NCBI GenBank assembly: GCA_905234665.1
Contig: CAJOIV010000001.1
Location: 31,150-95,149 of the forward strand
Source: an uncultured Bacteroidales bacterium
Lineage (GTDB): Bacteria; Bacteroidota; Bacteroidia; Bacteroidales; P3
Length of the DNA stretch: 64,000 bases
Reading direction: 5' to 3'
A program made the translations under genes and the position numbers. Positions 1-64,000 of this stretch are shown here, in pieces (the stretch's first letter is position 1; every line of letters starts with the position of its first letter). Under the pieces are notes generated by a model that saw only the letters and a program-made list of their open reading frames with translations, did not search any database and was not told where the DNA came from.

Positions 1-2
1 TC

Positions 3-632
3 CTGTCCGACAACAGTCTCCCCGGCATGGGATTGGACTCCCTCGGACACGACAATGCCTACTTAGCCCTCTTTGCACAATCGCGCTCCGACACCTACGA
101 CGACCCCTACTTCCCCACCAAGGGACTCCGTTCCGACCTCCAGGCCCGCTTCTTTTTCCCGGCTTTCATCATGCCGACACCCTTCTTCTACACACTCTCG
201 GGCAACATCGGTGCGGCGCTCTCGACCGGCCGCTTCACATTCCAGCCCTACGCCGCCGCGCGCTATGTCAGCATCACTTCCGCCCCCTACATGAACGCCC
301 TGTCGGTCACCGCCTCCTCACGCATTTTCGAGCATCAGATTCCTTTCATAGGACTTGGCGACGCCGTAATCTGCCAGCGGCTAATATCGACGGCGGGACT
401 TTCCCTTCGGATGAATGTAACTGGCAAACATTACATTGCGCTCCTCGGCCAGGCACTGCACCAGAGCGACGAACTCTACAGCCACTTCCTCGCCGACCGT
501 TCCTCGTCGGCCCTGGGCCTCGGCCTCGAATACGCCTACCGCTCGCCCGTGGGACCCTTGCGCCTCATAGGCCACTGGTCCACCTTCGACCACAAATTCG
601 GCCTGCTCCTCAACCTCGGCGTGGACTTCTAA
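3..632 (+). CDS. C-terminal fragment of an outer-membrane beta-barrel (BamA/patatin-associated surface antigen-like) protein, truncated by window edge
   Basis: ORF open to left edge; alternating beta-strand pattern and terminal '...GPLRLIGHWSTFDHKFGLLLNLGVDF' typical of Omp85-like C-terminus. Confidence 0.55.
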   Translation: MSDNSLPGMGLDSLGHDNAYLALFAQSRSDTYDDPYFPTKGLRSDLQARFFFPAFIMPTPFFYTLSGNIGAALSTGRFTFQPYAAARYVSITSAPYMNALSVTASSRIFEHQIPFIGLGDAVICQRLISTAGLSLRMNVTGKHYIALLGQALHQSDELYSHFLADRSSSALGLGLEYAYRSPVGPLRLIGHWSTFDHKFGLLLNLGVDF

Positions 633-673
633 AGAACTGTAAGCTGTGAGTTTTGAGTTTTGAGTGGGGCGCC

Positions 674-725
674 AGCCACTCCTCCCCTAAGTTAGGGGAG
701 GTGCCCGAAGGGCGGAGGAGTGTGT
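674..725. repeat. REP-like palindromic repeat R1 (AGCCACTCCTCCCCTAAGTTAGGGGAGGTGCCCGAAGGGCGGAGGAGTGTGT)
   Basis: 10-bp stems CCTCCCCTAA/TTAGGGGAGG plus outer ACTCCTCC/GGAGGAGT; near-identical copy at 7154-7207; related copy at 4985-5117. Confidence 0.85.
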
Positions 726-736
726 CTTTCAATTCC

Positions 737-1357
737 CTAGAGCGGCATCCAGATGACCTTTTTGGTCTCGAAAAACTCCTCTTCGTAGAAGTCGGTGATG
801 TCCCATGTGCGGACTTTCTTTCGGAAGGGAGCCAGCTCGGCGGTGAGATCGCCGCCCTTGAGGTAGAGGATGCCGTTGCGCAGATTGTGGAAATGGCAGT
901 CCGACACTTTCCCCCGCACCCACTTGGTGAATTCCGACAGGTCGGTGACGGCACGAGAGACGATGAAGTCGAACTCCCCTTCGACTTGCTCTGCGCGGAT
1001 TTGCTCGGCGCGGGCGTTCTCGAGCCCGAGCTTGTCGATGACATCGCTCACCACCTTGATTTTCTTTCCGATGGAGTCGACCAGGAGGAATCGAGCATGG
1101 GGGAACATGATGGCCAACGGGATGCCCGGGAAACCGCCGCCGGTGCCCACATCGAGCACTTCGGCCATGGTCTTGAAGGGCTGCACCTTGGCGATGGCGA
1201 GGCTGTGGAGGACGTGGTGCTCATAGAAATGCTCCATGTCCTTGCGCGAGATGACGTTGATCTGGGCGTTCCACTCCTCATACAAAGGCAGCAGGGCGGC
1301 AAACTGTTCCCTCTGCCGCCCCGTAATCTCCGGGAAGTATTTCAGAATGAGATCCAA
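737..1357 (-). CDS. rsmG: 16S rRNA (guanine(527)-N7)-methyltransferase RsmG
   Basis: MDLILKYFPEIT..NVISRKDMEHFYEHHVLHSLAI..VLDVGTGGGFPGIPLAI; start codon appears to be TTG. Confidence 0.95.
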   Translation of the reverse strand: MDLILKYFPEITGRQREQFAALLPLYEEWNAQINVISRKDMEHFYEHHVLHSLAIAKVQPFKTMAEVLDVGTGGGFPGIPLAIMFPHARFLLVDSIGKKIKVVSDVIDKLGLENARAEQIRAEQVEGEFDFIVSRAVTDLSEFTKWVRGKVSDCHFHNLRNGILYLKGGDLTAELAPFRKKVRTWDITDFYEEEFFETKKVIWMPL

Positions 1358-1387
1358 TTCTCAATTCTCAATTTTCAATTCTCAACT
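1358..1387. repeat. Degenerate ~7-bp tandem repeat (AGTTGAGAATTGAAAATTGAGAATTGAGAA on minus strand) filling the rpoD-rsmG spacer
   Basis: Read directly; array runs from rpoD stop to rsmG start. Confidence 0.8.
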
Positions 1388-2248
1388 CTACAGGTACGCC
1401 TGCAGGTGTTTGCTCTTGCTGCTGACGCGAAGGCGTTTGATGCCTTTCTCCTTGATTTGGCGGACACGCTCGCGTGTGAGGCCGAACTTCATGGCAATCT
1501 CGTCGAGGCTCAGGGCGTGAGGCATGCCGATGCCGAAGTACATCTTGATGACCTCGCGCTCATACTCGGTGAGGGTCGAGAGGGCGCGCTCAATCTCTTG
1601 CGAGAGTGACTCCTGCATCAGGGCGCTGTCGGTGGGCGGGGTGTCCTCGTTGGGCAGCACGTCGACGAAGTTCACGTCCTCGTCGGCCACGAGGGGTGCG
1701 TCGATGGAGATGTGGCGGCCCGAGATGCCGAGGATGCTCTTGATTTTCTCCTCGGGGATGCCGAGCATCTCGGCCAGCTCCTCCTCCGATGGCGGGCGCT
1801 CGAGTTCCTGCTCGAGACGGCTGATTTCCTTCTTGAGTTTGTTGAGGGCTCCGAGCTGGTTGGAGGGCAGGCGCACGATGCGCGAGTTCTCGGCGATGGC
1901 CTGGAGGATGGACTGGCGGATCCACCACACGGCATAGGAGATGAACTTGAAGCCACGGGTCTCGTCGAAACGCTTGGCGGCCTTGATGAGACCGACATTA
2001 CCCTCGTTGATCAGGTCGGGCAGGGAGAGGCCCTGGTTCTGGTACTGCTTGGCCACAGAGACAACGAAACGCAGGTTGGCCTTCGTCAGTCGGTCGAGCG
2101 CGGCCTGGTCGCCTTGCTTGATGCGCTGGGCCAGCTGCACCTCTTCCTCGGGCGAGAGAAGCTCCTCGCTGCATATATCCTGCAGGTACTTGTCCAACGA
2201 CTTAATGTCTCTGTTAGTGATAGAATGGGTAATTTTCAGTTGTCTCAT
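1388..2248 (-). CDS. rpoD: RNA polymerase primary sigma factor (RpoD/SigA, short Bacteroidota type)
   Basis: [62 protein letters not shown]. Confidence 0.96.
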
Positions 2249-2392
2249 AAATCCGCTTTTTTTATCCTTTTTTACCCATGTAACGCGGAATTGCCGAAAA
2301 TGTTTCATGGAAAAGAAAAAAAGTTTTATTTTCATTTCCCTCTCCATTGCCGCCCCCTCGCCGACGCCTCGTAACGGAGTTTTTTCTTCCAT

Positions 2393-2483
2393 GTTTGTTC
2401 TTCGTTTGTTCTTCGATTGTATTCCGTTTTGAAAACGAAGAAGAATCGAAGAACAATCGAAGAACAAACGAAGAAGAAACGAG
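2393..2483. repeat. Long hairpin of 11-bp tandem units (TCGAAGAACAA) with inverted left arm; element C
   Basis: GTTTGTTCTTCGTTTGTTCTTCGATTGTATTCCGTTTT / AAAACGAAGAAGAATCGAAGAACAATCGAAGAACAAAC: about 33/38 complementary. Confidence 0.85.
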
Positions 2484-2627
2484 CCCACGGCAAAGGCGCG
2501 GCAAAGCCGCCCCGACCCCATAGGAAAGTTGCGGCATAAGGAGGGAAGCCTGTTGGGGATGCCACAAAAACGACAGGCCTTTTCCTGCAGTGACGGATGG
2601 ACTTTCTGCCCCGTTAGCCAATCAAGT

Positions 2628-2658
2628 TTGGCCATATAAAAAAAAAGTTGTATATTTG
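2628..2658 (+). promoter_or_regulatory. Bacteroidota sigma-ABfr promoter for ffh
   Basis: TTTG (2628-2631) - 19 bp - TATATTTG (2651-2658), matching the TTTG-N19-TAnnTTTG consensus. Confidence 0.8.
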
Positions 2659-2686
2659 CACTTCATTAGACAGACACGAAGACGAT

Positions 2687-4018
2687 ATGTTCGAAAGTAT
2701 TAGTAGCAAGATAGAGAAAGCGTTACACACGCTGCGCGGAAAAGGAAGCATCACCGATATTAATGTCGCCGAGACCGTCAAGGAGGTGCGCAAGGCCCTG
2801 CTGGACGCCGACGTGAGCTACCCCGTGGCAAAAGAATTTACCGACAAGGTGAAGGCCGAAGCCATGGGCCGCAACGTCATCCAGAGCATCGAACCCGGAC
2901 AGTTGATGGTGAAGATTGTCCACGAGAAACTGACCGAGCTGATGGGCTCGGAGGCCGTGGATATCAACATCAAAAGCCAAGCCGGACAGCCCGCAGTCAT
3001 CCTCATCGCCGGCTTGCAGGGTTCCGGTAAGACCACCTTCAGCGCCAAGCTGGCCTACCACCTGAAGAACAAACGGGGCAAGAACGTCATGCTCGTTGCG
3101 GGCGACGTGTACCGTCCCGCCGCCGTCAGCCAGCTGCAGACCCTCGGCGAGCAGGTGGGCGTGCCCGTCTTCACCGAGGAGGGCAACACCAACCCCGTCG
3201 ACATCGCCCAGAAGGCCCTGCGCGACGCAAAACTGAAGGGCGTCAACGTGGTCATCGTCGATACCGCCGGCCGCTTGGCTGTCGACGAGCAGATGATGGA
3301 CGAGATTGCCAGCCTGAAGGAAAACCTCAAGCCGCAGGAGACCCTCTTCGTGGTCGACTCGATGACCGGCCAGGACGCCGTGAACACCGCCAAGGCCTTC
3401 AACGAGCGCATCGACTACGACGGCGTGGTGCTCACCAAACTCGACGGCGACACCCGCGGCGGCGCGGCCCTCACCATCCGCTACTCCGTCCAGAAACCCA
3501 TCAAGTTCGTCGGCATCGGCGAGAAGATGGACGCCCTCGACGTGTTCCACCCCGACCGCATGGCCAACCGCATCCTCGGCATGGGCGACGTGGTCTCCCT
3601 CGTGGAGCGCGCCCAGGAGCAGTACGACGAAGCCGAGGCCCGCAAGATACAGAAGAAACTCATCCACAACGAGTATAACTTCGAGGACTTCCTCTCGCAA
3701 ATCGCCCAGGTGAAGAAGATGGGCAGCATGAAGGACCTCATCGGCATGATTCCCGGCATGGGCAAACTGACCAAAGACGTGGAGATTGGCGACGACGCCT
3801 TCGTGCCCATCGAGTCGATGATCGGCAGCATGACCCCCTACGAGCGCCGCAACCCCTCGTGCCTCAACGGCAGCCGCAAACAGCGCATCGCCGCCGGCAG
3901 CGGCCGCAGCATCCAGGAGCTCAACCGCTTCCTCAAGCAGTTCGAGGAGACACGCAAGATGATGCGCACCATCAGCACCAAAGGCAAACTCCCCCAGCCC
4001 CAACGCCGCAGGCGGTAG
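2687..4018 (+). CDS. ffh: Signal recognition particle protein Ffh
   Basis: MFESISSKIEKALHTLRGKGSITD..GLQGSGKTTFSAKLA..VDTAGRLAVD..TKLDGDTRGGAAL. Confidence 0.97.
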   Translation: MFESISSKIEKALHTLRGKGSITDINVAETVKEVRKALLDADVSYPVAKEFTDKVKAEAMGRNVIQSIEPGQLMVKIVHEKLTELMGSEAVDINIKSQAGQPAVILIAGLQGSGKTTFSAKLAYHLKNKRGKNVMLVAGDVYRPAAVSQLQTLGEQVGVPVFTEEGNTNPVDIAQKALRDAKLKGVNVVIVDTAGRLAVDEQMMDEIASLKENLKPQETLFVVDSMTGQDAVNTAKAFNERIDYDGVVLTKLDGDTRGGAALTIRYSVQKPIKFVGIGEKMDALDVFHPDRMANRILGMGDVVSLVERAQEQYDEAEARKIQKKLIHNEYNFEDFLSQIAQVKKMGSMKDLIGMIPGMGKLTKDVEIGDDAFVPIESMIGSMTPYERRNPSCLNGSRKQRIAAGSGRSIQELNRFLKQFEETRKMMRTISTKGKLPQPQRRRR

Positions 4019-4059
4019 AAGAAAACTAAAAGGTAAAAAAAAAGGGCGGGAACCACTCA

Positions 4060-4091
4060 CACATTCACACATTTACACATTCAAACATTCA
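4060..4091. repeat. Four 8-bp tandem units CACATTCA/CACATTTA/CACATTCA/AACATTCA immediately upstream of folD
   Basis: Read directly. Confidence 0.8.
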
Positions 4092-4098
4092 TCATACT

Positions 4099-4968
4099 AT
4101 GCAGATTTTAGACGGCAAGGCTTTGGCCCTGCAAATCAAAGAAGAGATAGCCAACGAAGTGCGCCAGCTGAGAGCCAAAGGCATGCGCGCGCCCCATTTG
4201 GCAGCAGTAATCGTCGGCACCGACGGTGCCAGCCAGACCTATGTGGCCAACAAAGAGAAATCCTCGCACGAGGTGGGATTCACCTCCTCGGTCTACCGCA
4301 TGGCCGAAAGCACCACAGAGGAGCAGCTTCTCGAGACCATCCAGTTCCTCAACAACGACGAGGAGATTGACGGATTCATCGTCCAGCTGCCCCTGCCCAA
4401 GCACATCAACGAGCAGAAGGTCATCAACGCCATCTCGCCCGACAAGGACGTGGACGGTTTCACCCCCATCAACATCGGCCGCATGGTGCTGGGCGAAGAG
4501 GCTTTCGTCCCCGCCACCCCGATGGGCATCTGCACCCTCCTACAGCGCTACGGCGTGCCCACCAGCGGGCAGCACTGCGTGGTGCTGGGCCGCAGCAATA
4601 TCGTCGGCACTCCTGTGGCCAACCTGCTCAGCCGCAAAGGCGTGGACTGCACCGTCACCCTCTGCCACAGCCGCACCAAAAACCTGCCCGAACTGACCCG
4701 CCAGGCCGACATCCTCGTGGCAGCCATCGGCAAGCCCAAGTTTGTCACCTCCGACATGGTCAAGGAGGGCGTCACCATCATCGACGTGGGCATCCACCGC
4801 ATTCCCGACGACACCAAGAAGAACGGCTACAGCATCATCGGCGACGTGGACCACGCCAATGTCGACAAGCATTGCAGCGCCGTGACCCCCGTTCCCGGCG
4901 GCGTCGGCCCCCTCACCATCGTCTCACTCCTCCAGAACACTCTGAAAGCCTACAAAAAGAAGCTGTGA
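4099..4968 (+). CDS. folD: Bifunctional methylene-THF dehydrogenase/methenyl-THF cyclohydrolase FolD
   Basis: GFIVQLPLPKHINEQKVINAISPDKDVDGFTPINIG; PVPGGVGPLTI. Confidence 0.97.
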   Translation: MQILDGKALALQIKEEIANEVRQLRAKGMRAPHLAAVIVGTDGASQTYVANKEKSSHEVGFTSSVYRMAESTTEEQLLETIQFLNNDEEIDGFIVQLPLPKHINEQKVINAISPDKDVDGFTPINIGRMVLGEEAFVPATPMGICTLLQRYGVPTSGQHCVVLGRSNIVGTPVANLLSRKGVDCTVTLCHSRTKNLPELTRQADILVAAIGKPKFVTSDMVKEGVTIIDVGIHRIPDDTKKNGYSIIGDVDHANVDKHCSAVTPVPGGVGPLTIVSLLQNTLKAYKKKL

Positions 4969-4984
4969 GTTTTAAGTGATGCGA

Positions 4985-5117
4985 CAGCCAGCTGCTCCCC
5001 CTATGAGAGCGGTCTCCAGTGGAGACCGCGAGGGCGACGAGGCGAATAGTCCGAGGAGCCGAGCCACTCCTTGCCTCCAAATCCTCCTCATGCTCCCCGA
5101 AGGGGGGAGGAGTGTGT
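4985..5117. repeat. REP-like composite repeat R2 between convergent folD and thiN
   Basis: Shares GGAGGAGTGTGT end and GAAGGGG hairpin with R1/R3; internal GCGGTCTCCAGTGGAGACCGC hairpin. Confidence 0.7.
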
Positions 5118-5124
5118 CAGAAAC

Positions 5125-5814
5125 TCAAACCTCCAAAAGATAAACAAGCAACGTGCCACCGCGGACCATGAAGGTCTCAGCGGTGGCTTCATTTAATGTC
5201 CCTTGCCACCACTGCGTGAGGCAGCGTCCGTCGACAGGCCACTTCAGCCCTTCCAGCGTGACAGGCACATCGGGCGTGAGCGAGATGATGGACACTTGCT
5301 GCCCTGGCCACGTCGCGATGCGGGCCTCGCCCCGCACGGGGAGGAATGTGCCATAATCCGTCAGCAGGCGGAACGCGATTCCGGGGTACTGCTCCATATA
5401 ATATGCCAGCAGGCTGATGTTCCCCAGCGTGTGGTCCTCCCTCAGCCCTGTTGCCCCGAGAATCGTGATGCAGTCAGACTGCACCCCCTCGACAGCGCGG
5501 GCATCCCGTTGGGACCCGGAGGAGCGTAATTCCTTCACCACATACTTCACCGACTTGGTCAAGTCGTTGTATTCCTGTTCCTCCACCTTGACCCGCACGA
5601 AGTCGATTCCCATGGCCTCGGCCTCTTTCAACACCTCGGGCGAGAGAGAGTCCCCGTCGCCCACCACGGCGACCGGCTGCCGTCCTTTCCCTTCCCACCT
5701 GATGTATTTTTCGAATGCCCCGTCACAGCAGACCACCCTGTCGGCGGCTGCGAGAGTGTCGAGAAGACTCTTTCTTTGCGGGAAATCCCCATTGGCTATT
5801 ATCGTGATATTCAT
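5125..5814 (-). CDS. thiN: Thiamine pyrophosphokinase
   Basis: MNITIIANGDFP..VCCDGAF..VVGDGDSLS..ILGATGLREDHTLGNISLL. Confidence 0.9.
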   Translation of the reverse strand: MNITIIANGDFPQRKSLLDTLAAADRVVCCDGAFEKYIRWEGKGRQPVAVVGDGDSLSPEVLKEAEAMGIDFVRVKVEEQEYNDLTKSVKYVVKELRSSGSQRDARAVEGVQSDCITILGATGLREDHTLGNISLLAYYMEQYPGIAFRLLTDYGTFLPVRGEARIATWPGQQVSIISLTPDVPVTLEGLKWPVDGRCLTQWWQGTLNEATAETFMVRGGTLLVYLLEV

Positions 5815-5848
5815 AACAATTGGACGCTTGTGCAGAAAAGTATCCGAA

Positions 5849-5899
5849 TGCAAAAGTACAAATAATCCCGCAATATCGGAAAAAAATCGTACTTTTGCA
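5849..5899. promoter_or_regulatory. Divergent -7-like elements between thiN and sdaA in an 11-bp inverted repeat
   Basis: TGCAAAAGTAC ... GTACTTTTGCA; TACTTTTG present on both strands (TAnnTTTG); -33 elements poor. Confidence 0.5.
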
Positions 5900-5906
5900 G
5901 TTTGGT

Positions 5907-7115
5907 ATGGAATCCATCAAGAAGATATACAAGCGGGGCTACGGCCCTTCGAGCAGCCACACGATGGGGCCCCACAGGGCCGCGGAGCTCTTCAAGGGAA
6001 GGGCGCCACAGGCTGTGCGCTACCGCGTGACGCTCTACGGCTCACTCGCCGCCACCGGCAAGGGACACCACACAGACATGGCCATCCGCCGCGGCCTCGC
6101 GCCCACGGATGTGGAGATTGTGTGGAAGCCCGACATCGTCAAGCCTTTCCACCCCAACGGGATGCTTTTCGAAGCACTGGACGCCGACGGCAACACAATG
6201 AAAGACTGGCTGGTGTACAGCATCGGCGGCGGCGACCTCTCTACTGAGAAGGGTCTCGTTCCGATAGATATACCTGCCAGCGGGTTCCCCGTCTACCCCC
6301 ACAACACCATGACCGAAGTCATGGAATACATGGCGAAAGAAGGCCTCGGTTTCTGGGAGTATGTAGAGCGTCACGAGGATGAGAGCCTGTGGGACTACCT
6401 CGAAGCCATGTGGCAGCAGATGCAGCTGACCATCGAGGCCGGACTGCAGAACGACCGCGTCATCCCCGGCGGCCTGCACCTGCGCAGCAAAGCACACCAA
6501 TACTATATCCGCGCCTCGGCATTCAAGCCTTCCCTCCAGAGCCGCGCGCTGGTGGCCGCCTATGCCCTCGCCACCAGCGAGGAGAACGCCTACGGCGGCA
6601 TGATTGTCACCGCACCCACCTGTGGCTCGTCGGGCGTGCTCCCCGCCGTGCTCTACCACCTGAAGAAAGCCCACAACTTCAGCGACACAGAGATACTCCG
6701 CGCCATGGCTACAGCGGGCATCTTCGCCAACGTCATCAAGTCCCTGGCCTCCATCTCGGGTGCCGAAGTGGGCTGCCAAGGTGAGGTGGGTAGCGCCTGC
6801 GTGATGGCCGCCGTGGCCGCCAACCAACTCTTCGGCGGGAGCCCCCAGCAGATAGAATACGCCGCCGAGATGGCCATGGAGCACAACCTGGGCCTGACCT
6901 GCGACCCGATGTGCGGACTTGTCCAGATTCCCTGCATCGAACGCAATGCCATGGCCGCCCTCCGCGCCCTCGACATCAACATCTACGCCATGATGAGCGA
7001 CGGCAAGCACATCATCTCTTTCGACAAGGTGGTGCGCACCATGAACCGCACCGGCAAGGACCTCCCCAGCCTCTACCGCGAGACCTCGATGGGCGGCCTG
7101 GCCGTGGATAATTGA
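5907..7115 (+). CDS. sdaA: L-serine ammonia-lyase, iron-sulfur-dependent, single-chain
   Basis: GPSSSHTMGPHRAAELF; APTCGSSGVLPAVLY; GCQGEVGSACVMAA; CDPMCGLVQIPCIERN. Confidence 0.95.
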   Translation: MESIKKIYKRGYGPSSSHTMGPHRAAELFKGRAPQAVRYRVTLYGSLAATGKGHHTDMAIRRGLAPTDVEIVWKPDIVKPFHPNGMLFEALDADGNTMKDWLVYSIGGGDLSTEKGLVPIDIPASGFPVYPHNTMTEVMEYMAKEGLGFWEYVERHEDESLWDYLEAMWQQMQLTIEAGLQNDRVIPGGLHLRSKAHQYYIRASAFKPSLQSRALVAAYALATSEENAYGGMIVTAPTCGSSGVLPAVLYHLKKAHNFSDTEILRAMATAGIFANVIKSLASISGAEVGCQGEVGSACVMAAVAANQLFGGSPQQIEYAAEMAMEHNLGLTCDPMCGLVQIPCIERNAMAALRALDINIYAMMSDGKHIISFDKVVRTMNRTGKDLPSLYRETSMGGLAVDN

Positions 7116-7153
7116 GAATTGGAAAATGAGAATTGAAAATTGAAACCCGCGAT

Positions 7154-7207
7154 AGCCACTCCTCCCCTAAGTTAGGGGAGGTGCCCCAAAGGGGCGGAGG
7201 AGTGTGT
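7154..7207. repeat. REP-like palindromic repeat R3, near-identical to R1
   Basis: AGCCACTCCTCCCCTAAGTTAGGGGAGGTGCCCCAAAGGGGCGGAGGAGTGTGT. Confidence 0.85.
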
Positions 7208-7260
7208 TAAGAACTAAGAATTAAGAGCTAAGAAGTAAGATAAATAAAGACACAAGAAAT

Positions 7261-7794
7261 ATGAAGAAAATCATCCCTTCCCTTTTCCTGATGGTTGCCG
7301 CCCTCGGCGCCAGCGCCCAGACCCAGGCCACGGAAGAGCCTGTACGCAACCTTCAGTTCTCACTCCCCATCTGGCCCGAAAAGGTGTGGCCGTCGGAGTA
7401 CGCCAACTACAACAACGACGTGCACAACTGCTGCGAATGGCTGCTCAACGCCGCGGCGGGCTACAACGCTCCCAAGCGCGAGGAATGCACCAATTTCCTC
7501 CTTCGTTGGCTGGAAGGCTCACCGGAAGTGAGAGTCTATCTTGTCGACGGCCTGGTAGACGTGAACAACCCCGACCTTCTCATTGCTTATATCGCCGCCT
7601 GGACGCGCCACGAACTCGACAATCCCGAGGACAGCCCCCTGATCTGCGCCAACGTGGCAGTGGACGAAATGCTGAAGTACTACGATGAGAACAGCCAAGT
7701 CATCGGGAAGTCCAAGCTGGTCAAGAAACTGCTGAAACTCCGTTCCCAGAGCAAACTCGCCCCATACGTGAAGCAATGCCTGCTGGGAAAATGA
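7261..7794 (+). CDS. Secreted hypothetical protein
   Basis: MKKIIPSLFLMVAALGASAQ signal peptide; no family recognised with certainty. Confidence 0.7.
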   Translation: MKKIIPSLFLMVAALGASAQTQATEEPVRNLQFSLPIWPEKVWPSEYANYNNDVHNCCEWLLNAAAGYNAPKREECTNFLLRWLEGSPEVRVYLVDGLVDVNNPDLLIAYIAAWTRHELDNPEDSPLICANVAVDEMLKYYDENSQVIGKSKLVKKLLKLRSQSKLAPYVKQCLLGK

Positions 7795-7847
7795 AAAAGG
7801 ATCAACCCTCAACCTAATTCCTCATTTCTCATTCCTAATTCCTAATT

Positions 7848-8579
7848 ATGAAACACTCCCTCCCCCTTTTAGCTTTTAGTTTTTACCTTTTAGTTTCCCT
7901 GTCCTCCTGCACCACCAAGGAGCCTGCCCCCGAGCCCTTCAACCTCAACGGCACCTGCTGGACCGACGGCTACGAATTCTTCGTCGGACAGCCCGACACC
8001 ATCACCAACGACAGCACTCTCCTCCTCTTCATCGGAGGCAACCTCCACGAAGGGGGCTACGGATTCGCCCTGCAGCGCCTCTCGGCCGACACCTTCCTCA
8101 TCCGGGCCATCCCCGGCTCGCCCATGGTGGCCGTGGGCATGGAGGGTGACACCGCCACCCTCGACAGCCTCGCCAGCGGACGCATCCTCGTGTGCCACCG
8201 CCCCAACGATCCGGAATGCGACACCCTCGAGATGTACGACCCCGGCGACATGACGCCCTACGACGCCTTCGCACGCATCATCCTCCAGAAACGCCTCGAC
8301 GACCTGAAAGGCATCTACACTGACGCCAAGAGCGGCATGACCTTCGAGTTCGCCGACACCCTCTTCATCCGCACTCCCAGCAACGGCAAGGCCGACACCG
8401 CCACCTTCCACATCTTCTATTCTTTCGACATGCCGACCCACGCCCTCATCCTCTCCTCGGGCGAGAAGCTCTGGTATGAAAAGACCGCCGTCGGCCTCGA
8501 CCTCTTCACCGCCAAATACTGGATTGCCGAGGAAGATTACTCCCAGGACAAGCCCCTCTACCGCCTCACACGGCAGTAA
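7848..8579 (+). CDS. Hypothetical lipoprotein
   Basis: MKHSLPLLAFSFYLLVSLSSC lipobox-like signal. Confidence 0.7.
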   Translation: MKHSLPLLAFSFYLLVSLSSCTTKEPAPEPFNLNGTCWTDGYEFFVGQPDTITNDSTLLLFIGGNLHEGGYGFALQRLSADTFLIRAIPGSPMVAVGMEGDTATLDSLASGRILVCHRPNDPECDTLEMYDPGDMTPYDAFARIILQKRLDDLKGIYTDAKSGMTFEFADTLFIRTPSNGKADTATFHIFYSFDMPTHALILSSGEKLWYEKTAVGLDLFTAKYWIAEEDYSQDKPLYRLTRQ

Positions 8580-8595
8580 GCCTTATGAACGTACC

Positions 8596-8637
8596 ATAAG
8601 AAAAGCGTCCGGGTTTTGAACCGGACGCTTTTCTTAT
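8596..8637. terminator. Bidirectional intrinsic terminator between convergent genes
   Basis: Perfect 17-bp stem ATAAGAAAAGCGTCCGG / CCGGACGCTTTTCTTAT. Confidence 0.9.
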
Positions 8638-8650
8638 AGACAGACTGTAA

Positions 8651-9385
8651 TCAGTCTTTCTTGCAGCCCTTCTTGCAGCAGCATTCACCGACGAGGCACT
8701 TGTATGCCAGACCGGCGAGGGCGGCACCCACGAGAGGCGCAACGATGAAGAGCCACAGCTGGCCGCAGGCGCTCCAGCCGTCGGCATTGCTGAAGATGGC
8801 CTGGCTGATGCTGCGGGCAGGGTTGACGCTGGTGTTGGTCAGGGGGATGCTGACGAGGTGGATGAGCGTCAGGGTGAGACCGATGGCGAGGCCGGCAGCC
8901 TTGGTGTTGCTGCGCTCGTCGGTGGCGCCGAGGATAACCATCAGAAAGACAAAGGTGAGCAGAGCCTCGACGAGGAAGGCACCCCACATGGAGACACTCT
9001 GGTAGTCGGCATTGCCCGTGGCGGCGGCGAAGTCGGCACCAAAGCCGTTGGCGGCGAAGACTCCCGTCTGTCCCAATCCCGCTGCATGCCAGACGGCATA
9101 GAGGACAGCACCGGCAACAATGGCGCCGATGACCTGGCTCACCCAGTAGAGAAGCATGTCCTTGAAGCTCATACGTCCATTGACCCACACGCCGAACGAG
9201 ACTGCGGGGTTGAGATGGGCACCACTGATATGGCCTATGCCATAAGCCATTGCGATGACGGTGAGACCAAAGGCGATAGCGACGCCCAGGAATCCGACAT
9301 GTCCGAACAGCGCGGTACCGCAGCCGCCAAGGACCAGCACGAAGGTTCCAAGCCCTTCAGCAAACATTTTGTTACAAATCTTCAT
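8651..9385 (-). CDS. aqpZ: Aquaporin (MIP family)
   Basis: SGAHLNPAVSFG and TNTSVNPARSISQA NPA motifs. Confidence 0.95.
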   Translation of the reverse strand: MKICNKMFAEGLGTFVLVLGGCGTALFGHVGFLGVAIAFGLTVIAMAYGIGHISGAHLNPAVSFGVWVNGRMSFKDMLLYWVSQVIGAIVAGAVLYAVWHAAGLGQTGVFAANGFGADFAAATGNADYQSVSMWGAFLVEALLTFVFLMVILGATDERSNTKAAGLAIGLTLTLIHLVSIPLTNTSVNPARSISQAIFSNADGWSACGQLWLFIVAPLVGAALAGLAYKCLVGECCCKKGCKKD

Positions 9386-9676
9386 GGTACAATAGGTTTA
9401 ATTGGTTAATACTTTAGCCCCTTTAACGAAACCTAACATAATTTATTGTATCCTTCGCAACAAAAAACAAGCCGGTGTAGGCTCTAACTGGACAAAAGAA
9501 AGAGCTGTCCTTTCTTTCAGGAAACATCGTAGAAATACGGTTTTCCACGAATAGAACAAATTATTTTTCGCTGAATGGAAAAAAATGAGTACTTTTGCAA
9601 ATTGAAAACATCCACTATCATGATCCCCAAAAGAGTCACTTTTCAAATATAACGTAAGAGAGGAGGGAATACAACT

Positions 9677-9988
9677 ATGAGCACACAGCAGATAACCCAG
9701 ACCATCGCCGACTACTTCAAGACACAACCTGTCTTGAAGGCGTGGCTTTTTGGTTCCTTCGCCCGTGGCGAGGAGACCCCCCGTAGTGATGTGGATATAC
9801 TTTTTGTGCCGGACTATGCTTCAGGCAAACCGTTCACGCTGTTTACCCACGGTGGTATGCTGATGGACTTGCAGGAACTATTGGGTCGTGATGTTGATTT
9901 GGTAGTGGACGGTACGCTTCGCCCATACGCTGAGAAAACTGCCAACCGCGATAAAATACTGATTTATGAGAGAAAGAGCGAGAGATAA
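9677..9988 (+). CDS. mntA: MntA-like minimal nucleotidyltransferase antitoxin
   Basis: GSFARGEETPRSDVDILF = GSX10DXD. Confidence 0.85.
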   Translation: MSTQQITQTIADYFKTQPVLKAWLFGSFARGEETPRSDVDILFVPDYASGKPFTLFTHGGMLMDLQELLGRDVDLVVDGTLRPYAEKTANRDKILIYERKSER

Positions 9989-10463
9989 AGGCCGATTGGA
10001 GGACATTCTTGAGTACTCCGAGAATGTGACGAGATTTATCAACGGCCACACCTTTGAGTCGTTTGTCGCCGACAAAGTCACCTACTATTCTGTAATGAAG
10101 AACGTGGAGATTGTGGGTGAAGCGGCTTATATGTTGAGCAAAGCTTTCAAGAAGGCACATCCCGCGACTCCGTGGAAAGTAGTTCAAGGTATGCGTCATG
10201 TTCTGGTGCATGACTATGCTACAATTGACGACAAGGAACTCTATAACACCGCAATCAACGGCATTCCCGAACTACGTGAGCAGGTGGCCAAGTACCTCGC
10301 CGACACCGATTGGGAGGCATGGGAGTCTGCTCCCGACGACTACGAGGACTCCGTCGACGAAGAAATGGCGAAACTTGCCCGCCGCATGAAGGCCGACGGA
10401 CTGACGCCTGAATTGATTACAAAATACACAGGACTGACAGCGGAAGAAATAGAGAGATTGTAA
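9966..10463 (+). CDS. hepT: HepT-like HEPN (DUF86) RNase toxin with C-terminal extension
   Basis: RHVLVHDY = RX4HXY; 23-bp overlap with the upstream MNT gene. Confidence 0.85.
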   Translation: MRERARDKGRLEDILEYSENVTRFINGHTFESFVADKVTYYSVMKNVEIVGEAAYMLSKAFKKAHPATPWKVVQGMRHVLVHDYATIDDKELYNTAINGIPELREQVAKYLADTDWEAWESAPDDYEDSVDEEMAKLARRMKADGLTPELITKYTGLTAEEIERL

Positions 10464-10533
10464 GCGTGAAATTGATAAAATGAATATGACATAAAACGTA
10501 GAAATAGAAAAGAAATAGATAGAGCTTGAAGTG

Positions 10534-10666
10534 CTTGTTCTAACGAGTAAAGACTGGTAATCATTACGGAACTAGAATAAGTTTACGGAAAGTTCACGCA
10601 TTGGCGTGAAGCATTCGTACCTTATTTGTTCCAAGGCTTTTTACCAGTCGCCTACTCGTAAATAAG
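10534..10666. ncRNA. Candidate rod-like structured RNA/DNA element (strand unresolved)
   Basis: Nested stems: CTTGTT/AATAAG, ACGAGTA/TACTCGT, GACTGGTAA/TTACCAGTC, GGAAC/GTTCC, AATAAG/CTTATT, TTCACGC/GCGTGAA. Confidence 0.6.
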
Positions 10667-10804
10667 GATTCACAAACGAAGGTTTCGCGCCTTTTTTATA
10701 TTCTTATCACGACATCGGCTTCCTGCACTATGAACTGTAAGCTGAATTTGTTTAATCATTATAAAACTGTAGAGGCAACAGGATAAAAACGCCAATAAAA
10801 AACA

Positions 10805-11344
10805 ATGAAGAGAATAATACTTGTGTGCATCACCTTTCTGTGTATAGGGAATATCCATGCTCAAAAACTAGACTTCAAATACTGGGATAAAACTGGTGAG
10901 TATGCATACGCCCACAAAATCATCATACCAACAAAAAGTAATCTAATAACTCTCGTTGATTTGTCACAATCAAGTTTTATTTCACTAATGAAACAATATG
11001 GTTATTTCCAAGATGCTAATATGGTAGAACCTTCTGACTATACTTTTGCTGCATTTTGTAATTATAGTTTGGACTTTTACATGGAACCCTTAAATGGATT
11101 TGGAACAAACACTATAGAACAGAGTGAAATTCGAAAATGTGTTAGGTTCATTGGTAAAATGAATAATCTTTCTCCCCGCGATGCATTAACTAATCTTGCA
11201 AAGGAATTACAAGAGTACTACACCAAAATGGTTGATGGGAAGGACTGTTTTGTGATACCGACTGAACAAGGAGGAGGGTACGTAATTCTAATAGGAATGT
11301 CAAACGGTTTCTATGTAGTAGAATGTATGCATTTAAATAAATAG
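10805..11344 (+). CDS. Secreted hypothetical protein in AT-rich island
   Basis: MKRIILVCITFLCIGNIHAQ signal peptide. Confidence 0.65.
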   Translation: MKRIILVCITFLCIGNIHAQKLDFKYWDKTGEYAYAHKIIIPTKSNLITLVDLSQSSFISLMKQYGYFQDANMVEPSDYTFAAFCNYSLDFYMEPLNGFGTNTIEQSEIRKCVRFIGKMNNLSPRDALTNLAKELQEYYTKMVDGKDCFVIPTEQGGGYVILIGMSNGFYVVECMHLNK

Positions 11345-11438
11345 GAATGGTCATGAATACATTTGCATTAGTAATCATCAAGGATGAGGTCAACGATATT
11401 ATTCGGCACGGAAAACAATTAGCAATAGAATAACAAAG

Positions 11439-12806
11439 ATGAAAAGGAATAGTATTATTTGGATTATTATCGCAGTATGGCTTGTTGGCCTCGTTGGAAC
11501 CTTTTTCTTTACCCAAATGGCAGTTGACAAGAAAGAGAAAAAACTGTGGATGCAGGCACACGATGCATTAAGTGATTATTTCGACAGCCAATCAACCTAC
11601 ATGGATGTTGTTTATTCAGGGAAAAATGTGGCATACGAACAAATTTCCATCCCCGAAAGGCCTCAAAAAATTGACAACCCTCAGCAAGATTGGCAAAGAA
11701 GTCTAAACGATTCTTATGGGAGAAATCTTGAACAGTGGAAATCTGAATATGGTGATATTTGGAAATTATACAAGTTAAAGCCCAAATATAAAGCAGAAAA
11801 CAGTTGGAATTCGGACAACGAATGGACCGGATGGATGTTCCATGGGTTAAAATACTATAATGCCTGGGAGGGAATTGACGAGTTTATTGAATACCCTTAT
11901 CAAGTTGGATTAAAAAAGCAGGATGACAATTTCTTTTATGGCTTTATGCCAACAATACAGGAGGCTCTTAATAGTGCATACGAGTTTGAAACAGAAGACC
12001 CCAAATCATCAAATAGAAACAAATTTGCAGGTGGAAATAAATCCAGTATTTGGAACCTTAAAGATATGGTAGATAATGAATACTTTTTTCTTTGGAGTTA
12101 TGATTATGATTGCAATAGGTGGGGAAAAGAAAGCACCGACAGCATGCTTCGAGCAACTGATTGGGATAAATATCATGTAAATAGTGCTAGCTCCTTGCCG
12201 ACAACATATTCCTTTGTTGACGGTTTATTTGGCAAAACAGACTACCCAGGAGTATATAATGGATATTACCAAGTATACAACAGAATGCAAAGAACAGCTA
12301 TTTGGGAAGTGAAGTATGATTGGCGTTTTGATAATAAAAGTCGTGACTTGAAGAAATACCGCATTTGGTGGGCGGCAATTATTACCTTTCTAATGCTTGG
12401 CTCAGTTATTCCTCTTTCTATCATTGAAAACAAGAAAAAGAAATTGGCAGAGGAAACATTGCAGGATAGGCTTATACGACTTTGCAATCCTCAAAATTTC
12501 ATGAAAAAATATGACATGAAGAAAGTCGAGACAGCAAATGCCTTGTACCAAAGACTAATGACTGTTGGACTTGGGGAGCAAGCATTGAATGAGATTTCGC
12601 AAACGGCCATCACAGAATTGGGCATTACGCTGATTGATGAAACGCAATTGAAGAGACTGAAGGAGAAAGTGAATCCTCAGCACTATTTGAAGCCATACAA
12701 TGCAGAAAAGGTTTCATTGGCAAATGAATTGTTCGCAAGAATCTGTAAAGATGGATTGACTTATGAGGAATATATTGAAATAGAAAAAGAATCAAGAAAA
12801 CTATAG
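11439..12806 (+). CDS. Two-TM membrane protein with large extracytoplasmic region and cytoplasmic duplicated NPQ motif
   Basis: N-terminal TM IIWIIIAVWLVGLVGTFFF; second TM YRIWWAAIITFLMLGSVIPLSII; C-terminal repeats NPQNFMKKYDMKKVETANALYQRL / NPQHYLKPYNAEKVSLANELFARI. Confidence 0.65.
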   Translation: MKRNSIIWIIIAVWLVGLVGTFFFTQMAVDKKEKKLWMQAHDALSDYFDSQSTYMDVVYSGKNVAYEQISIPERPQKIDNPQQDWQRSLNDSYGRNLEQWKSEYGDIWKLYKLKPKYKAENSWNSDNEWTGWMFHGLKYYNAWEGIDEFIEYPYQVGLKKQDDNFFYGFMPTIQEALNSAYEFETEDPKSSNRNKFAGGNKSSIWNLKDMVDNEYFFLWSYDYDCNRWGKESTDSMLRATDWDKYHVNSASSLPTTYSFVDGLFGKTDYPGVYNGYYQVYNRMQRTAIWEVKYDWRFDNKSRDLKKYRIWWAAIITFLMLGSVIPLSIIENKKKKLAEETLQDRLIRLCNPQNFMKKYDMKKVETANALYQRLMTVGLGEQALNEISQTAITELGITLIDETQLKRLKEKVNPQHYLKPYNAEKVSLANELFARICKDGLTYEEYIEIEKESRKL

Positions 12807-12931
12807 CATCATAAGGAGAATATTACTGAATATTTCGATGGTATCGAGTATTATTTCATCATTCCCCCAAAGCATTTCATTTTTTATTTTGCCATGTCGG
12901 GGGGGGGCTTATGCACTCGCAAATTATACAG

Positions 12932-12971
12932 AAATCATGAGCATGGTTTTTCGGAATCATACTCATGATTT
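12932..12971. terminator. Hairpin between convergent genes
   Basis: AAATCATGAG / CTCATGATTT 10-bp perfect stem followed by T-rich tract. Confidence 0.55.
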
Positions 12972-13030
12972 TTAATATATATAATCTTGAAGATTTTACA
13001 ACAAAGAAATGAACTCACCATGGGGATACC

Positions 13031-13996
13031 TTACTTTATTCCCATTTTTTTCATCATCATTCTGTTTGTAAGAGTAAAAAGGATTTCATTGAGTTTTGCA
13101 AAATCGTTTTTATCGTCCGTAATGATAAAATTCAAATGAGATTGCTCAAATAGCCGCCGTAATTCAACATCCATTTCCCGTATTCTTTGCTTGATTGCCA
13201 ACTGTGATTGATTGTCCTTTGTTACGATAGTAATGTTTTGCTTGCTTGTTTCCTCGATAGCTCTTCCAGTGGAAAGTTCCTTTAAATATCTTTCAAAATA
13301 TATAAAATCGATGCTACCAAATGACAACCCAAAGAAAATGATATCATTTGCATTTTCTAATGAATTATTGATGTCATGATGCGGATAATGACGGTTCGAC
13401 GTTTTATGCAACCATTCATATCCTGTAGGCAATGGTGTTTCATCTACACCTAAAATAATAGAACTATTTGATAGTTCTCCATGTAAATGCTGACAATGCA
13501 TTTCTTGGTACTGACCTATTAATTTGCTAAAATAGTTTATGTCCGTATAGTTAAAGGAATAAACCATATCAAAACAGTTCGCCCTTAATATCGAAGCAGC
13601 GCAACATTCATTTTTTATTGTGTTTATAGAATTTTTCTGCGCCTCTTCAATGAATTTCTGCAATCCTGATTGGAGATTGTTAAAATAGATTTCATCTTCT
13701 TTTGCTGTGCTAAATGTATTATTGACTGCAATATTGGCTGCAAAGTTCAATAATTCTTTTTCCAAATCAAACCAAGCATTTTCTTCTAATACCATAGTTC
13801 GAATTGTTTCTATATAGTCTTTCATACAAATGTTATGGGGTTCTTCACCTAAATCAAGAATCCCATTTTTTGAAATTGGGAGTTTGTTGAACTCCACATG
13901 TGGCCAACAATTGGATTTCGCAAAGTCGGAATATTTAGTTTTAAGACCTAAATCCAAATCAAATCCATTTCCAATGACAAGTATTGAATTACTCAT
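13031..13996 (-). CDS. AbiH-like abortive infection family protein
   Basis: MSNSILVIGNGFDLDLGLKTKYSDF N-terminal signature; VYSFNYTD; HLHGE; IIFFGLSFGSIDF. Confidence 0.75.
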   Translation of the reverse strand: MSNSILVIGNGFDLDLGLKTKYSDFAKSNCWPHVEFNKLPISKNGILDLGEEPHNICMKDYIETIRTMVLEENAWFDLEKELLNFAANIAVNNTFSTAKEDEIYFNNLQSGLQKFIEEAQKNSINTIKNECCAASILRANCFDMVYSFNYTDINYFSKLIGQYQEMHCQHLHGELSNSSIILGVDETPLPTGYEWLHKTSNRHYPHHDINNSLENANDIIFFGLSFGSIDFIYFERYLKELSTGRAIEETSKQNITIVTKDNQSQLAIKQRIREMDVELRRLFEQSHLNFIITDDKNDFAKLNEILFTLTNRMMMKKMGIK

Positions 13997-14443
13997 ATTC
14001 TTTTTATTATGTGTTCCATTTCGGAACAAAAAATGTCACAATTCATAAGTTGTCGCATTATTTTGCAATAACTTGTCGGAATTCCCGACAGGTTGAACCT
14101 GTAAAATCTCCCAACAAGTTGATTTTATAACGCAGAGACCACTTTATTATTGTGTTTCCTTACAAAGAATCAACAATAGCTCTGGGAACTAATGGACTTT
14201 ATACAAATACATGCTGATGAGAATTGAGATTGGTAAGCAGACCGCCGACACTCCGTCGAGAGATCACCGAGAGATCACCCAATAATAGTGCTGTAAATCA
14301 GCATTTTGTGCACTTTATATGCAGTTTCTTGTATTCTGTTGGTTTTCAGTGGTTTTAATATTGCCACAAAGAAGGCACAAAGAACCCACACATAACCCAC
14401 GAAGTGGTATGCCTGCCGAGCATGTTGAGGCAAACCACAAACA

Positions 14444-14473
14444 AAAAAGAGAGGCCAATCGGTCTCTCTTTTT
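14444..14473. terminator. Hairpin with T tract
   Basis: AAAAAGAGAG gccaatcggt CTCTCTTTTT. Confidence 0.7.
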
Positions 14474-14655
14474 CGCATTTCGAGAATTACTCAATCACCT
14501 TTTTTATGGTGGTGAGGTTTTAGAGAGGGGGTGTTGCCCGGAGTCTCTTTGTTGTCTCTCTGTCGTCTATCGGGTTTCCCCGTAGACTTTGCAATCCTTT
14601 TCGGACCTGGTTTGATTCCCATAGTTCTTCCGATTTAATTGGTTAAACATTATTT

Positions 14656-16593
<1,938 letters not shown>

Positions 16594-16819
16594 AATATTA
16601 CTTGTTTTTTGTTTTATTCTTTGTGGTTTACCTGCCAGTCGACGTAGACTGACACCTCACTATTATCAACTAATGTGCCACCCTCCTGCCACCGCCGCCC
16701 CGACTGACAATATGGCAGTCTCCGAACAGCAAGCCGCCCATTATGAGAAAGTTTGTCTGTGGGTATACTAAAATCCTGCCAGTATCGTTAAAAGGGTTAG
16801 TAAATTAATGGTTTGTTTA

Positions 16820-18121
16820 ATGGATATCGAACAACTCTATCAAGTATACCTCCAGTCGAGGACGGTCACTACCGACTCGCGACAGATCATCCCCGGATGC
16901 ATCTTTTTTGCCTTCAAAGGGGATAATTTCGACGGCAATGCCTTCGTACCCCAAGCGCTGAAGCAAGGGGCGGCATTGTGTGTCACCTCCGACCCGCAGT
17001 ACACCGACGACAGCCGCTGCATGGTAGTGCCCGATGTCTTGACCACATTGCAGGACTTGGCCCGCGAACACCGCCGGCATATCACGATGCCCGTCATCGG
17101 CATCACAGGCACCAACGGCAAGACCACCACCAAGGAGTTGGTCCATGCCGTGCTCAGCAAGCGGTACCGTACCTCCGCCACCAAGGGCAATTTCAACAAC
17201 CACCTCGGGGTGCCGCTGACACTGCTTTCCATCCCCTCCGACACCGAGTTGTCCATCGTGGAGATGGGAGCCAACCACCCTAGGGAGATAGAGGCCCTAT
17301 GCCATATTGCCGACCCCGACTGCGGACTCATCACCAACGTAGGTCGTGCCCACCTCGAGGGCTTCGGCAGTTTCGAAGGGGTGGTGCACACCAAGACAGA
17401 GCTATACCGGCACTTATCCGGAAAGCACGGCCTTGTATTCGTGAATGCCGGCAATTCCATCCTCACCTCCCACCCCTCACTTCTCACCTCCCACCTCCAC
17501 GTGGTATCCTACGGCAGTCCTGCCAATGCCGACGTACGCGGCACCCTCGTGGGCAGCGACCCCTACCTCCATTTCTATTTCGAGGTGGGCGACAACGTCT
17601 ACAACGTCCGCACCCATCTGCTGGGCAACTACAACTTCGACAACTGCATGGCCGCCGTGGCCGTGGGGCTCCATTTCGGTGTAGAGCCGTTCGACATCAA
17701 GGAGGCCCTCGAACAATACGAACCCACCAACCGACGCTCGCAATACAAGGACACCGGCCGTAACCGTTTGTTCCTCGACTGCTACAATGCCAACCCCTCC
17801 AGCATGAAGGCTGCGCTGGAAAGTTTCGCCGCCCTCCCCTACCCTTGCAAGGTGCCCCTCCTGGGCGGCATGAAGGAACTCGGCAAGGAGAGCCAGCAAG
17901 AACACCAGGCCGTCGTTGAGCAGGCCCTCGCGGGCGACTACAGCCAGATTGTCCTTGTCGGTCCTGAATTCCAACCCATGTCGGGAGGCGACAAGGTTCT
18001 CTGGTTTCCCGATGTCGAGGCCGCTGTTGCCCATTTCCACCAGCACCCCCTCAACGGTGCCACCATCCTGCTGAAAGGCTCCAACAGCACCCGCATGTGG
18101 CTGCTGGAACCGGAATTCTGA
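16820..18121 (+). CDS. murF: UDP-N-acetylmuramoyl-tripeptide--D-alanyl-D-alanine ligase MurF
   Basis: GITGTNGKTTTKELVHAVL; VEMGANHPREI; NRLFLDCYNANPSSM. Confidence 0.94.
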   Translation: MDIEQLYQVYLQSRTVTTDSRQIIPGCIFFAFKGDNFDGNAFVPQALKQGAALCVTSDPQYTDDSRCMVVPDVLTTLQDLAREHRRHITMPVIGITGTNGKTTTKELVHAVLSKRYRTSATKGNFNNHLGVPLTLLSIPSDTELSIVEMGANHPREIEALCHIADPDCGLITNVGRAHLEGFGSFEGVVHTKTELYRHLSGKHGLVFVNAGNSILTSHPSLLTSHLHVVSYGSPANADVRGTLVGSDPYLHFYFEVGDNVYNVRTHLLGNYNFDNCMAAVAVGLHFGVEPFDIKEALEQYEPTNRRSQYKDTGRNRLFLDCYNANPSSMKAALESFAALPYPCKVPLLGGMKELGKESQQEHQAVVEQALAGDYSQIVLVGPEFQPMSGGDKVLWFPDVEAAVAHFHQHPLNGATILLKGSNSTRMWLLEPEF

Positions 18122-18128
18122 TTCGGTC

Positions 18129-19052
18129 ATGGACAAGAGAATTGCACTCGGACACCTGTCTGCCGCCGGGGCCTACTTCATCTTCGGCCTCAATGTGGTG
18201 ATGTGCCGCGATATCGCCAACAGCGGCGGCCTGCCCCCCATCGTGCTCTTTGCCATGCGCACCGCCGGCGCAGGGGTGCTGTTCTGGCTCCTCTCGCTCG
18301 TCACCCCGAATGAGAAGGTGCCGCCCCGCGACCTGCTGAAAATCGCAGGAGCCTCCATGCTGGGTGTTTTCCTTCCGCAATTGACCTTCTTAAATGCCAT
18401 CGCGCTGACCACTCCCGTCGACCTGACCGTCATCAACACCATCACCCCCATCCTCACCATGTTCGTGGCAGCCATCTTCCTGCGCGAACCCATCACCTGG
18501 AAGAAAGCCCTGGGCGTCGCCGTCAGTTTCGGCGGCATCGTGTGGCTTGTATTGCAGAGCGTCGCCTTGGGCGGCGGTCCCAGCGAGACACAACCGTTGG
18601 GACTGGTATTCTGTTTCAGCAACGCGACAGTCTTCGCCCTCTACCTGGGAATATGCCGCCCCATCATCGCGCGCTACTCGGTGGTGACACTGATGAAATG
18701 GATGTTCCTTGTGGCCTTCCTACTGTGCATTCCCTTCACCCTCCCGCAACTGGCCAACGTGCATCCCGAGGCGATGAACGCCCGGATATGGTGGGAGGTT
18801 GCCTTCGTCATCGTATTCTCCACCTTCGTGGCCTACTACCTCATCCCCTACGGGCAGAAACGCATCCGCCCTACACTGGTGAGCATGTATGGTTACCTGC
18901 AGCCCATCATCGCCATTGCCGCGGCCATCCTCACAGGCATGGACCGCCTGACCGGGACCAAACTGGCCGCCGCCCTGCTGGTTTTCGCTGGCGTGTATAT
19001 CGTCAACCAGAGCCGTTCCGCCCCACCGCCATCTGTGGGAAAAAGGACATAA
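18129..19052 (+). CDS. EamA/DMT-superfamily transporter
   Basis: ~10 TM segments, duplicated EamA pattern. Confidence 0.85.
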   Translation: MDKRIALGHLSAAGAYFIFGLNVVMCRDIANSGGLPPIVLFAMRTAGAGVLFWLLSLVTPNEKVPPRDLLKIAGASMLGVFLPQLTFLNAIALTTPVDLTVINTITPILTMFVAAIFLREPITWKKALGVAVSFGGIVWLVLQSVALGGGPSETQPLGLVFCFSNATVFALYLGICRPIIARYSVVTLMKWMFLVAFLLCIPFTLPQLANVHPEAMNARIWWEVAFVIVFSTFVAYYLIPYGQKRIRPTLVSMYGYLQPIIAIAAAILTGMDRLTGTKLAAALLVFAGVYIVNQSRSAPPPSVGKRT

Positions 19053-19090
19053 AAAGAGGGGACCCGGATAACCGAATCCCCTTCTCTCTG

Positions 19091-19164
19091 TCGGGGCGAA
19101 AAGACTCGAACTTTCGACCCCTTGCACCCCATGCAAGTGCGCTAGCCAACTGCGCCACGCCCCG
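19091..19164 (-). tRNA. tRNA-Pro(GGG)
   Basis: CGGGGCG..CTTGC ATGGGGT GCAAG..GAAAG TTCGAGT CTTTT..CGCCCCGA cloverleaf on minus strand; anticodon GGG. Confidence 0.92.
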
Positions 19165-19198
19165 AACTAAAAGGTGTTTTTCTCTCTGAAAACGGTTG

Positions 19199-19229
19199 CA
19201 AAAGTACTACTTTTTCTTGTACTGACAAA
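19199..19229 (-). promoter_or_regulatory. Promoter for tRNA-Pro
   Basis: Minus strand TTTG-N19-TACTTTTG (CAAAAGTA 19199-19206, CAAA 19226-19229). Confidence 0.75.
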
Positions 19230-19304
19230 ATTTTTTTCAAAAAAAATTTGCCCAACCCTCAATACCGATATTTCAATCCATTGTAGTTTAACTAACTACA
19301 GAAA

Positions 19305-20756
19305 CTATTCCGCATGGCGAAGGAGCACCGTCAATCTGTTTTGCCTGCTGGCCGACGGTGTGTTTTCCCCTGTTTCCGTGCCGTTATGAAAGAAAATCGG
19401 GGTACCTGTAGGTAGCTGAGACGACACGTATGTACGTAAAGAACTGATTCTTTGCTCCGTAAGCAGAATATTAAACGTCTGGTCGGTGGTCTGGTCGCAC
19501 TCAAGAGTGAAATGGGCCTCCACCTCCGGGTTGTCGCGCAGGAAGCTGATTACCGATGTCAAGGCCTCCATCCTGCGGGGTTCCAAGTCGGTTCCTGCAT
19601 TGGTGCCGAAGATGCTATCGTACGTCAAAGGTGTGCCGAGGGGCAGTGCTTCCAGCCGCACGTCGTAGCGCATCTCCGCAATCAAGGCGTTGTCATCCAC
19701 GCGAGCGGACGAGAAAACGTAACTCTTTTTGAAATAGTCGGGTTTCTCAATGCTCAGCCTGCCTTCCACATTAGGCTGTACGAAGAGGCCGTAGGTGCCG
19801 TCGGCACGGGTCTGTGCCGAGCCAATCTTGCGCCCCTCATGGGTCACCACCACATTGGCGCCCCCCAATGGAGTGCCATTGTGGTCTGTCACGGTGCCTT
19901 GCAGCATCATTCCATCGAGGCGGCCTTTGAAACGGAACAGCTCTTCATGTCCGTTGCGGGTGGAAATCCAGTAGCCGCAGCGGGCGGCGGTGTCGACCAC
20001 CATCTCCCAATCGTCGACCGAACTGTTAATAGGCTCGGGCAACCGCTGGACGATGTAGTTGTCGAAGATAATCATGTCGGAACTGGCGTTGGGCCGCACA
20101 TGGGTGGCACAGATGCTGTATCCGCGACCGTCGTTCAATCCGTCGGAGGCGAAGAGCAGATAGTCGTAATAGAATGTCGGATGGATTTCGTTGCCGGCAG
20201 TGTTGACTCGCACCCCCATGTTCACCGGGGTCTCCCATATTCTGCCGTTCCAGTGCGAACACCAGAGATCGTAGCCCCCGAGGGAGCCCTTGCCGCGTGA
20301 CGAGAATACCATGTAGTTTCCGTCGGCCGAGAAGGTGGGGTGGTTGATATCGTCCGTCCAACCCCGCGGGGTCACCCGCCGGTTCTTGCGGGCCAGCCAT
20401 CCTTTGTCCTTCACCCTTACAAACAACTGCGACCCTCCTTCGGCGGCGACACAAAAGTAGAGTCGTCCGTCGCGCGGGTTGCGTACCACATACTGCAACC
20501 CCTCGTGCATCCGTTTCAGCAGGGTGTCGGGCTCCATCGCCCACACGTAATCGCCCGACTGCACATCGGTCATCATCATGCCGGCGCTGCATCCATACAG
20601 GCGACCGTCGACCACCGAGAGGTTATAGAGTCCCCACGGAAGTTTCACGTTCTCCTGACATTCAATGGTCAGGAACGCCTCACCCTGGCCTCTCACTGGC
20701 CCGAGAGCCAAGAGGGCTACCGTCAGCAGAACAAACTTTCTCATGTAGGCACGCAT
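19305..20756 (-). CDS. Exported PD40/WD40-like beta-propeller protein with carboxypeptidase-regulatory-like domain and OmpA-like C-terminus
   Basis: HPTFSADGNYMVFSSRGKGSLGGYDLW; LQGTVTDHNGTPLGGANVVV; C-terminal LTEQRISSLRTYVSSQ. Confidence 0.65.
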   Translation of the reverse strand: MRAYMRKFVLLTVALLALGPVRGQGEAFLTIECQENVKLPWGLYNLSVVDGRLYGCSAGMMMTDVQSGDYVWAMEPDTLLKRMHEGLQYVVRNPRDGRLYFCVAAEGGSQLFVRVKDKGWLARKNRRVTPRGWTDDINHPTFSADGNYMVFSSRGKGSLGGYDLWCSHWNGRIWETPVNMGVRVNTAGNEIHPTFYYDYLLFASDGLNDGRGYSICATHVRPNASSDMIIFDNYIVQRLPEPINSSVDDWEMVVDTAARCGYWISTRNGHEELFRFKGRLDGMMLQGTVTDHNGTPLGGANVVVTHEGRKIGSAQTRADGTYGLFVQPNVEGRLSIEKPDYFKKSYVFSSARVDDNALIAEMRYDVRLEALPLGTPLTYDSIFGTNAGTDLEPRRMEALTSVISFLRDNPEVEAHFTLECDQTTDQTFNILLTEQRISSLRTYVSSQLPTGTPIFFHNGTETGENTPSASRQNRLTVLLRHAE

Positions 20757-20766
20757 TGTCTATGGG

Positions 20767-23256
20767 TTATTTCTCTGTGCCGAAGGCTATCGGAAGCGCC
20801 TCGCACATCTCTTCAATATAATGGAATGTCAGTCCCGCGAGGTATATCTGCGGAATCTCCTCAATATCGCGACGGTTCTCCTCGCAGAGGATGATATCGG
20901 TGATGTCGGCCCGCTTGGCAGCCAGAATCTTCTCTTTGATGCCGCCAACCGGCGTCACTGCCCCGCGAAGCGTGATTTCGCCCGTCATGGCCACCGAAGG
21001 CAGCACCGCGCGCTGCGTGAATGCCGACACCATGGCGACAAACATCGTGATACCCGCCGAAGGACCGTCCTTGGGTGTCGCCCCTTCGGGCACATGGATA
21101 TGGATATTGCTGTTCTCCAACTTCTCGCTATCCACGCCGAATTGTTCGGCGTTGGCCTTCAGGTATTCGAACGCCAACGTGGCCGACTCCTTCATCACAT
21201 CGCCCAGGTTGCCCGTCATCGAGAGGGTTCCCTTGCCTTTGCTGATGCTGGACTCGATAAAGAGGATTTCGCCCCCTACCTGCGTCCATGCCAGCCCGGT
21301 CACCACGCCCACCTTGGGCTGCTTGCCCCGACGTTCGCTGTTGTGGATGGGCAGACCGAGGATGTCCTTCAACTCGTCGGCCGAGATGTTTTTCGAGAAC
21401 TCTTTGCCCGAAGTCTTCTGGACGGCACGACGGCGTACAATCTTCGCGATGGTCTTCTCCAGCTGTCGCACGCCGCTCTCACGGGTGTATTTATTAATGA
21501 TTTCAGTCAGCACCTCGGGCGAGAACTTAATCCCGCTCTTGGCAAAACCGTGGTCGGCCAGCTGACGGGGAATCAAGTGCCGCTGGGCAATCTCAATTTT
21601 CTCTTCCAGTATATAGCCGCTGAGGTCTATCACCTCCATGCGGTCAAGCAACGCCGGCTGGATGGTGCTGAGCGTATTGGCCGTGGCGATGAAAAGCACC
21701 TTCGAGAGGTCGTAATCCAAATCCAGGTAGTTGTCGTGGAACGCGTTGTTCTGCTCCGGGTCCAGCACTTCCAACAGGGCCGACGTGGGGTCGCCGTTAT
21801 GGCTCATACCCTGCACCTTGTCGATCTCGTCCAGCACAAACACCGGATTGCTGACACCGGCTTTCTTGATATTCTGGATGATGCGACCCGGCATTGCACC
21901 GACATAAGTTTTGCGATGGCCGCGGATTTCGGCTTCGTCGTGCAGGCCACCCAAAGCCATCCGCACATATTTGCGGCGCATGGCCTTGGCTATGCTTTTA
22001 CCAAGCGAGGTCTTGCCTGTGCCCGGAGGTCCCACAAGACAGAGAATGGGGCTCTTCATATCGCCCTTCATGCTGAGGACGGCGATATATTCCACGATGC
22101 GCTCCTTCACCTTTTCCAGTCCATAGTGGTCTTTGTCTAGCACCTTCTGGGCATGGTCGGTGCGGAGGTCGTCTTTGCTGTACGACTCCCATGGCAGCTC
22201 CAGCAACAACTCGGCATAATTCAGTTCCACCGTATAGTCGGGGGTTTGCGGCTGGGAGCGGCGCAGCCGCTCGATGCTGTGTTCGAATGCCGCCGCCACC
22301 GTCTTGCTCCAGTGTTTCTTCTGTGCCCGCGCCATCAGACGCTCGATATCCTGGTCGGCAGGAGAGCCACCGAGTTCGTCCTGAATCACCCGCATCTGCT
22401 GATTGAGGTAGTACTCCCGCTGCTGGCGGTCTATCTCCTGACGGGTCTTGTCCTGCACGTCATCGCGAATGCGGAAATACTCCTGCTCGCCCTCGATATA
22501 TCCCATCAGCATCTCTGCCCGACGCTCATAGCCGAAACACTCCAGCATCTGCTGCTTGTCGGCCACCGACACATCCAACCGCGAGGCCACATAGTTGACC
22601 AATACGCGGTCCGACGTGATATTGCCGAGCGAACTGAGGATGTCGTTCTTGCTGATGCCGTGGCCACCTACCGATAATTTCTTCTGCTGCAGGTCGGCAA
22701 ACCGCTTGCGTATCTCCGACACCTGGCTATGGAACTGGCGTGGATGTTCAGGTTTGAAGTTCTCGTCAATCAGGGTGGCGTGGCCTGTATAGTAGGGCTG
22801 GGTGCGCACAATGTTGTCGAGACTGCACTTCATTGTGCTTTGCAGCACCGCCATGCTTCCCTGAAGGGGCAAATCGATTACCCGCAACACCCGCGCGACA
22901 ACACCGATTTTGTACAGGTCTTCCATCGTGGGCTCGTCGGTGTCGTTAATCTGCGACACCACTACAATGCGCATGTTCTTGCGTTCAGCCAGCCGCAGCA
23001 ACTGCAGCGACCGCTTGCGCGACACCCCGATGGGCATCACCACGCCGGGGAACATCACGTTGTCGCGGATGGGAAGTATGGGGAGCTCATCGGGCAGCAC
23101 ATCCTCATTCAGCAGAAATGCCTCGTCCTCCTTCGACACAACGGGGATTATCTCCGTCCTCGCCGCAAGGCCGTCGACATCGGTGCCGTCCAACGTCAGC
23201 TTATCTAGTTCGATATCCATTTTCAACAGTTCTTCAGGTGTAGAATATTTCTTCAT
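20767..23256 (-). CDS. lon: ATP-dependent protease Lon (LonA)
   Basis: GPPGTGKTSLGKSIAKAM; PEGATPKDGPSAGITM catalytic region. Confidence 0.98.
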   Translation of the reverse strand: MKKYSTPEELLKMDIELDKLTLDGTDVDGLAARTEIIPVVSKEDEAFLLNEDVLPDELPILPIRDNVMFPGVVMPIGVSRKRSLQLLRLAERKNMRIVVVSQINDTDEPTMEDLYKIGVVARVLRVIDLPLQGSMAVLQSTMKCSLDNIVRTQPYYTGHATLIDENFKPEHPRQFHSQVSEIRKRFADLQQKKLSVGGHGISKNDILSSLGNITSDRVLVNYVASRLDVSVADKQQMLECFGYERRAEMLMGYIEGEQEYFRIRDDVQDKTRQEIDRQQREYYLNQQMRVIQDELGGSPADQDIERLMARAQKKHWSKTVAAAFEHSIERLRRSQPQTPDYTVELNYAELLLELPWESYSKDDLRTDHAQKVLDKDHYGLEKVKERIVEYIAVLSMKGDMKSPILCLVGPPGTGKTSLGKSIAKAMRRKYVRMALGGLHDEAEIRGHRKTYVGAMPGRIIQNIKKAGVSNPVFVLDEIDKVQGMSHNGDPTSALLEVLDPEQNNAFHDNYLDLDYDLSKVLFIATANTLSTIQPALLDRMEVIDLSGYILEEKIEIAQRHLIPRQLADHGFAKSGIKFSPEVLTEIINKYTRESGVRQLEKTIAKIVRRRAVQKTSGKEFSKNISADELKDILGLPIHNSERRGKQPKVGVVTGLAWTQVGGEILFIESSISKGKGTLSMTGNLGDVMKESATLAFEYLKANAEQFGVDSEKLENSNIHIHVPEGATPKDGPSAGITMFVAMVSAFTQRAVLPSVAMTGEITLRGAVTPVGGIKEKILAAKRADITDIILCEENRRDIEEIPQIYLAGLTFHYIEEMCEALPIAFGTEK

Positions 23257-23383
23257 AATGCGGTTTACCTTGCCTCTGCGACGGGGCTCACAAGCCACGT
23301 CCACAGCTATAAGTATACGCAAAACCGCTTAAAAAGTTTCATTTGTCCTGCCGGACAGCCCCTTTTACGGGAAACAGCCCTCT

Positions 23384-23839
23384 CTAGGGCTCTTCGTCCT
23401 GCTTCTTTCGTTCGATGCGCTGCTCGATATTCTTCAGTATCCAGTTGACCGCCACGACCACCGCCACCGCAAGTGCTGCCTGACGCCACATGCCGTAGCC
23501 ACACAGGCATCCCACCGCGGCACTGCACCACAGGGTGGCTGCGCTATTGAGGCCATGGACGGTGAATCCATCCTTCATAATCACGCCGGCCCCCAGAAAA
23601 CCGATGCCGCACACCACCTGCGAAAGCACCCGCAGGTTGTCGTTGTTGACGGGTCCGCCCGTCTGCATGGCGCCCATGATAACGCTCTCTGAAATAAGGA
23701 TATACACGCACGCGCCCACGGACACGAGGGTGTTCACTGACAGCCCTGCACTGCGACGGCGCAGTTGCCGTTCTATGCCGATAATCAATCCGCACACCAA
23801 GGCGCAGAGCAACCGATTGATAAATACCTCCAGTGGCAT
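23384..23839 (-). CDS. MgtC/SapB family protein
   Basis: LIGIERQLRRRSAGLSVNTLVSVGACVYI; GIGFLGAGVIMKDGFTVHGLNSAATLW. Confidence 0.92.
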   Translation of the reverse strand: MPLEVFINRLLCALVCGLIIGIERQLRRRSAGLSVNTLVSVGACVYILISESVIMGAMQTGGPVNNDNLRVLSQVVCGIGFLGAGVIMKDGFTVHGLNSAATLWCSAAVGCLCGYGMWRQAALAVAVVVAVNWILKNIEQRIERKKQDEEP

Positions 23840-23874
23840 ACGTTCAACGCATTTTTGTTACACAATCACCCGTC

Positions 23875-24546
23875 TCAGTCATCCTGTCCCGCCACGACCA
23901 CCACAATCTCGCCTTTGACTTCCTTGGCGGCGAAGTGGGCGTGCACCTCCTCCAGCGTTCCGCGGGCGGTCTCGGCGTGCAGTTTGCTGATTTCGCGCGA
24001 CACGCTCACGTTTCGGTCACCGCCCAGCACCTCCTTCAACTCTTCCAGCAGTTTCACCAGCCGGAATGGCGACTCGTAAATCACCATCGTGCAGCTCTCG
24101 CCCGCCAGCTGCACAAGGGCTGTCTGACGGCCTTTCTTATGAGGCAGAAAGCCCAAGAACACAAACCTGTCGCATGGCAAGCCGCTATCCACCAGCGCCG
24201 GGACAAATGCCGTCGCCCCAGGAAGTGTCTCGACGGCGATGCCGTTGCGAACCGCCTCGCGCACCAGCAGGAAGCCCGGGTCACTGATGCCCGGTGTGCC
24301 CGCATCGGTCACCAGGGCGATATTCATGCCTCCCAACAATCGGTCAACAATCGACTGCAGGGTTTTGTGCTCGTTAAAGATATGATAGGGCTGCAGCGGT
24401 GTATCGATACCATAGTGTTGCATCACCACCCGCGATGTGCGGGTGTCCTCTGCCAACACTAAATCGACCCCCTTGAGGACCTCGACGGCACGATAGGTCA
24501 TGTCGCCGAGGTTCCCAACAGGCGTCGGTACTAAATAAAGTTTCAT
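23875..24546 (-). CDS. rsmI: 16S rRNA (cytidine(1402)-2'-O)-methyltransferase RsmI
   Basis: LYLVPTPVGNLGDMTYRAVEVLK..LAEDTRTSRVV. Confidence 0.96.
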   Translation of the reverse strand: MKLYLVPTPVGNLGDMTYRAVEVLKGVDLVLAEDTRTSRVVMQHYGIDTPLQPYHIFNEHKTLQSIVDRLLGGMNIALVTDAGTPGISDPGFLLVREAVRNGIAVETLPGATAFVPALVDSGLPCDRFVFLGFLPHKKGRQTALVQLAGESCTMVIYESPFRLVKLLEELKEVLGGDRNVSVSREISKLHAETARGTLEEVHAHFAAKEVKGEIVVVVAGQDD

Positions 24547-24629
24547 CGTTTTAGTTTTCAGTTTCTAGTTTAAGTTCTTGCTGCTGTTACCAACAACTGT
24601 AAACCAAAACCAAAAACTTACACACAAGA

Positions 24630-25370
24630 CTATTCCTCCTCGAAATCGTCGGGGATTTCCATATCATGATAAACGTTGGTCACGTCGTCGTCCTCTTCAA
24701 GGATTCCGATGACCTTCATGACCTTGCGGATAGTGTCCTCATCGACCTGACGGAGGGTGTTGGGGATGCGCTGCAACTCGGCGCTCTCGCATTCGATACC
24801 TTTCTGCTCGAGCATCTTCACCATGTTGCCGAAGTCCTCATAGGCGGTGTAAAGGGTCAGGTACTCGTCGTCGGCCTCCATCTCTTCGAGACCACCGTCG
24901 ATGAGTTCCATCTCCAGTTCCTCAATATCCATATCAGGTTTGCGGGGAACGACAAAGACACCCTTACGGTCGAAAAGGAAGCTGAGGCTACCGTTGGTTT
25001 CGAGGGTGCCGCCATTCTTGTTCATGATAGACTTGACGTTGGCAACCGTGCGGTTGTTGTTGTCGGAAAGGGCCTCGATGAAGAGGGCGATGCCGTGACT
25101 GACGTGGCACTCAAACGTGAGTTCCTGCATCTGGGCGGCATCCTTGTCGTTGGCCTTGTTGATAGAACGCTGCAAAGTATCCTTGGGCATATTGCATCCG
25201 CGGGCGTTCTGGACAAGCAGACGCAGACGGGGGTTGCTGTCGGGATCGGGGCCGCCTTCACGCACGGCGATGGTGACCTGTTTCAGAATATTGCTCCACT
25301 GTTTCGAGCGCTTGGCATCGGCTGCGCCTTTGGCTCTCTTAATCTTTGACCATTTGTTGTGTCCTGACAT
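24630..25370 (-). CDS. yebC: YebC/PmpR family translation/transcription factor
   Basis: MSGHNKWSKIKRAKGAADAKRSKQWSNILKQV. Confidence 0.95.
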   Translation of the reverse strand: MSGHNKWSKIKRAKGAADAKRSKQWSNILKQVTIAVREGGPDPDSNPRLRLLVQNARGCNMPKDTLQRSINKANDKDAAQMQELTFECHVSHGIALFIEALSDNNNRTVANVKSIMNKNGGTLETNGSLSFLFDRKGVFVVPRKPDMDIEELEMELIDGGLEEMEADDEYLTLYTAYEDFGNMVKMLEQKGIECESAELQRIPNTLRQVDEDTIRKVMKVIGILEEDDDVTNVYHDMEIPDDFEEE

Positions 25371-25411
25371 AAAATTAGATTTTTTATATTGTTAATATTA
25401 ATCAGCTTTGT

Positions 25412-26098
25412 CTAGTTCAGATAGAATTTCAGATAGGTGATGGGCTTCCTTTCGGCCAGGTACATCCGCTCATAGAATGTCTGCGTCATCTGTGCCTCAG
25501 CCAGACAAGGGATGTCTGGCCGACTGTCGGCTGGAGTGGCATAGAGGTCGGCCGTGGCATACTCGATGCGGTAGCCGCCGGCGGGTATCACCTCGTCACG
25601 GGTATACTCATGCAGTTCCTGCGAATCGGTCTTCAGATGCAGCGGGGCACCCTGGCACAAGAAGTGTTTGTAGCGGTTTAAGAAACGCTCGCAGGTAAGC
25701 CGTTTGAACTCTTTCTTCGGCTGCGGGTCGGGGAAGGTAATCCATATCTCAGACACCTCGTCGGGGGCGAAGAACTGCTCAATCAATTCGATGCGGGTTC
25801 GCACAAACGCCACATTACCCATCTTCTCCTCCACACCGGTTTTGGCGCCACGCCACAACCGCGCCCCTTTGATGTCGATGCCGACATAGTTGCGGTCGGG
25901 GTGGATGCGCGCCAAGGCGATGGTATAATCGCCCTTTCCGCACCCCAGTTCCAACGTCACCGGGTTGTCGTTGCCGAAATAGTCGCGCCAATGGCCACGC
26001 AAAGCAAACCCCTCATGCTGCAGCATCTCATACGACACCTGAAACAGGTTGGGGAAGGTGAGGTTCTCCGCGAAGCGTTCTAACTTATGGTGACCCAT
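25412..26098 (-). CDS. trmB: tRNA (guanine(46)-N7)-methyltransferase TrmB
   Basis: LELGCGKGDYTIALA..NYVGIDIKGARLWRGAK..WITFPDPQPKKEFKRLT. Confidence 0.95.
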   Translation of the reverse strand: MGHHKLERFAENLTFPNLFQVSYEMLQHEGFALRGHWRDYFGNDNPVTLELGCGKGDYTIALARIHPDRNYVGIDIKGARLWRGAKTGVEEKMGNVAFVRTRIELIEQFFAPDEVSEIWITFPDPQPKKEFKRLTCERFLNRYKHFLCQGAPLHLKTDSQELHEYTRDEVIPAGGYRIEYATADLYATPADSRPDIPCLAEAQMTQTFYERMYLAERKPITYLKFYLN

Positions 26099-26114
26099 CG
26101 GCGTGCGGCAAGTA

Positions 26115-27965
26115 TCATTCGTTCCAGTTCTTAATCGAGATGTCGCCCTTGTACCAACTCTTGATATGGCTGTACAACGCCTCGGCGGCAGTCTGCGAGG
26201 AAGCGGAGCCCATACTGACATAGTAGAGACCGCTGCGATTGATGATATAAGCATCGCAGCCCAGGCTCTTCAGCTGGTTGGTCATCTTGTCGGCATGGCT
26301 CTTCTGTGTGCAGAAACCGGCAATGATGTCGAAGCCCTGCTTGCTGGCCTTGAACGTGGGAGCCGGCGGCACATTCTCAACATATTCCGCGTTCTTGGCT
26401 GCGTTATTGGCGGCAGCGCCATTGCCAGCGGCAGCACCGGCACGGGTACCGTCGGGATGCAGACCCATCTCGCTGATAAGGGCATCCAAGAACTGGTCAA
26501 GCCGCTCGGCATCCATCAGCTCGCCTTGCACACGGCAGCGGGCACGATAAGCACCCGCCTGCTGCAATTCGCCATAGCAGAAGTTGAAATAGTAGTCGTT
26601 GAACGGGAAGAGACGCTGCACGGCGAAACGGTCGTCGGTCATCAGCTCGTGCAGGCGCTGGTTGGCATACTCGTCAATACGCTCCATCACCACGGCACGG
26701 GCATTGAGGTAGTGGCGGTCGGACAGATAAGCACGGATGTACTCGTCCATGAAAGCGTCCACCTTCATACGGCTGTCGTCGATTAACGCCTCGTCGTAGG
26801 CCACAGTCCCCAAATCGCGCGAGAAGCGGCTGTAGGGCGGCAGTTCTATATGTTGCGCGTTGTTTGTACCTTGGGTTTCGGGCACATAGCCACGGTAGAA
26901 CCTGTACCCTGCAACGCCTGCGCCGAACAGTACCAGTGCAATGATGGCCACCCACACAATGGCACGCCCCTTGTGACGGTCCGGATCGGCAGGTTTGGCT
27001 TCTTTGCGGGCCGCTTTCTCGGCCTTCTTGGCGGCCTTCAGGGCCTCGCGAGCCTCCTTGGCGGCGGCCTTCTCGGCAGCTCTCACTGCCTTGGCCGACT
27101 CTCTCTTCGCCTGTTGGCTGGTCTTCTCCACCGACTTGGCGGCAGCGATACGCTCTTTCTCAGCCTTGGCAGCCTCCTTGGCGGCTTGTTTCTCGGCATT
27201 GCGTTGCTGTTTCTCCAATTCCTTGGCCTCCTTGGCGGCCATTTTCTCAGCCTCGGCCAATGCCTTGGCGGCTTCCTTCTCGGCCTTGGCAGCCTCCTTG
27301 GCGGCCTGACGGGATGACTTCCCCTTGTCGGCCGACGAAGGCATATTCTCCAGCTGTTTCTTTATCTCGCTGAGGTCGGCGGCAGAAGCCGTCGCAGCGG
27401 CAGCCGTTGCAGCCACAGCGGCCGCGGTCTCAACCTCTGGTTCAGGCTCGGCGGCCATGGGTTCTGGGGCTGTCTCGACAGGGGCCTCTGCCGGGGTGGC
27501 AGGCTGCGGGGCGTCGAAAGCGGCAAAGGGGTCGGGGGCCTCTTTGGGAGTATAGGTAGCCACATGTTCCAGCGGCTGCTCATGCTTTTTGCCGGCGTCA
27601 AGGTCAAGACCCTCGATGGCCTCGAAGACCACCTTCCCGCCTTGCTGGCGCAGGGTGCCGAGACCGGGGAATTCGTGTCCGGCGGTATCTTTCTTCAACT
27701 TCTCGTCCAATGCGGCCACGAAATTGCCCCACATCTGTTCGGCGATGTCAATAGTGACACACTCCTTGTCGGCGATATGGCGGACAATGGCCTTGTTGCC
27801 CGACATAGTGGCGGTGAGAGCCACTGTGCGGCGTGCGGGGTAGTAGGTGCCGGTGGCGGCATCGTGATGCGCACTCACATTGCTGCCGGTCAGCGTACCC
27901 ATGCCCGGAAACTCTACCACATTGCCCTGCTGGACGAATTCTACGATAAGTTCTGTTATATTCAT
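26115..27965 (-). CDS. HU-CCDC81/SPOR-domain cell envelope protein with Ala/Lys-rich linker
   Basis: N-terminal MNITELIVEFVQQGNVVEFPGMGTL; TolA-like AKEAAKAEKEAAKALAEAEKMAAKEAKE; C-terminal SPOR-like GFDIIAGFCTQKSHADKMTNQLKSLGCDAYIINRSGLYYVSMG. Confidence 0.8.
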   Translation of the reverse strand: MNITELIVEFVQQGNVVEFPGMGTLTGSNVSAHHDAATGTYYPARRTVALTATMSGNKAIVRHIADKECVTIDIAEQMWGNFVAALDEKLKKDTAGHEFPGLGTLRQQGGKVVFEAIEGLDLDAGKKHEQPLEHVATYTPKEAPDPFAAFDAPQPATPAEAPVETAPEPMAAEPEPEVETAAAVAATAAAATASAADLSEIKKQLENMPSSADKGKSSRQAAKEAAKAEKEAAKALAEAEKMAAKEAKELEKQQRNAEKQAAKEAAKAEKERIAAAKSVEKTSQQAKRESAKAVRAAEKAAAKEAREALKAAKKAEKAARKEAKPADPDRHKGRAIVWVAIIALVLFGAGVAGYRFYRGYVPETQGTNNAQHIELPPYSRFSRDLGTVAYDEALIDDSRMKVDAFMDEYIRAYLSDRHYLNARAVVMERIDEYANQRLHELMTDDRFAVQRLFPFNDYYFNFCYGELQQAGAYRARCRVQGELMDAERLDQFLDALISEMGLHPDGTRAGAAAGNGAAANNAAKNAEYVENVPPAPTFKASKQGFDIIAGFCTQKSHADKMTNQLKSLGCDAYIINRSGLYYVSMGSASSQTAAEALYSHIKSWYKGDISIKNWNE

Positions 27966-27986
27966 AATCTTGGTTGTTTTTTCTTG

Positions 27987-28760
27987 TTACATTGTCACTG
28001 TGTCGGTTGCGGAACCGATATATTTTGCGGCCTCCTCCAGGTCGGCGGGGGTGTCGATACCGATATTGGCGGCATCGGTCTCGCTGACGCGGATTGTATA
28101 GCCGTGTTCAAGCCATCGTAATTGTTCCAGGGATTCGCTGCATTCCAGTGCCGACGGGACCAGCCGTGTCACCTCATGCAACGTGGCGGAACGGAAGGCA
28201 TATATGCCTACATGCTTGTAATATCGCTGATGATCCAACCACTGCTCGGGAGCCACTCCACGCAGATAGGGCAGCGGCTGACGGCTGAAGTATACCGCCT
28301 TCCCCTCGGGGGTGCAGATAACCTTCACGTTGTTGGGCGATACCAGTTCGTCATAGCTGTGGATTTCTGTCTTGAGGGTGGCAATCTGCGTGTCTGCATC
28401 GGCGAAGCAGTCCACCAGGGCGGACAGTTGCCCTGCACGGACAAAAGGCTCGTCGCCCTGCACATTGATCACGACATCGTACCGACGGTCCTGCGACTCG
28501 CAGGCTGCAAGCACCTCGCCACAGCGGTCGGTGCCGCTGCGATGGGTGGCGAGAGTCATCGCCGCACGGCCGCCAAAGGCTTGCACAGCCTCCATGATAC
28601 GGCAATCGTCGGTGGCCACCACCGTGTGGTCCTCGCCGACATAGGCCGACACGCGCTCCCACACCCATTGCACGACAGGCTTCCCTGCCAGCAAAGCCAG
28701 CGGCTTGCCGGGGAATCGCGTGGAGGCGTAACGGGCGGGTATGACGGCTAGGAGATTCAT
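27987..28760 (-). CDS. kdsB: 3-deoxy-manno-octulosonate cytidylyltransferase
   Basis: MNLLAVIPARYASTRFPGKPLALLAGKPVVQW; HRSGTDRCGEV; VINVQGDEPF. Confidence 0.96.
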   Translation of the reverse strand: MNLLAVIPARYASTRFPGKPLALLAGKPVVQWVWERVSAYVGEDHTVVATDDCRIMEAVQAFGGRAAMTLATHRSGTDRCGEVLAACESQDRRYDVVINVQGDEPFVRAGQLSALVDCFADADTQIATLKTEIHSYDELVSPNNVKVICTPEGKAVYFSRQPLPYLRGVAPEQWLDHQRYYKHVGIYAFRSATLHEVTRLVPSALECSESLEQLRWLEHGYTIRVSETDAANIGIDTPADLEEAAKYIGSATDTVTM

Positions 28761-28761
28761 C

Positions 28762-29382
28762 TCAAACGGTAAAGAGGGAGTTGATTTCGGCATCAATCAT
28801 GTTGTACACCACCCCCAAATCCTCCTCGTGCGACACGAAATCGAGTTTGGTGAGGTCCACGATAATCATCTTGCCTTTGTTATATTTCTCAATCCAGTCC
28901 TCATAGCGTTTGTTGAGGCCTGTAAGGTAGTCCAGACGGATGCCGCTCTCGTACTCGCGGCCGCGGGTCTGGATGTTGCGTATCAGTGTCGGCACATCGG
29001 CACGGAGGTATATCAGCAGGTCGGGCGGCTGCAGGAACGAGGAGACCAGCTCGAAGGTGTGCTGGTAGTTATCGAAGTCGCGGGTGTTCATCAGCCCCAT
29101 GGCATGAAGATTGGGGGTAAAGATATAAGCATCCTCGTACAGCGTGCGGTCCTGGATGATATTCTTGTTCTCCTTGTGTATGTCCAGCAGCTGGCGGGTG
29201 CGGGTGTGGAGATAGTAAATCTGGATATTGAACGACCACCGGCGCATATCCTCGTAGAAACTGTTGATATAGGGGTTCGTCTCCGTGGACTCATAGATGG
29301 GGCGGTAGCCGTAATGGCGCGCCAGCATCTTTGTCAATGTGGTCTTTCCTGAGCCTATATTGCCCGCAATAGCTATATGCAT
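28762..29382 (-). CDS. Deoxynucleoside kinase
   Basis: MHIAIAGNIGSGKTTLTKMLA; DLLIYLRAD. Confidence 0.93.
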   Translation of the reverse strand: MHIAIAGNIGSGKTTLTKMLARHYGYRPIYESTETNPYINSFYEDMRRWSFNIQIYYLHTRTRQLLDIHKENKNIIQDRTLYEDAYIFTPNLHAMGLMNTRDFDNYQHTFELVSSFLQPPDLLIYLRADVPTLIRNIQTRGREYESGIRLDYLTGLNKRYEDWIEKYNKGKMIIVDLTKLDFVSHEEDLGVVYNMIDAEINSLFTV

Positions 29383-29595
29383 AACATACCCAAATTTGTC
29401 TATTATTTTGTAGCACAAAACAATAGACATTTTATAACACTATTTTATAAAAGGCAAATATACGATTTTTTTCTTAAAATTGACAACATTGTGCAAAAAA
29501 ATCCTCCTTTCCCCGTCACTGGATCCCCCTTAAAACGCCTCCAAATTTTCCCCTAACAATGATGCAATAGCGGCTTCTATCCAGTCCTAATGTTC

Positions 29596-29779
29596 TTTCG
29601 GTGTGGCTTTTATGTTCCTTTTTCCATCCTTTTACTCTTATCTTGCACATACCCAACACTTTTCCCACACTTCTCCTAAGGTACGTTAGAGAAGTGTTAG
29701 AGAAGTGTTAGAGAAACGTTAGAGAAGGACCGAAAGAACAGCGAAGGAACACAAGCGTCACATAAGAACCACACCGAAA
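29596..29779. repeat. Long imperfect palindromic element A with 11-bp tandem units (GTTAGAGAAGT)
   Basis: 11-bp terminal arms TTTCGGTGTGG/CCACACCGAAA; inner CACTTCTC vs GAGAAGTG units; colinear with 63.7-63.9 kb element B. Confidence 0.9.
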
Positions 29780-29901
29780 CCGCCCCCTGCCACCACCCAT
29801 GTCGCCGTGTGACAGAGGAATAGAAGAAAAACGGATTTTGGATACGCCATATTCAGATTTTTTTTGTATCTTTGCAAGATATTTTCCGCAACACAAACGA
29901 T

Positions 29902-32900
29902 ATGGCAAGCACGTATAAAGCATTTAGAGAGAATATTAAGACTATCACCCACTACTATTTGCTGCTGGTGGAGGAGACGAAATCGCAGCGGTTGGTGGGC
30001 AGCACCAACGAATGGGTGCTGGACAACTACTATATGCTCAGCGAGCAGGAGAAAGTGATGAAGGAGGACCTCCGGGGACGCGAGTTCCGGCGCATTGACA
30101 GCCGACGCATACAGCAGTTGCAACAGCTGCTGACCGGATTTCTGCAGAAGAGCCACCACCAAATCGACAAGAAGCTGCTGTTCCGTTACCTGAGCCAAGT
30201 GCAGGTGAAACAGCACGACTACCTGACCTATCCCGAAGTATGCGCCTTGCTGCCGCTTATCAAACACATCCTAATCCAGGAACTGGCCGACTTGTGCCGC
30301 CAACTGGAAGAGGCTCACGCCTACCACTACTCCCCCACCGACAAGAAATTGGCCGACATGGAGCACCTCAACGAGGCGGCGGGGCAGAACCTGATGATGA
30401 TGAACATCTTCAATTCGCTGAAGAAGATGACGAAACTGCCGATGGCGGAGTTGCTGGATGCCGTGAGTTTCTCGGAGCGGATGCTGAAGAGCGAGAAGGC
30501 GGGGATGTACGACCAGATGTACGACAAAACGAAAGACGACTACCGCGCCAAGATTGTCCGCATGGCCAAGAGGCGGAAGATGAAAGAGTACGACCTGGTG
30601 AAGGAGGTGGTGGAGAAGGCTGACGGGAGGGAGGAGCACGTAGGTTGGCAGTTGTTCCCGCCGAAACGGTGGAACGCGCGTGCCCACTGGTATGTGTGGA
30701 TTGTGGCGCTGGCCTCGCTGCTATTGTCGACCCTCTTTGCCTGCGGCGCCACATGGGGCGGTTTTTCATGGGTCACCGCCTTGATAACTGTGCTGATGCT
30801 GGTACCGATGAGCCAGGTGGTGATAGACCTCTTCAACCAGCTGCTGTACAGGATACACAAGCCCGTGAACACTTTCAAGATAAAGTTCAAGGACGGCCTC
30901 ATCCCCAAGGAGTACGCCACGATGGTCATCATGCCCACCATACTGAAGAACAAGGCGAAGACGGTGGAGTTGCTGGAGCAGCTGGAGGTATATTATCTGA
31001 GCAACATCAACCGCGCGAGCGAGGGGCAGCGACTGGAGAGCCGCCCGCAGAACCTCTACTACACCCTTATCGGCGACGCCGCGGCGTACAAAGAGGCCGA
31101 CGCCCCATGGGATGACGAGGTGGTGGAAGCGGGATTGGAGAAGGTGAAGGAGCTGAACGAGAGATACGGTGCACCGATATTCAACTTCGTCTATCGCCGC
31201 CGCGCCTGGAGCGAGGGGGAGCGGACCTGGCTGGGGCACGAGCGCAAACGCGGAGCCATCCTGCACTTCAACGACTTGGTGTTGGGACAGACCTCTGAGG
31301 CGGAAAGGGAGAGACGTTTCCGCTGCGAGACCCTCACGGAATGGAAGAGGGGCGTGAACGGATATAGGGGTCCGGACGACTGCCCGATACAGTTCATCAT
31401 CACGCTGGACACGGACACGGAGCTGGTGCTCTATTCGGCACAGAAGCTGATCGGGGCGATGGCGCACCCGCTGAACCGGGCGCGTCTGAGTGCCGACGGC
31501 CGGAGGGTGGATGCGGGCTACGGCATCATGCAGCCGAGGGTGAACGTGGATGTGGAGGTGACTAACAAGAGCCGTTACGCGCAGCTGTTTGCCGGCCTGG
31601 GCGGACTGGATGTCTACACGACGGCGAGCTTCGAGCTGTATCAGGATATCTTCAACGAGGGTTCGTTCTGCGGCAAGGGCATCTATGACCTGCGCGTGTT
31701 CCAGCAGGTGCTGAAGGGCACGTTTCCGGAGAACCTGATATTGAGCCACGACTTGATCGAGGGCTGCCACATCCGCTGCGGCCTCATCAACGACCTGGAA
31801 CTGTTTGACGACAACCCCTCGAACTATATTGACGACGCCAAAAGGCACCACCGCTGGACGCGCGGCGACTGGCAGATTATAGGCTGGCTGAAGAGGAGGG
31901 TGCGCAACGAGAGGGGCGAAAGGGTGAAGAACCAGGTGAACACGATAGGCCGCTGGAAGATATTCGACAACTTGCGCCGGAGCGTGCTGAGCCTGGCGGT
32001 GATGGTGATGATCCTTGCAGGGTATGTCAACGCCACTGGCACAGGCTATTGCAGTATGCATATCAGCCCTGCGTGGTACATCCTGGCGGCGTTCATCGTG
32101 GTGGCCAGCCCGATTGTCTTCTTCATCCTCGGACAGATTACGAAGCTGCCCTCCTTCGGCAAACGATACCACTATTACGCCACCCTGATCCGCGGCTTCA
32201 GGGTGATCATCTATCGTTCCCTCGTCCAGTTCGCCCTGTTGCCGAAGGAGGCGTGGATGTACACGGACGCGGCGGTGCGGGCCTGCTGGCGCATGTGGGT
32301 GAGCCACCACGACTTGCTGGCATGGATTACGAGCGACGAGGCGGCCAAGAGCACGAAAGGCACGCTGGGCGACTACCTCGGGAAATTCTGGTTCAACTAT
32401 GTATGCGCCATTGCCCTCGCGCTGCTGACTGGTATGATGCTCAACAACCGCAGTGGGATGGCCCCCGCGGACATCATGGCCGTCATCGCTTCAGCGCTCG
32501 CTTGCGTGGTGTGGTGTGCCGCGCCGTTGCTCATGTTCTGGCTGGGCAAGAAATTCCCGCAGAACAAGAAGCACCTCACCGAGAAAGAGACCGCCGAGGT
32601 GCGCCGACTGGCCCAGGACACCTGGCACTTCTTCGACAGCCTGCTGACGGAAGAGAAGCACTGGCTCATCCCGGACAACTACCAGCTGAACCGCGAACAG
32701 AAGACGGACTACAAGACCTCGCCGACGAATATCGGTTACTCGCTCACCGCCGTTGTGAGCGCCGCCGAACTGGGATTCATCACCTCGAGAGAGGCCCTCT
32801 CGCGCATCGGTCATATCGTCGACACCGTCGGGCGGCTGGAGAAATGGAACGGCCATCTGTACAACTGGTACGACCTCCAATCCCTCAACAAGTTGCCCAA

Positions 32901-35900
32901 CTATTTTGTAAGCACTTGTGACAGCGGTAATTTCATCGCCTGCCTATATGTCGTGAAAGGGTGGCTCACCGACCTGCCGGACCCTTCCGAACTCTCCGAG
33001 ACCATTCTCAACAAGGTCAATCACCTGATTGTGCAGACGGACTTCATGAAACTCTACAATCCCGAGCTGGATGTCTTCAGCATCGGCTACGATAGCGGCA
33101 GCCACACCCTCCTGCCCTACCACTACAACAACTTCGCCTCGGAGGCGCGCCTCACCTCGTTCCTCACCATCGCCCAGGGGGACGCCCCGTACAAGCACTG
33201 GTTCTGTCTCGACAAAACCCTGGTGCAGTACAAGGGGTACAAGGGGGTGGCCTCATGGTATGGCACTCTGTTTGAGTACTTCATGCCCCTTATCTTCCTG
33301 CCCACCTACAAGCACACGCTGATGGACGAAACCTACAATTTCGCCATCCGCGCCCAACGGGCCTTTATCAAAAACACGCTCAAGCAATCAAACACCCAGA
33401 CAAGCCGCCAAATCCTCCCGTGGGGAATATCCGAGACTGCCTACAACGAACTCGACGACGCACAGAACTACAAATACCACGCCTTCGGTGTGCCATACCT
33501 GAAATTCCAGAACACCACTCCCGACCGCATTGTCATCTCGCCCTACAGTTCGCTGATGGCCATCGGTGTGGACGACCGCGCTGTATACGACAACATTCAG
33601 CAGCTCAAGCAGCTGGATATGTACTCACCCGCCACAGAGGGCGGCTTCGGCTTCTTCGAGAGCTACGACGAGGAGGACCACGTGCCGGTGAAAGCGCACT
33701 ACGCACACCACCAAGGCATGATACTGGCCTCGCTGGCCAACTATCTCGGCGAGCGCTGCCTGCAGCGGTACTTCATGCAGGAACCCGCCATGCGCTCCAT
33801 GGAAACCCTCCTGAAGGAAAAAGCGCAGGTAAAGCCATATATCGACCTGAAAGTCACGCAGTACAAGCGCTACCGCTACTCGAAGGTGCAGACGGAGAGC
33901 GACGCCCGCGATTTCGACACCATCGCCAACGTGCCCGAAATCGGGGTCATCAGCAACGGCCAATACACCGTGCTCCTCAACGACCGCGGAAGCGGCTTCT
34001 CGCGCTACCGCAACATACTCCTCAACCGCTACCGGAAAATCAGTTCCGACCACTACGGCACCTATCTCTACATCCGCGACCTGCGCAGCGACCGCCTGTG
34101 GTGCGGTACCTACGCCCCGCTCGACGTCATGCCCGAAAGCTACCACGTGAGCTTCGCCAGCGACAAGATAAGCTACCTCCGTGTGGACGAAGACATTGAA
34201 ACCAAAACCGAGATTACTGTCCTGAAAGACCGAAGCGCCGAGATTCGCCGCTTCACATTCACCAACAAGGGCACCCTCGACATCGACCTCGAGATTACCT
34301 CCTACGGCGAGGTGGTACTGGCGCCCTCCGAGGAGGACGAGAACCACCGCGTGTTTGCCGGCATGAAGGTGTTCTCGGAATACGACCCCGAGCACGAGGT
34401 GCTCCTGTTCAGCCGCCCGGGCGCCCACGACACCCGCCACTTCATGATTCACAGCCTGTGGGTCTCCGAGCCCACCGACACTGACAGCGGCGCGGAATGG
34501 AACAACCTCGTGGAATACGAAACATCGCGACTGAAATTCCTCGGCCGCGGCGGAAGCCTGCTCCACGCCGACATCATCGAGAGCCACCGCACCCTCACCG
34601 GCACCGTGGGCACCACCCTGGACCCCGTGATGAGCATGCGTCGCCGGCTCCACATCCCCGCGGGAAAGAGCACCGAAGCCTACCTGCTTACCGGCTTCGC
34701 CAAAGCCCGCGAGCAACTCCTTCAGCTCGCCGAACAGTACCACACCCCCGGCGACATCGAGCACGCTTTCAAGACCGCCTCGGTGTTCAACAACATGCGC
34801 ACCAGCATGTCCCTCCTCAAAGGCTCCCAGATGCGCCTCTACAGCAGCATCTCGAAATACATGGCCCAGACGGCCACCCTCGGAAACAAACGCAACGACC
34901 TGCTCGCCAAGAACACACTCTCCCAAAGTGGCCTGTGGCGCTTCGGCATCAGCGGCGACCTGGCCATCCTGCTCATGGAAATCGACAACCCCGAATACAT
35001 AGGGTTCGCCAAGGAAATGCTGCGTGCCTTTGAATATTTCAAGGTCCACGGCCTCCGACTCGACCTCGTCTTCATCAACGACGTGAAAGAGGGCACCAAG
35101 GAACGCGACGGCCTCACCCACTTCATCCGCAATATGGCCAACACCGAGCACCTCTGGGCCGAACACACCGACGCCGGCCACGTCTACGTGCTCAACGGCG
35201 AGGAACTGTCCGATGCCGAACGCACCCTCCTGCACGTCGTGGCGCGCCTCTCCTTCAACACCCGCGAGGGTATCACCATCGCACAGCAGCTGCGACGACT
35301 CGAGATTGCCAACCAGCACTACCAAGACAAGGTCGAGTACCCTGTCCTGCAACCCAAGAAGGAGTTCCGCGTGTGGAGCGGCCTCGACTTCTACAACCAG
35401 TATGGCGGCTTCGACAACAACGGCCACGACTACGTCGTCACCAACACCAACACCCCCATGCCCTGGGTAAACGTCATTGCCAACAGCTTTGACGTCGGCG
35501 GCCAAAGTGGAGCCAACGTCAAAGATGTCTTCGGTTGCGTCGTCAGCTCCACCATGGCCGGATTCACCTTTGCACACAACGCCCAGCAGTTCAAACTCAC
35601 CAGCTGGAGCAACGACATCGTGCGCGACAACGCCAGCGAGATGCTCCTCATCGACGGCCACCAGTTCGTACCCGCCACCGCGCGCCACGGACAGGGCTTC
35701 TCCGCCTTCGACGCCGACTACGACGACATCAGTGTCAAGGTGCGACTCTTCGTCGCCACCGACCGCCCGGAGAAATACTACCAGATTGCCGTCCAAAACA
35801 AATGCGACGACGAGCGGGAAGTGCAAATCGGCATGGCCTTCAAGCTGGTCTTGGGCCTCTGCGAGGAGCAGACCGCCCGCTACCTGCACTCCGAGTGGAA

Positions 35901-37704
35901 CCCCGACGCCAACACCCTCCGCGTCCGCAATGTCTACCACCCCATCTACCGCGACACCACGCTCCGCATCACCGCCACCGAACCCCTCTCCGACATCTCC
36001 CTCCAATACCCCAACCGCAAGCGGCTCGGCACCCTCCTCCGCATCCCTGCCAAGGGAGAAAAGGAACTCGCCTTCATCCTCGCCGTCGACAGCGGTACCG
36101 AAACCCACACCTCCACTCCCACCATCCACTCCATCCACGACGAATTCTCCCGCGTGCTCGCCTATTGGGACGAGAAACTCGGCCACATCCAGGTCGAAAC
36201 CCCCGACCGCAGCCTTAACTACATGCTCAACCGCTGGTACCTCTATCAAGTCTATTCCTCGCGTCTCTTCGCCCGCGCCGGCTTCTACCAAGTCGGCGGC
36301 GCCACCGGCTTCCGCGACCAACTTCAGGACGTGATGAGCATCCTCTACAGCGACCCCGACTACGCCCGCCGGCAGATTCTCGACCACGCCGCGCACCAGT
36401 TCACCGAAGGCGACGTCCTCCACTGGTGGCACGAAAGCCTACACCTCGGCGCCCGCACCACCTTCAGCGACGACTACCTCTGGCTACCCTTCGTCACTTA
36501 CCAATACATCTCCGTCACCGGCGACACCGATATCCTCTCCGAGCAGGTCCCCTTCTGCCAAGGCGACCGCCTTGCCTCTGGCGAGGCCGAACGCGGCATC
36601 AACTACCGCTCCGGCCAACCCCTCGCCGCCACCGACCACGCCAACCCCGACTTCGAATATGCCACCCTATACGAACACCTCCGCCGCGCCATCAACCGCG
36701 CCATGGCCCGCACCGGCGCCCACGGCCTGCCTCTTATGGGCTGCGGCGACTGGAACGATGGTATGTCCCACGTCGGTGTCCAAGGCCGCGGCGAGAGCGT
36801 CTGGGTCGCCTTCTTCCTCGCCGACCTCCTCCCCAAGATGGAACACCTCACCGCCCTGATGCCCAACGCCGACCTCTCCTACTGCGAAGAACTCTCCAAC
36901 TTCCGCAAACGCATCGTCCTCGCCCTCCAGCATAACGCATGGGACGGCGCATGGTTCCTCCGCGCTTTCTACGACAACGGCGACCCCATGGGCAGCCGCA
37001 ACAACACCGAATGCCAAATCGACCTCATCAGCCAGGCCTGGAGCATCCTCACCGACGTGGCAACTCCCGAACAGAAGCAGAGCGTCATGCGCGAGACCGA
37101 CAACCGGCTGGTCAACCGCGAACACGAAATCATCCAACTCCTCACCCCTCCTTTCGTCCGCAATAACGGCGACCCCGCACAGAGCGACCGCCACAACCCG
37201 GGCTACATCGCCAACTATCCCCCCGGCGTCCGCGAAAACGGCGGCCAATACACCCACGGCGCCATGTGGTACATCATGGCACAACTCAAAGAGGGCCGCT
37301 ACGATATGGCCTACTTCCTCTACTCGCTCATCAACCCCGTCCATCGCACACAGACCCTCGCCGACGTACTCAAATACAAAGTCGAACCCTACTGCATCGC
37401 CGCCGATATCTACAGCAACCCGCAGCACCCTGGCCGCGGCGGCTGGACATGGTACACCGGCTCCGCCTCATGGGCCTACAAAACCGGTATCGAAAACATC
37501 CTCGGTCTCCACAAGCAAGGAGACCGCATCACCCTCGACCCCCGGGTGCCCACCGACTGGGAATCCTTCACCATCCGCTACCGCCACGGCGCCAGCACCT
37601 ACCTCATCCAATACGAGCGTGGCGCTACCCGTGAAACGACATCTGCACCAACCACGATAGAACTCATCGACGACGGCCAGCAACACGTCATCGTCATCCA
37701 CTGA
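29902..37704 (+). CDS. Cyclic beta-1,2-glucan synthase-like giant protein (GT84 + TM + glycoamylase-like + GH94)
   Basis: FIITLDTDTEL, RHHRWTRGDWQIIGWL (GT), TM clusters, GH94-like MGCGDWNDGMSHVGVQGRGESVW; 2600 aa. Confidence 0.88.
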   Translation: MASTYKAFRENIKTITHYYLLLVEETKSQRLVGSTNEWVLDNYYMLSEQEKVMKEDLRGREFRRIDSRRIQQLQQLLTGFLQKSHHQIDKKLLFRYLSQVQVKQHDYLTYPEVCALLPLIKHILIQELADLCRQLEEAHAYHYSPTDKKLADMEHLNEAAGQNLMMMNIFNSLKKMTKLPMAELLDAVSFSERMLKSEKAGMYDQMYDKTKDDYRAKIVRMAKRRKMKEYDLVKEVVEKADGREEHVGWQLFPPKRWNARAHWYVWIVALASLLLSTLFACGATWGGFSWVTALITVLMLVPMSQVVIDLFNQLLYRIHKPVNTFKIKFKDGLIPKEYATMVIMPTILKNKAKTVELLEQLEVYYLSNINRASEGQRLESRPQNLYYTLIGDAAAYKEADAPWDDEVVEAGLEKVKELNERYGAPIFNFVYRRRAWSEGERTWLGHERKRGAILHFNDLVLGQTSEAERERRFRCETLTEWKRGVNGYRGPDDCPIQFIITLDTDTELVLYSAQKLIGAMAHPLNRARLSADGRRVDAGYGIMQPRVNVDVEVTNKSRYAQLFAGLGGLDVYTTASFELYQDIFNEGSFCGKGIYDLRVFQQVLKGTFPENLILSHDLIEGCHIRCGLINDLELFDDNPSNYIDDAKRHHRWTRGDWQIIGWLKRRVRNERGERVKNQVNTIGRWKIFDNLRRSVLSLAVMVMILAGYVNATGTGYCSMHISPAWYILAAFIVVASPIVFFILGQITKLPSFGKRYHYYATLIRGFRVIIYRSLVQFALLPKEAWMYTDAAVRACWRMWVSHHDLLAWITSDEAAKSTKGTLGDYLGKFWFNYVCAIALALLTGMMLNNRSGMAPADIMAVIASALACVVWCAAPLLMFWLGKKFPQNKKHLTEKETAEVRRLAQDTWHFFDSLLTEEKHWLIPDNYQLNREQKTDYKTSPTNIGYSLTAVVSAAELGFITSREALSRIGHIVDTVGRLEKWNGHLYNWYDLQSLNKLPNYFVSTCDSGNFIACLYVVKGWLTDLPDPSELSETILNKVNHLIVQTDFMKLYNPELDVFSIGYDSGSHTLLPYHYNNFASEARLTSFLTIAQGDAPYKHWFCLDKTLVQYKGYKGVASWYGTLFEYFMPLIFLPTYKHTLMDETYNFAIRAQRAFIKNTLKQSNTQTSRQILPWGISETAYNELDDAQNYKYHAFGVPYLKFQNTTPDRIVISPYSSLMAIGVDDRAVYDNIQQLKQLDMYSPATEGGFGFFESYDEEDHVPVKAHYAHHQGMILASLANYLGERCLQRYFMQEPAMRSMETLLKEKAQVKPYIDLKVTQYKRYRYSKVQTESDARDFDTIANVPEIGVISNGQYTVLLNDRGSGFSRYRNILLNRYRKISSDHYGTYLYIRDLRSDRLWCGTYAPLDVMPESYHVSFASDKISYLRVDEDIETKTEITVLKDRSAEIRRFTFTNKGTLDIDLEITSYGEVVLAPSEEDENHRVFAGMKVFSEYDPEHEVLLFSRPGAHDTRHFMIHSLWVSEPTDTDSGAEWNNLVEYETSRLKFLGRGGSLLHADIIESHRTLTGTVGTTLDPVMSMRRRLHIPAGKSTEAYLLTGFAKAREQLLQLAEQYHTPGDIEHAFKTASVFNNMRTSMSLLKGSQMRLYSSISKYMAQTATLGNKRNDLLAKNTLSQSGLWRFGISGDLAILLMEIDNPEYIGFAKEMLRAFEYFKVHGLRLDLVFINDVKEGTKERDGLTHFIRNMANTEHLWAEHTDAGHVYVLNGEELSDAERTLLHVVARLSFNTREGITIAQQLRRLEIANQHYQDKVEYPVLQPKKEFRVWSGLDFYNQYGGFDNNGHDYVVTNTNTPMPWVNVIANSFDVGGQSGANVKDVFGCVVSSTMAGFTFAHNAQQFKLTSWSNDIVRDNASEMLLIDGHQFVPATARHGQGFSAFDADYDDISVKVRLFVATDRPEKYYQIAVQNKCDDEREVQIGMAFKLVLGLCEEQTARYLHSEWNPDANTLRVRNVYHPIYRDTTLRITATEPLSDISLQYPNRKRLGTLLRIPAKGEKELAFILAVDSGTETHTSTPTIHSIHDEFSRVLAYWDEKLGHIQVETPDRSLNYMLNRWYLYQVYSSRLFARAGFYQVGGATGFRDQLQDVMSILYSDPDYARRQILDHAAHQFTEGDVLHWWHESLHLGARTTFSDDYLWLPFVTYQYISVTGDTDILSEQVPFCQGDRLASGEAERGINYRSGQPLAATDHANPDFEYATLYEHLRRAINRAMARTGAHGLPLMGCGDWNDGMSHVGVQGRGESVWVAFFLADLLPKMEHLTALMPNADLSYCEELSNFRKRIVLALQHNAWDGAWFLRAFYDNGDPMGSRNNTECQIDLISQAWSILTDVATPEQKQSVMRETDNRLVNREHEIIQLLTPPFVRNNGDPAQSDRHNPGYIANYPPGVRENGGQYTHGAMWYIMAQLKEGRYDMAYFLYSLINPVHRTQTLADVLKYKVEPYCIAADIYSNPQHPGRGGWTWYTGSASWAYKTGIENILGLHKQGDRITLDPRVPTDWESFTIRYRHGASTYLIQYERGATRETTSAPTTIELIDDGQQHVIVIH

Positions 37705-37734
37705 CACCTCAGACCCAAGTCTGCGTGACAGACC

Positions 37735-37775
37735 TCAAACGGGACTGACCTTTTGTCGGGGTCAGTCCCGTTTGA
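37735..37775. terminator. Bidirectional terminator-like hairpin overlapping 3' end of ugd
   Basis: Perfect 16-bp stem TCAAACGGGACTGACC / GGTCAGTCCCGTTTGA. Confidence 0.85.
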
Positions 37776-39024
37776 AAATATCTCTCGTGTAGACCTTCTC
37801 CCTTACATCGTCAAGGCTGGCATCGTAGCGATTGGCAACAATGGCCTGGCTGCGACGCTTGAATTCGGCCAAATCGTTGACCACCTGGCTGCCGAAGAAA
37901 GTCGTGCCGTCTGCAAGCGTAGGCTCATAAATAATCACCGTTGCCCCCTTCGCCTTGATACGCTTCATCACCCCTTGGATACTCGACTGCCGGAAATTGT
38001 CCGACCCCGTCTTCATCGTCAGCCGATAAACCCCGATCACACACTCCCGCTCCTGCTCCCGGCTCCAACGGTTATTGTCGCTGTAATAAGTATAATACCC
38101 GGCCATCTCCAACACCCGGTCGGCGATGAAATCCTTCCGCGTGCGGTTGCTCTCCACAATCGCGCTCATCATATTCTGCGGCACATCCGCATAATTCGCC
38201 AGCAACTGCTTCGTATCCTTCGGCAGGCAGTAGCCGCCATAGCCGAACGACGGATTGTTATAATGCGTCCCGATACGGGGGTCCAGACACACCCCGTCGA
38301 TAATCTGCTTCGTGTCCAACCCCTTCAACTCCGCATATGTGTCCAACTCGTTGAAATAACTCACCCGCAACGCCAGATACGTATTCGCGAACAACTTCAC
38401 CGCCTCCGCCTCAGTCGAACCCATAAACAGCACCGGCACATCCCTCTTCACCGCCCCCTCGGCAATCAAGTCGGCAAACAGATGGGCACGCTCCGCAAGA
38501 CCCGCGTCCCCCTGGTCATACCCCACAATAATGCGGCTGGGATAAAGATTGTCATACAACGCCTTGCTCTCCCTCAGAAACTCCGGTGCGAAAATGATGC
38601 GGTCACACCCATAACGCCGGCGCACACCCTCCGTATACCCCACAGGGATGGTGCTCTTAATCACCATCGTCGCCCGCGAGTTCACACGCAACACCCTCTC
38701 AATCACATCCTCCACCGCCGAAGTGTCGAAGAAATTCTTCACACTGTCGTAATTCGTCGGAGCCGCGATAACCACAAACTCCGCGTCTCTGTACCCCTCT
38801 TCAGAATCGAGCGTCGCCGTGAGGTCCAACTCCCGGTGCGCAAAAAAATCCTCTATACACTCATCCTGGATCGGCGACACCCTACGGTTCACCATCTCCA
38901 CCCGCTCCGGCACGATATCCACCGCCGTTACACGGTTGTGCTGCGACAACAACGTCGCTATTGAAAGACCTACATAACCCGTCCCAGCGACGGCTATCCT
39001 ATACGGTGCGTGACTGCTACTCAT
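37762..39024 (-). CDS. ugd: UDP-glucose 6-dehydrogenase family nucleotide-sugar dehydrogenase
   Basis: [57 protein letters not shown]-type core; [15 protein letters not shown]. Confidence 0.93.
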
Positions 39025-39154
39025 ATTGATGTCCAATTTTTTGTGCGCTGCAAAAATACTGAAAAAAATCAATATTACAAGAAAAAATCTTATCTTTGCA
39101 ATTGGAGCATCTTGTGTCCATATTAATTAACATATTAATTCTAAAAACGTTGCA

Positions 39155-40282
39155 ATGAAAAGAAACATTATAATCACTGGTGGTGCTGGCTTTATCGGAA
39201 GCCACGTCGTACGTCTGTTTGTCAACAAATACCCCGATTATCACATCTTCAATGTCGACAAACTCACCTACGCAGGCAACCTCGCCAACCTCAAAGACAT
39301 CGAGGACAAGCCCAACTACACCTTCGTCAAGGCCGACATCTGCGATTTCGACACCATCTTCGACCTCATGCAGCGCCAACACATCGACGGCATCATCCAT
39401 CTCGCCGCCGAAAGTCACGTCGACCGTTCCATCAAAGACCCCTTCACCTTCGCACAGACCAACGTCATGGGCACACTCTCCCTCCTCCAAGCCGCTAAAC
39501 TGGTGTGGGACGGAAACTACGAAGGCAAACGCTTCTACCACATCTCCACCGACGAAGTCTACGGTGCGCTGGAAATCACCGACCCCGAGGGCATCGTCCC
39601 ACCTTTCTCCACCAAAGCCTCCAGCGGAAAGCACCACCTCGCCTACGGCAAAACATTCTTCACCGAAGACCTCAAATACCAACCCCACTCCCCCTACAGC
39701 GCCGCCAAGGCCTCCAGCGACCACTTCGTCCGTGCCTTCCATGACACCTACGGACTGCCCACCATCGTCACCAACTGCTCCAACAACTACGGCCCCTACC
39801 AATTTCCCGAAAAGCTCATCCCGTTATTCATCAATAACATACGCCACCGCAAACCACTTCCCGTCTACGGCAAGGGCGAAAACGTCCGCGACTGGCTCTA
39901 CGTCGTCGACCACGCCCGCGCCATCGACACCATCTTCCATAACGGGAAAATCGCCGAAACCTACAACATCGGCGGATTCAACGAGTGGAAAAACATCGAC
40001 ATCATCAAAGTCGTCATCGCCACCGTCGACCGACTCCTCGGCCGCCCCGAAGGCGCCGACCTCGACCTTATCACCTACGTCACCGACCGCGCCGGACACG
40101 ATATGCGCTACGCCATCGACTCCACCAAACTGCAACGCGAACTCGGTTGGGAGCCCAGCCTCCAGTTCGAAGAAGGCATCGAACTCACCGTTAAATGGTA
40201 CCTCGACAATCAGGAATGGATGGACAACGTCACCAGCGGCGACTACCAGAAATACTACGAACAAATGTACGCCAACCGCTAG
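39155..40282 (+). CDS. rfbB: dTDP-glucose 4,6-dehydratase
   Basis: NIIITGGAGFIGSHVVRLF; HLAAESHVDRSI; STDEVYG; PYSAAKASSDHFVRA. Confidence 0.94.
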   Translation: MKRNIIITGGAGFIGSHVVRLFVNKYPDYHIFNVDKLTYAGNLANLKDIEDKPNYTFVKADICDFDTIFDLMQRQHIDGIIHLAAESHVDRSIKDPFTFAQTNVMGTLSLLQAAKLVWDGNYEGKRFYHISTDEVYGALEITDPEGIVPPFSTKASSGKHHLAYGKTFFTEDLKYQPHSPYSAAKASSDHFVRAFHDTYGLPTIVTNCSNNYGPYQFPEKLIPLFINNIRHRKPLPVYGKGENVRDWLYVVDHARAIDTIFHNGKIAETYNIGGFNEWKNIDIIKVVIATVDRLLGRPEGADLDLITYVTDRAGHDMRYAIDSTKLQRELGWEPSLQFEEGIELTVKWYLDNQEWMDNVTSGDYQKYYEQMYANR

Positions 40283-40295
40283 TGCGCCACACCCC

Positions 40296-40895
40296 ATGAA
40301 CCTCATCTTCGACTTCGGAAACGTACTGGTGCGATGGGAACCCGAGCGGGTCTTCCTCCCCTATTTCGGCGGCGACCAAGCCCGCCACTGGTACTTCTGG
40401 GGCCACATCTGCGACAAACACTGGCGCGACCGCATCGATGCCGGCGACGACACCCAAACGGCCATCCGCCAGCTGCAGGAACGCTATCCCGACTACGCCG
40501 AAGCCATCTCCCTCTACCAAACCCGTTGGGCAGAAATGCTCCCCGGCGAGATGCCCGGAATGCGTGCGCTGCTTCAAGGGCTTAAGAAAAACCCCAACTA
40601 CCGCATCTACGGCCTCACCAACTGGTCCATGGAGACCTTCCCCGCCGCCCGTCAGCGTTTTGAAATACTGCAGATGATTGACAACTACATCGTCTCCGGC
40701 GACGTCAAACTCGTCAAACCCGACCCGCAAATCTTCCATCTGCTTCTCGACCGATACCACCTCGACCCCGCCGACAGCACCTTCATCGACGACAACCCCG
40801 ACAATGTCCAGGCCGCCCGCAACCTCGGGATGCAGGGCATCGTCTTCCACGGCGCCGACGACCTGCGGTTCCAGCTGGGACTGCACTCCGCATAA
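40296..40895 (+). CDS. HAD-superfamily hydrolase
   Basis: MNLIFDFGNVLVRWEPERV; GLTNWS; KPDPQIFHLLLDRY; FIDDNPDNVQAA. Confidence 0.9.
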   Translation: MNLIFDFGNVLVRWEPERVFLPYFGGDQARHWYFWGHICDKHWRDRIDAGDDTQTAIRQLQERYPDYAEAISLYQTRWAEMLPGEMPGMRALLQGLKKNPNYRIYGLTNWSMETFPAARQRFEILQMIDNYIVSGDVKLVKPDPQIFHLLLDRYHLDPADSTFIDDNPDNVQAARNLGMQGIVFHGADDLRFQLGLHSA

Positions 40896-40918
40896 AGAAT
40901 ACCAAACAACCACACAAT

Positions 40919-42850
40919 ATGTTCAAAAGACTCCTTTTCCTGTTTGCCAAACGATACCGCCACACCACCGCCTCCCGATGGATTATCCTGGTCATCGACC
41001 TCATCACGCTGGCCGTGGCATTCGGAATCACCGAAGTATTCCGCAACCATAACAACTCTCTGCCCATCGAGTGGGTGGAAGTAATCGGCAAATACCTCAT
41101 CCTTGCCACACTGTCAATCTTCTGCTACATCGGTGTGGGCACCCACCGCAGCATCATCCGCCACTCAGGCATGTACGACATATACAAAATCCTGTTGGCC
41201 AACATCATCCCCATTATAGCGCTGTCCGCCTTCAACATCGTCAACAACAACCACCCCATCGTCAACAACCGTTATACACCCTCATATAACGAGTTGATTA
41301 TGACCTTTGCAATACAAATCGGACTCATGGCCAGCGTACGACTGATGCTACAACGACTCTACAACGACTACGTCCGCAAACGCCGGCCCACCACCAACGT
41401 CATTATATATGGTGCCGGCGCCGCCGGCGTGATTGCCTATAACGCCTTAGTCCAAGACCCGCTGAACGAATACCGCATCGTAGCCTTCATTGACGACGAC
41501 CCCAAGAAAACCGACACCGCCCTCAACGGCATCCATGTCATGCAGTTCAATGACGTCCTCAACGAACAGTTCATCAAGCAAAAGGACGTCAAGCTGATGG
41601 TCATCGCCATCCCCAACATCCGACTGATGCACAAACAGGCCATCACCACCCGTGGTCTGGACCTCGGCCTCACTGTCAAGGCCGTGCCCCACATCAGCAA
41701 ATGGATCAACGACTCCTTCAACCTCAACCAAATCCAGGACGTCAAAATCGAAGACCTTCTGGAGCGTGAGAGCATCCGGCTCGACAACGTCAACATCGTT
41801 CGCGAAGTCATCGACAAAGTGGTGCTGGTCACCGGTGCCGCCGGCTCTATCGGAAGCGAGATTTGCCGACAGCTCATCCAATACAAACCCAGCAAAATCA
41901 TCATGCTCGACCAAGCCGAGTCGCCGATGTACGACCTGCAATTCGAACTGAAAAGCGATGAACCCTACCGTCAGTATGTGGACCGCATGGAGTTCGTCAT
42001 CGCCAATGTGAAAGACCAGCGCCGCATGGAAGAGGTCTTTGCCCATTACCGCCCGCAGATTGTCTACCACGCCGCCGCCTACAAGCACGTTCCCTTCATG
42101 GAAGAAAACCCCTACGAGGCCATCTATGTCAACGTCTTCGGGACAAAGAACGTAGCCGACCTCGCCATCCAGTACGGAGCGCAGAAATTCGTCATGATTA
42201 GCACCGACAAGGCGGTGAACCCCACCAACGTCATGGGGGCCACCAAGCGGATGGCCGAGATATACATCCAGAGCCGCAGCACCGAGCAGACCCACTTTGT
42301 CACCACCCGCTTCGGCAACGTGCTGGGCTCCAACGGCAGCGTCATCCCGCTGTTCAAGAAGCAACTCGCCGCCGGCGGCCCGCTGACGGTCACCCACAAA
42401 GATATCATCCGCTATTTCATGACCATCCCCGAGGCCTGCAACCTGGTGCTCGAGGCAGGCGCCATGGGCGAAGGGGGCGACATTTTCGTCTTCGACATGG
42501 GCAAGCCCGTCAAGATATACGATATGGCCCGCAAGATGATACAGCTCTCGGGCAAGCATGGAATCGAAATCAAGGAAATCGGCCTGCGTCCCGGCGAGAA
42601 ACTGTACGAAGAGCTGCTGGCCACCAAGGAGAACAACATGCCCACCTACCACCCCAAGATCATGCGGGCACAGGTACGCAAATACCCCATCGACGAAATC
42701 AACCGCGAATATGCCGAGCTATGGGACCTCATGCCCACCCTCGACGACCGGCGCTTGGTGGCGAAGATGAAACACATCGTGCCCGAGTTCAAGAGCAACA
42801 ACAGCATCTACTGCGAACTCGACCACCAGGCTATGCCTGGAGATAATTAA
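40919..42850 (+). CDS. Membrane-bound nucleotide-sugar 4,6-dehydratase (WbpM/CapD/FlaA1-like)
   Basis: N-terminal TMs; VLVTGAAGSIGSEICRQLIQYKPSKIIMLDQAE; STDKAVNPTNVMGATKRMAE. Confidence 0.93.
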   Translation: MFKRLLFLFAKRYRHTTASRWIILVIDLITLAVAFGITEVFRNHNNSLPIEWVEVIGKYLILATLSIFCYIGVGTHRSIIRHSGMYDIYKILLANIIPIIALSAFNIVNNNHPIVNNRYTPSYNELIMTFAIQIGLMASVRLMLQRLYNDYVRKRRPTTNVIIYGAGAAGVIAYNALVQDPLNEYRIVAFIDDDPKKTDTALNGIHVMQFNDVLNEQFIKQKDVKLMVIAIPNIRLMHKQAITTRGLDLGLTVKAVPHISKWINDSFNLNQIQDVKIEDLLERESIRLDNVNIVREVIDKVVLVTGAAGSIGSEICRQLIQYKPSKIIMLDQAESPMYDLQFELKSDEPYRQYVDRMEFVIANVKDQRRMEEVFAHYRPQIVYHAAAYKHVPFMEENPYEAIYVNVFGTKNVADLAIQYGAQKFVMISTDKAVNPTNVMGATKRMAEIYIQSRSTEQTHFVTTRFGNVLGSNGSVIPLFKKQLAAGGPLTVTHKDIIRYFMTIPEACNLVLEAGAMGEGGDIFVFDMGKPVKIYDMARKMIQLSGKHGIEIKEIGLRPGEKLYEELLATKENNMPTYHPKIMRAQVRKYPIDEINREYAELWDLMPTLDDRRLVAKMKHIVPEFKSNNSIYCELDHQAMPGDN

Positions 42851-42879
42851 TTTGATAAGGCTATCTAATCTGAAAAGGG

Positions 42880-43857
42880 TTAGGTGACGGGATGGATTTT
42901 CCCCTTCTGGTTGCAAAAGAAGAAAAAGAGGCCGTAGGCCAGCACCAACACCATGGCGACAAGGAAGGTATAGAGGTTCTTGTCGGGCACCATGATATAG
43001 CCCACATTGATTAACAGCTGCGCCAACGCATAGCCCCCCGACACCCACAAGTGGGGAACCTTGAGGTCGTTGACAAGCGTCTCGTAAGCATGTTCACGGT
43101 GGGCCTGCAGGATGTTGCGGCCATTGAGAAACCGCTTGGCGATGGTGAGCAATCCATCGGCCAGGAAGACGATGATGAGACAGAGATAACTCACCGTCTC
43201 GCCGATATCGGGCTTTGCGCCGTCATAGCGCACAAAAAGGAACAGCACAACCAAACCCATAACGATACTGCCCACGTCACCCGAGAAACAACGCGCCTTG
43301 TTGCGGAAATTGAAAAATCCGAAGATGAGGATGCCGATAAGAATCGTGGCAATGAATGCGTTGTCGACAAACGGGGTATCGAAGATATTGAGGTATCCGA
43401 ACGTACCGACCACAACAAGCGAATAGGCCGCCAACATACCGTTGATGCCGTCCATGAAGTTGTAGACGTTGAGCACGCCGCAAAAGACGACAAGCAGCAG
43501 TATCATCTGCCATACCTGCAGCGTGGAGAGTTCCACATAAAATGCCAGAATCACGGCACCGAACTGCACCCCCAGTCGCAACCAACTGGGCAACTGCCGC
43601 AAGTCATCGATATAACTCACCACCGCCAGGAGGGTGGCGGCAATAAGGAATCGCGGATAGGGGATGTGGTGAACCAGCGCATGATAAAGGATGGCGAAAT
43701 AAAAGATGACTCCGGCGCCCAGCAGCACAGCCTTGTGATGGGAACTGCGCTCGTTGGGGCGGTCGACGACATGGAATTTTTTGGCCAGGAGGAAATAGAG
43801 CATCTCAATGGCCAGCAGAGCGAAAACAGTGATAAGGTAATACATTTCGAAATGCAA
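42880..43857 (-). CDS. MraY/WecA/WbpL-like undecaprenyl-phosphate N-acetylhexosaminyl-1-phosphate transferase
   Basis: DRPNERSSHHKAVLLGAGVIFY; VYNFMDGINGM; CFSGDVGSIVMG; multi-TM. Confidence 0.92.
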   Translation of the reverse strand: MHFEMYYLITVFALLAIEMLYFLLAKKFHVVDRPNERSSHHKAVLLGAGVIFYFAILYHALVHHIPYPRFLIAATLLAVVSYIDDLRQLPSWLRLGVQFGAVILAFYVELSTLQVWQMILLLVVFCGVLNVYNFMDGINGMLAAYSLVVVGTFGYLNIFDTPFVDNAFIATILIGILIFGFFNFRNKARCFSGDVGSIVMGLVVLFLFVRYDGAKPDIGETVSYLCLIIVFLADGLLTIAKRFLNGRNILQAHREHAYETLVNDLKVPHLWVSGGYALAQLLINVGYIMVPDKNLYTFLVAMVLVLAYGLFFFFCNQKGKIHPVT

Positions 43858-43966
43858 AAATACGATTTTTTTTTCGTAACTCGTGTTTTTTTCGTATATT
43901 TGCAGATAGTTTTAACCGATGCCGGCGCACGATAGTGCGCGGTATATAATTATATAAAAACAATTT

Positions 43967-45247
43967 ATGGAGAAGAAAGAGATACGAATAGCGGTGATAG
44001 GATTGGGGTATGTGGGGCTTCCGCTGGCCCGACTTTTCTCGACGAAGTTTCCGACGATAGGGTATGATATGAACCGATCGCGGGTGGCGGCGCTGATGGC
44101 GGGCCACGACGCGACGCTTGAGGTGGCTGACGAGTTGTTGCAGGAGGCCATCGAGAAGCACGGTTTCCGCTGCACGGCGGAGCTGGAGGATATCCGAGAT
44201 TGCAATTTCTATGTGGTGGCGGTTCCGACGCCGGTGGACCGGAACAACACGCCGGACCTGACGCCGCTATACGGTGCCAGCGAGACTGTGGGGAGGGTGA
44301 TTGGCAAGGGAGACGTAGTGGTGTATGAGTCGACGGTGTATCCGGGGGTGACGGAGGACGAGTGCCTGCCGGTGGTGGAGCGCACGTCGGGTCTTCGCTA
44401 TAATGTGGATTTCTTCGCAGGTTATAGCCCCGAGCGCATCAATCCCGGCGACAAGGTGCATACGGTGGAGAAGATTCTGAAAATCACTTCCGGTTCTACC
44501 CCAGAGGTGGCCGACCTTATTGACAGCGTGTACAACGCCGTTCTCATCAACGGCACGCACAAGGCGCCGAGCATCAAGGTGGCGGAGGCTGCGAAGGTTA
44601 TCGAGAACAGCCAACGGGACATCAACATCGCATTTGTCAACGAATTGAGCAAGATATTCACCCTGATGGGCATTGACACGTACGACGTGCTGGAGGCCGC
44701 GGGGACGAAATGGAATTTCATCAAGATGAATCCCGGCCTGGTGGGCGGGCACTGCATCTCGGTGGACCCCTACTACCTAGCCCAATGTGCCCAGCGGATG
44801 GGGTACAACCCCGAGATTATTCTCGCGGGGCGCAGGATGAACGACGGCATGGGAGCCTACGTGGCGGACCAGACGATCAAGCTGATGCTGAAGAAGGGCA
44901 TCCAGGTGCTGGGGTCGAAGATTATCATCATGGGGTTCACGTTCAAGGAGAACTGCCCAGATGTGCGCAACACGAGGGTAATCGACATTTACCGTGCGCT
45001 GCAGGAGTACAATGCAGACATCACGGTGTTCGACCCGTGGGCATCGCCGGAGCGGGTGAAGGCAGAGTACGGCATCAGGATTGTCAACGAGTTGCCGAAG
45101 GATAAATACAGTGCGGCGATTGTGGCGGTGGCACACCGTCAGTTCCGCGAGATGGAGATTGATTTCGACGCGCTGCTGGAGAAGAACCATGTGATTTTCG
45201 ACGTGAAGGCCATTATGCCGAGGGAGTTGGTTGACGGAAGACTCTAA
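43967..45247 (+). CDS. UDP-N-acetyl-hexosamine 6-dehydrogenase (WbpA/WbpO/TviB-like)
   Basis: IRIAVIGLGYVGLPLARLFSTKFPTIGYDMNRSRV; NPGLVGGHCISVDPYYLAQCA; GFTFKENCPDVRNTR. Confidence 0.93.
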   Translation: MEKKEIRIAVIGLGYVGLPLARLFSTKFPTIGYDMNRSRVAALMAGHDATLEVADELLQEAIEKHGFRCTAELEDIRDCNFYVVAVPTPVDRNNTPDLTPLYGASETVGRVIGKGDVVVYESTVYPGVTEDECLPVVERTSGLRYNVDFFAGYSPERINPGDKVHTVEKILKITSGSTPEVADLIDSVYNAVLINGTHKAPSIKVAEAAKVIENSQRDINIAFVNELSKIFTLMGIDTYDVLEAAGTKWNFIKMNPGLVGGHCISVDPYYLAQCAQRMGYNPEIILAGRRMNDGMGAYVADQTIKLMLKKGIQVLGSKIIIMGFTFKENCPDVRNTRVIDIYRALQEYNADITVFDPWASPERVKAEYGIRIVNELPKDKYSAAIVAVAHRQFREMEIDFDALLEKNHVIFDVKAIMPRELVDGRL

Positions 45248-45284
45248 AGCACAGAACTATTAAACGACTAAACTACTAAACCGA

Positions 45285-46265
45285 ATGTCCAACTTTGCAT
45301 TGATAGGGGCGGCAGGGTATATCGCCCCGAGACATTTGAAAGCCATTGCTGACACGGGCAACAACCTTCTGGCCGCCTACGACAGGTTCGACAGCGTGGG
45401 CCGATTGGACAGTTTTTTCCCCGAGTGTTCTTTTTTCACGGAGCATGAGCAGTTCGACCGCTACTGTTCGAAGCAGCAGCGCACGGAGAACCCGCTGGAT
45501 TGGTTTTCGATATGCACGCCGAACTATACGCACGATGCCTTTATCCGCTACGGACTGCGGCTGGGGTGCAACGTAATTTGCGAGAAGCCGCTGGTGCTGA
45601 ACCCGCGCAATATCGACAATCTGGTGGATTTGGAGCGGGAGACGGGCCACGAGGCATACACGATTCTGCAGCTGCGCCTGCACGACTCTATCGTGGCGCT
45701 AAAGAAGAAGGTCGACGAGGGTCCGCAGGACAAGGTGTACGATGTGGACCTGACCTACATCACCTCGCGCGGCAAATGGTACTACACTTCTTGGAAGGGC
45801 GACGTGCACAAGAGCGGCGGGGTGGCCACGAATATCGGGGTCCACTTCTACGATATGCTGCAGTGGATTTTCGGACCGGTGCAGGAGAATATCGTGCATG
45901 TGATGAGCCACGACCGGGTGGCGGGATTCCTGCGCCTGAAGAAAGCCCGGGTGCGTTATTTCCTGAGCATCAACGCCGCCTGTCTGCCGCCGAATGCGGT
46001 GCAGGGCGAAAAGAAGACCTACCGCACAATCATGATTGACGGCGACGAGTTTGAGTTCAGCCAGGGGTTCACGGAACTGCACACGAAGAGTTACGAGGAG
46101 ATTCTGGCCGGCCGAGGCTTCCGCATCAGCGAGGCGCGGAACTGCATCGAGATTGTCGCCGACATCCGACACGCAACGCCCATCGGACTGAAAGGGGACT
46201 ACCACCCCCTGGCGAAACTGTCCCTGGCGCCGCACCCCTTTGGCTGGGACGACATGAAATACTGA
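45285..46265 (+). CDS. Gfo/Idh/MocA oxidoreductase (WbpB/WlbA-like UDP-GlcNAcA 3-dehydrogenase)
   Basis: MSNFALIGAAGYIAPRHLKAI; NVICEKPLVLNP. Confidence 0.9.
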   Translation: MSNFALIGAAGYIAPRHLKAIADTGNNLLAAYDRFDSVGRLDSFFPECSFFTEHEQFDRYCSKQQRTENPLDWFSICTPNYTHDAFIRYGLRLGCNVICEKPLVLNPRNIDNLVDLERETGHEAYTILQLRLHDSIVALKKKVDEGPQDKVYDVDLTYITSRGKWYYTSWKGDVHKSGGVATNIGVHFYDMLQWIFGPVQENIVHVMSHDRVAGFLRLKKARVRYFLSINAACLPPNAVQGEKKTYRTIMIDGDEFEFSQGFTELHTKSYEEILAGRGFRISEARNCIEIVADIRHATPIGLKGDYHPLAKLSLAPHPFGWDDMKY

Positions 46266-46268
46266 CCC

Positions 46269-47378
46269 ATGGCCACGCGCATCTGTCATATCACGAGTCT
46301 GCACCCCGCCAACGACATACGCATCTTCCACAAGGAGTGTGTTTCGCTGGCGAAGCAGTACGAGGTGTGGCTCATTGCCCCCAACATCGAGGACGACACA
46401 GTCCGTGGGGTTCACCGCATCGGTGTCCCCTTGCCCAAAAGCCGGCTGAAACGCCAGTTCCATCTCAAGCGAGTGCTGCAGAAGGCGCTCGAGGTGGATG
46501 CAGCCGTATACCACCTACACGACCCCGAGTTGCTATCCATGGGCCCCAAGCTCCGCAAGAGGGGGAAGAAGGTCATTTTCGACTCCCATGAGGACGTACC
46601 GATGCAGATACTCACAAAAGAGTACCTGCCCCGCTGGAGCCGGAAACCGTTGTCGCGCCTCTACGCACGCTACGAGCGCAGGCTCATGAAGCGCTATGAC
46701 GCCCTCGTGACCGTCACCCCCAGCATCCTGGAACGGCTCTCCGCCATCAACCGGCAGAGCGTCATGGTGACGAATTATCCAGACTACAGAGAGTTGCCGC
46801 CCCACACGCCCCACGAGGGCGAACCCCACTACATCTGCTTTGCCGGCGGGGTCGACGAGCGATACATGCACGAATACGTCATCCAAAGCCTTCAATACAC
46901 CTGCACCCGCTATCTGCTGGCGGGGCCCTGTTTCATCCCCTCTTATTTCAAGAATCTGCAAGACCTCCCCATGTGGAGTCGCGTGGACTACCAAGGCATC
47001 CTGCCTCCGGAAAAGGTAATGGAACTTTACGCACGCGCCGATGTGGGCATCGTGCTGCTGGACTACTCGCCCAACGTGGGCTACCGGAAAGGGACCCTCG
47101 GGGTGCTGAAGATGTTCGAGTACATGATGGCGGGCATTCCCGTGGTGGCTACGGACCTCGAGCTATGGAAAGAAATCATCGAAGGCTATGACTGCGGCAT
47201 CTGCGTCGACCCGCACGACCCGCACGCCATCGCCAACGCCATCAACACCCTGGTCAACAACCCCGACAAAGCGCGGCAGATGGGTGAGAACGGACGCCGT
47301 GCGGTGAAAGAAAAATACAACTGGGCCACCCAGGAGCAAACACTTCTCAGCCTGTACAAAACATTAATACCCGAATAA
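46269..47378 (+). CDS. Glycosyltransferase (GT4-like)
   Basis: CHITSLHPANDIRIFHKECVSLA; GTLGVLKMFEYMMAGIPVVATDLELWKEI. Confidence 0.88.
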   Translation: MATRICHITSLHPANDIRIFHKECVSLAKQYEVWLIAPNIEDDTVRGVHRIGVPLPKSRLKRQFHLKRVLQKALEVDAAVYHLHDPELLSMGPKLRKRGKKVIFDSHEDVPMQILTKEYLPRWSRKPLSRLYARYERRLMKRYDALVTVTPSILERLSAINRQSVMVTNYPDYRELPPHTPHEGEPHYICFAGGVDERYMHEYVIQSLQYTCTRYLLAGPCFIPSYFKNLQDLPMWSRVDYQGILPPEKVMELYARADVGIVLLDYSPNVGYRKGTLGVLKMFEYMMAGIPVVATDLELWKEIIEGYDCGICVDPHDPHAIANAINTLVNNPDKARQMGENGRRAVKEKYNWATQEQTLLSLYKTLIPE

Positions 47379-47392
47379 ACAACACAAACGCC

Positions 47393-48589
47393 ATGGAGTT
47401 CAGAGACCTAAAGAAACAGTACCAAACACTGAAGCCCGACCTCGACCGGGCCATGCAAGACATCGCCGCCGCCGGCAACTACATCATGGGCGCCCCCGTG
47501 AAAGAACTGGAGCAGCAGCTGGCCGAATATGTCGGCACAAAGCACTGCCTCACATGCGCCAACGGCACCGACGCCCTGACGCTGGTCCTCAAAGCCCTCG
47601 GCATCGGTAAGGGCGACGCCGTCTTCGTCCCCGACTTCACCTTCTTCGCCAGCGCCGAAGTGGTGGCACTCGAAGGTGCGACGCCTGTCTTCGTCGACGT
47701 GGATCCCGAAACGTTCAATATCGACTGCGATAGCCTCCTCGAAGCCCTGCAGGCCGTGCGCGACAACATGACCCTCCGTCCCAAGGCCATCATCGCCGTC
47801 GACCTCTTCGGCCTCCCCGCCGACCATCTGCGCCTGCGCGCCATCGCCGACCGCGAAGAGCTCTTCATCATCGAGGACGGCGCACAAGGGTTCGGCGGCC
47901 AGTTGCGGGGCCCTTCGTCCGACGGCAAAGGCCTCCTCAACTCCAAACGGGCCTGCGGCTATGGCGACATCGGCACCACCTCCTTCTTCCCGGCCAAACC
48001 GCTGGGTTGCTACGGCGACGGCGGCGCCGTGTTCACCGACAACGACGACTGGGCCGCACTGATTGACTCCCTCCGCGTCCACGGCAAGGGAAGCTACAAA
48101 TACGACAACGTGCGCATCGGCATGAACTCCCGCCTCGACACCCTCCAGGCCGCTATCCTCAAAGTCAAGCTGGAAGCCTTCCGCACCCACGAACTCGCCG
48201 ACGTCAACCGCTGCGCCGAATACTACACCCAGCTCATCACCGGCATCACCCGATACAGCAAGAAAGAAATCAACGTCGCACCGCCCATAGTTCCCGAAGG
48301 TCGCTACAGCAGCTGGGCGCAATACACCGTCCGTCTCAGCGTTCCCTCGGGCAACGGCACCTTCAACCGCGAAGCCCTCCAGGCCAAACTCAAAGCCAAA
48401 GGCATCCCCACCATGGTATACTACCCCATCCCCATGAGTCGCCAAACAGCATTCAAGGAGCTCCACCGCTACGTCGAAACCCCGAACGCACAACTCCTCT
48501 CCCAGAGCGTCCTCTCCCTCCCGATGCACCCCTACCTCTCCCGCGAAGAAATGCGTTCCATCGTGGAATCCCTCGTGTCGAGCCTATGA
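47393..48589 (+). CDS. DegT/DnrJ/EryC1 aminotransferase (WbpE/WlbC-like)
   Basis: CLTCANGTDALTLVLKALGIGKGDAV; TTSFFPAKPLGCYGDGGAVFT; GMNSRLDTLQAAIL. Confidence 0.93.
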   Translation: MEFRDLKKQYQTLKPDLDRAMQDIAAAGNYIMGAPVKELEQQLAEYVGTKHCLTCANGTDALTLVLKALGIGKGDAVFVPDFTFFASAEVVALEGATPVFVDVDPETFNIDCDSLLEALQAVRDNMTLRPKAIIAVDLFGLPADHLRLRAIADREELFIIEDGAQGFGGQLRGPSSDGKGLLNSKRACGYGDIGTTSFFPAKPLGCYGDGGAVFTDNDDWAALIDSLRVHGKGSYKYDNVRIGMNSRLDTLQAAILKVKLEAFRTHELADVNRCAEYYTQLITGITRYSKKEINVAPPIVPEGRYSSWAQYTVRLSVPSGNGTFNREALQAKLKAKGIPTMVYYPIPMSRQTAFKELHRYVETPNAQLLSQSVLSLPMHPYLSREEMRSIVESLVSSL

Positions 48590-49806
48590 ACATCTTGATG
48601 ATTAGTCACTATGCCGGGGCGCCCCAATACGGCATGGAATTCCGCTCCTACTACATGGCTCGCGAGTGGGTCCGCATGGGCCACCGCGTAACCATCGTCG
48701 GAGCCTCCTTCTCGCACCTCCGCAAAACGCAACCCGCCCCCGGCCGCGAAACTCTCGATGGAATCCAATACCTCTGGCTCCCCACCGCCCAATACCAAGG
48801 CAACGGACTGAAACGGGTACAGACCATGTTCCAGTTCGTGGCGCAAGTCTACCGCCACCGCAAAGAACTGATCTCTTTCAACCCTGATATCGTCATCGCC
48901 TCTTCCGTCTACACCTTCGACATCTACCCCTGCCGCTACATCGCACGCCGCACCGGCGCACGCCTCGTCTACGAAGTCCACGACCTCTGGCCACTCTCCG
49001 TCATCGTCATCGGCGGCTACAAGCCGTGGCATCCCTTCATCTTCATGCTCCAGCACTGCGAAAACTACGCCTACCGCCATTGCGACATGGTCGTGTCCAT
49101 GCTCGACAAAGCCCTCCCACACATGCAGCGCCACGGCCTCACTCCCGACCGTTTCTGCTGCATCCCCAACGGATACGTGCAAGAAGAATGGGAACACCTC
49201 GACCACATCCAACTGCCCGAAGAGCACACCCGACTCCTCAACCAACTGCACGACGAAGGCAAAACCATCGTGGGATTTGCCGGAGGGCACACCCAGTCCA
49301 CCGCCATGCACATCCTGGTCGAGGCCGCACGCCAACTGCAGGAAGACCCCACCCTCGCCTTCGTCCTCGTGGGCGACGGGCCACAGAAAACCGCACTCAT
49401 CGAGACAGCCCAACACTACCAACTCCGCAACATCCACTTCCTGCCCCCCATTCCCAAGCAAAGCATCCCTCTGCTGCTGCAAAACTTCGACATCTGCTAC
49501 GCCGGCGGCGTCCACAGCACCCTCCACCAGTACGGCACCTCCTTCAACAAAATCACCGACTACATGCTCTCTGGCAAACCCATCGTCAACTCCGTCGACG
49601 AACCCAATAGCCTTATCGAACGCGTGGGTTGTGGCATACAAGTCGAAGCCGAGAACGTGCAACAAGTCTGCCACGCCCTGCACACCCTCGCCCTGATGCC
49701 CCCCTCCGACCGCGCCGCCATGGGAGAGAAAGGCCGCCTCTACGCCACCCAGCACCTCAACTACCGCACCCTGTCGGAACAATTCATCCACTATGTCACA
49801 AAATAG
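48586..49806 (+). CDS. Glycosyltransferase family 4 (WbuB-like)
   Basis: MNILMISHYAGAPQYGMEFRSYYMAREWVRMGHRVTIV; DYMLSGKPIVNSVD. Confidence 0.9.
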   Translation: MNILMISHYAGAPQYGMEFRSYYMAREWVRMGHRVTIVGASFSHLRKTQPAPGRETLDGIQYLWLPTAQYQGNGLKRVQTMFQFVAQVYRHRKELISFNPDIVIASSVYTFDIYPCRYIARRTGARLVYEVHDLWPLSVIVIGGYKPWHPFIFMLQHCENYAYRHCDMVVSMLDKALPHMQRHGLTPDRFCCIPNGYVQEEWEHLDHIQLPEEHTRLLNQLHDEGKTIVGFAGGHTQSTAMHILVEAARQLQEDPTLAFVLVGDGPQKTALIETAQHYQLRNIHFLPPIPKQSIPLLLQNFDICYAGGVHSTLHQYGTSFNKITDYMLSGKPIVNSVDEPNSLIERVGCGIQVEAENVQQVCHALHTLALMPPSDRAAMGEKGRLYATQHLNYRTLSEQFIHYVTK

Positions 49807-50965
49807 CAGCCACCTCCGCATCCGCAAAGCCCCGCTGCATCTTCTCACCGTGATTGGGGCTCGCCCCCAGATTATCAAGGCCGCGGCCGTCAGCCGCGCC
49901 ATCGCCAACGGATTCTCCGATACCATCACAGAACATATCCTCCACACCGGCCAGCATTACGACAGCAATATGTCGCAGGTCTTCTTCGATGAACTGGGGA
50001 TCCCCCGAGCCGAGTACAACCTCGGGGTCGGTTCCGGCACCCACGGGGCCCAGACCGCCAAGATGATTGCCGGCATTGAAGAGGTGCTGCTCCAACAACC
50101 TTTCGACGGCATCATCCTGTACGGCGACACCAACAGCACCCTTGCCGGCGCCGTGGCTGCCGCCAAACTGCATATCCCCATCTTCCACATTGAGGCTGGG
50201 CTGCGTTCCTTCAACATGGATATGCCCGAAGAAATCAACCGCATCGTGTGCGACCAACTCTCCACCCTCCTCTTCGCCCCCACACAGACCGCCGTCGACA
50301 ACCTGCAGCGAATCGCCACCGAAGGCCGCATCGGAGGACAGCGGCAGCAAATCATCCTCAGCGGCGACGTGATGTACGATAACAGCCTCCACTTCGCCCG
50401 TATCGCCGCCGAGCGGTGCGACATCAAGCAACGGCTGGCGCTTCCGCGCGAAGGGTACATCCTCGCCACCATCCACCGCGACCACAACACCGACCAGCCC
50501 GAGCGGCTGGAAAGCATCCTGCGGGCGCTATGCCATATCGCCCACACCGAGAACATCCCAGTTGTCCTGCCCCTGCACCCGCGCACCCGCGGCAAACTCA
50601 CCCCGCTCCACCAATCCCTGCTGGAGGTCGAGCCGCTGGTGAGAATCCTACCGCCGCTCCCCTTCCTTGAGATGACCCTCTTGGAGCAGAACGCCCTGTT
50701 GGTGATGACCGATAGCGGAGGCGTGCAGAAAGAAGCCTTCTTCTTCGAACGGCCCTGCGTCATCCTGCGGCCTGAGACCGAGTGGGTCGAGATAGTCCAA
50801 CACCATGCCGGCCTCATTGCCGACGCCGACTACAAGCGGATTCTCGATGCCTACGGCCAACTGGCTCACCGCCCGGTCCACTTCCCGCCACTTTTTGGCG
50901 ACGGCCATGCCGCCGAGAATATCTTGAACCATATCGTTGAGTTTCTAACGGGACTCTCCCGTTAA
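49793..50965 (+). CDS. UDP-N-acetylglucosamine 2-epimerase family (WecB/WbpI-like)
   Basis: TVIGARPQIIKAAAVSRAI; TGQHYDSNMSQVFFDEL; HIEAGLRSFNMDMPEEINR; TDSGGVQKEAFFFERPCV. Confidence 0.93.
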   Translation: MSQNSSHLRIRKAPLHLLTVIGARPQIIKAAAVSRAIANGFSDTITEHILHTGQHYDSNMSQVFFDELGIPRAEYNLGVGSGTHGAQTAKMIAGIEEVLLQQPFDGIILYGDTNSTLAGAVAAAKLHIPIFHIEAGLRSFNMDMPEEINRIVCDQLSTLLFAPTQTAVDNLQRIATEGRIGGQRQQIILSGDVMYDNSLHFARIAAERCDIKQRLALPREGYILATIHRDHNTDQPERLESILRALCHIAHTENIPVVLPLHPRTRGKLTPLHQSLLEVEPLVRILPPLPFLEMTLLEQNALLVMTDSGGVQKEAFFFERPCVILRPETEWVEIVQHHAGLIADADYKRILDAYGQLAHRPVHFPPLFGDGHAAENILNHIVEFLTGLSR

Positions 50966-50988
50966 ACCTGCCCCATCCAAGCCAGCCC

Positions 50989-53895
50989 ATGAGCCTGCCT
51001 ATCATCCACACCGACCCGCTCCACCGCATAGCCTACGCCACCGACGCCTCGGCCTACCGCGAAATACCGCTGGGCGTGGCCTACCCCGAATCCGAAGCCG
51101 ACATTGTCGACCTCCTCGCCGAAGCCCGTCGGCGCCACACCCACCTCATCCCGCGTGCCGGCGGCACCAGCATTGCCGGTCAGGTGGTCGGCAACGGCAT
51201 CGTGGTGGACATCAGCCGACACTTCAACCACATCCACAAAATCAATACCGAGGAACGCTGGGCATGGGTCGAACCCGGGGTGGTGCGCGACGAACTCAAT
51301 ATCATCCTCAAACCCATGGGGCTTTTCTTCAGCCCCGAAACCTCAACCAGCAACCGCTGCTGCATCGGCGGCATGGTGGGCAACAACTCCTGCGGGACGC
51401 ACTCCCTCGTCTATGGGAGCACCCGACACCATGTCCTCGCTCTGCAAGGGGTGCTGAGCGACGGCAGCCATTTCGACACCGACGTGCCGCCAGAAAACCC
51501 GAATGGGGACAGCCTGCTGAACAAGATATACGCCCAACTGCAAGGATGGGCCGACGACCCACACATCCGCCAGCTGATTGCCAACAACTTCCCCGACCCG
51601 TCGCTGCGCCGCCGCAGTTGCGGTTACGCCATCGACGAGGCCGTTCAGGTTCTCAAGCAATCCGGCAGTCAGGCCCTGTGCAACCTTATCTGCGGAAGCG
51701 AGGGAACCCTCTGTTTCGTCACCGCCGTCAAGGTGTCGCTCGATCCGCTCCCACCGAAACAGAAAATGGTGCTCTGCGCCCACTGCCACTCCCTGCCCGA
51801 CAGCTACCAGGCCAACCTCGTCGCCCTGCGGCACAACCCGGTTGCGGTAGAGTTGATGGACGGCAAGATATTGGAACTCTGCCGTAACAACCGCACCCAA
51901 GACCGCAACCGCTTCTTCATCCAAGGTGAACCCGCCGCCCTGCTTATCGCCGAATTCAATGGCGACACAACGTCCGGACAGTCCTCACCCATGGAGCAGC
52001 AGGCCGATGCCCTGGAGCATGAGTTGCTGGAAAGCGGCCTCGCCTACCACTGCAGCCGTGTCTACAACGACGACATTGACCGTGTATGGGCGCTGCGCAA
52101 AGCCGGCCTCGGCGTGCTCACCGGGGTCAAAGGCGACCGAAAACCCATCGGAGTCATCGAAGACACCGCCGTGGCACCCGAGCAACTGCCCGCCTACCTG
52201 GAAGAATTCCAGCAGATGATGGAGCGGCTGGAAATGAGTTGCGTATATTACGGCCATATCGGCACCGGCGAGCTGCATCTGCGCCCTGTCCTTGACATCA
52301 AGCAGCCGCACGACCGCGGCCTCTTCCGCCAAGTGGCGGAGGAGACGGCACGTCTGGTCCGGAAATACCGCGGAAGCCTCAGCGGCGAACATGGCGACGG
52401 ACGGCTGCGAGGCGAATTCATACCGATGGTATACGGCGAAGAGGTCTACCAACTGATGCGCCAAGTGAAGCAATGCTGGGACCCTGACGGAGTGCTCAAC
52501 ATGCACAAAATCGTCGATGCCCCGCCCATGGACACCTCCCTGCGCTATGAAGTCCACCAGCAGTACCTCTGCCCCGACGGCGACCTCATGTGCCGCATCG
52601 AGCAGTGCAACGGCGCCGGCGACTGCCGCAAAAGCAACACCATCGGCGGCACCATGTGCCCCACCTTCAAGGTGTCGCACGACGAACTGCTCTCCACCCG
52701 TGCCCGGGCCAATATCCTGCGCGAAGTGCTCACCCGTGGAATCCCCACCTCCGACAACGGACAGTCCCGCCGCCGTGGCAAAGGTCCCGTCGCCGACCCC
52801 GAATTAATCGAGGAAGTGCTGTACAGCTGCCTGGCCTGCAAAGGCTGCCGGGGTGAATGCCCGTCGAATGTCGACATGACCCGCATCCGCTCGCAAGTCC
52901 TGCAGATGCTCTACGACCAACAGGGCACCCCCTTCCGCAGCTGGATGGTGGCCCGCATGGCCGCCATCGAACGTCTGGGGCACCTCGTCTATCCCCTCTA
53001 CAACCTTTTCGCCCGAATGCCCTGGAGCGCGGCACTCATCAAGAAAACCGTCTCCTTCGCCCCCGAGCGCAGCATCCCCACCCTCTCGCCACGCACCATG
53101 CGGCAACAGGTCCAACATATCAAACAGAATGATTCCGGCAAACTTGTATACCTTTTCGCCGATGAATTCACCGACCTGCAGGAGGCCCATCTGGGGCTCA
53201 CCTTTGCCCTTCTACTTACCCGTCTGGGATACCGTGTCGTCATTCCCAATCATGCCGAGAGCGGCCGCGCCGCCATCTCGAAAGGATGCCTGCATCTGGC
53301 CGCCCGCTATGCCGAGCGCAACGTGCGAAAGCTCAAAGATCTCGTCACCGAAAACACGCCACTCGTAGGTATCGAGCCCAGTTGCATCCTCTCCTTCCGC
53401 GACGAATATCCCGACCTCGTGCCCGCCGACCTGCGTGGCGATGCCGAGCGGCTGGGGAAGCACTGCCTGCTCTTCGACGAATTCATCATGCGCGAAGTGG
53501 ACAAAGGCAATATCACCCCGCAGCAGTTCAAATCCGAGCATCTGGAGGTATGGCTCCACGGCCACTGCCACCAGAAGTCCCTCGTAGGCATTGAGAAAAC
53601 CGCCGCCATGCTCCGCCTCCTTCCCGGATGCAGCCTGCATGTCATCCCCTCCTCCTGCTGCGGCATGGCCGGCTCGTTCGGCTACGAGAAGGAGCACTAC
53701 GCCACCTCGCTGGCCATCGGCGAAATGCTACTCTTCCCCACCCTCCGCAAGGCCCTCGACTCCGTGCCGCACGAAATTCCCACCTATGTGGCCGCCCCCG
53801 GGACCTCCTGCCGCCAGCAGATTCTCGACGGCACCGGCATCCACGCCCTGCACCCCATCGAAATCATGTACCAATACCTATCCGACGACCGATGA
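50989..53895 (+). CDS. FAD-binding oxidoreductase fused to 4Fe-4S/CCG domains (GlcD-GlcF-type)
   Basis: PRAGGTSIAGQVVGNGIVVDISRHFN; CLACKGCRGECPSNVDM; HGHCHQKSLVG; SSCCGMAGSFGYEKEHY. Confidence 0.92.
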   Translation: MSLPIIHTDPLHRIAYATDASAYREIPLGVAYPESEADIVDLLAEARRRHTHLIPRAGGTSIAGQVVGNGIVVDISRHFNHIHKINTEERWAWVEPGVVRDELNIILKPMGLFFSPETSTSNRCCIGGMVGNNSCGTHSLVYGSTRHHVLALQGVLSDGSHFDTDVPPENPNGDSLLNKIYAQLQGWADDPHIRQLIANNFPDPSLRRRSCGYAIDEAVQVLKQSGSQALCNLICGSEGTLCFVTAVKVSLDPLPPKQKMVLCAHCHSLPDSYQANLVALRHNPVAVELMDGKILELCRNNRTQDRNRFFIQGEPAALLIAEFNGDTTSGQSSPMEQQADALEHELLESGLAYHCSRVYNDDIDRVWALRKAGLGVLTGVKGDRKPIGVIEDTAVAPEQLPAYLEEFQQMMERLEMSCVYYGHIGTGELHLRPVLDIKQPHDRGLFRQVAEETARLVRKYRGSLSGEHGDGRLRGEFIPMVYGEEVYQLMRQVKQCWDPDGVLNMHKIVDAPPMDTSLRYEVHQQYLCPDGDLMCRIEQCNGAGDCRKSNTIGGTMCPTFKVSHDELLSTRARANILREVLTRGIPTSDNGQSRRRGKGPVADPELIEEVLYSCLACKGCRGECPSNVDMTRIRSQVLQMLYDQQGTPFRSWMVARMAAIERLGHLVYPLYNLFARMPWSAALIKKTVSFAPERSIPTLSPRTMRQQVQHIKQNDSGKLVYLFADEFTDLQEAHLGLTFALLLTRLGYRVVIPNHAESGRAAISKGCLHLAARYAERNVRKLKDLVTENTPLVGIEPSCILSFRDEYPDLVPADLRGDAERLGKHCLLFDEFIMREVDKGNITPQQFKSEHLEVWLHGHCHQKSLVGIEKTAAMLRLLPGCSLHVIPSSCCGMAGSFGYEKEHYATSLAIGEMLLFPTLRKALDSVPHEIPTYVAAPGTSCRQQILDGTGIHALHPIEIMYQYLSDDR

Positions 53896-55154
53896 CCCGC
53901 AATCCGTTCAACGGCCTGCCCTGGCAGGAAAAACTCACTTTCGGCGCTTTGTGCCTGTCCGTGGCCGCTGTCGTGCTCTGGTGGCGGCTCGGCGTCATCG
54001 CCATCATGCTGCTCGTGGTTGCCTCCCTCGTCAAACTCATAAGCACACGACGTATCGGGAATCCCTCCCTTGACCGACTGCAACGGATATGCCTGTGGGC
54101 CATGGTTGCCTATTGGATACTCTATGCGGTCTCCGCCATCGTCAGCACCGACCATGCCGAAGGATGGTCCACGGCGGGCATCAAGCTCTACTTCCTCCTG
54201 CTCCCGCTCCTTTGCCTCTGCAACGATACCAACTACCTCACCCGCCACCGCATTCGCTCCCTGTTCCAAGTGCTCACCGCCACACTCCTCCTACGCTTCA
54301 TCGTCTGTTTGGCCGTCAGTGGCATCCAATACTTGAAAGGCGTCCCACTTGCCGAATTGAGAGACTGGCAGATGGACCCCCTAGGGTTGCACCACAACTA
54401 CTTGGCCTTGTACCTCGTCACCGCTTTGGCATTCCTATACACCCAATTCGTCGAGAGGGACAAAAGCACCCGTCAACGGCGACTGCTCCTGCTGATACCC
54501 GCCGCTGCCGCACTGGTGGCCTACCTCTTCATGAGCGCCTCCCGTTCCGGAATACTCACCATCGGACTTCTGGCCATTGCCTGTCTCGTCCATCTCACAT
54601 TTGTCCGCAAACGCTGGAAGACGGGCCTCTGCATCACACTCTTCTCCATCGGTCTGCTTGCCGGTGCCTATTGGGCGGTTCCCTCCACCTTCTCGAGGTT
54701 CACTACACCATTACAAAACCGGGATGCCAACCATGTGGCCGACGAGCGGGAAATCCTATGGGAATGCGGACTGAAGACAGCGAAGAGGAGCCTCCTCTTC
54801 GGATACGGCTCCGGCGACTACATGCCGCCGCTCCTCGAGTCCTACACCCAGAGGGGCTACCACAAAGCCGTCCGGGAAACCCTCGGGACCCACAACCAAT
54901 ACCTCGAAACCATCCTCGAAACAGGGTTGGTCGGAGCGGCGATGCTTCTCTTCATGCTTTTCACCCCGTTTGTGGCCTCCCTTCGCAAAAACCGACGTAC
55001 CCTTCTGGTCCCGCTAGCCATTCTCGCCATGACCAGCCAGATGGCATTCGAATCCATGCTGAACCGACAGATGGGCGCACAATTTATCGCCATCGTATAC
55101 TGCCTGCTGGTTTTATCCCTGGCGTCCCGAAAAGAAAAGGCTATCGCGTCCTGA
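53892..55154 (+). CDS. O-antigen ligase-like membrane protein (WaaL family)
   Basis: Multi-TM; GTHNQYLETILETGLVGAAMLLFMLFTPF signature. Confidence 0.85.
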   Translation: MTRNPFNGLPWQEKLTFGALCLSVAAVVLWWRLGVIAIMLLVVASLVKLISTRRIGNPSLDRLQRICLWAMVAYWILYAVSAIVSTDHAEGWSTAGIKLYFLLLPLLCLCNDTNYLTRHRIRSLFQVLTATLLLRFIVCLAVSGIQYLKGVPLAELRDWQMDPLGLHHNYLALYLVTALAFLYTQFVERDKSTRQRRLLLLIPAAAALVAYLFMSASRSGILTIGLLAIACLVHLTFVRKRWKTGLCITLFSIGLLAGAYWAVPSTFSRFTTPLQNRDANHVADEREILWECGLKTAKRSLLFGYGSGDYMPPLLESYTQRGYHKAVRETLGTHNQYLETILETGLVGAAMLLFMLFTPFVASLRKNRRTLLVPLAILAMTSQMAFESMLNRQMGAQFIAIVYCLLVLSLASRKEKAIAS

Positions 55155-56427
55155 TGCCCTTGGCATATCGACGGGTCATCAAGATACTGATAAGGTAGGC
55201 AACGCCGCGCAAGACGGCGAAGAGAATCAGCGTGGCCTCCATCGTGCCCAAAAGCCATCCACCCACCAGCACCGACACCAGCGTAGTCACCACATAGATG
55301 ACCTGCCAGTAGAAGAAGGCGCGCAGCTTCTCAGTGACGATGAAGATGCCGCTCAGCGGACCCGCCACCAGCGAAAGCACCATCGCCGGGGCCAATATCT
55401 GGGCATACTGTCCTGCCGGCAGCCATTGCGCCCCCAGGAAAAGCTGGGTGAGCCACGGAAGGAACCACACAAACAGCAACAGTCCCGCACCGCCCAACAG
55501 CAGCAGGAGCTTCAGCAGCCGGTCGAAACTGGCAAGGCACTCGCCCCGTTGGCGGTATTCCTCGTTGGCACGCTGGCGGTACACATCACGCAACGCCGTG
55601 CTGATTACATTGATTGGAATGGCAAATATCGTCATGGCCATGGAGAACTGTCCCACCTCGTCCTTGCTGAAGAAGGCGGTGATAAGCAAGATAGGTATTG
55701 CCTGGCCGATGGTGTTGAGCAGCTGCCCCGGCATCGTGTACTTCGGAAATTCCTTGAACTTGACGGCACAGCGCCGCATCTCTGCCCACCGTGTCTGGCG
55801 GAAGGTGTTCCCGTCGTGATACAGGGCCCGCACCACACACCCGGCGGCCGAGATGGCGCGTCCCACTAAATCGCCCACCACCAGCCCTTGGCTGCAAATC
55901 TTCACGAAGCCCAGCAGGGTCTTGCTCAGCGTGATGGCGGCCGAATTGACAATCTTGTTCACCGAGAGGGCTTTGAAATACGACTCCCGCACACACCACT
56001 CGTTATAGACGTTAAAGACGATGATGAAGAATGCCGCCAACGGACAGACGAATATCCAGTGCTCCAGTTGCGGCTCGTCCAGCCACGCTGTGAGGGGCCG
56101 AATCAGCACAAACTGCATCAGCACCCAGCTGACAGCCATCGTTGCCAGTCCCATGACCACGGCGAAGAGGGCCAGGTTGGCCGCCTCGTTCTTGTCGCCG
56201 GCCACCAATATGCCGCTTTCATATTTTCCGGAACCCACCACCGCCAAGACGGAGGTGATGGAGGTCAGCACCGCCAGCAGGCCGAATTCCTCGGCGGTGA
56301 AGATTCGTCCCAAGACAGGATAGAACAGAAACGGCAGCACCTGTGCGAGCGCCACCCCGCCGGAAAGCGTCAAGCTGTTCTTGATAAAATCACTGGAACC
56401 GATTTTTTTCAGCAAACGATTGCTCAT
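55141..56427 (-). CDS. Oligosaccharide flippase (Wzx-like)
   Basis: FIKNSLTLSGGVALAQVLPFLFYPVLGRIFTAEEFGLLAVLTSI; ~12 TM. Confidence 0.9.
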   Translation of the reverse strand: MSNRLLKKIGSSDFIKNSLTLSGGVALAQVLPFLFYPVLGRIFTAEEFGLLAVLTSITSVLAVVGSGKYESGILVAGDKNEAANLALFAVVMGLATMAVSWVLMQFVLIRPLTAWLDEPQLEHWIFVCPLAAFFIIVFNVYNEWCVRESYFKALSVNKIVNSAAITLSKTLLGFVKICSQGLVVGDLVGRAISAAGCVVRALYHDGNTFRQTRWAEMRRCAVKFKEFPKYTMPGQLLNTIGQAIPILLITAFFSKDEVGQFSMAMTIFAIPINVISTALRDVYRQRANEEYRQRGECLASFDRLLKLLLLLGGAGLLLFVWFLPWLTQLFLGAQWLPAGQYAQILAPAMVLSLVAGPLSGIFIVTEKLRAFFYWQVIYVVTTLVSVLVGGWLLGTMEATLILFAVLRGVAYLISILMTRRYAKGIRTR

Positions 56428-57710
56428 GTCTCCCTCCTCCCCTCAGGTATCAAAAACAAAGCCGCCAGCAGCAACACCAGCCCGCCGTGTGTCAGCAGCG
56501 AGGTGAACAGCGCACTGTTCAGGAATGTGATTGTCAGCAGTGCCAGCAGCCCGAAGAAACGGGCGTTACCCAGATGGGCGTCGATACAGCGGAGCAGCAG
56601 TGCACCCGCCGACACAAAGAACAGCGCCCCCAGATGGCCGAAATTCATAAACCCATCGGCCACGATGCCTGTATTGCAGTTGGTCGTCGCCCGGTTGTAC
56701 ATCATGGTGCCAATCAGCCGGGAGGGCTCCATCTCATAGGGATAGTTGAACCAATGGCCCAGAAAACTATGCGACAGACACACCGGGTGCCCGTCAAAGA
56801 AGGTGAAATAGTTGTCGCAGACAATCACCGGGATAAAGAACAGCCGCCGCACCGCTATCGACTCCGCCATCAGATTTCCCGTGACCAGATTCAGCAGCAC
56901 CGTGGCGATACATACCGCCGTCAGCCCGTAAAGCAACATCCCCGCCTTGGCGTGGTAGCTCTTGAAGAGAAAGAATACCAGCACCACCGCTATCGAGAAG
57001 AAGATGCTCTTCTGAGGGTTGAGCATAAAAAGCAGCAGCAGTCCCGCGACCCCCAGCAAGGCCATCCACCAGTCGCGCTTCACATTCATGAGGCCATAGA
57101 CAATCAGCAGCGGCAGCAGCACCATGCGGAGCGGTCCCATCAGATAGGCGGTCAGCAGCGTGTCGTGGCCAGCCACCTCGGCCCTCACGTCATAGGTATG
57201 GCTTCCCATGGAAAACACCGACCAATCGATATGAAACCCATAGGCCAGCGGGAAGGGCAGCAGGCAGAGGACACACACCGCCGGAAGCACCCACCGTTGC
57301 CAACGGACAGGTATCCGTGGCAGCGGCCACGGCTGCACCCGCAGCAGCGGCGTCCGAAGCAAAATCAGGAACAGCAGGGTATACAAGGGGATGAAGCCGG
57401 AGGTCCCCGCCAGTTGATACATCACGATGGCAGGCAGACAGAACAGCACCGCCACAATCATCGACACGGCATAGGCCCCTTCGTCGGATCGCGGCGTGGC
57501 AAACATCACCCACACCAGTATCGCCAGGAACAGCAGGCCCGTCATGATAGCAACGGGGTTCAGCCGAAGGTCAAACCCCATCAAATAGGAATAATTCCGA
57601 TACACGAAACGCACGTACTCGACGGCCAACAACACATACAAGGCCAGAAAGACCCCCATGTGGCCCATCTTCGAGACCAGCATCCGATGTCCGAAATCAG
57701 CAATTCTCAT
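56424..57710 (-). CDS. O-antigen polymerase-like membrane protein (Wzy-like)
   Basis: Multi-TM with large periplasmic loop; operonic between wzz- and wzx-like genes. Confidence 0.7.
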   Translation of the reverse strand: MRIADFGHRMLVSKMGHMGVFLALYVLLAVEYVRFVYRNYSYLMGFDLRLNPVAIMTGLLFLAILVWVMFATPRSDEGAYAVSMIVAVLFCLPAIVMYQLAGTSGFIPLYTLLFLILLRTPLLRVQPWPLPRIPVRWQRWVLPAVCVLCLLPFPLAYGFHIDWSVFSMGSHTYDVRAEVAGHDTLLTAYLMGPLRMVLLPLLIVYGLMNVKRDWWMALLGVAGLLLLFMLNPQKSIFFSIAVVLVFFLFKSYHAKAGMLLYGLTAVCIATVLLNLVTGNLMAESIAVRRLFFIPVIVCDNYFTFFDGHPVCLSHSFLGHWFNYPYEMEPSRLIGTMMYNRATTNCNTGIVADGFMNFGHLGALFFVSAGALLLRCIDAHLGNARFFGLLALLTITFLNSALFTSLLTHGGLVLLLAALFLIPEGRRET

Positions 57711-58440
57711 CTTCCGTCCGTTTGCCTCTCCCCATCCATGACAAATCTTTCAGCAGGCATACCGCCACGCCGAACAGCAATGCCACCAGGGTCGAGAGCA
57801 GCACAATCCATCCCCGCGAAGGGGTCTTCCCCACTTGCTGGAGCTCGGCACCATTCAAGAGGTATACGTATTTGATGCCGCCCGCATTGTCGGCCTCCAG
57901 GGTAGCCAGCTGTGCATACAACTCCTTCTGCAGCGCCTCCAGGCTATCCGTTGTCGGGGCAGGCAGCTGGGCAATCTGGCGACGGAGTTCCATGGCCACC
58001 CTGCCGCACATCTCGTCCCCGTAACGGGCCATTGTGTCGCACGCCAGCCTATACAATCCGGCGGCATAGTCTGCCACCGTCGTGCTGTCCATTCCCCGCA
58101 CCAAGAGCGTGATTTTCTCCGTCGGGTCGTACTGCATCCGCCGGGTCAGCCCTTCCGGCACCGGTAGGCTGTCGACATACTTGCACAGCCAATAGCTGTC
58201 GCGCAGCGCGAGACCCGCCATCACCCGTTCAGGGCCTTCCACATTTCTGAAATAATTGCGAACACGGAATTCATACCGTGCCTCATACATCCGTGGCCGC
58301 GGCAAATTGCTCGTCACCGCAAGCGCCACTGCCAGCACTGCCAGCGTGGCGGCCGCCACCAGCCACAACTCTTTCCGCTTCCCATGCAGCGGACACCTCC
58401 GCCCGTCGGGTGCGGACTGACACTTTTCCGACTGTGCCAT
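57697..58440 (-). CDS. Wzz-like chain-length determinant protein
   Basis: Two TMs flanking ~160 aa; 'WLVAAATLAVLAVALAV'...'GKTPSRGWIVLLSTLVALLFGVAVCLLKDL'. Confidence 0.75.
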   Translation of the reverse strand: MAQSEKCQSAPDGRRCPLHGKRKELWLVAAATLAVLAVALAVTSNLPRPRMYEARYEFRVRNYFRNVEGPERVMAGLALRDSYWLCKYVDSLPVPEGLTRRMQYDPTEKITLLVRGMDSTTVADYAAGLYRLACDTMARYGDEMCGRVAMELRRQIAQLPAPTTDSLEALQKELYAQLATLEADNAGGIKYVYLLNGAELQQVGKTPSRGWIVLLSTLVALLFGVAVCLLKDLSWMGRGKRTEDENC

Positions 58441-58452
58441 CGTACCCGTGTG

Positions 58453-58686
58453 CTACTCCGCGATTACCTCAGGGGTACATTTCTGCATGACGATGTCGCT
58501 CGAACCGTCGGCGGCCTCCCAGTCTTTGTCGAGGTCGGCACAGTCGCTGACGCCGTCCATCGGCACCAGGCTGCGGGCCTTCTCAGTTCCACGGATGGTG
58601 ATACATTCGCAGCGGCTGCTTTTGCTGCACGAGGCAAGGGCGGTCACACACACCACTGCCAGCACAATAAGTATCTTCTTCATCAT
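58453..58686 (-). CDS. Small lipoprotein (hypothetical)
   Basis: MMKKILIVLAVVCVTALASCSKSS lipobox. Confidence 0.65.
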   Translation of the reverse strand: MMKKILIVLAVVCVTALASCSKSSRCECITIRGTEKARSLVPMDGVSDCADLDKDWEAADGSSDIVMQKCTPEVIAE

Positions 58687-58696
58687 ATTCTTGGTA

Positions 58697-59482
58697 TTAG
58701 TCTCTTTTCATAAACGTATAGCCCTTCATCAGGCCCGTGGTGGCGGCGCCGATGAAACTGAGCACCTGCTTGCCTTCGTCGGTGTGGCCGTACTGCTCCT
58801 TGATTTCCTCAACGGCATGGCTGATAGACCATCCCTTCTGGAAGACAAAACGGTAGATGTCGGTAATATTGTTGATGGCCTCGCGCGAGAAGCCGCGGCG
58901 CTGCAACCCGAGGGAGTTGACCCCGGCATAGGAGATGGGATAGCGTGCCGCCTTGACGAAGGGCGGGATATCCTTGTCTACCAACGAGCCGCCGCTGGTG
59001 ATGGCATGCGAGCCGATATGGATGAACTGCAAACAGGCCGTCTTGCCGCCAAGGATGACATAGTCGCCCACCACGATATGGCCGGCGAGGGTGGCGTTGT
59101 TGGCAAAGACGCAGTTGTCGCCCACAATGCAGTCGTGCGCAATATGGACATACGCCATCAGCAGGTTGTTGTTGCCGATGACGGTCTTGCCCGAGGCCGA
59201 GGTGCCACGGTTGACGGTGCAGCACTCACGGATGACATTGTTGTCGCCGATTTCGCAGATGGTGTATTCGCCGGCAAATTTAAGGTCCTGCGGGATGGCC
59301 GAGATGACCGAGCCGGGGAATATCTTGCAGTTCTTTCCTATGCGGGCGCCGGGGAAGATGGTCACATTGGGGCCCACCCATGTTCCGTCACCAATCACCA
59401 CATCGTCGTATATCGTGGTAAAATTTCCGATAGTCACATCCTTGCCTATTTTGGCGTTGGGGTTGAGGTCGTATAGTATCAT
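58697..59482 (-). CDS. lpxA: Acyl-ACP--UDP-GlcNAc O-acyltransferase LpxA
   Basis: Hexapeptide repeats; MAYVHIAHDCIVGDNCVFANNATLAGHI; LGLQRRGFSREAI. Confidence 0.96.
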   Translation of the reverse strand: MILYDLNPNAKIGKDVTIGNFTTIYDDVVIGDGTWVGPNVTIFPGARIGKNCKIFPGSVISAIPQDLKFAGEYTICEIGDNNVIRECCTVNRGTSASGKTVIGNNNLLMAYVHIAHDCIVGDNCVFANNATLAGHIVVGDYVILGGKTACLQFIHIGSHAITSGGSLVDKDIPPFVKAARYPISYAGVNSLGLQRRGFSREAINNITDIYRFVFQKGWSISHAVEEIKEQYGHTDEGKQVLSFIGAATTGLMKGYTFMKRD

Positions 59483-60393
59483 GCGTTTTTTATATGTTCC
59501 ATTAAATATTTGCCGAAAGCGGCATTGGCCTTGTGGCCGGGTTTGTAAATCGAGAAATGGCCTTCGAGGGGGCATCCCACGAGGCGTATGTCGCCCACGA
59601 AATCGAGCAGCTTGTGCCGCGCGGGTTCGTTGGGATAATAGGGGTCGGTGGTGTTGAGCACCCCGTCGTGCACCCGGAACTGCGACGGATCCTTATGGAA
59701 TGTCCGTTCCAGACGCCGCATCTGACGCGAACTCAGTTCGCGGTTGACGAACACCAGCGCGTTGTCGAGGCTCCCGCCCTTAATCAGGTTGAGGTGCAAC
59801 AGCGGCAGGATTTCGTGCAGGAATACGAAAGTGCGGCAGGGGGCGATACCTGCGGCATATTGGGACAGGTCGTCCATGTGGGCCGTCTGGCGGCCGATGA
59901 CGCTGTCGGGGAAATCGATGGTGCACTCCACCGAGAAAGTCTCGGCAGGAGTGATGTCGAACACTGAGCCGGTGGGCTTGTATTCGAAATGGACGGGCTC
60001 AGCAAAGCGGAACGGTTTCCGATCGGCATCAAGTTCACACGACCCCACGCGTGCCAACTGCAGCAGCCACGGACGCGCCGAGCCGTCGAGGATGGGCACC
60101 TCGCCGCCGTCCAGCTCAATCAGGGCGTTGTCAATCTGACAGCCGTGCAAGGCCGACATCAGATGTTCGATGGTGGCGATGCTGTGGCGGCCGCTCCCGA
60201 TGGTGGTGCCGCGGGCAGTCTCGGTGACATTGGTCGAAAGGGCCGGCTGGGTGAGGATATTGAAGCGGTCGGTGCGACGGAAGGCGATACCGAAGTCCGC
60301 CGGCGCGGGGCGCACGGCGACCGTCACGGTACGGCCCGTATGGAGGCCGAGGCCGGTAAGGCGGAACTCTTTCTTGACGGTGGTTTGTTTCAT
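59479..60393 (-). CDS. lpxC: UDP-3-O-acyl-GlcNAc deacetylase LpxC (stand-alone, no FabZ domain)
   Basis: MKQTTVKKEFRLTGLGLHTGRTV; TIEHLMSALHGCQIDNALIELDG; RHKLLDFVGDIRLVG. Confidence 0.96.
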   Translation of the reverse strand: MKQTTVKKEFRLTGLGLHTGRTVTVAVRPAPADFGIAFRRTDRFNILTQPALSTNVTETARGTTIGSGRHSIATIEHLMSALHGCQIDNALIELDGGEVPILDGSARPWLLQLARVGSCELDADRKPFRFAEPVHFEYKPTGSVFDITPAETFSVECTIDFPDSVIGRQTAHMDDLSQYAAGIAPCRTFVFLHEILPLLHLNLIKGGSLDNALVFVNRELSSRQMRRLERTFHKDPSQFRVHDGVLNTTDPYYPNEPARHKLLDFVGDIRLVGCPLEGHFSIYKPGHKANAAFGKYLMEHIKNA

Positions 60394-61961
60394 TGGACGG
60401 GGGTGAAGTGGAAGTCGGTCATACGATACAGGAGGGCCGACTGGTTCTCGAAACCGCAATCGACACGGGTATGGGAGAACGTCATCGGGCTGAGCATCCC
60501 CTGCGGGGCGGCGATGGCGGGGTTCTTGAAGAAATCAGTCCCCTTGGCCTGCAGTCCGGTGACAAAATAGAGTATCACATCATACGCCCGTCCGGCATAG
60601 GGACCCACGGGCTCGGTTTTGTATTTTTCGCGGAAAAGGTCCACGAAATCCTTCTGCCGCTTGTCGGACAGGTCCCACTCGGTGTAGAAGGTATGGTACG
60701 AGAGGTTCTGCAGCTGGGCGAAGTCCACATCGGTATAGTTGGCAACCCAGTCGTCGAAGGTGAAAAGCATGGGCATCTTACCCTTTGACGACGAAAGTTT
60801 GTTCAGCAGCTGCGACACATAAATGCGCTTGCTCGACTTATCCTTGTCGAACACGCTCACCACGGCCATCCGCGGATTGCTCTTCAAGATAGGGGTCACC
60901 TTGGCCGGATTGGACCATTCCAGTTGCGAATACTTCATATCGCCATAGCGGTCCATCTCGGCGGTCAAGGCTTTCAGCAGGGGCTTCTCCTCGCGGGCGG
61001 GGGAATGGATGACCAGCACCGGTGCCTCGGGCATCGCCCGCCGCACCGCACGCACCACGGCGGCGGCACAAGCCTCGCGCGACGGGGTGCATTTGAACAC
61101 ATACGGGTTCCCTTTCACTATCTCCGAGCGGTCGGCCACGGGATTGACGATGAACAGCTGCGCCTCGCGGGCCAGGCTGGCGGCCTTCTCGAAAGGCTGG
61201 CGCGTCAGCAGCGCTATCAGCAGGTCCGACTGCGCCACGTTGTGCGAGCGGAACGCCTGCTCCACCGCCTCGTCGCTCGTGCCCTCCACATCCACCACGT
61301 TCAGGGTGATATGGTAGCCCTGCCGCTCCAGTTTGTCCAATCCCAACAGGAGCCCTTCATAGAACTGGATAAATTCCAAGCTCTTGTAGGAAATCTTGCC
61401 CCGCTGTTCGACATCGAACTTGGAGGTCGATATCTTGTCCATCTGGCTGAGGTTGAACGGCATCATCAGCGACACCACAATACTCTGGCTGTTCACCCGC
61501 GGCCGCACGATGGCGGGAGGGCCTTGCGGCTCCTCGGGGGTGTCGGCCTCCTTGGCCGCAGTGCCCGTCTTGGCGGCGGAGCCCTGCGGACGGATGTCCG
61601 TGGTGGCCGCGCCGGTGGCTTGCGGTGCCTGCGTGCCGTCCGAAAGGCGCTGTCCCTTGCAAGGCAGCCACACCGTGTCGCCCACCTGCAGGAAATGGAT
61701 ATCCTTCTTGGTCACCGCCTCGACCTCCTTCAGGCCGTAGGCGCGCGAAATGGCGTAGACCGTCTGTCCCTGCTCCACAATATGGATGAAAAACCGCTTG
61801 CCGTTGACAATCTCGGTCTTGTGCGAGAGTTGCACGGCCTTGCCACCGGGCATCTGCGCCTGAGCCGAATTGAAAGGTAAAAGGGGGAAGGTGAAAAGCA
61901 TGCCCATGAGGAACAGCGTCTTCAACTTCCGACCGTGATATTTCAGATGGCGTTGCTTCAT
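60390..61961 (-). CDS. LysM-domain protein fused to periplasmic amino-acid-binding-like (PBP1) domain
   Basis: HIVEQGQTVYAISRAYGLKEVEAVTKKDIHFLQVGDTVWLP (LysM); PBP1-like fold downstream. Confidence 0.8.
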   Translation of the reverse strand: MKQRHLKYHGRKLKTLFLMGMLFTFPLLPFNSAQAQMPGGKAVQLSHKTEIVNGKRFFIHIVEQGQTVYAISRAYGLKEVEAVTKKDIHFLQVGDTVWLPCKGQRLSDGTQAPQATGAATTDIRPQGSAAKTGTAAKEADTPEEPQGPPAIVRPRVNSQSIVVSLMMPFNLSQMDKISTSKFDVEQRGKISYKSLEFIQFYEGLLLGLDKLERQGYHITLNVVDVEGTSDEAVEQAFRSHNVAQSDLLIALLTRQPFEKAASLAREAQLFIVNPVADRSEIVKGNPYVFKCTPSREACAAAVVRAVRRAMPEAPVLVIHSPAREEKPLLKALTAEMDRYGDMKYSQLEWSNPAKVTPILKSNPRMAVVSVFDKDKSSKRIYVSQLLNKLSSSKGKMPMLFTFDDWVANYTDVDFAQLQNLSYHTFYTEWDLSDKRQKDFVDLFREKYKTEPVGPYAGRAYDVILYFVTGLQAKGTDFFKNPAIAAPQGMLSPMTFSHTRVDCGFENQSALLYRMTDFHFTPVQ

Positions 61962-62020
61962 ATCTCCAACGTTAGTTTCTTTTCAATTCTTAACTCTCAA
62001 TTTTCGATTCTCAACTCTCC

Positions 62021-63547
62021 TTATTCCCACTCAATCGTTGCCGGGGGTTTGGAACTGATGTCGTACACCACGCGGTTGACCCCCTTGACGCGGTTGATGA
62101 TGTCGTTGGACACCTTGGCCAGGAAGTCGTAGGGCAGGTGGCTCCAGTCGGCGGTCATGCCGTCGACCGACTCCACGGCCCGCAGCGCGACGACGCTCTC
62201 ATAGGTGCGTTCGTCGCCCATCACGCCTACCGACTGAACCGGCAGCAGCATACAGCCTGCCTGCCACACCTTGTCGTACAAGCCGTAGTCGCGCAAGCCC
62301 TGCACAAAGATGTCGTCGACCTCCTGCAGGATACGCACCTTCTCGGGCGTGACATCGCTCAGTATGCGGATGGCCAGACCGGGACCCGGGAACGGATGCC
62401 GCCCGATAAGCTCGGGGGCGATGCCCAGCTGTCGGCCCACACGGCGCACCTCGTCCTTGAAAAGACTGCGCAGCGGTTCGACCAACTGCAACTTCATATA
62501 GTCGGGCAGGCCGCCCACGTTGTGGTGCGACTTGATGGTCTGCGACGGGCCCTTGACCGAACTGGACTCAATCACATCGGGATATATCGTGCCCTGGCCA
62601 AGCCATTTGGCATCGGTAATCTGTTTGGCCTCGGCATCGAAGACATCGATAAAGGTCTTGCCGATGGCTTTGCGTTTCTTCTCGGGGTCGGTCACGCCGG
62701 CCAGCACGCTGTAGAAACGCTCCTTGGCATCCACCCCTTTCACGTTCAGCCCCATGCCCTGGTAGGACTTGAGCACATTCTCGAACTCGTTCTTGCGCAA
62801 CAACCCGTTGTCCACAAAGATGCAGTGCAGCCGATGGCCAATGGCTTTGTTGAGCAACACGGCGGCCACGGTGGAGTCCACACCGCCCGAAAGGCCCAAC
62901 ACCACCTTGTCGTCACCCACTTTCTCACGCAGGGCGGCCACGGTGGTCTCGACAAACGACTCGGGAGTCCACGACTGGTCGCAGCCGCAGATGTCCACCA
63001 CGAAATTGCGCAGCAGCTGCAGGCCGTCGACCGAGTGGTGCACCTCGGGATGAAACTGGATGGCATAGGTAGGTTCGCCCTCGATTTGGTAGCCGGCATA
63101 GCGCACACTGGCCGTGGAGCAGATGCAGCGGTACCCCTCGGGTACACGCTCGATGGTGTCGCCGTGGCTCATCCACACCTGGCTGCCTACGGGGACCCCT
63201 TTCATCAGCGGGTTTGCGGCATCGACAAACTGGAGGTTGGCACGGCCGTACTCGCGCGTGCCGCTCTGCTGCACACTGCCGCCGCCATACTTGGCCAGAT
63301 ACTGTGCCCCATAACACACCGCCAGCAATGGCAGACGCCCCTTGATGCCACTCATGTCGGGCACCGGCGCGTCGGGCGCGTTACAACTATAGGGGCTGCC
63401 CGAAAAAACAACGCCCTTCACCTCCTCGGTGAGGGCGGGAATCTTGTTAAACGGGTGTATTTCGCAATAAACATTGAGTTCGCGTATCTTGCGTGCGATA
63501 AGCTGAGTGTACTGAGAACCAAAGTCTAAAATGATAATAGTATCCAT
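62021..63547 (-). CDS. guaA: GMP synthase (glutamine-hydrolysing)
   Basis: [61 protein letters not shown]-terminal PPATIEWE. Confidence 0.98.
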
Positions 63548-63699
63548 AGCAGTAGGTGCTTAATAAATGGCAAAGATACGCAAAAAAATCGATATATTTA
63601 GAAATATATAAAATAAAAATATCGTTATGAGTGATTAGTGACTCGTTATTTTTTAGTTTTTACATTTTAGTTTTTAGTTTTAATCTTCTCCTAGTCGTC

Positions 63700-63882
63700 T
63701 CTCGGTGTTCCTTTTATGATCTTTCTTCCTTCCTTCGGTACTTACCCTGCTGATATTCAACTGTTCTCCCACTGTTCTCCTATCCTACGTTGGAGAACAG
63801 TTGGAGAACAGTAGGGAAACAGTTGGAGAACAACCGAAGGAACACCGAAAGAACATAAGCGTCACATAAGGACCACACCGAA
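63700..63882. repeat. Long imperfect palindromic element B with 11-bp tandem units (GTTGGAGAACA)
   Basis: Colinear with 29596-29779; shared block AAGCGTCACATAAGRACCACACCGAA; inner ACTGTTCTC vs GAGAACAGT units. Confidence 0.9.
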
Positions 63883-63920
63883 GTCACTCCCTTGTCACCC
63901 TGTGACCAAAATGTTAAAAA

Positions 63921-63952
63921 TTTGCAAGATTGAAGAATTCTGCGTACTTTTG
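63921..63952 (+). promoter_or_regulatory. Promoter for a gene beyond the right edge
   Basis: TTTG (63921-63924)-N20-TACTTTTG (63945-63952). Confidence 0.6.
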
Positions 63953-64000
63953 CAAAAATTTTTTCTCCCACACGCATCAATAATTTTATTACCCCAAAAA

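Follow-up and report, generated by a model that had tools for sequence, protein, structure and literature searches.

Intergenic palindromes of tandem 11-bp units in a Bacteroidales genus: candidate small non-autonomous mobile elements

The analyzed window, a stretch of 64,000 nucleotides from an uncultured Bacteroidales bacterium, carries two related palindromic elements, A and B, which we are inclined to regard as two copies of one family of small, non-coding, non-autonomous mobile elements special to the genus. They form part of a large class of palindromes built from tandem 11-base units that is apparently undescribed so far; no paper on 11-bp palindromic arrays in Bacteroidales was found in the open-access literature. 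The common plan comprises a pyrimidine-rich 11-bp array, a short loop and a complementary purine-rich 11-bp array, spanning ~90-200 bp in total, with a hypervariable loop triplet in several families and, where copies can be aligned, an asymmetric conserved tail. The best reading is that these are foldback/MITE-like non-autonomous elements whose palindromic architecture is selected at the level of the spreading master copies.

Structure and genomic context of copies A and B

The initial annotation described A and B as a dispersed palindromic element; both attributes were borne out, and the element is intergenic. Both copies lie where it had placed them (Table 1), are palindromic and foldable, and share 77% identity across 185 bp (BLAST, E=1e-32). 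Compared with shuffled sequences, RNA folding gave z=-6.2 for A and z=-8.8 for B, and DNA folding z=-3.3 and z=-8.5, respectively. The centre, the four direct 11-bp units and the conserved tail that it had named are present in both copies. Its statement that two base pairs are swapped in every unit was too broad: the two units pairing with the left arm show a clean AAGTG/AACAG exchange, but units 3 and 4 of A end in AC and GG. The element had not been recognized as a known transposon, and indeed no known family matched in the libraries searched.

Table 1. Features of the analyzed window
Feature	Coordinates	Strand	Evidence or remarks
Copy A, whole palindromic element, ~184 bp	29596..29779	+	terminal inverted repeat; 77% identity to B
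Copy A, terminal inverted repeat	29596-29615 / 29760-29779		20-bp ends, 90% complementary
Copy A, inner left arm, two inverted 11-bp units ACACTTTTCCC / ACACTTCTCC	29655..29676	+	
Copy A, variable loop triplet AGG within CTCCTA-NNN-TACGTT	29679..29681	+	
Copy A, four direct 11-bp units of GTTAGAGAAGT type	29685..29728	+	TRF period 11, 90% match
Copy A, conserved tail AAGCGTCACATAAGAACCACACCGAA	29753..29778	+	
Copy B, whole palindromic element	63700..63882	+	
Copy B, inner left arm ACTGTTCTCCC / ACTGTTCTCC	63760..63780	+	TRF 100% match
Copy B, loop triplet TCC	63783..63785	+	
Copy B, four direct 11-bp units of GTTGGAGAACA type	63789..63832	+	repeat search and TRF
Copy B, conserved tail AAGCGTCACATAAGGACCACACCGAA	63857..63882	+	tail search of own genome
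Longer repeated unit around B: 7-bp TTTTAGT array, element and right flank	63624..63956	+	
Left neighbour of A: deoxynucleoside kinase gene (dNK, PF01712)	28762..29430	-	E=4.5e-52
Right neighbour of A: giant 2610-aa ORF	29872..37704	+	
Promoter-like -7 box TATATTTG of dNK gene, outside element A	29455..29462	-	sequence
Promoter-like -7 box TATCTTTG of 2610-aa ORF, outside element A	29867..29874	+	sequence
Left neighbour of B: GMP synthase gene (guaA)	62021..63547	-	
Third palindromic 11-bp array, other unit family TTGTTCTTCGA / TCGAAGAACAA	2379..2482	+	lag-11 scan, TRF
Weak non-palindromic 11-bp periodic stretch	14257..14404	+	lag 11 59/110; palindrome z=-0.3

Copy A is located between divergent genes and is flanked by two outward promoter boxes; TANNTTTG is a promoter motif of Bacteroidetes. 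The 700 aa encoded by positions 29899-31999, within the 2610-aa ORF to the right of A, gave no Pfam match. Two apparent guaA genes are present in the own draft genome, one in the window and one on contig C6 (near 106158), each adjoining a different palindromic element; the second was identified by eye, from its start only, and is an apparent paralogue or contamination (5.6% of this genome).

Lag 11 is the outlier among lags 5-40 in the 64-kb window and is seen at four places, including A and B. The third palindromic array (palindrome z=14) is located in the gap that separates a sigma-70 factor gene from ffh and follows the same plan as A and B, with a Y-rich tandem array joined through a tiny loop to its R-rich tandem complement.

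Relatives of A and B

The genome that contains the window (G000) is a draft MAG, ~90% complete and 5.6% contaminated. The search with the conserved tail proposed in the initial annotation retrieved only A and B from this genome with up to 3 mismatches allowed; three further copies were found in the related MAG Red_deer_4_mag_203 (G083), at loci with different neighbours. Contig C54 of G000 terminates within an A-like palindrome, and apart from this no other ends of A or B were found in the draft genome (~90% complete). Short-read assemblies frequently break or collapse at palindromes. A weak second match, on contig C9, falls within an apparent gene.

Locus L031 is 93.5% identical to A in the core, yet its flanks are B-like, so that judging from its sequence it looks like a recombinant with an A-like core within B-like flanks. 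The longer repeated unit that surrounds B is shared with locus L030 at 87% over 345 bp and in part, up to 63907, with L031 (blastn). It shows no homology to the guaA of the window beyond its limits, and the neighbour genes of B and L030 differ. At L030 (2740-2860) and L031 (3900-4040), 8-bp-like TGATTAG and 7-bp TTTTAGT arrays stand together with the 11-bp palindrome as one dispersed unit.

Comparison of A and L031 with a further relative, L032, revealed a TA-to-CG change at unit positions 3-4 that affects each of the four direct units and, as the complement, the inner left arm, while the unit-specific last bases are unchanged. Since positions 3-4 changed jointly and the last bases were kept, simple whole-unit slippage does not explain the difference.

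Survey of 11-bp arrays in the genus

For the survey, MAGs of 13 species in the genus were partially sampled in 20-kb stretches, which gave 1.66 Mb (863 kb from the own genome); genes were called with a home-made codon-model caller, and an array was defined by at least 33/55 matches at lag 11. Such arrays were identified in 60 of 838 intergenic regions, in none of 1349 genes and in none of the shuffled regions. The same 838 regions yielded 5, 7 and 0 arrays at lags 10, 12 and 13, and 14, 19 and 11 at the shorter lags 7, 8 and 9, respectively. At an identical threshold, ~860 kb of the genus contained 36 lag-11 windows, whereas 400 kb sampled in five further families of the order contained none.

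Strong palindromes (z>5) were found among 28 of the 60 lag-11 arrays versus 4 of 100 other regions. These 28 span about a dozen unit types, the array at 2379-2482 among them, whereas the 7- and 8-bp arrays, with a median palindrome z of ~1, are not palindromic as a group. Unit sequences are highly unlike (TTCGATTGTTC, GTTATATTATA, GGTAGTATTAC, GTTCTTTTACT, TTGTCCGATAG and others), often with several families per genome, and crude clustering distinguished 32 unit groups among the 60 arrays. The class with many copies that the initial annotation had anticipated, with arms that vary between families and are complementary internally, thus exists.

Two other kinds of array were noted. Genome G001 carries one-sided 11-bp arrays of unit GAAGAACAACC with a conserved CCCTA end (L181, L187, L193, L196, L199, L202 and L205), possibly an ancestral or decayed form. 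Many genomes of the genus (L054, L040, L041, L050 and others) contain 9-bp arrays (AATGCGTTA / AATGTGTGA) and 11-bp CCGAAGGATCA units fused into long intergenic mosaics.

Copy number and presence or absence at orthologous loci

In the own draft genome the U1 family is represented by at least 14 copies, and in the sister species G029, whose genome is 97% complete, by at least 132 (132 exact centre matches in 2.1 Mb; reversed-pattern control, 0). Across the order, the U1 pattern was found in one of 295 genomes (185 genera), namely G000. The number of units differs between copies. The G029 elements (L302-type) carry a one-sided degenerate tail of ~90 bp, GACGG..TTGATGCCTT..CTGGTTTTCAG..CATAA, which is far less conserved than the core and whose direction agrees with the loop orientation in the checked copies.

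At three loci whose flanking genes on either side are orthologous, G000 carries an array and G083 none; the array at 2379-2482, for example, is missing from the orthologous sigma factor-ffh gap. The empty G083 sites are not clean excisions, as the entire gap differs, and deletion in G083 could be an alternative. No target-site duplication was found in gaps too diverged to fix the exact borders, and no autonomous partner or transposase was found for the arrays. Taken together, the restriction of lag-11 arrays to intergenic regions, their palindromic structure, their high copy number and their absence at syntenic G083 loci indicate dispersed, mobile-like intergenic elements.

A phage or plasmid origin was rejected, as the G029 core had no match in 50,697 phage records, copy A had none in 72,556 plasmid records and IMG/VR gave no tail match.

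Position relative to genes and promoters

All 25 G029 copies found in 400 kb are intergenic (about 91 gaps there are at least 130 bp long). At 25 elements per 400 kb, they are so frequent that they influence intergenic DNA as well as assemblies and strain typing in this gut/rumen genus. In the 13-species sample, divergent gaps hold 15 of 28 palindromic arrays, whereas of the other large gaps 79 of 328 are divergent (Fisher p=0.0014, related copies being counted as independent in this as in the other tests); in G000 the proportion is 9/13. The excess is not seen in G029 (9/25). In 9 of 11 gaps between genes of the same direction, the array is separated from the downstream gene by a TANNTTTG box, and in these gaps no such box is located within the array. 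This placement outside promoter boxes, in the 9 of 11 gaps and at A, speaks against a general role as leader or terminator RNA.

Complementarity of the arms and variability of the loop

Compensatory base changes are usually taken as proof of a selected structure. The hundreds of natural copies available here separate complementarity at the level of the family from maintenance copy by copy. Among A, B, L030, L031 and L032, both sides of 12 of 71 pairs have changed without loss of pairing, and complementarity is therefore preserved between unit types. Within unit types the differences are mostly one-sided: columns 94, 104 and 157-158, for example, distinguish the close relatives B and L030, with the partners unchanged.

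The same was observed in larger sets. Among 11 U1 copies of G000, an arm matched the opposite arm of its own copy at 34.7 and those of other copies at 35.3 of 46 positions (permutation p=0.95). In 19 G029 copies the own-arm and other-arm values are equal (p=1.0), because all variable arm sites are confined to one arm; the right arm is invariant although the flanks diverge, which suggests a sequence-specific constraint as well. The internally complementary arms postulated by the initial annotation are thus found between families and unit types but are not maintained copy by copy within families, and its proposal of compensatory selection, or templating in cis, acting on each hairpin is not supported in view of the two permutations and the uncompensated B-L030 changes. 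Complementarity is an inherited family property, not one maintained per copy, and the exchange between A and B is more readily understood as the replacement of one unit sequence by another at the level of the family.

The loop is the most variable part. In G029, where the loop reads CGAT-NNN-AATCG, 14 distinct five-base centres occur among the 50 copies listed, and the diversity (pi) is 0.565 for the triplet, 0.027 for the arms and 0.27-0.46 for the outer 22 bp. The central triplet of the A/B family varies likewise (AGG in A, AGA in L031, TCC in B and TCT in L030), as does the loop centre of U1 in G000. The triplet ACA recurs within one subfamily. Loops are heritable but change much faster than the arms.

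Comparison with known systems

Foldback (FB) elements of Drosophila, which are eukaryotic and kilobase-sized, have inverted arms of short tandem repeats. The 11-bp elements share this arrangement, and no relation to Drosophila FB is claimed. Integron attC sites are hairpins with a conserved structure and a variable sequence; they are not known to be 11-bp arrays, and no gene cassettes were seen with the elements described here.

Copy A is short (184 bp) and non-coding and has terminal inverted repeats (20-bp ends, 90% complementary), as expected of a MITE, and the class is dispersed, with presence/absence at orthologous loci (three empty gaps). The nearest known relative is the BrickBuilt MITE of Porphyromonas gingivalis (PMC4596501). 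It is likewise a Bacteroidales, exclusively intergenic, MITE-like element with a tandem minisatellite and predicted long stem-loops, and has a leader, a tail and small inverted ends (PMC4596501). However, the units of BrickBuilt are 23 nt long, one strain has 19 copies, the length reaches ~1 kb, and the element was found in a single species (PMC4596501), whereas the period here is 11 and the elements have mutually inverted arms, many unit families, a genus-wide distribution, at least 132 copies and a length of 90-200 bp.

REP/BIME sequences with RAYT are also high-copy intergenic palindromes with several families per genome (PMC3733652). REPs are 20-40 bp long, are tagged by GTAG or CGTC and occur mostly in gaps flanked by unidirectional or convergent genes (PMC3733652), in contrast to the 90-200 bp of the 11-bp elements, the lack of RAYT in the richest genome and the divergent-gap excess in the 13-species sample. 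The 11-bp elements thus lack the defining features of REPs and BrickBuilt and show the general features of MITEs, except that neither a duplication nor an autonomous partner was found, in diverged gaps and a ~90% complete draft genome, respectively.

Yeast mitochondrial GC clusters and double-hairpin elements resemble them in being short, high-copy and palindromic and in their presence/absence between relatives; they have conserved stems, variable loops and an unknown mover (PMC4478555). They differ in being organellar and 42 nt long, without 11-bp tandem units, and in the target-site duplications proposed for them (PMC4478555). TAACTGA heptamer arrays of Beggiatoaceae, Cyanobacteria and Bacteroidetes are, similarly, intergenic short tandem repeats missing in the gaps of close relatives, but consist of 7-bp direct repeats of fixed sequence and are not palindromic (PMC4679880).

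Proposed mechanism and alternative explanations

We propose that copies spread as hairpin-forming DNA (or as an RNA copy) with the help of a machinery acting in trans, which would recognize the outline of the hairpin or cruciform and the 11-bp lattice, each unit making roughly one turn of the helix, and not a fixed sequence. Only master copies still able to fold would continue spreading, hence every family would be complementary; inserted copies would drift without compensation, and uncoupled arms within families are what is expected of drifting copies. Slippage or template switching between units and arms may renew the unit sequence of one family after another. The preference for gaps between transcription units and outside promoters would be explained if insertions that disrupt a gene or promoter are selected against. 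More tentatively, and as a possibility short of a probable one, we suggest that many families with unrelated unit sequences share one machinery that reads shape and the 11-bp lattice, with palindromy kept via the masters and the loop triplet outpacing the arms. If one machinery does move all families, an element recognized by helical periodicity and shape would be new. Against this reading stand the failure to find a target-site duplication, an autonomous partner or a transposase, the lack of clean empty sites, the one-sidedness of some arrays (e.g. in G001), the joint change of unit positions 3-4 between A/L031 and L032, and the invariant right arm of the 19 G029 copies.

The alternative that survives best, though we consider it rather unlikely, is that the arrays are immobile and functionless products of local mutation, i.e. 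intergenic minisatellites growing in 11-bp steps that become palindromic by template switching during replication. Template switching is documented for inverted repeats elsewhere, where it homogenizes the arms, inverts spacers and makes hairpins (PMC8604942, PMC8794818). The occurrence of 7-, 8- and 9-bp intergenic arrays in the genus and the copy-to-copy differences in unit number are in line with such growth, as is the share of palindromes in divergent gaps, where negative supercoils gather (15/28 versus 27% expected, p=0.003). However, identical unit families with shared tails recur at many unrelated loci of one genome, the arms of a single copy are not homogenized with each other within families, and the 7- and 8-bp arrays as a group lack palindromy.

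It is less likely still that the elements are binding arrays for a family of regulators or nucleoid proteins, contacting one helix face every 11 bp, with unit sequences that track the specificity of paralogues. The invariant right arm of the G029 copies, the joint change of positions 3-4 between A/L031 and L032, and the location outside promoters with enrichment in divergent gaps agree with this idea. It does not account well for very different units within one genome, for the absence of arrays from orthologous gaps beside the same housekeeping genes (e.g. sigma factor-ffh) or for the lack of a divergent-gap excess in G029.

A structured RNA or transcription terminator with pairing selected in RNA, a reading along the line of the initial annotation, appears improbable. 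It draws on the very stable folds and the two-sided changes in 12 of 71 pairs among five copies, but A, the 2379 array and many others lie between divergent genes and outside recognizable promoters, and variation within families is uncompensated. No Rfam covariance model exceeded its gathering score, and the sub-threshold matches were nearly all microRNA precursors, which is what any long hairpin yields. An intrinsic terminator (a GC-rich stem with a T run at a gene 3' end) was rejected for A, since no such site is present there and A separates divergent genes.

Mobilization as REP sequences by RAYT (Y1) transposases is very improbable, and RAYT is excluded as a general mobilizer: several of the genus's genomes do contain such genes, surrounded by repeats, but there is no PF01797 match in G029, with its at least 132 copies, or in G083, and the genes checked are flanked by other, unrelated palindromes. 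The RAYT (Y1_Tnp) genes L274 (G000 C8:52377-52718) and L271 (G073 C2:174109-174450) are situated amid dense REP arrays of their own (GCGTGCCTCCGGCACGC; GACCCCGTAGGGGTC), which are unrelated to the 11-bp elements.
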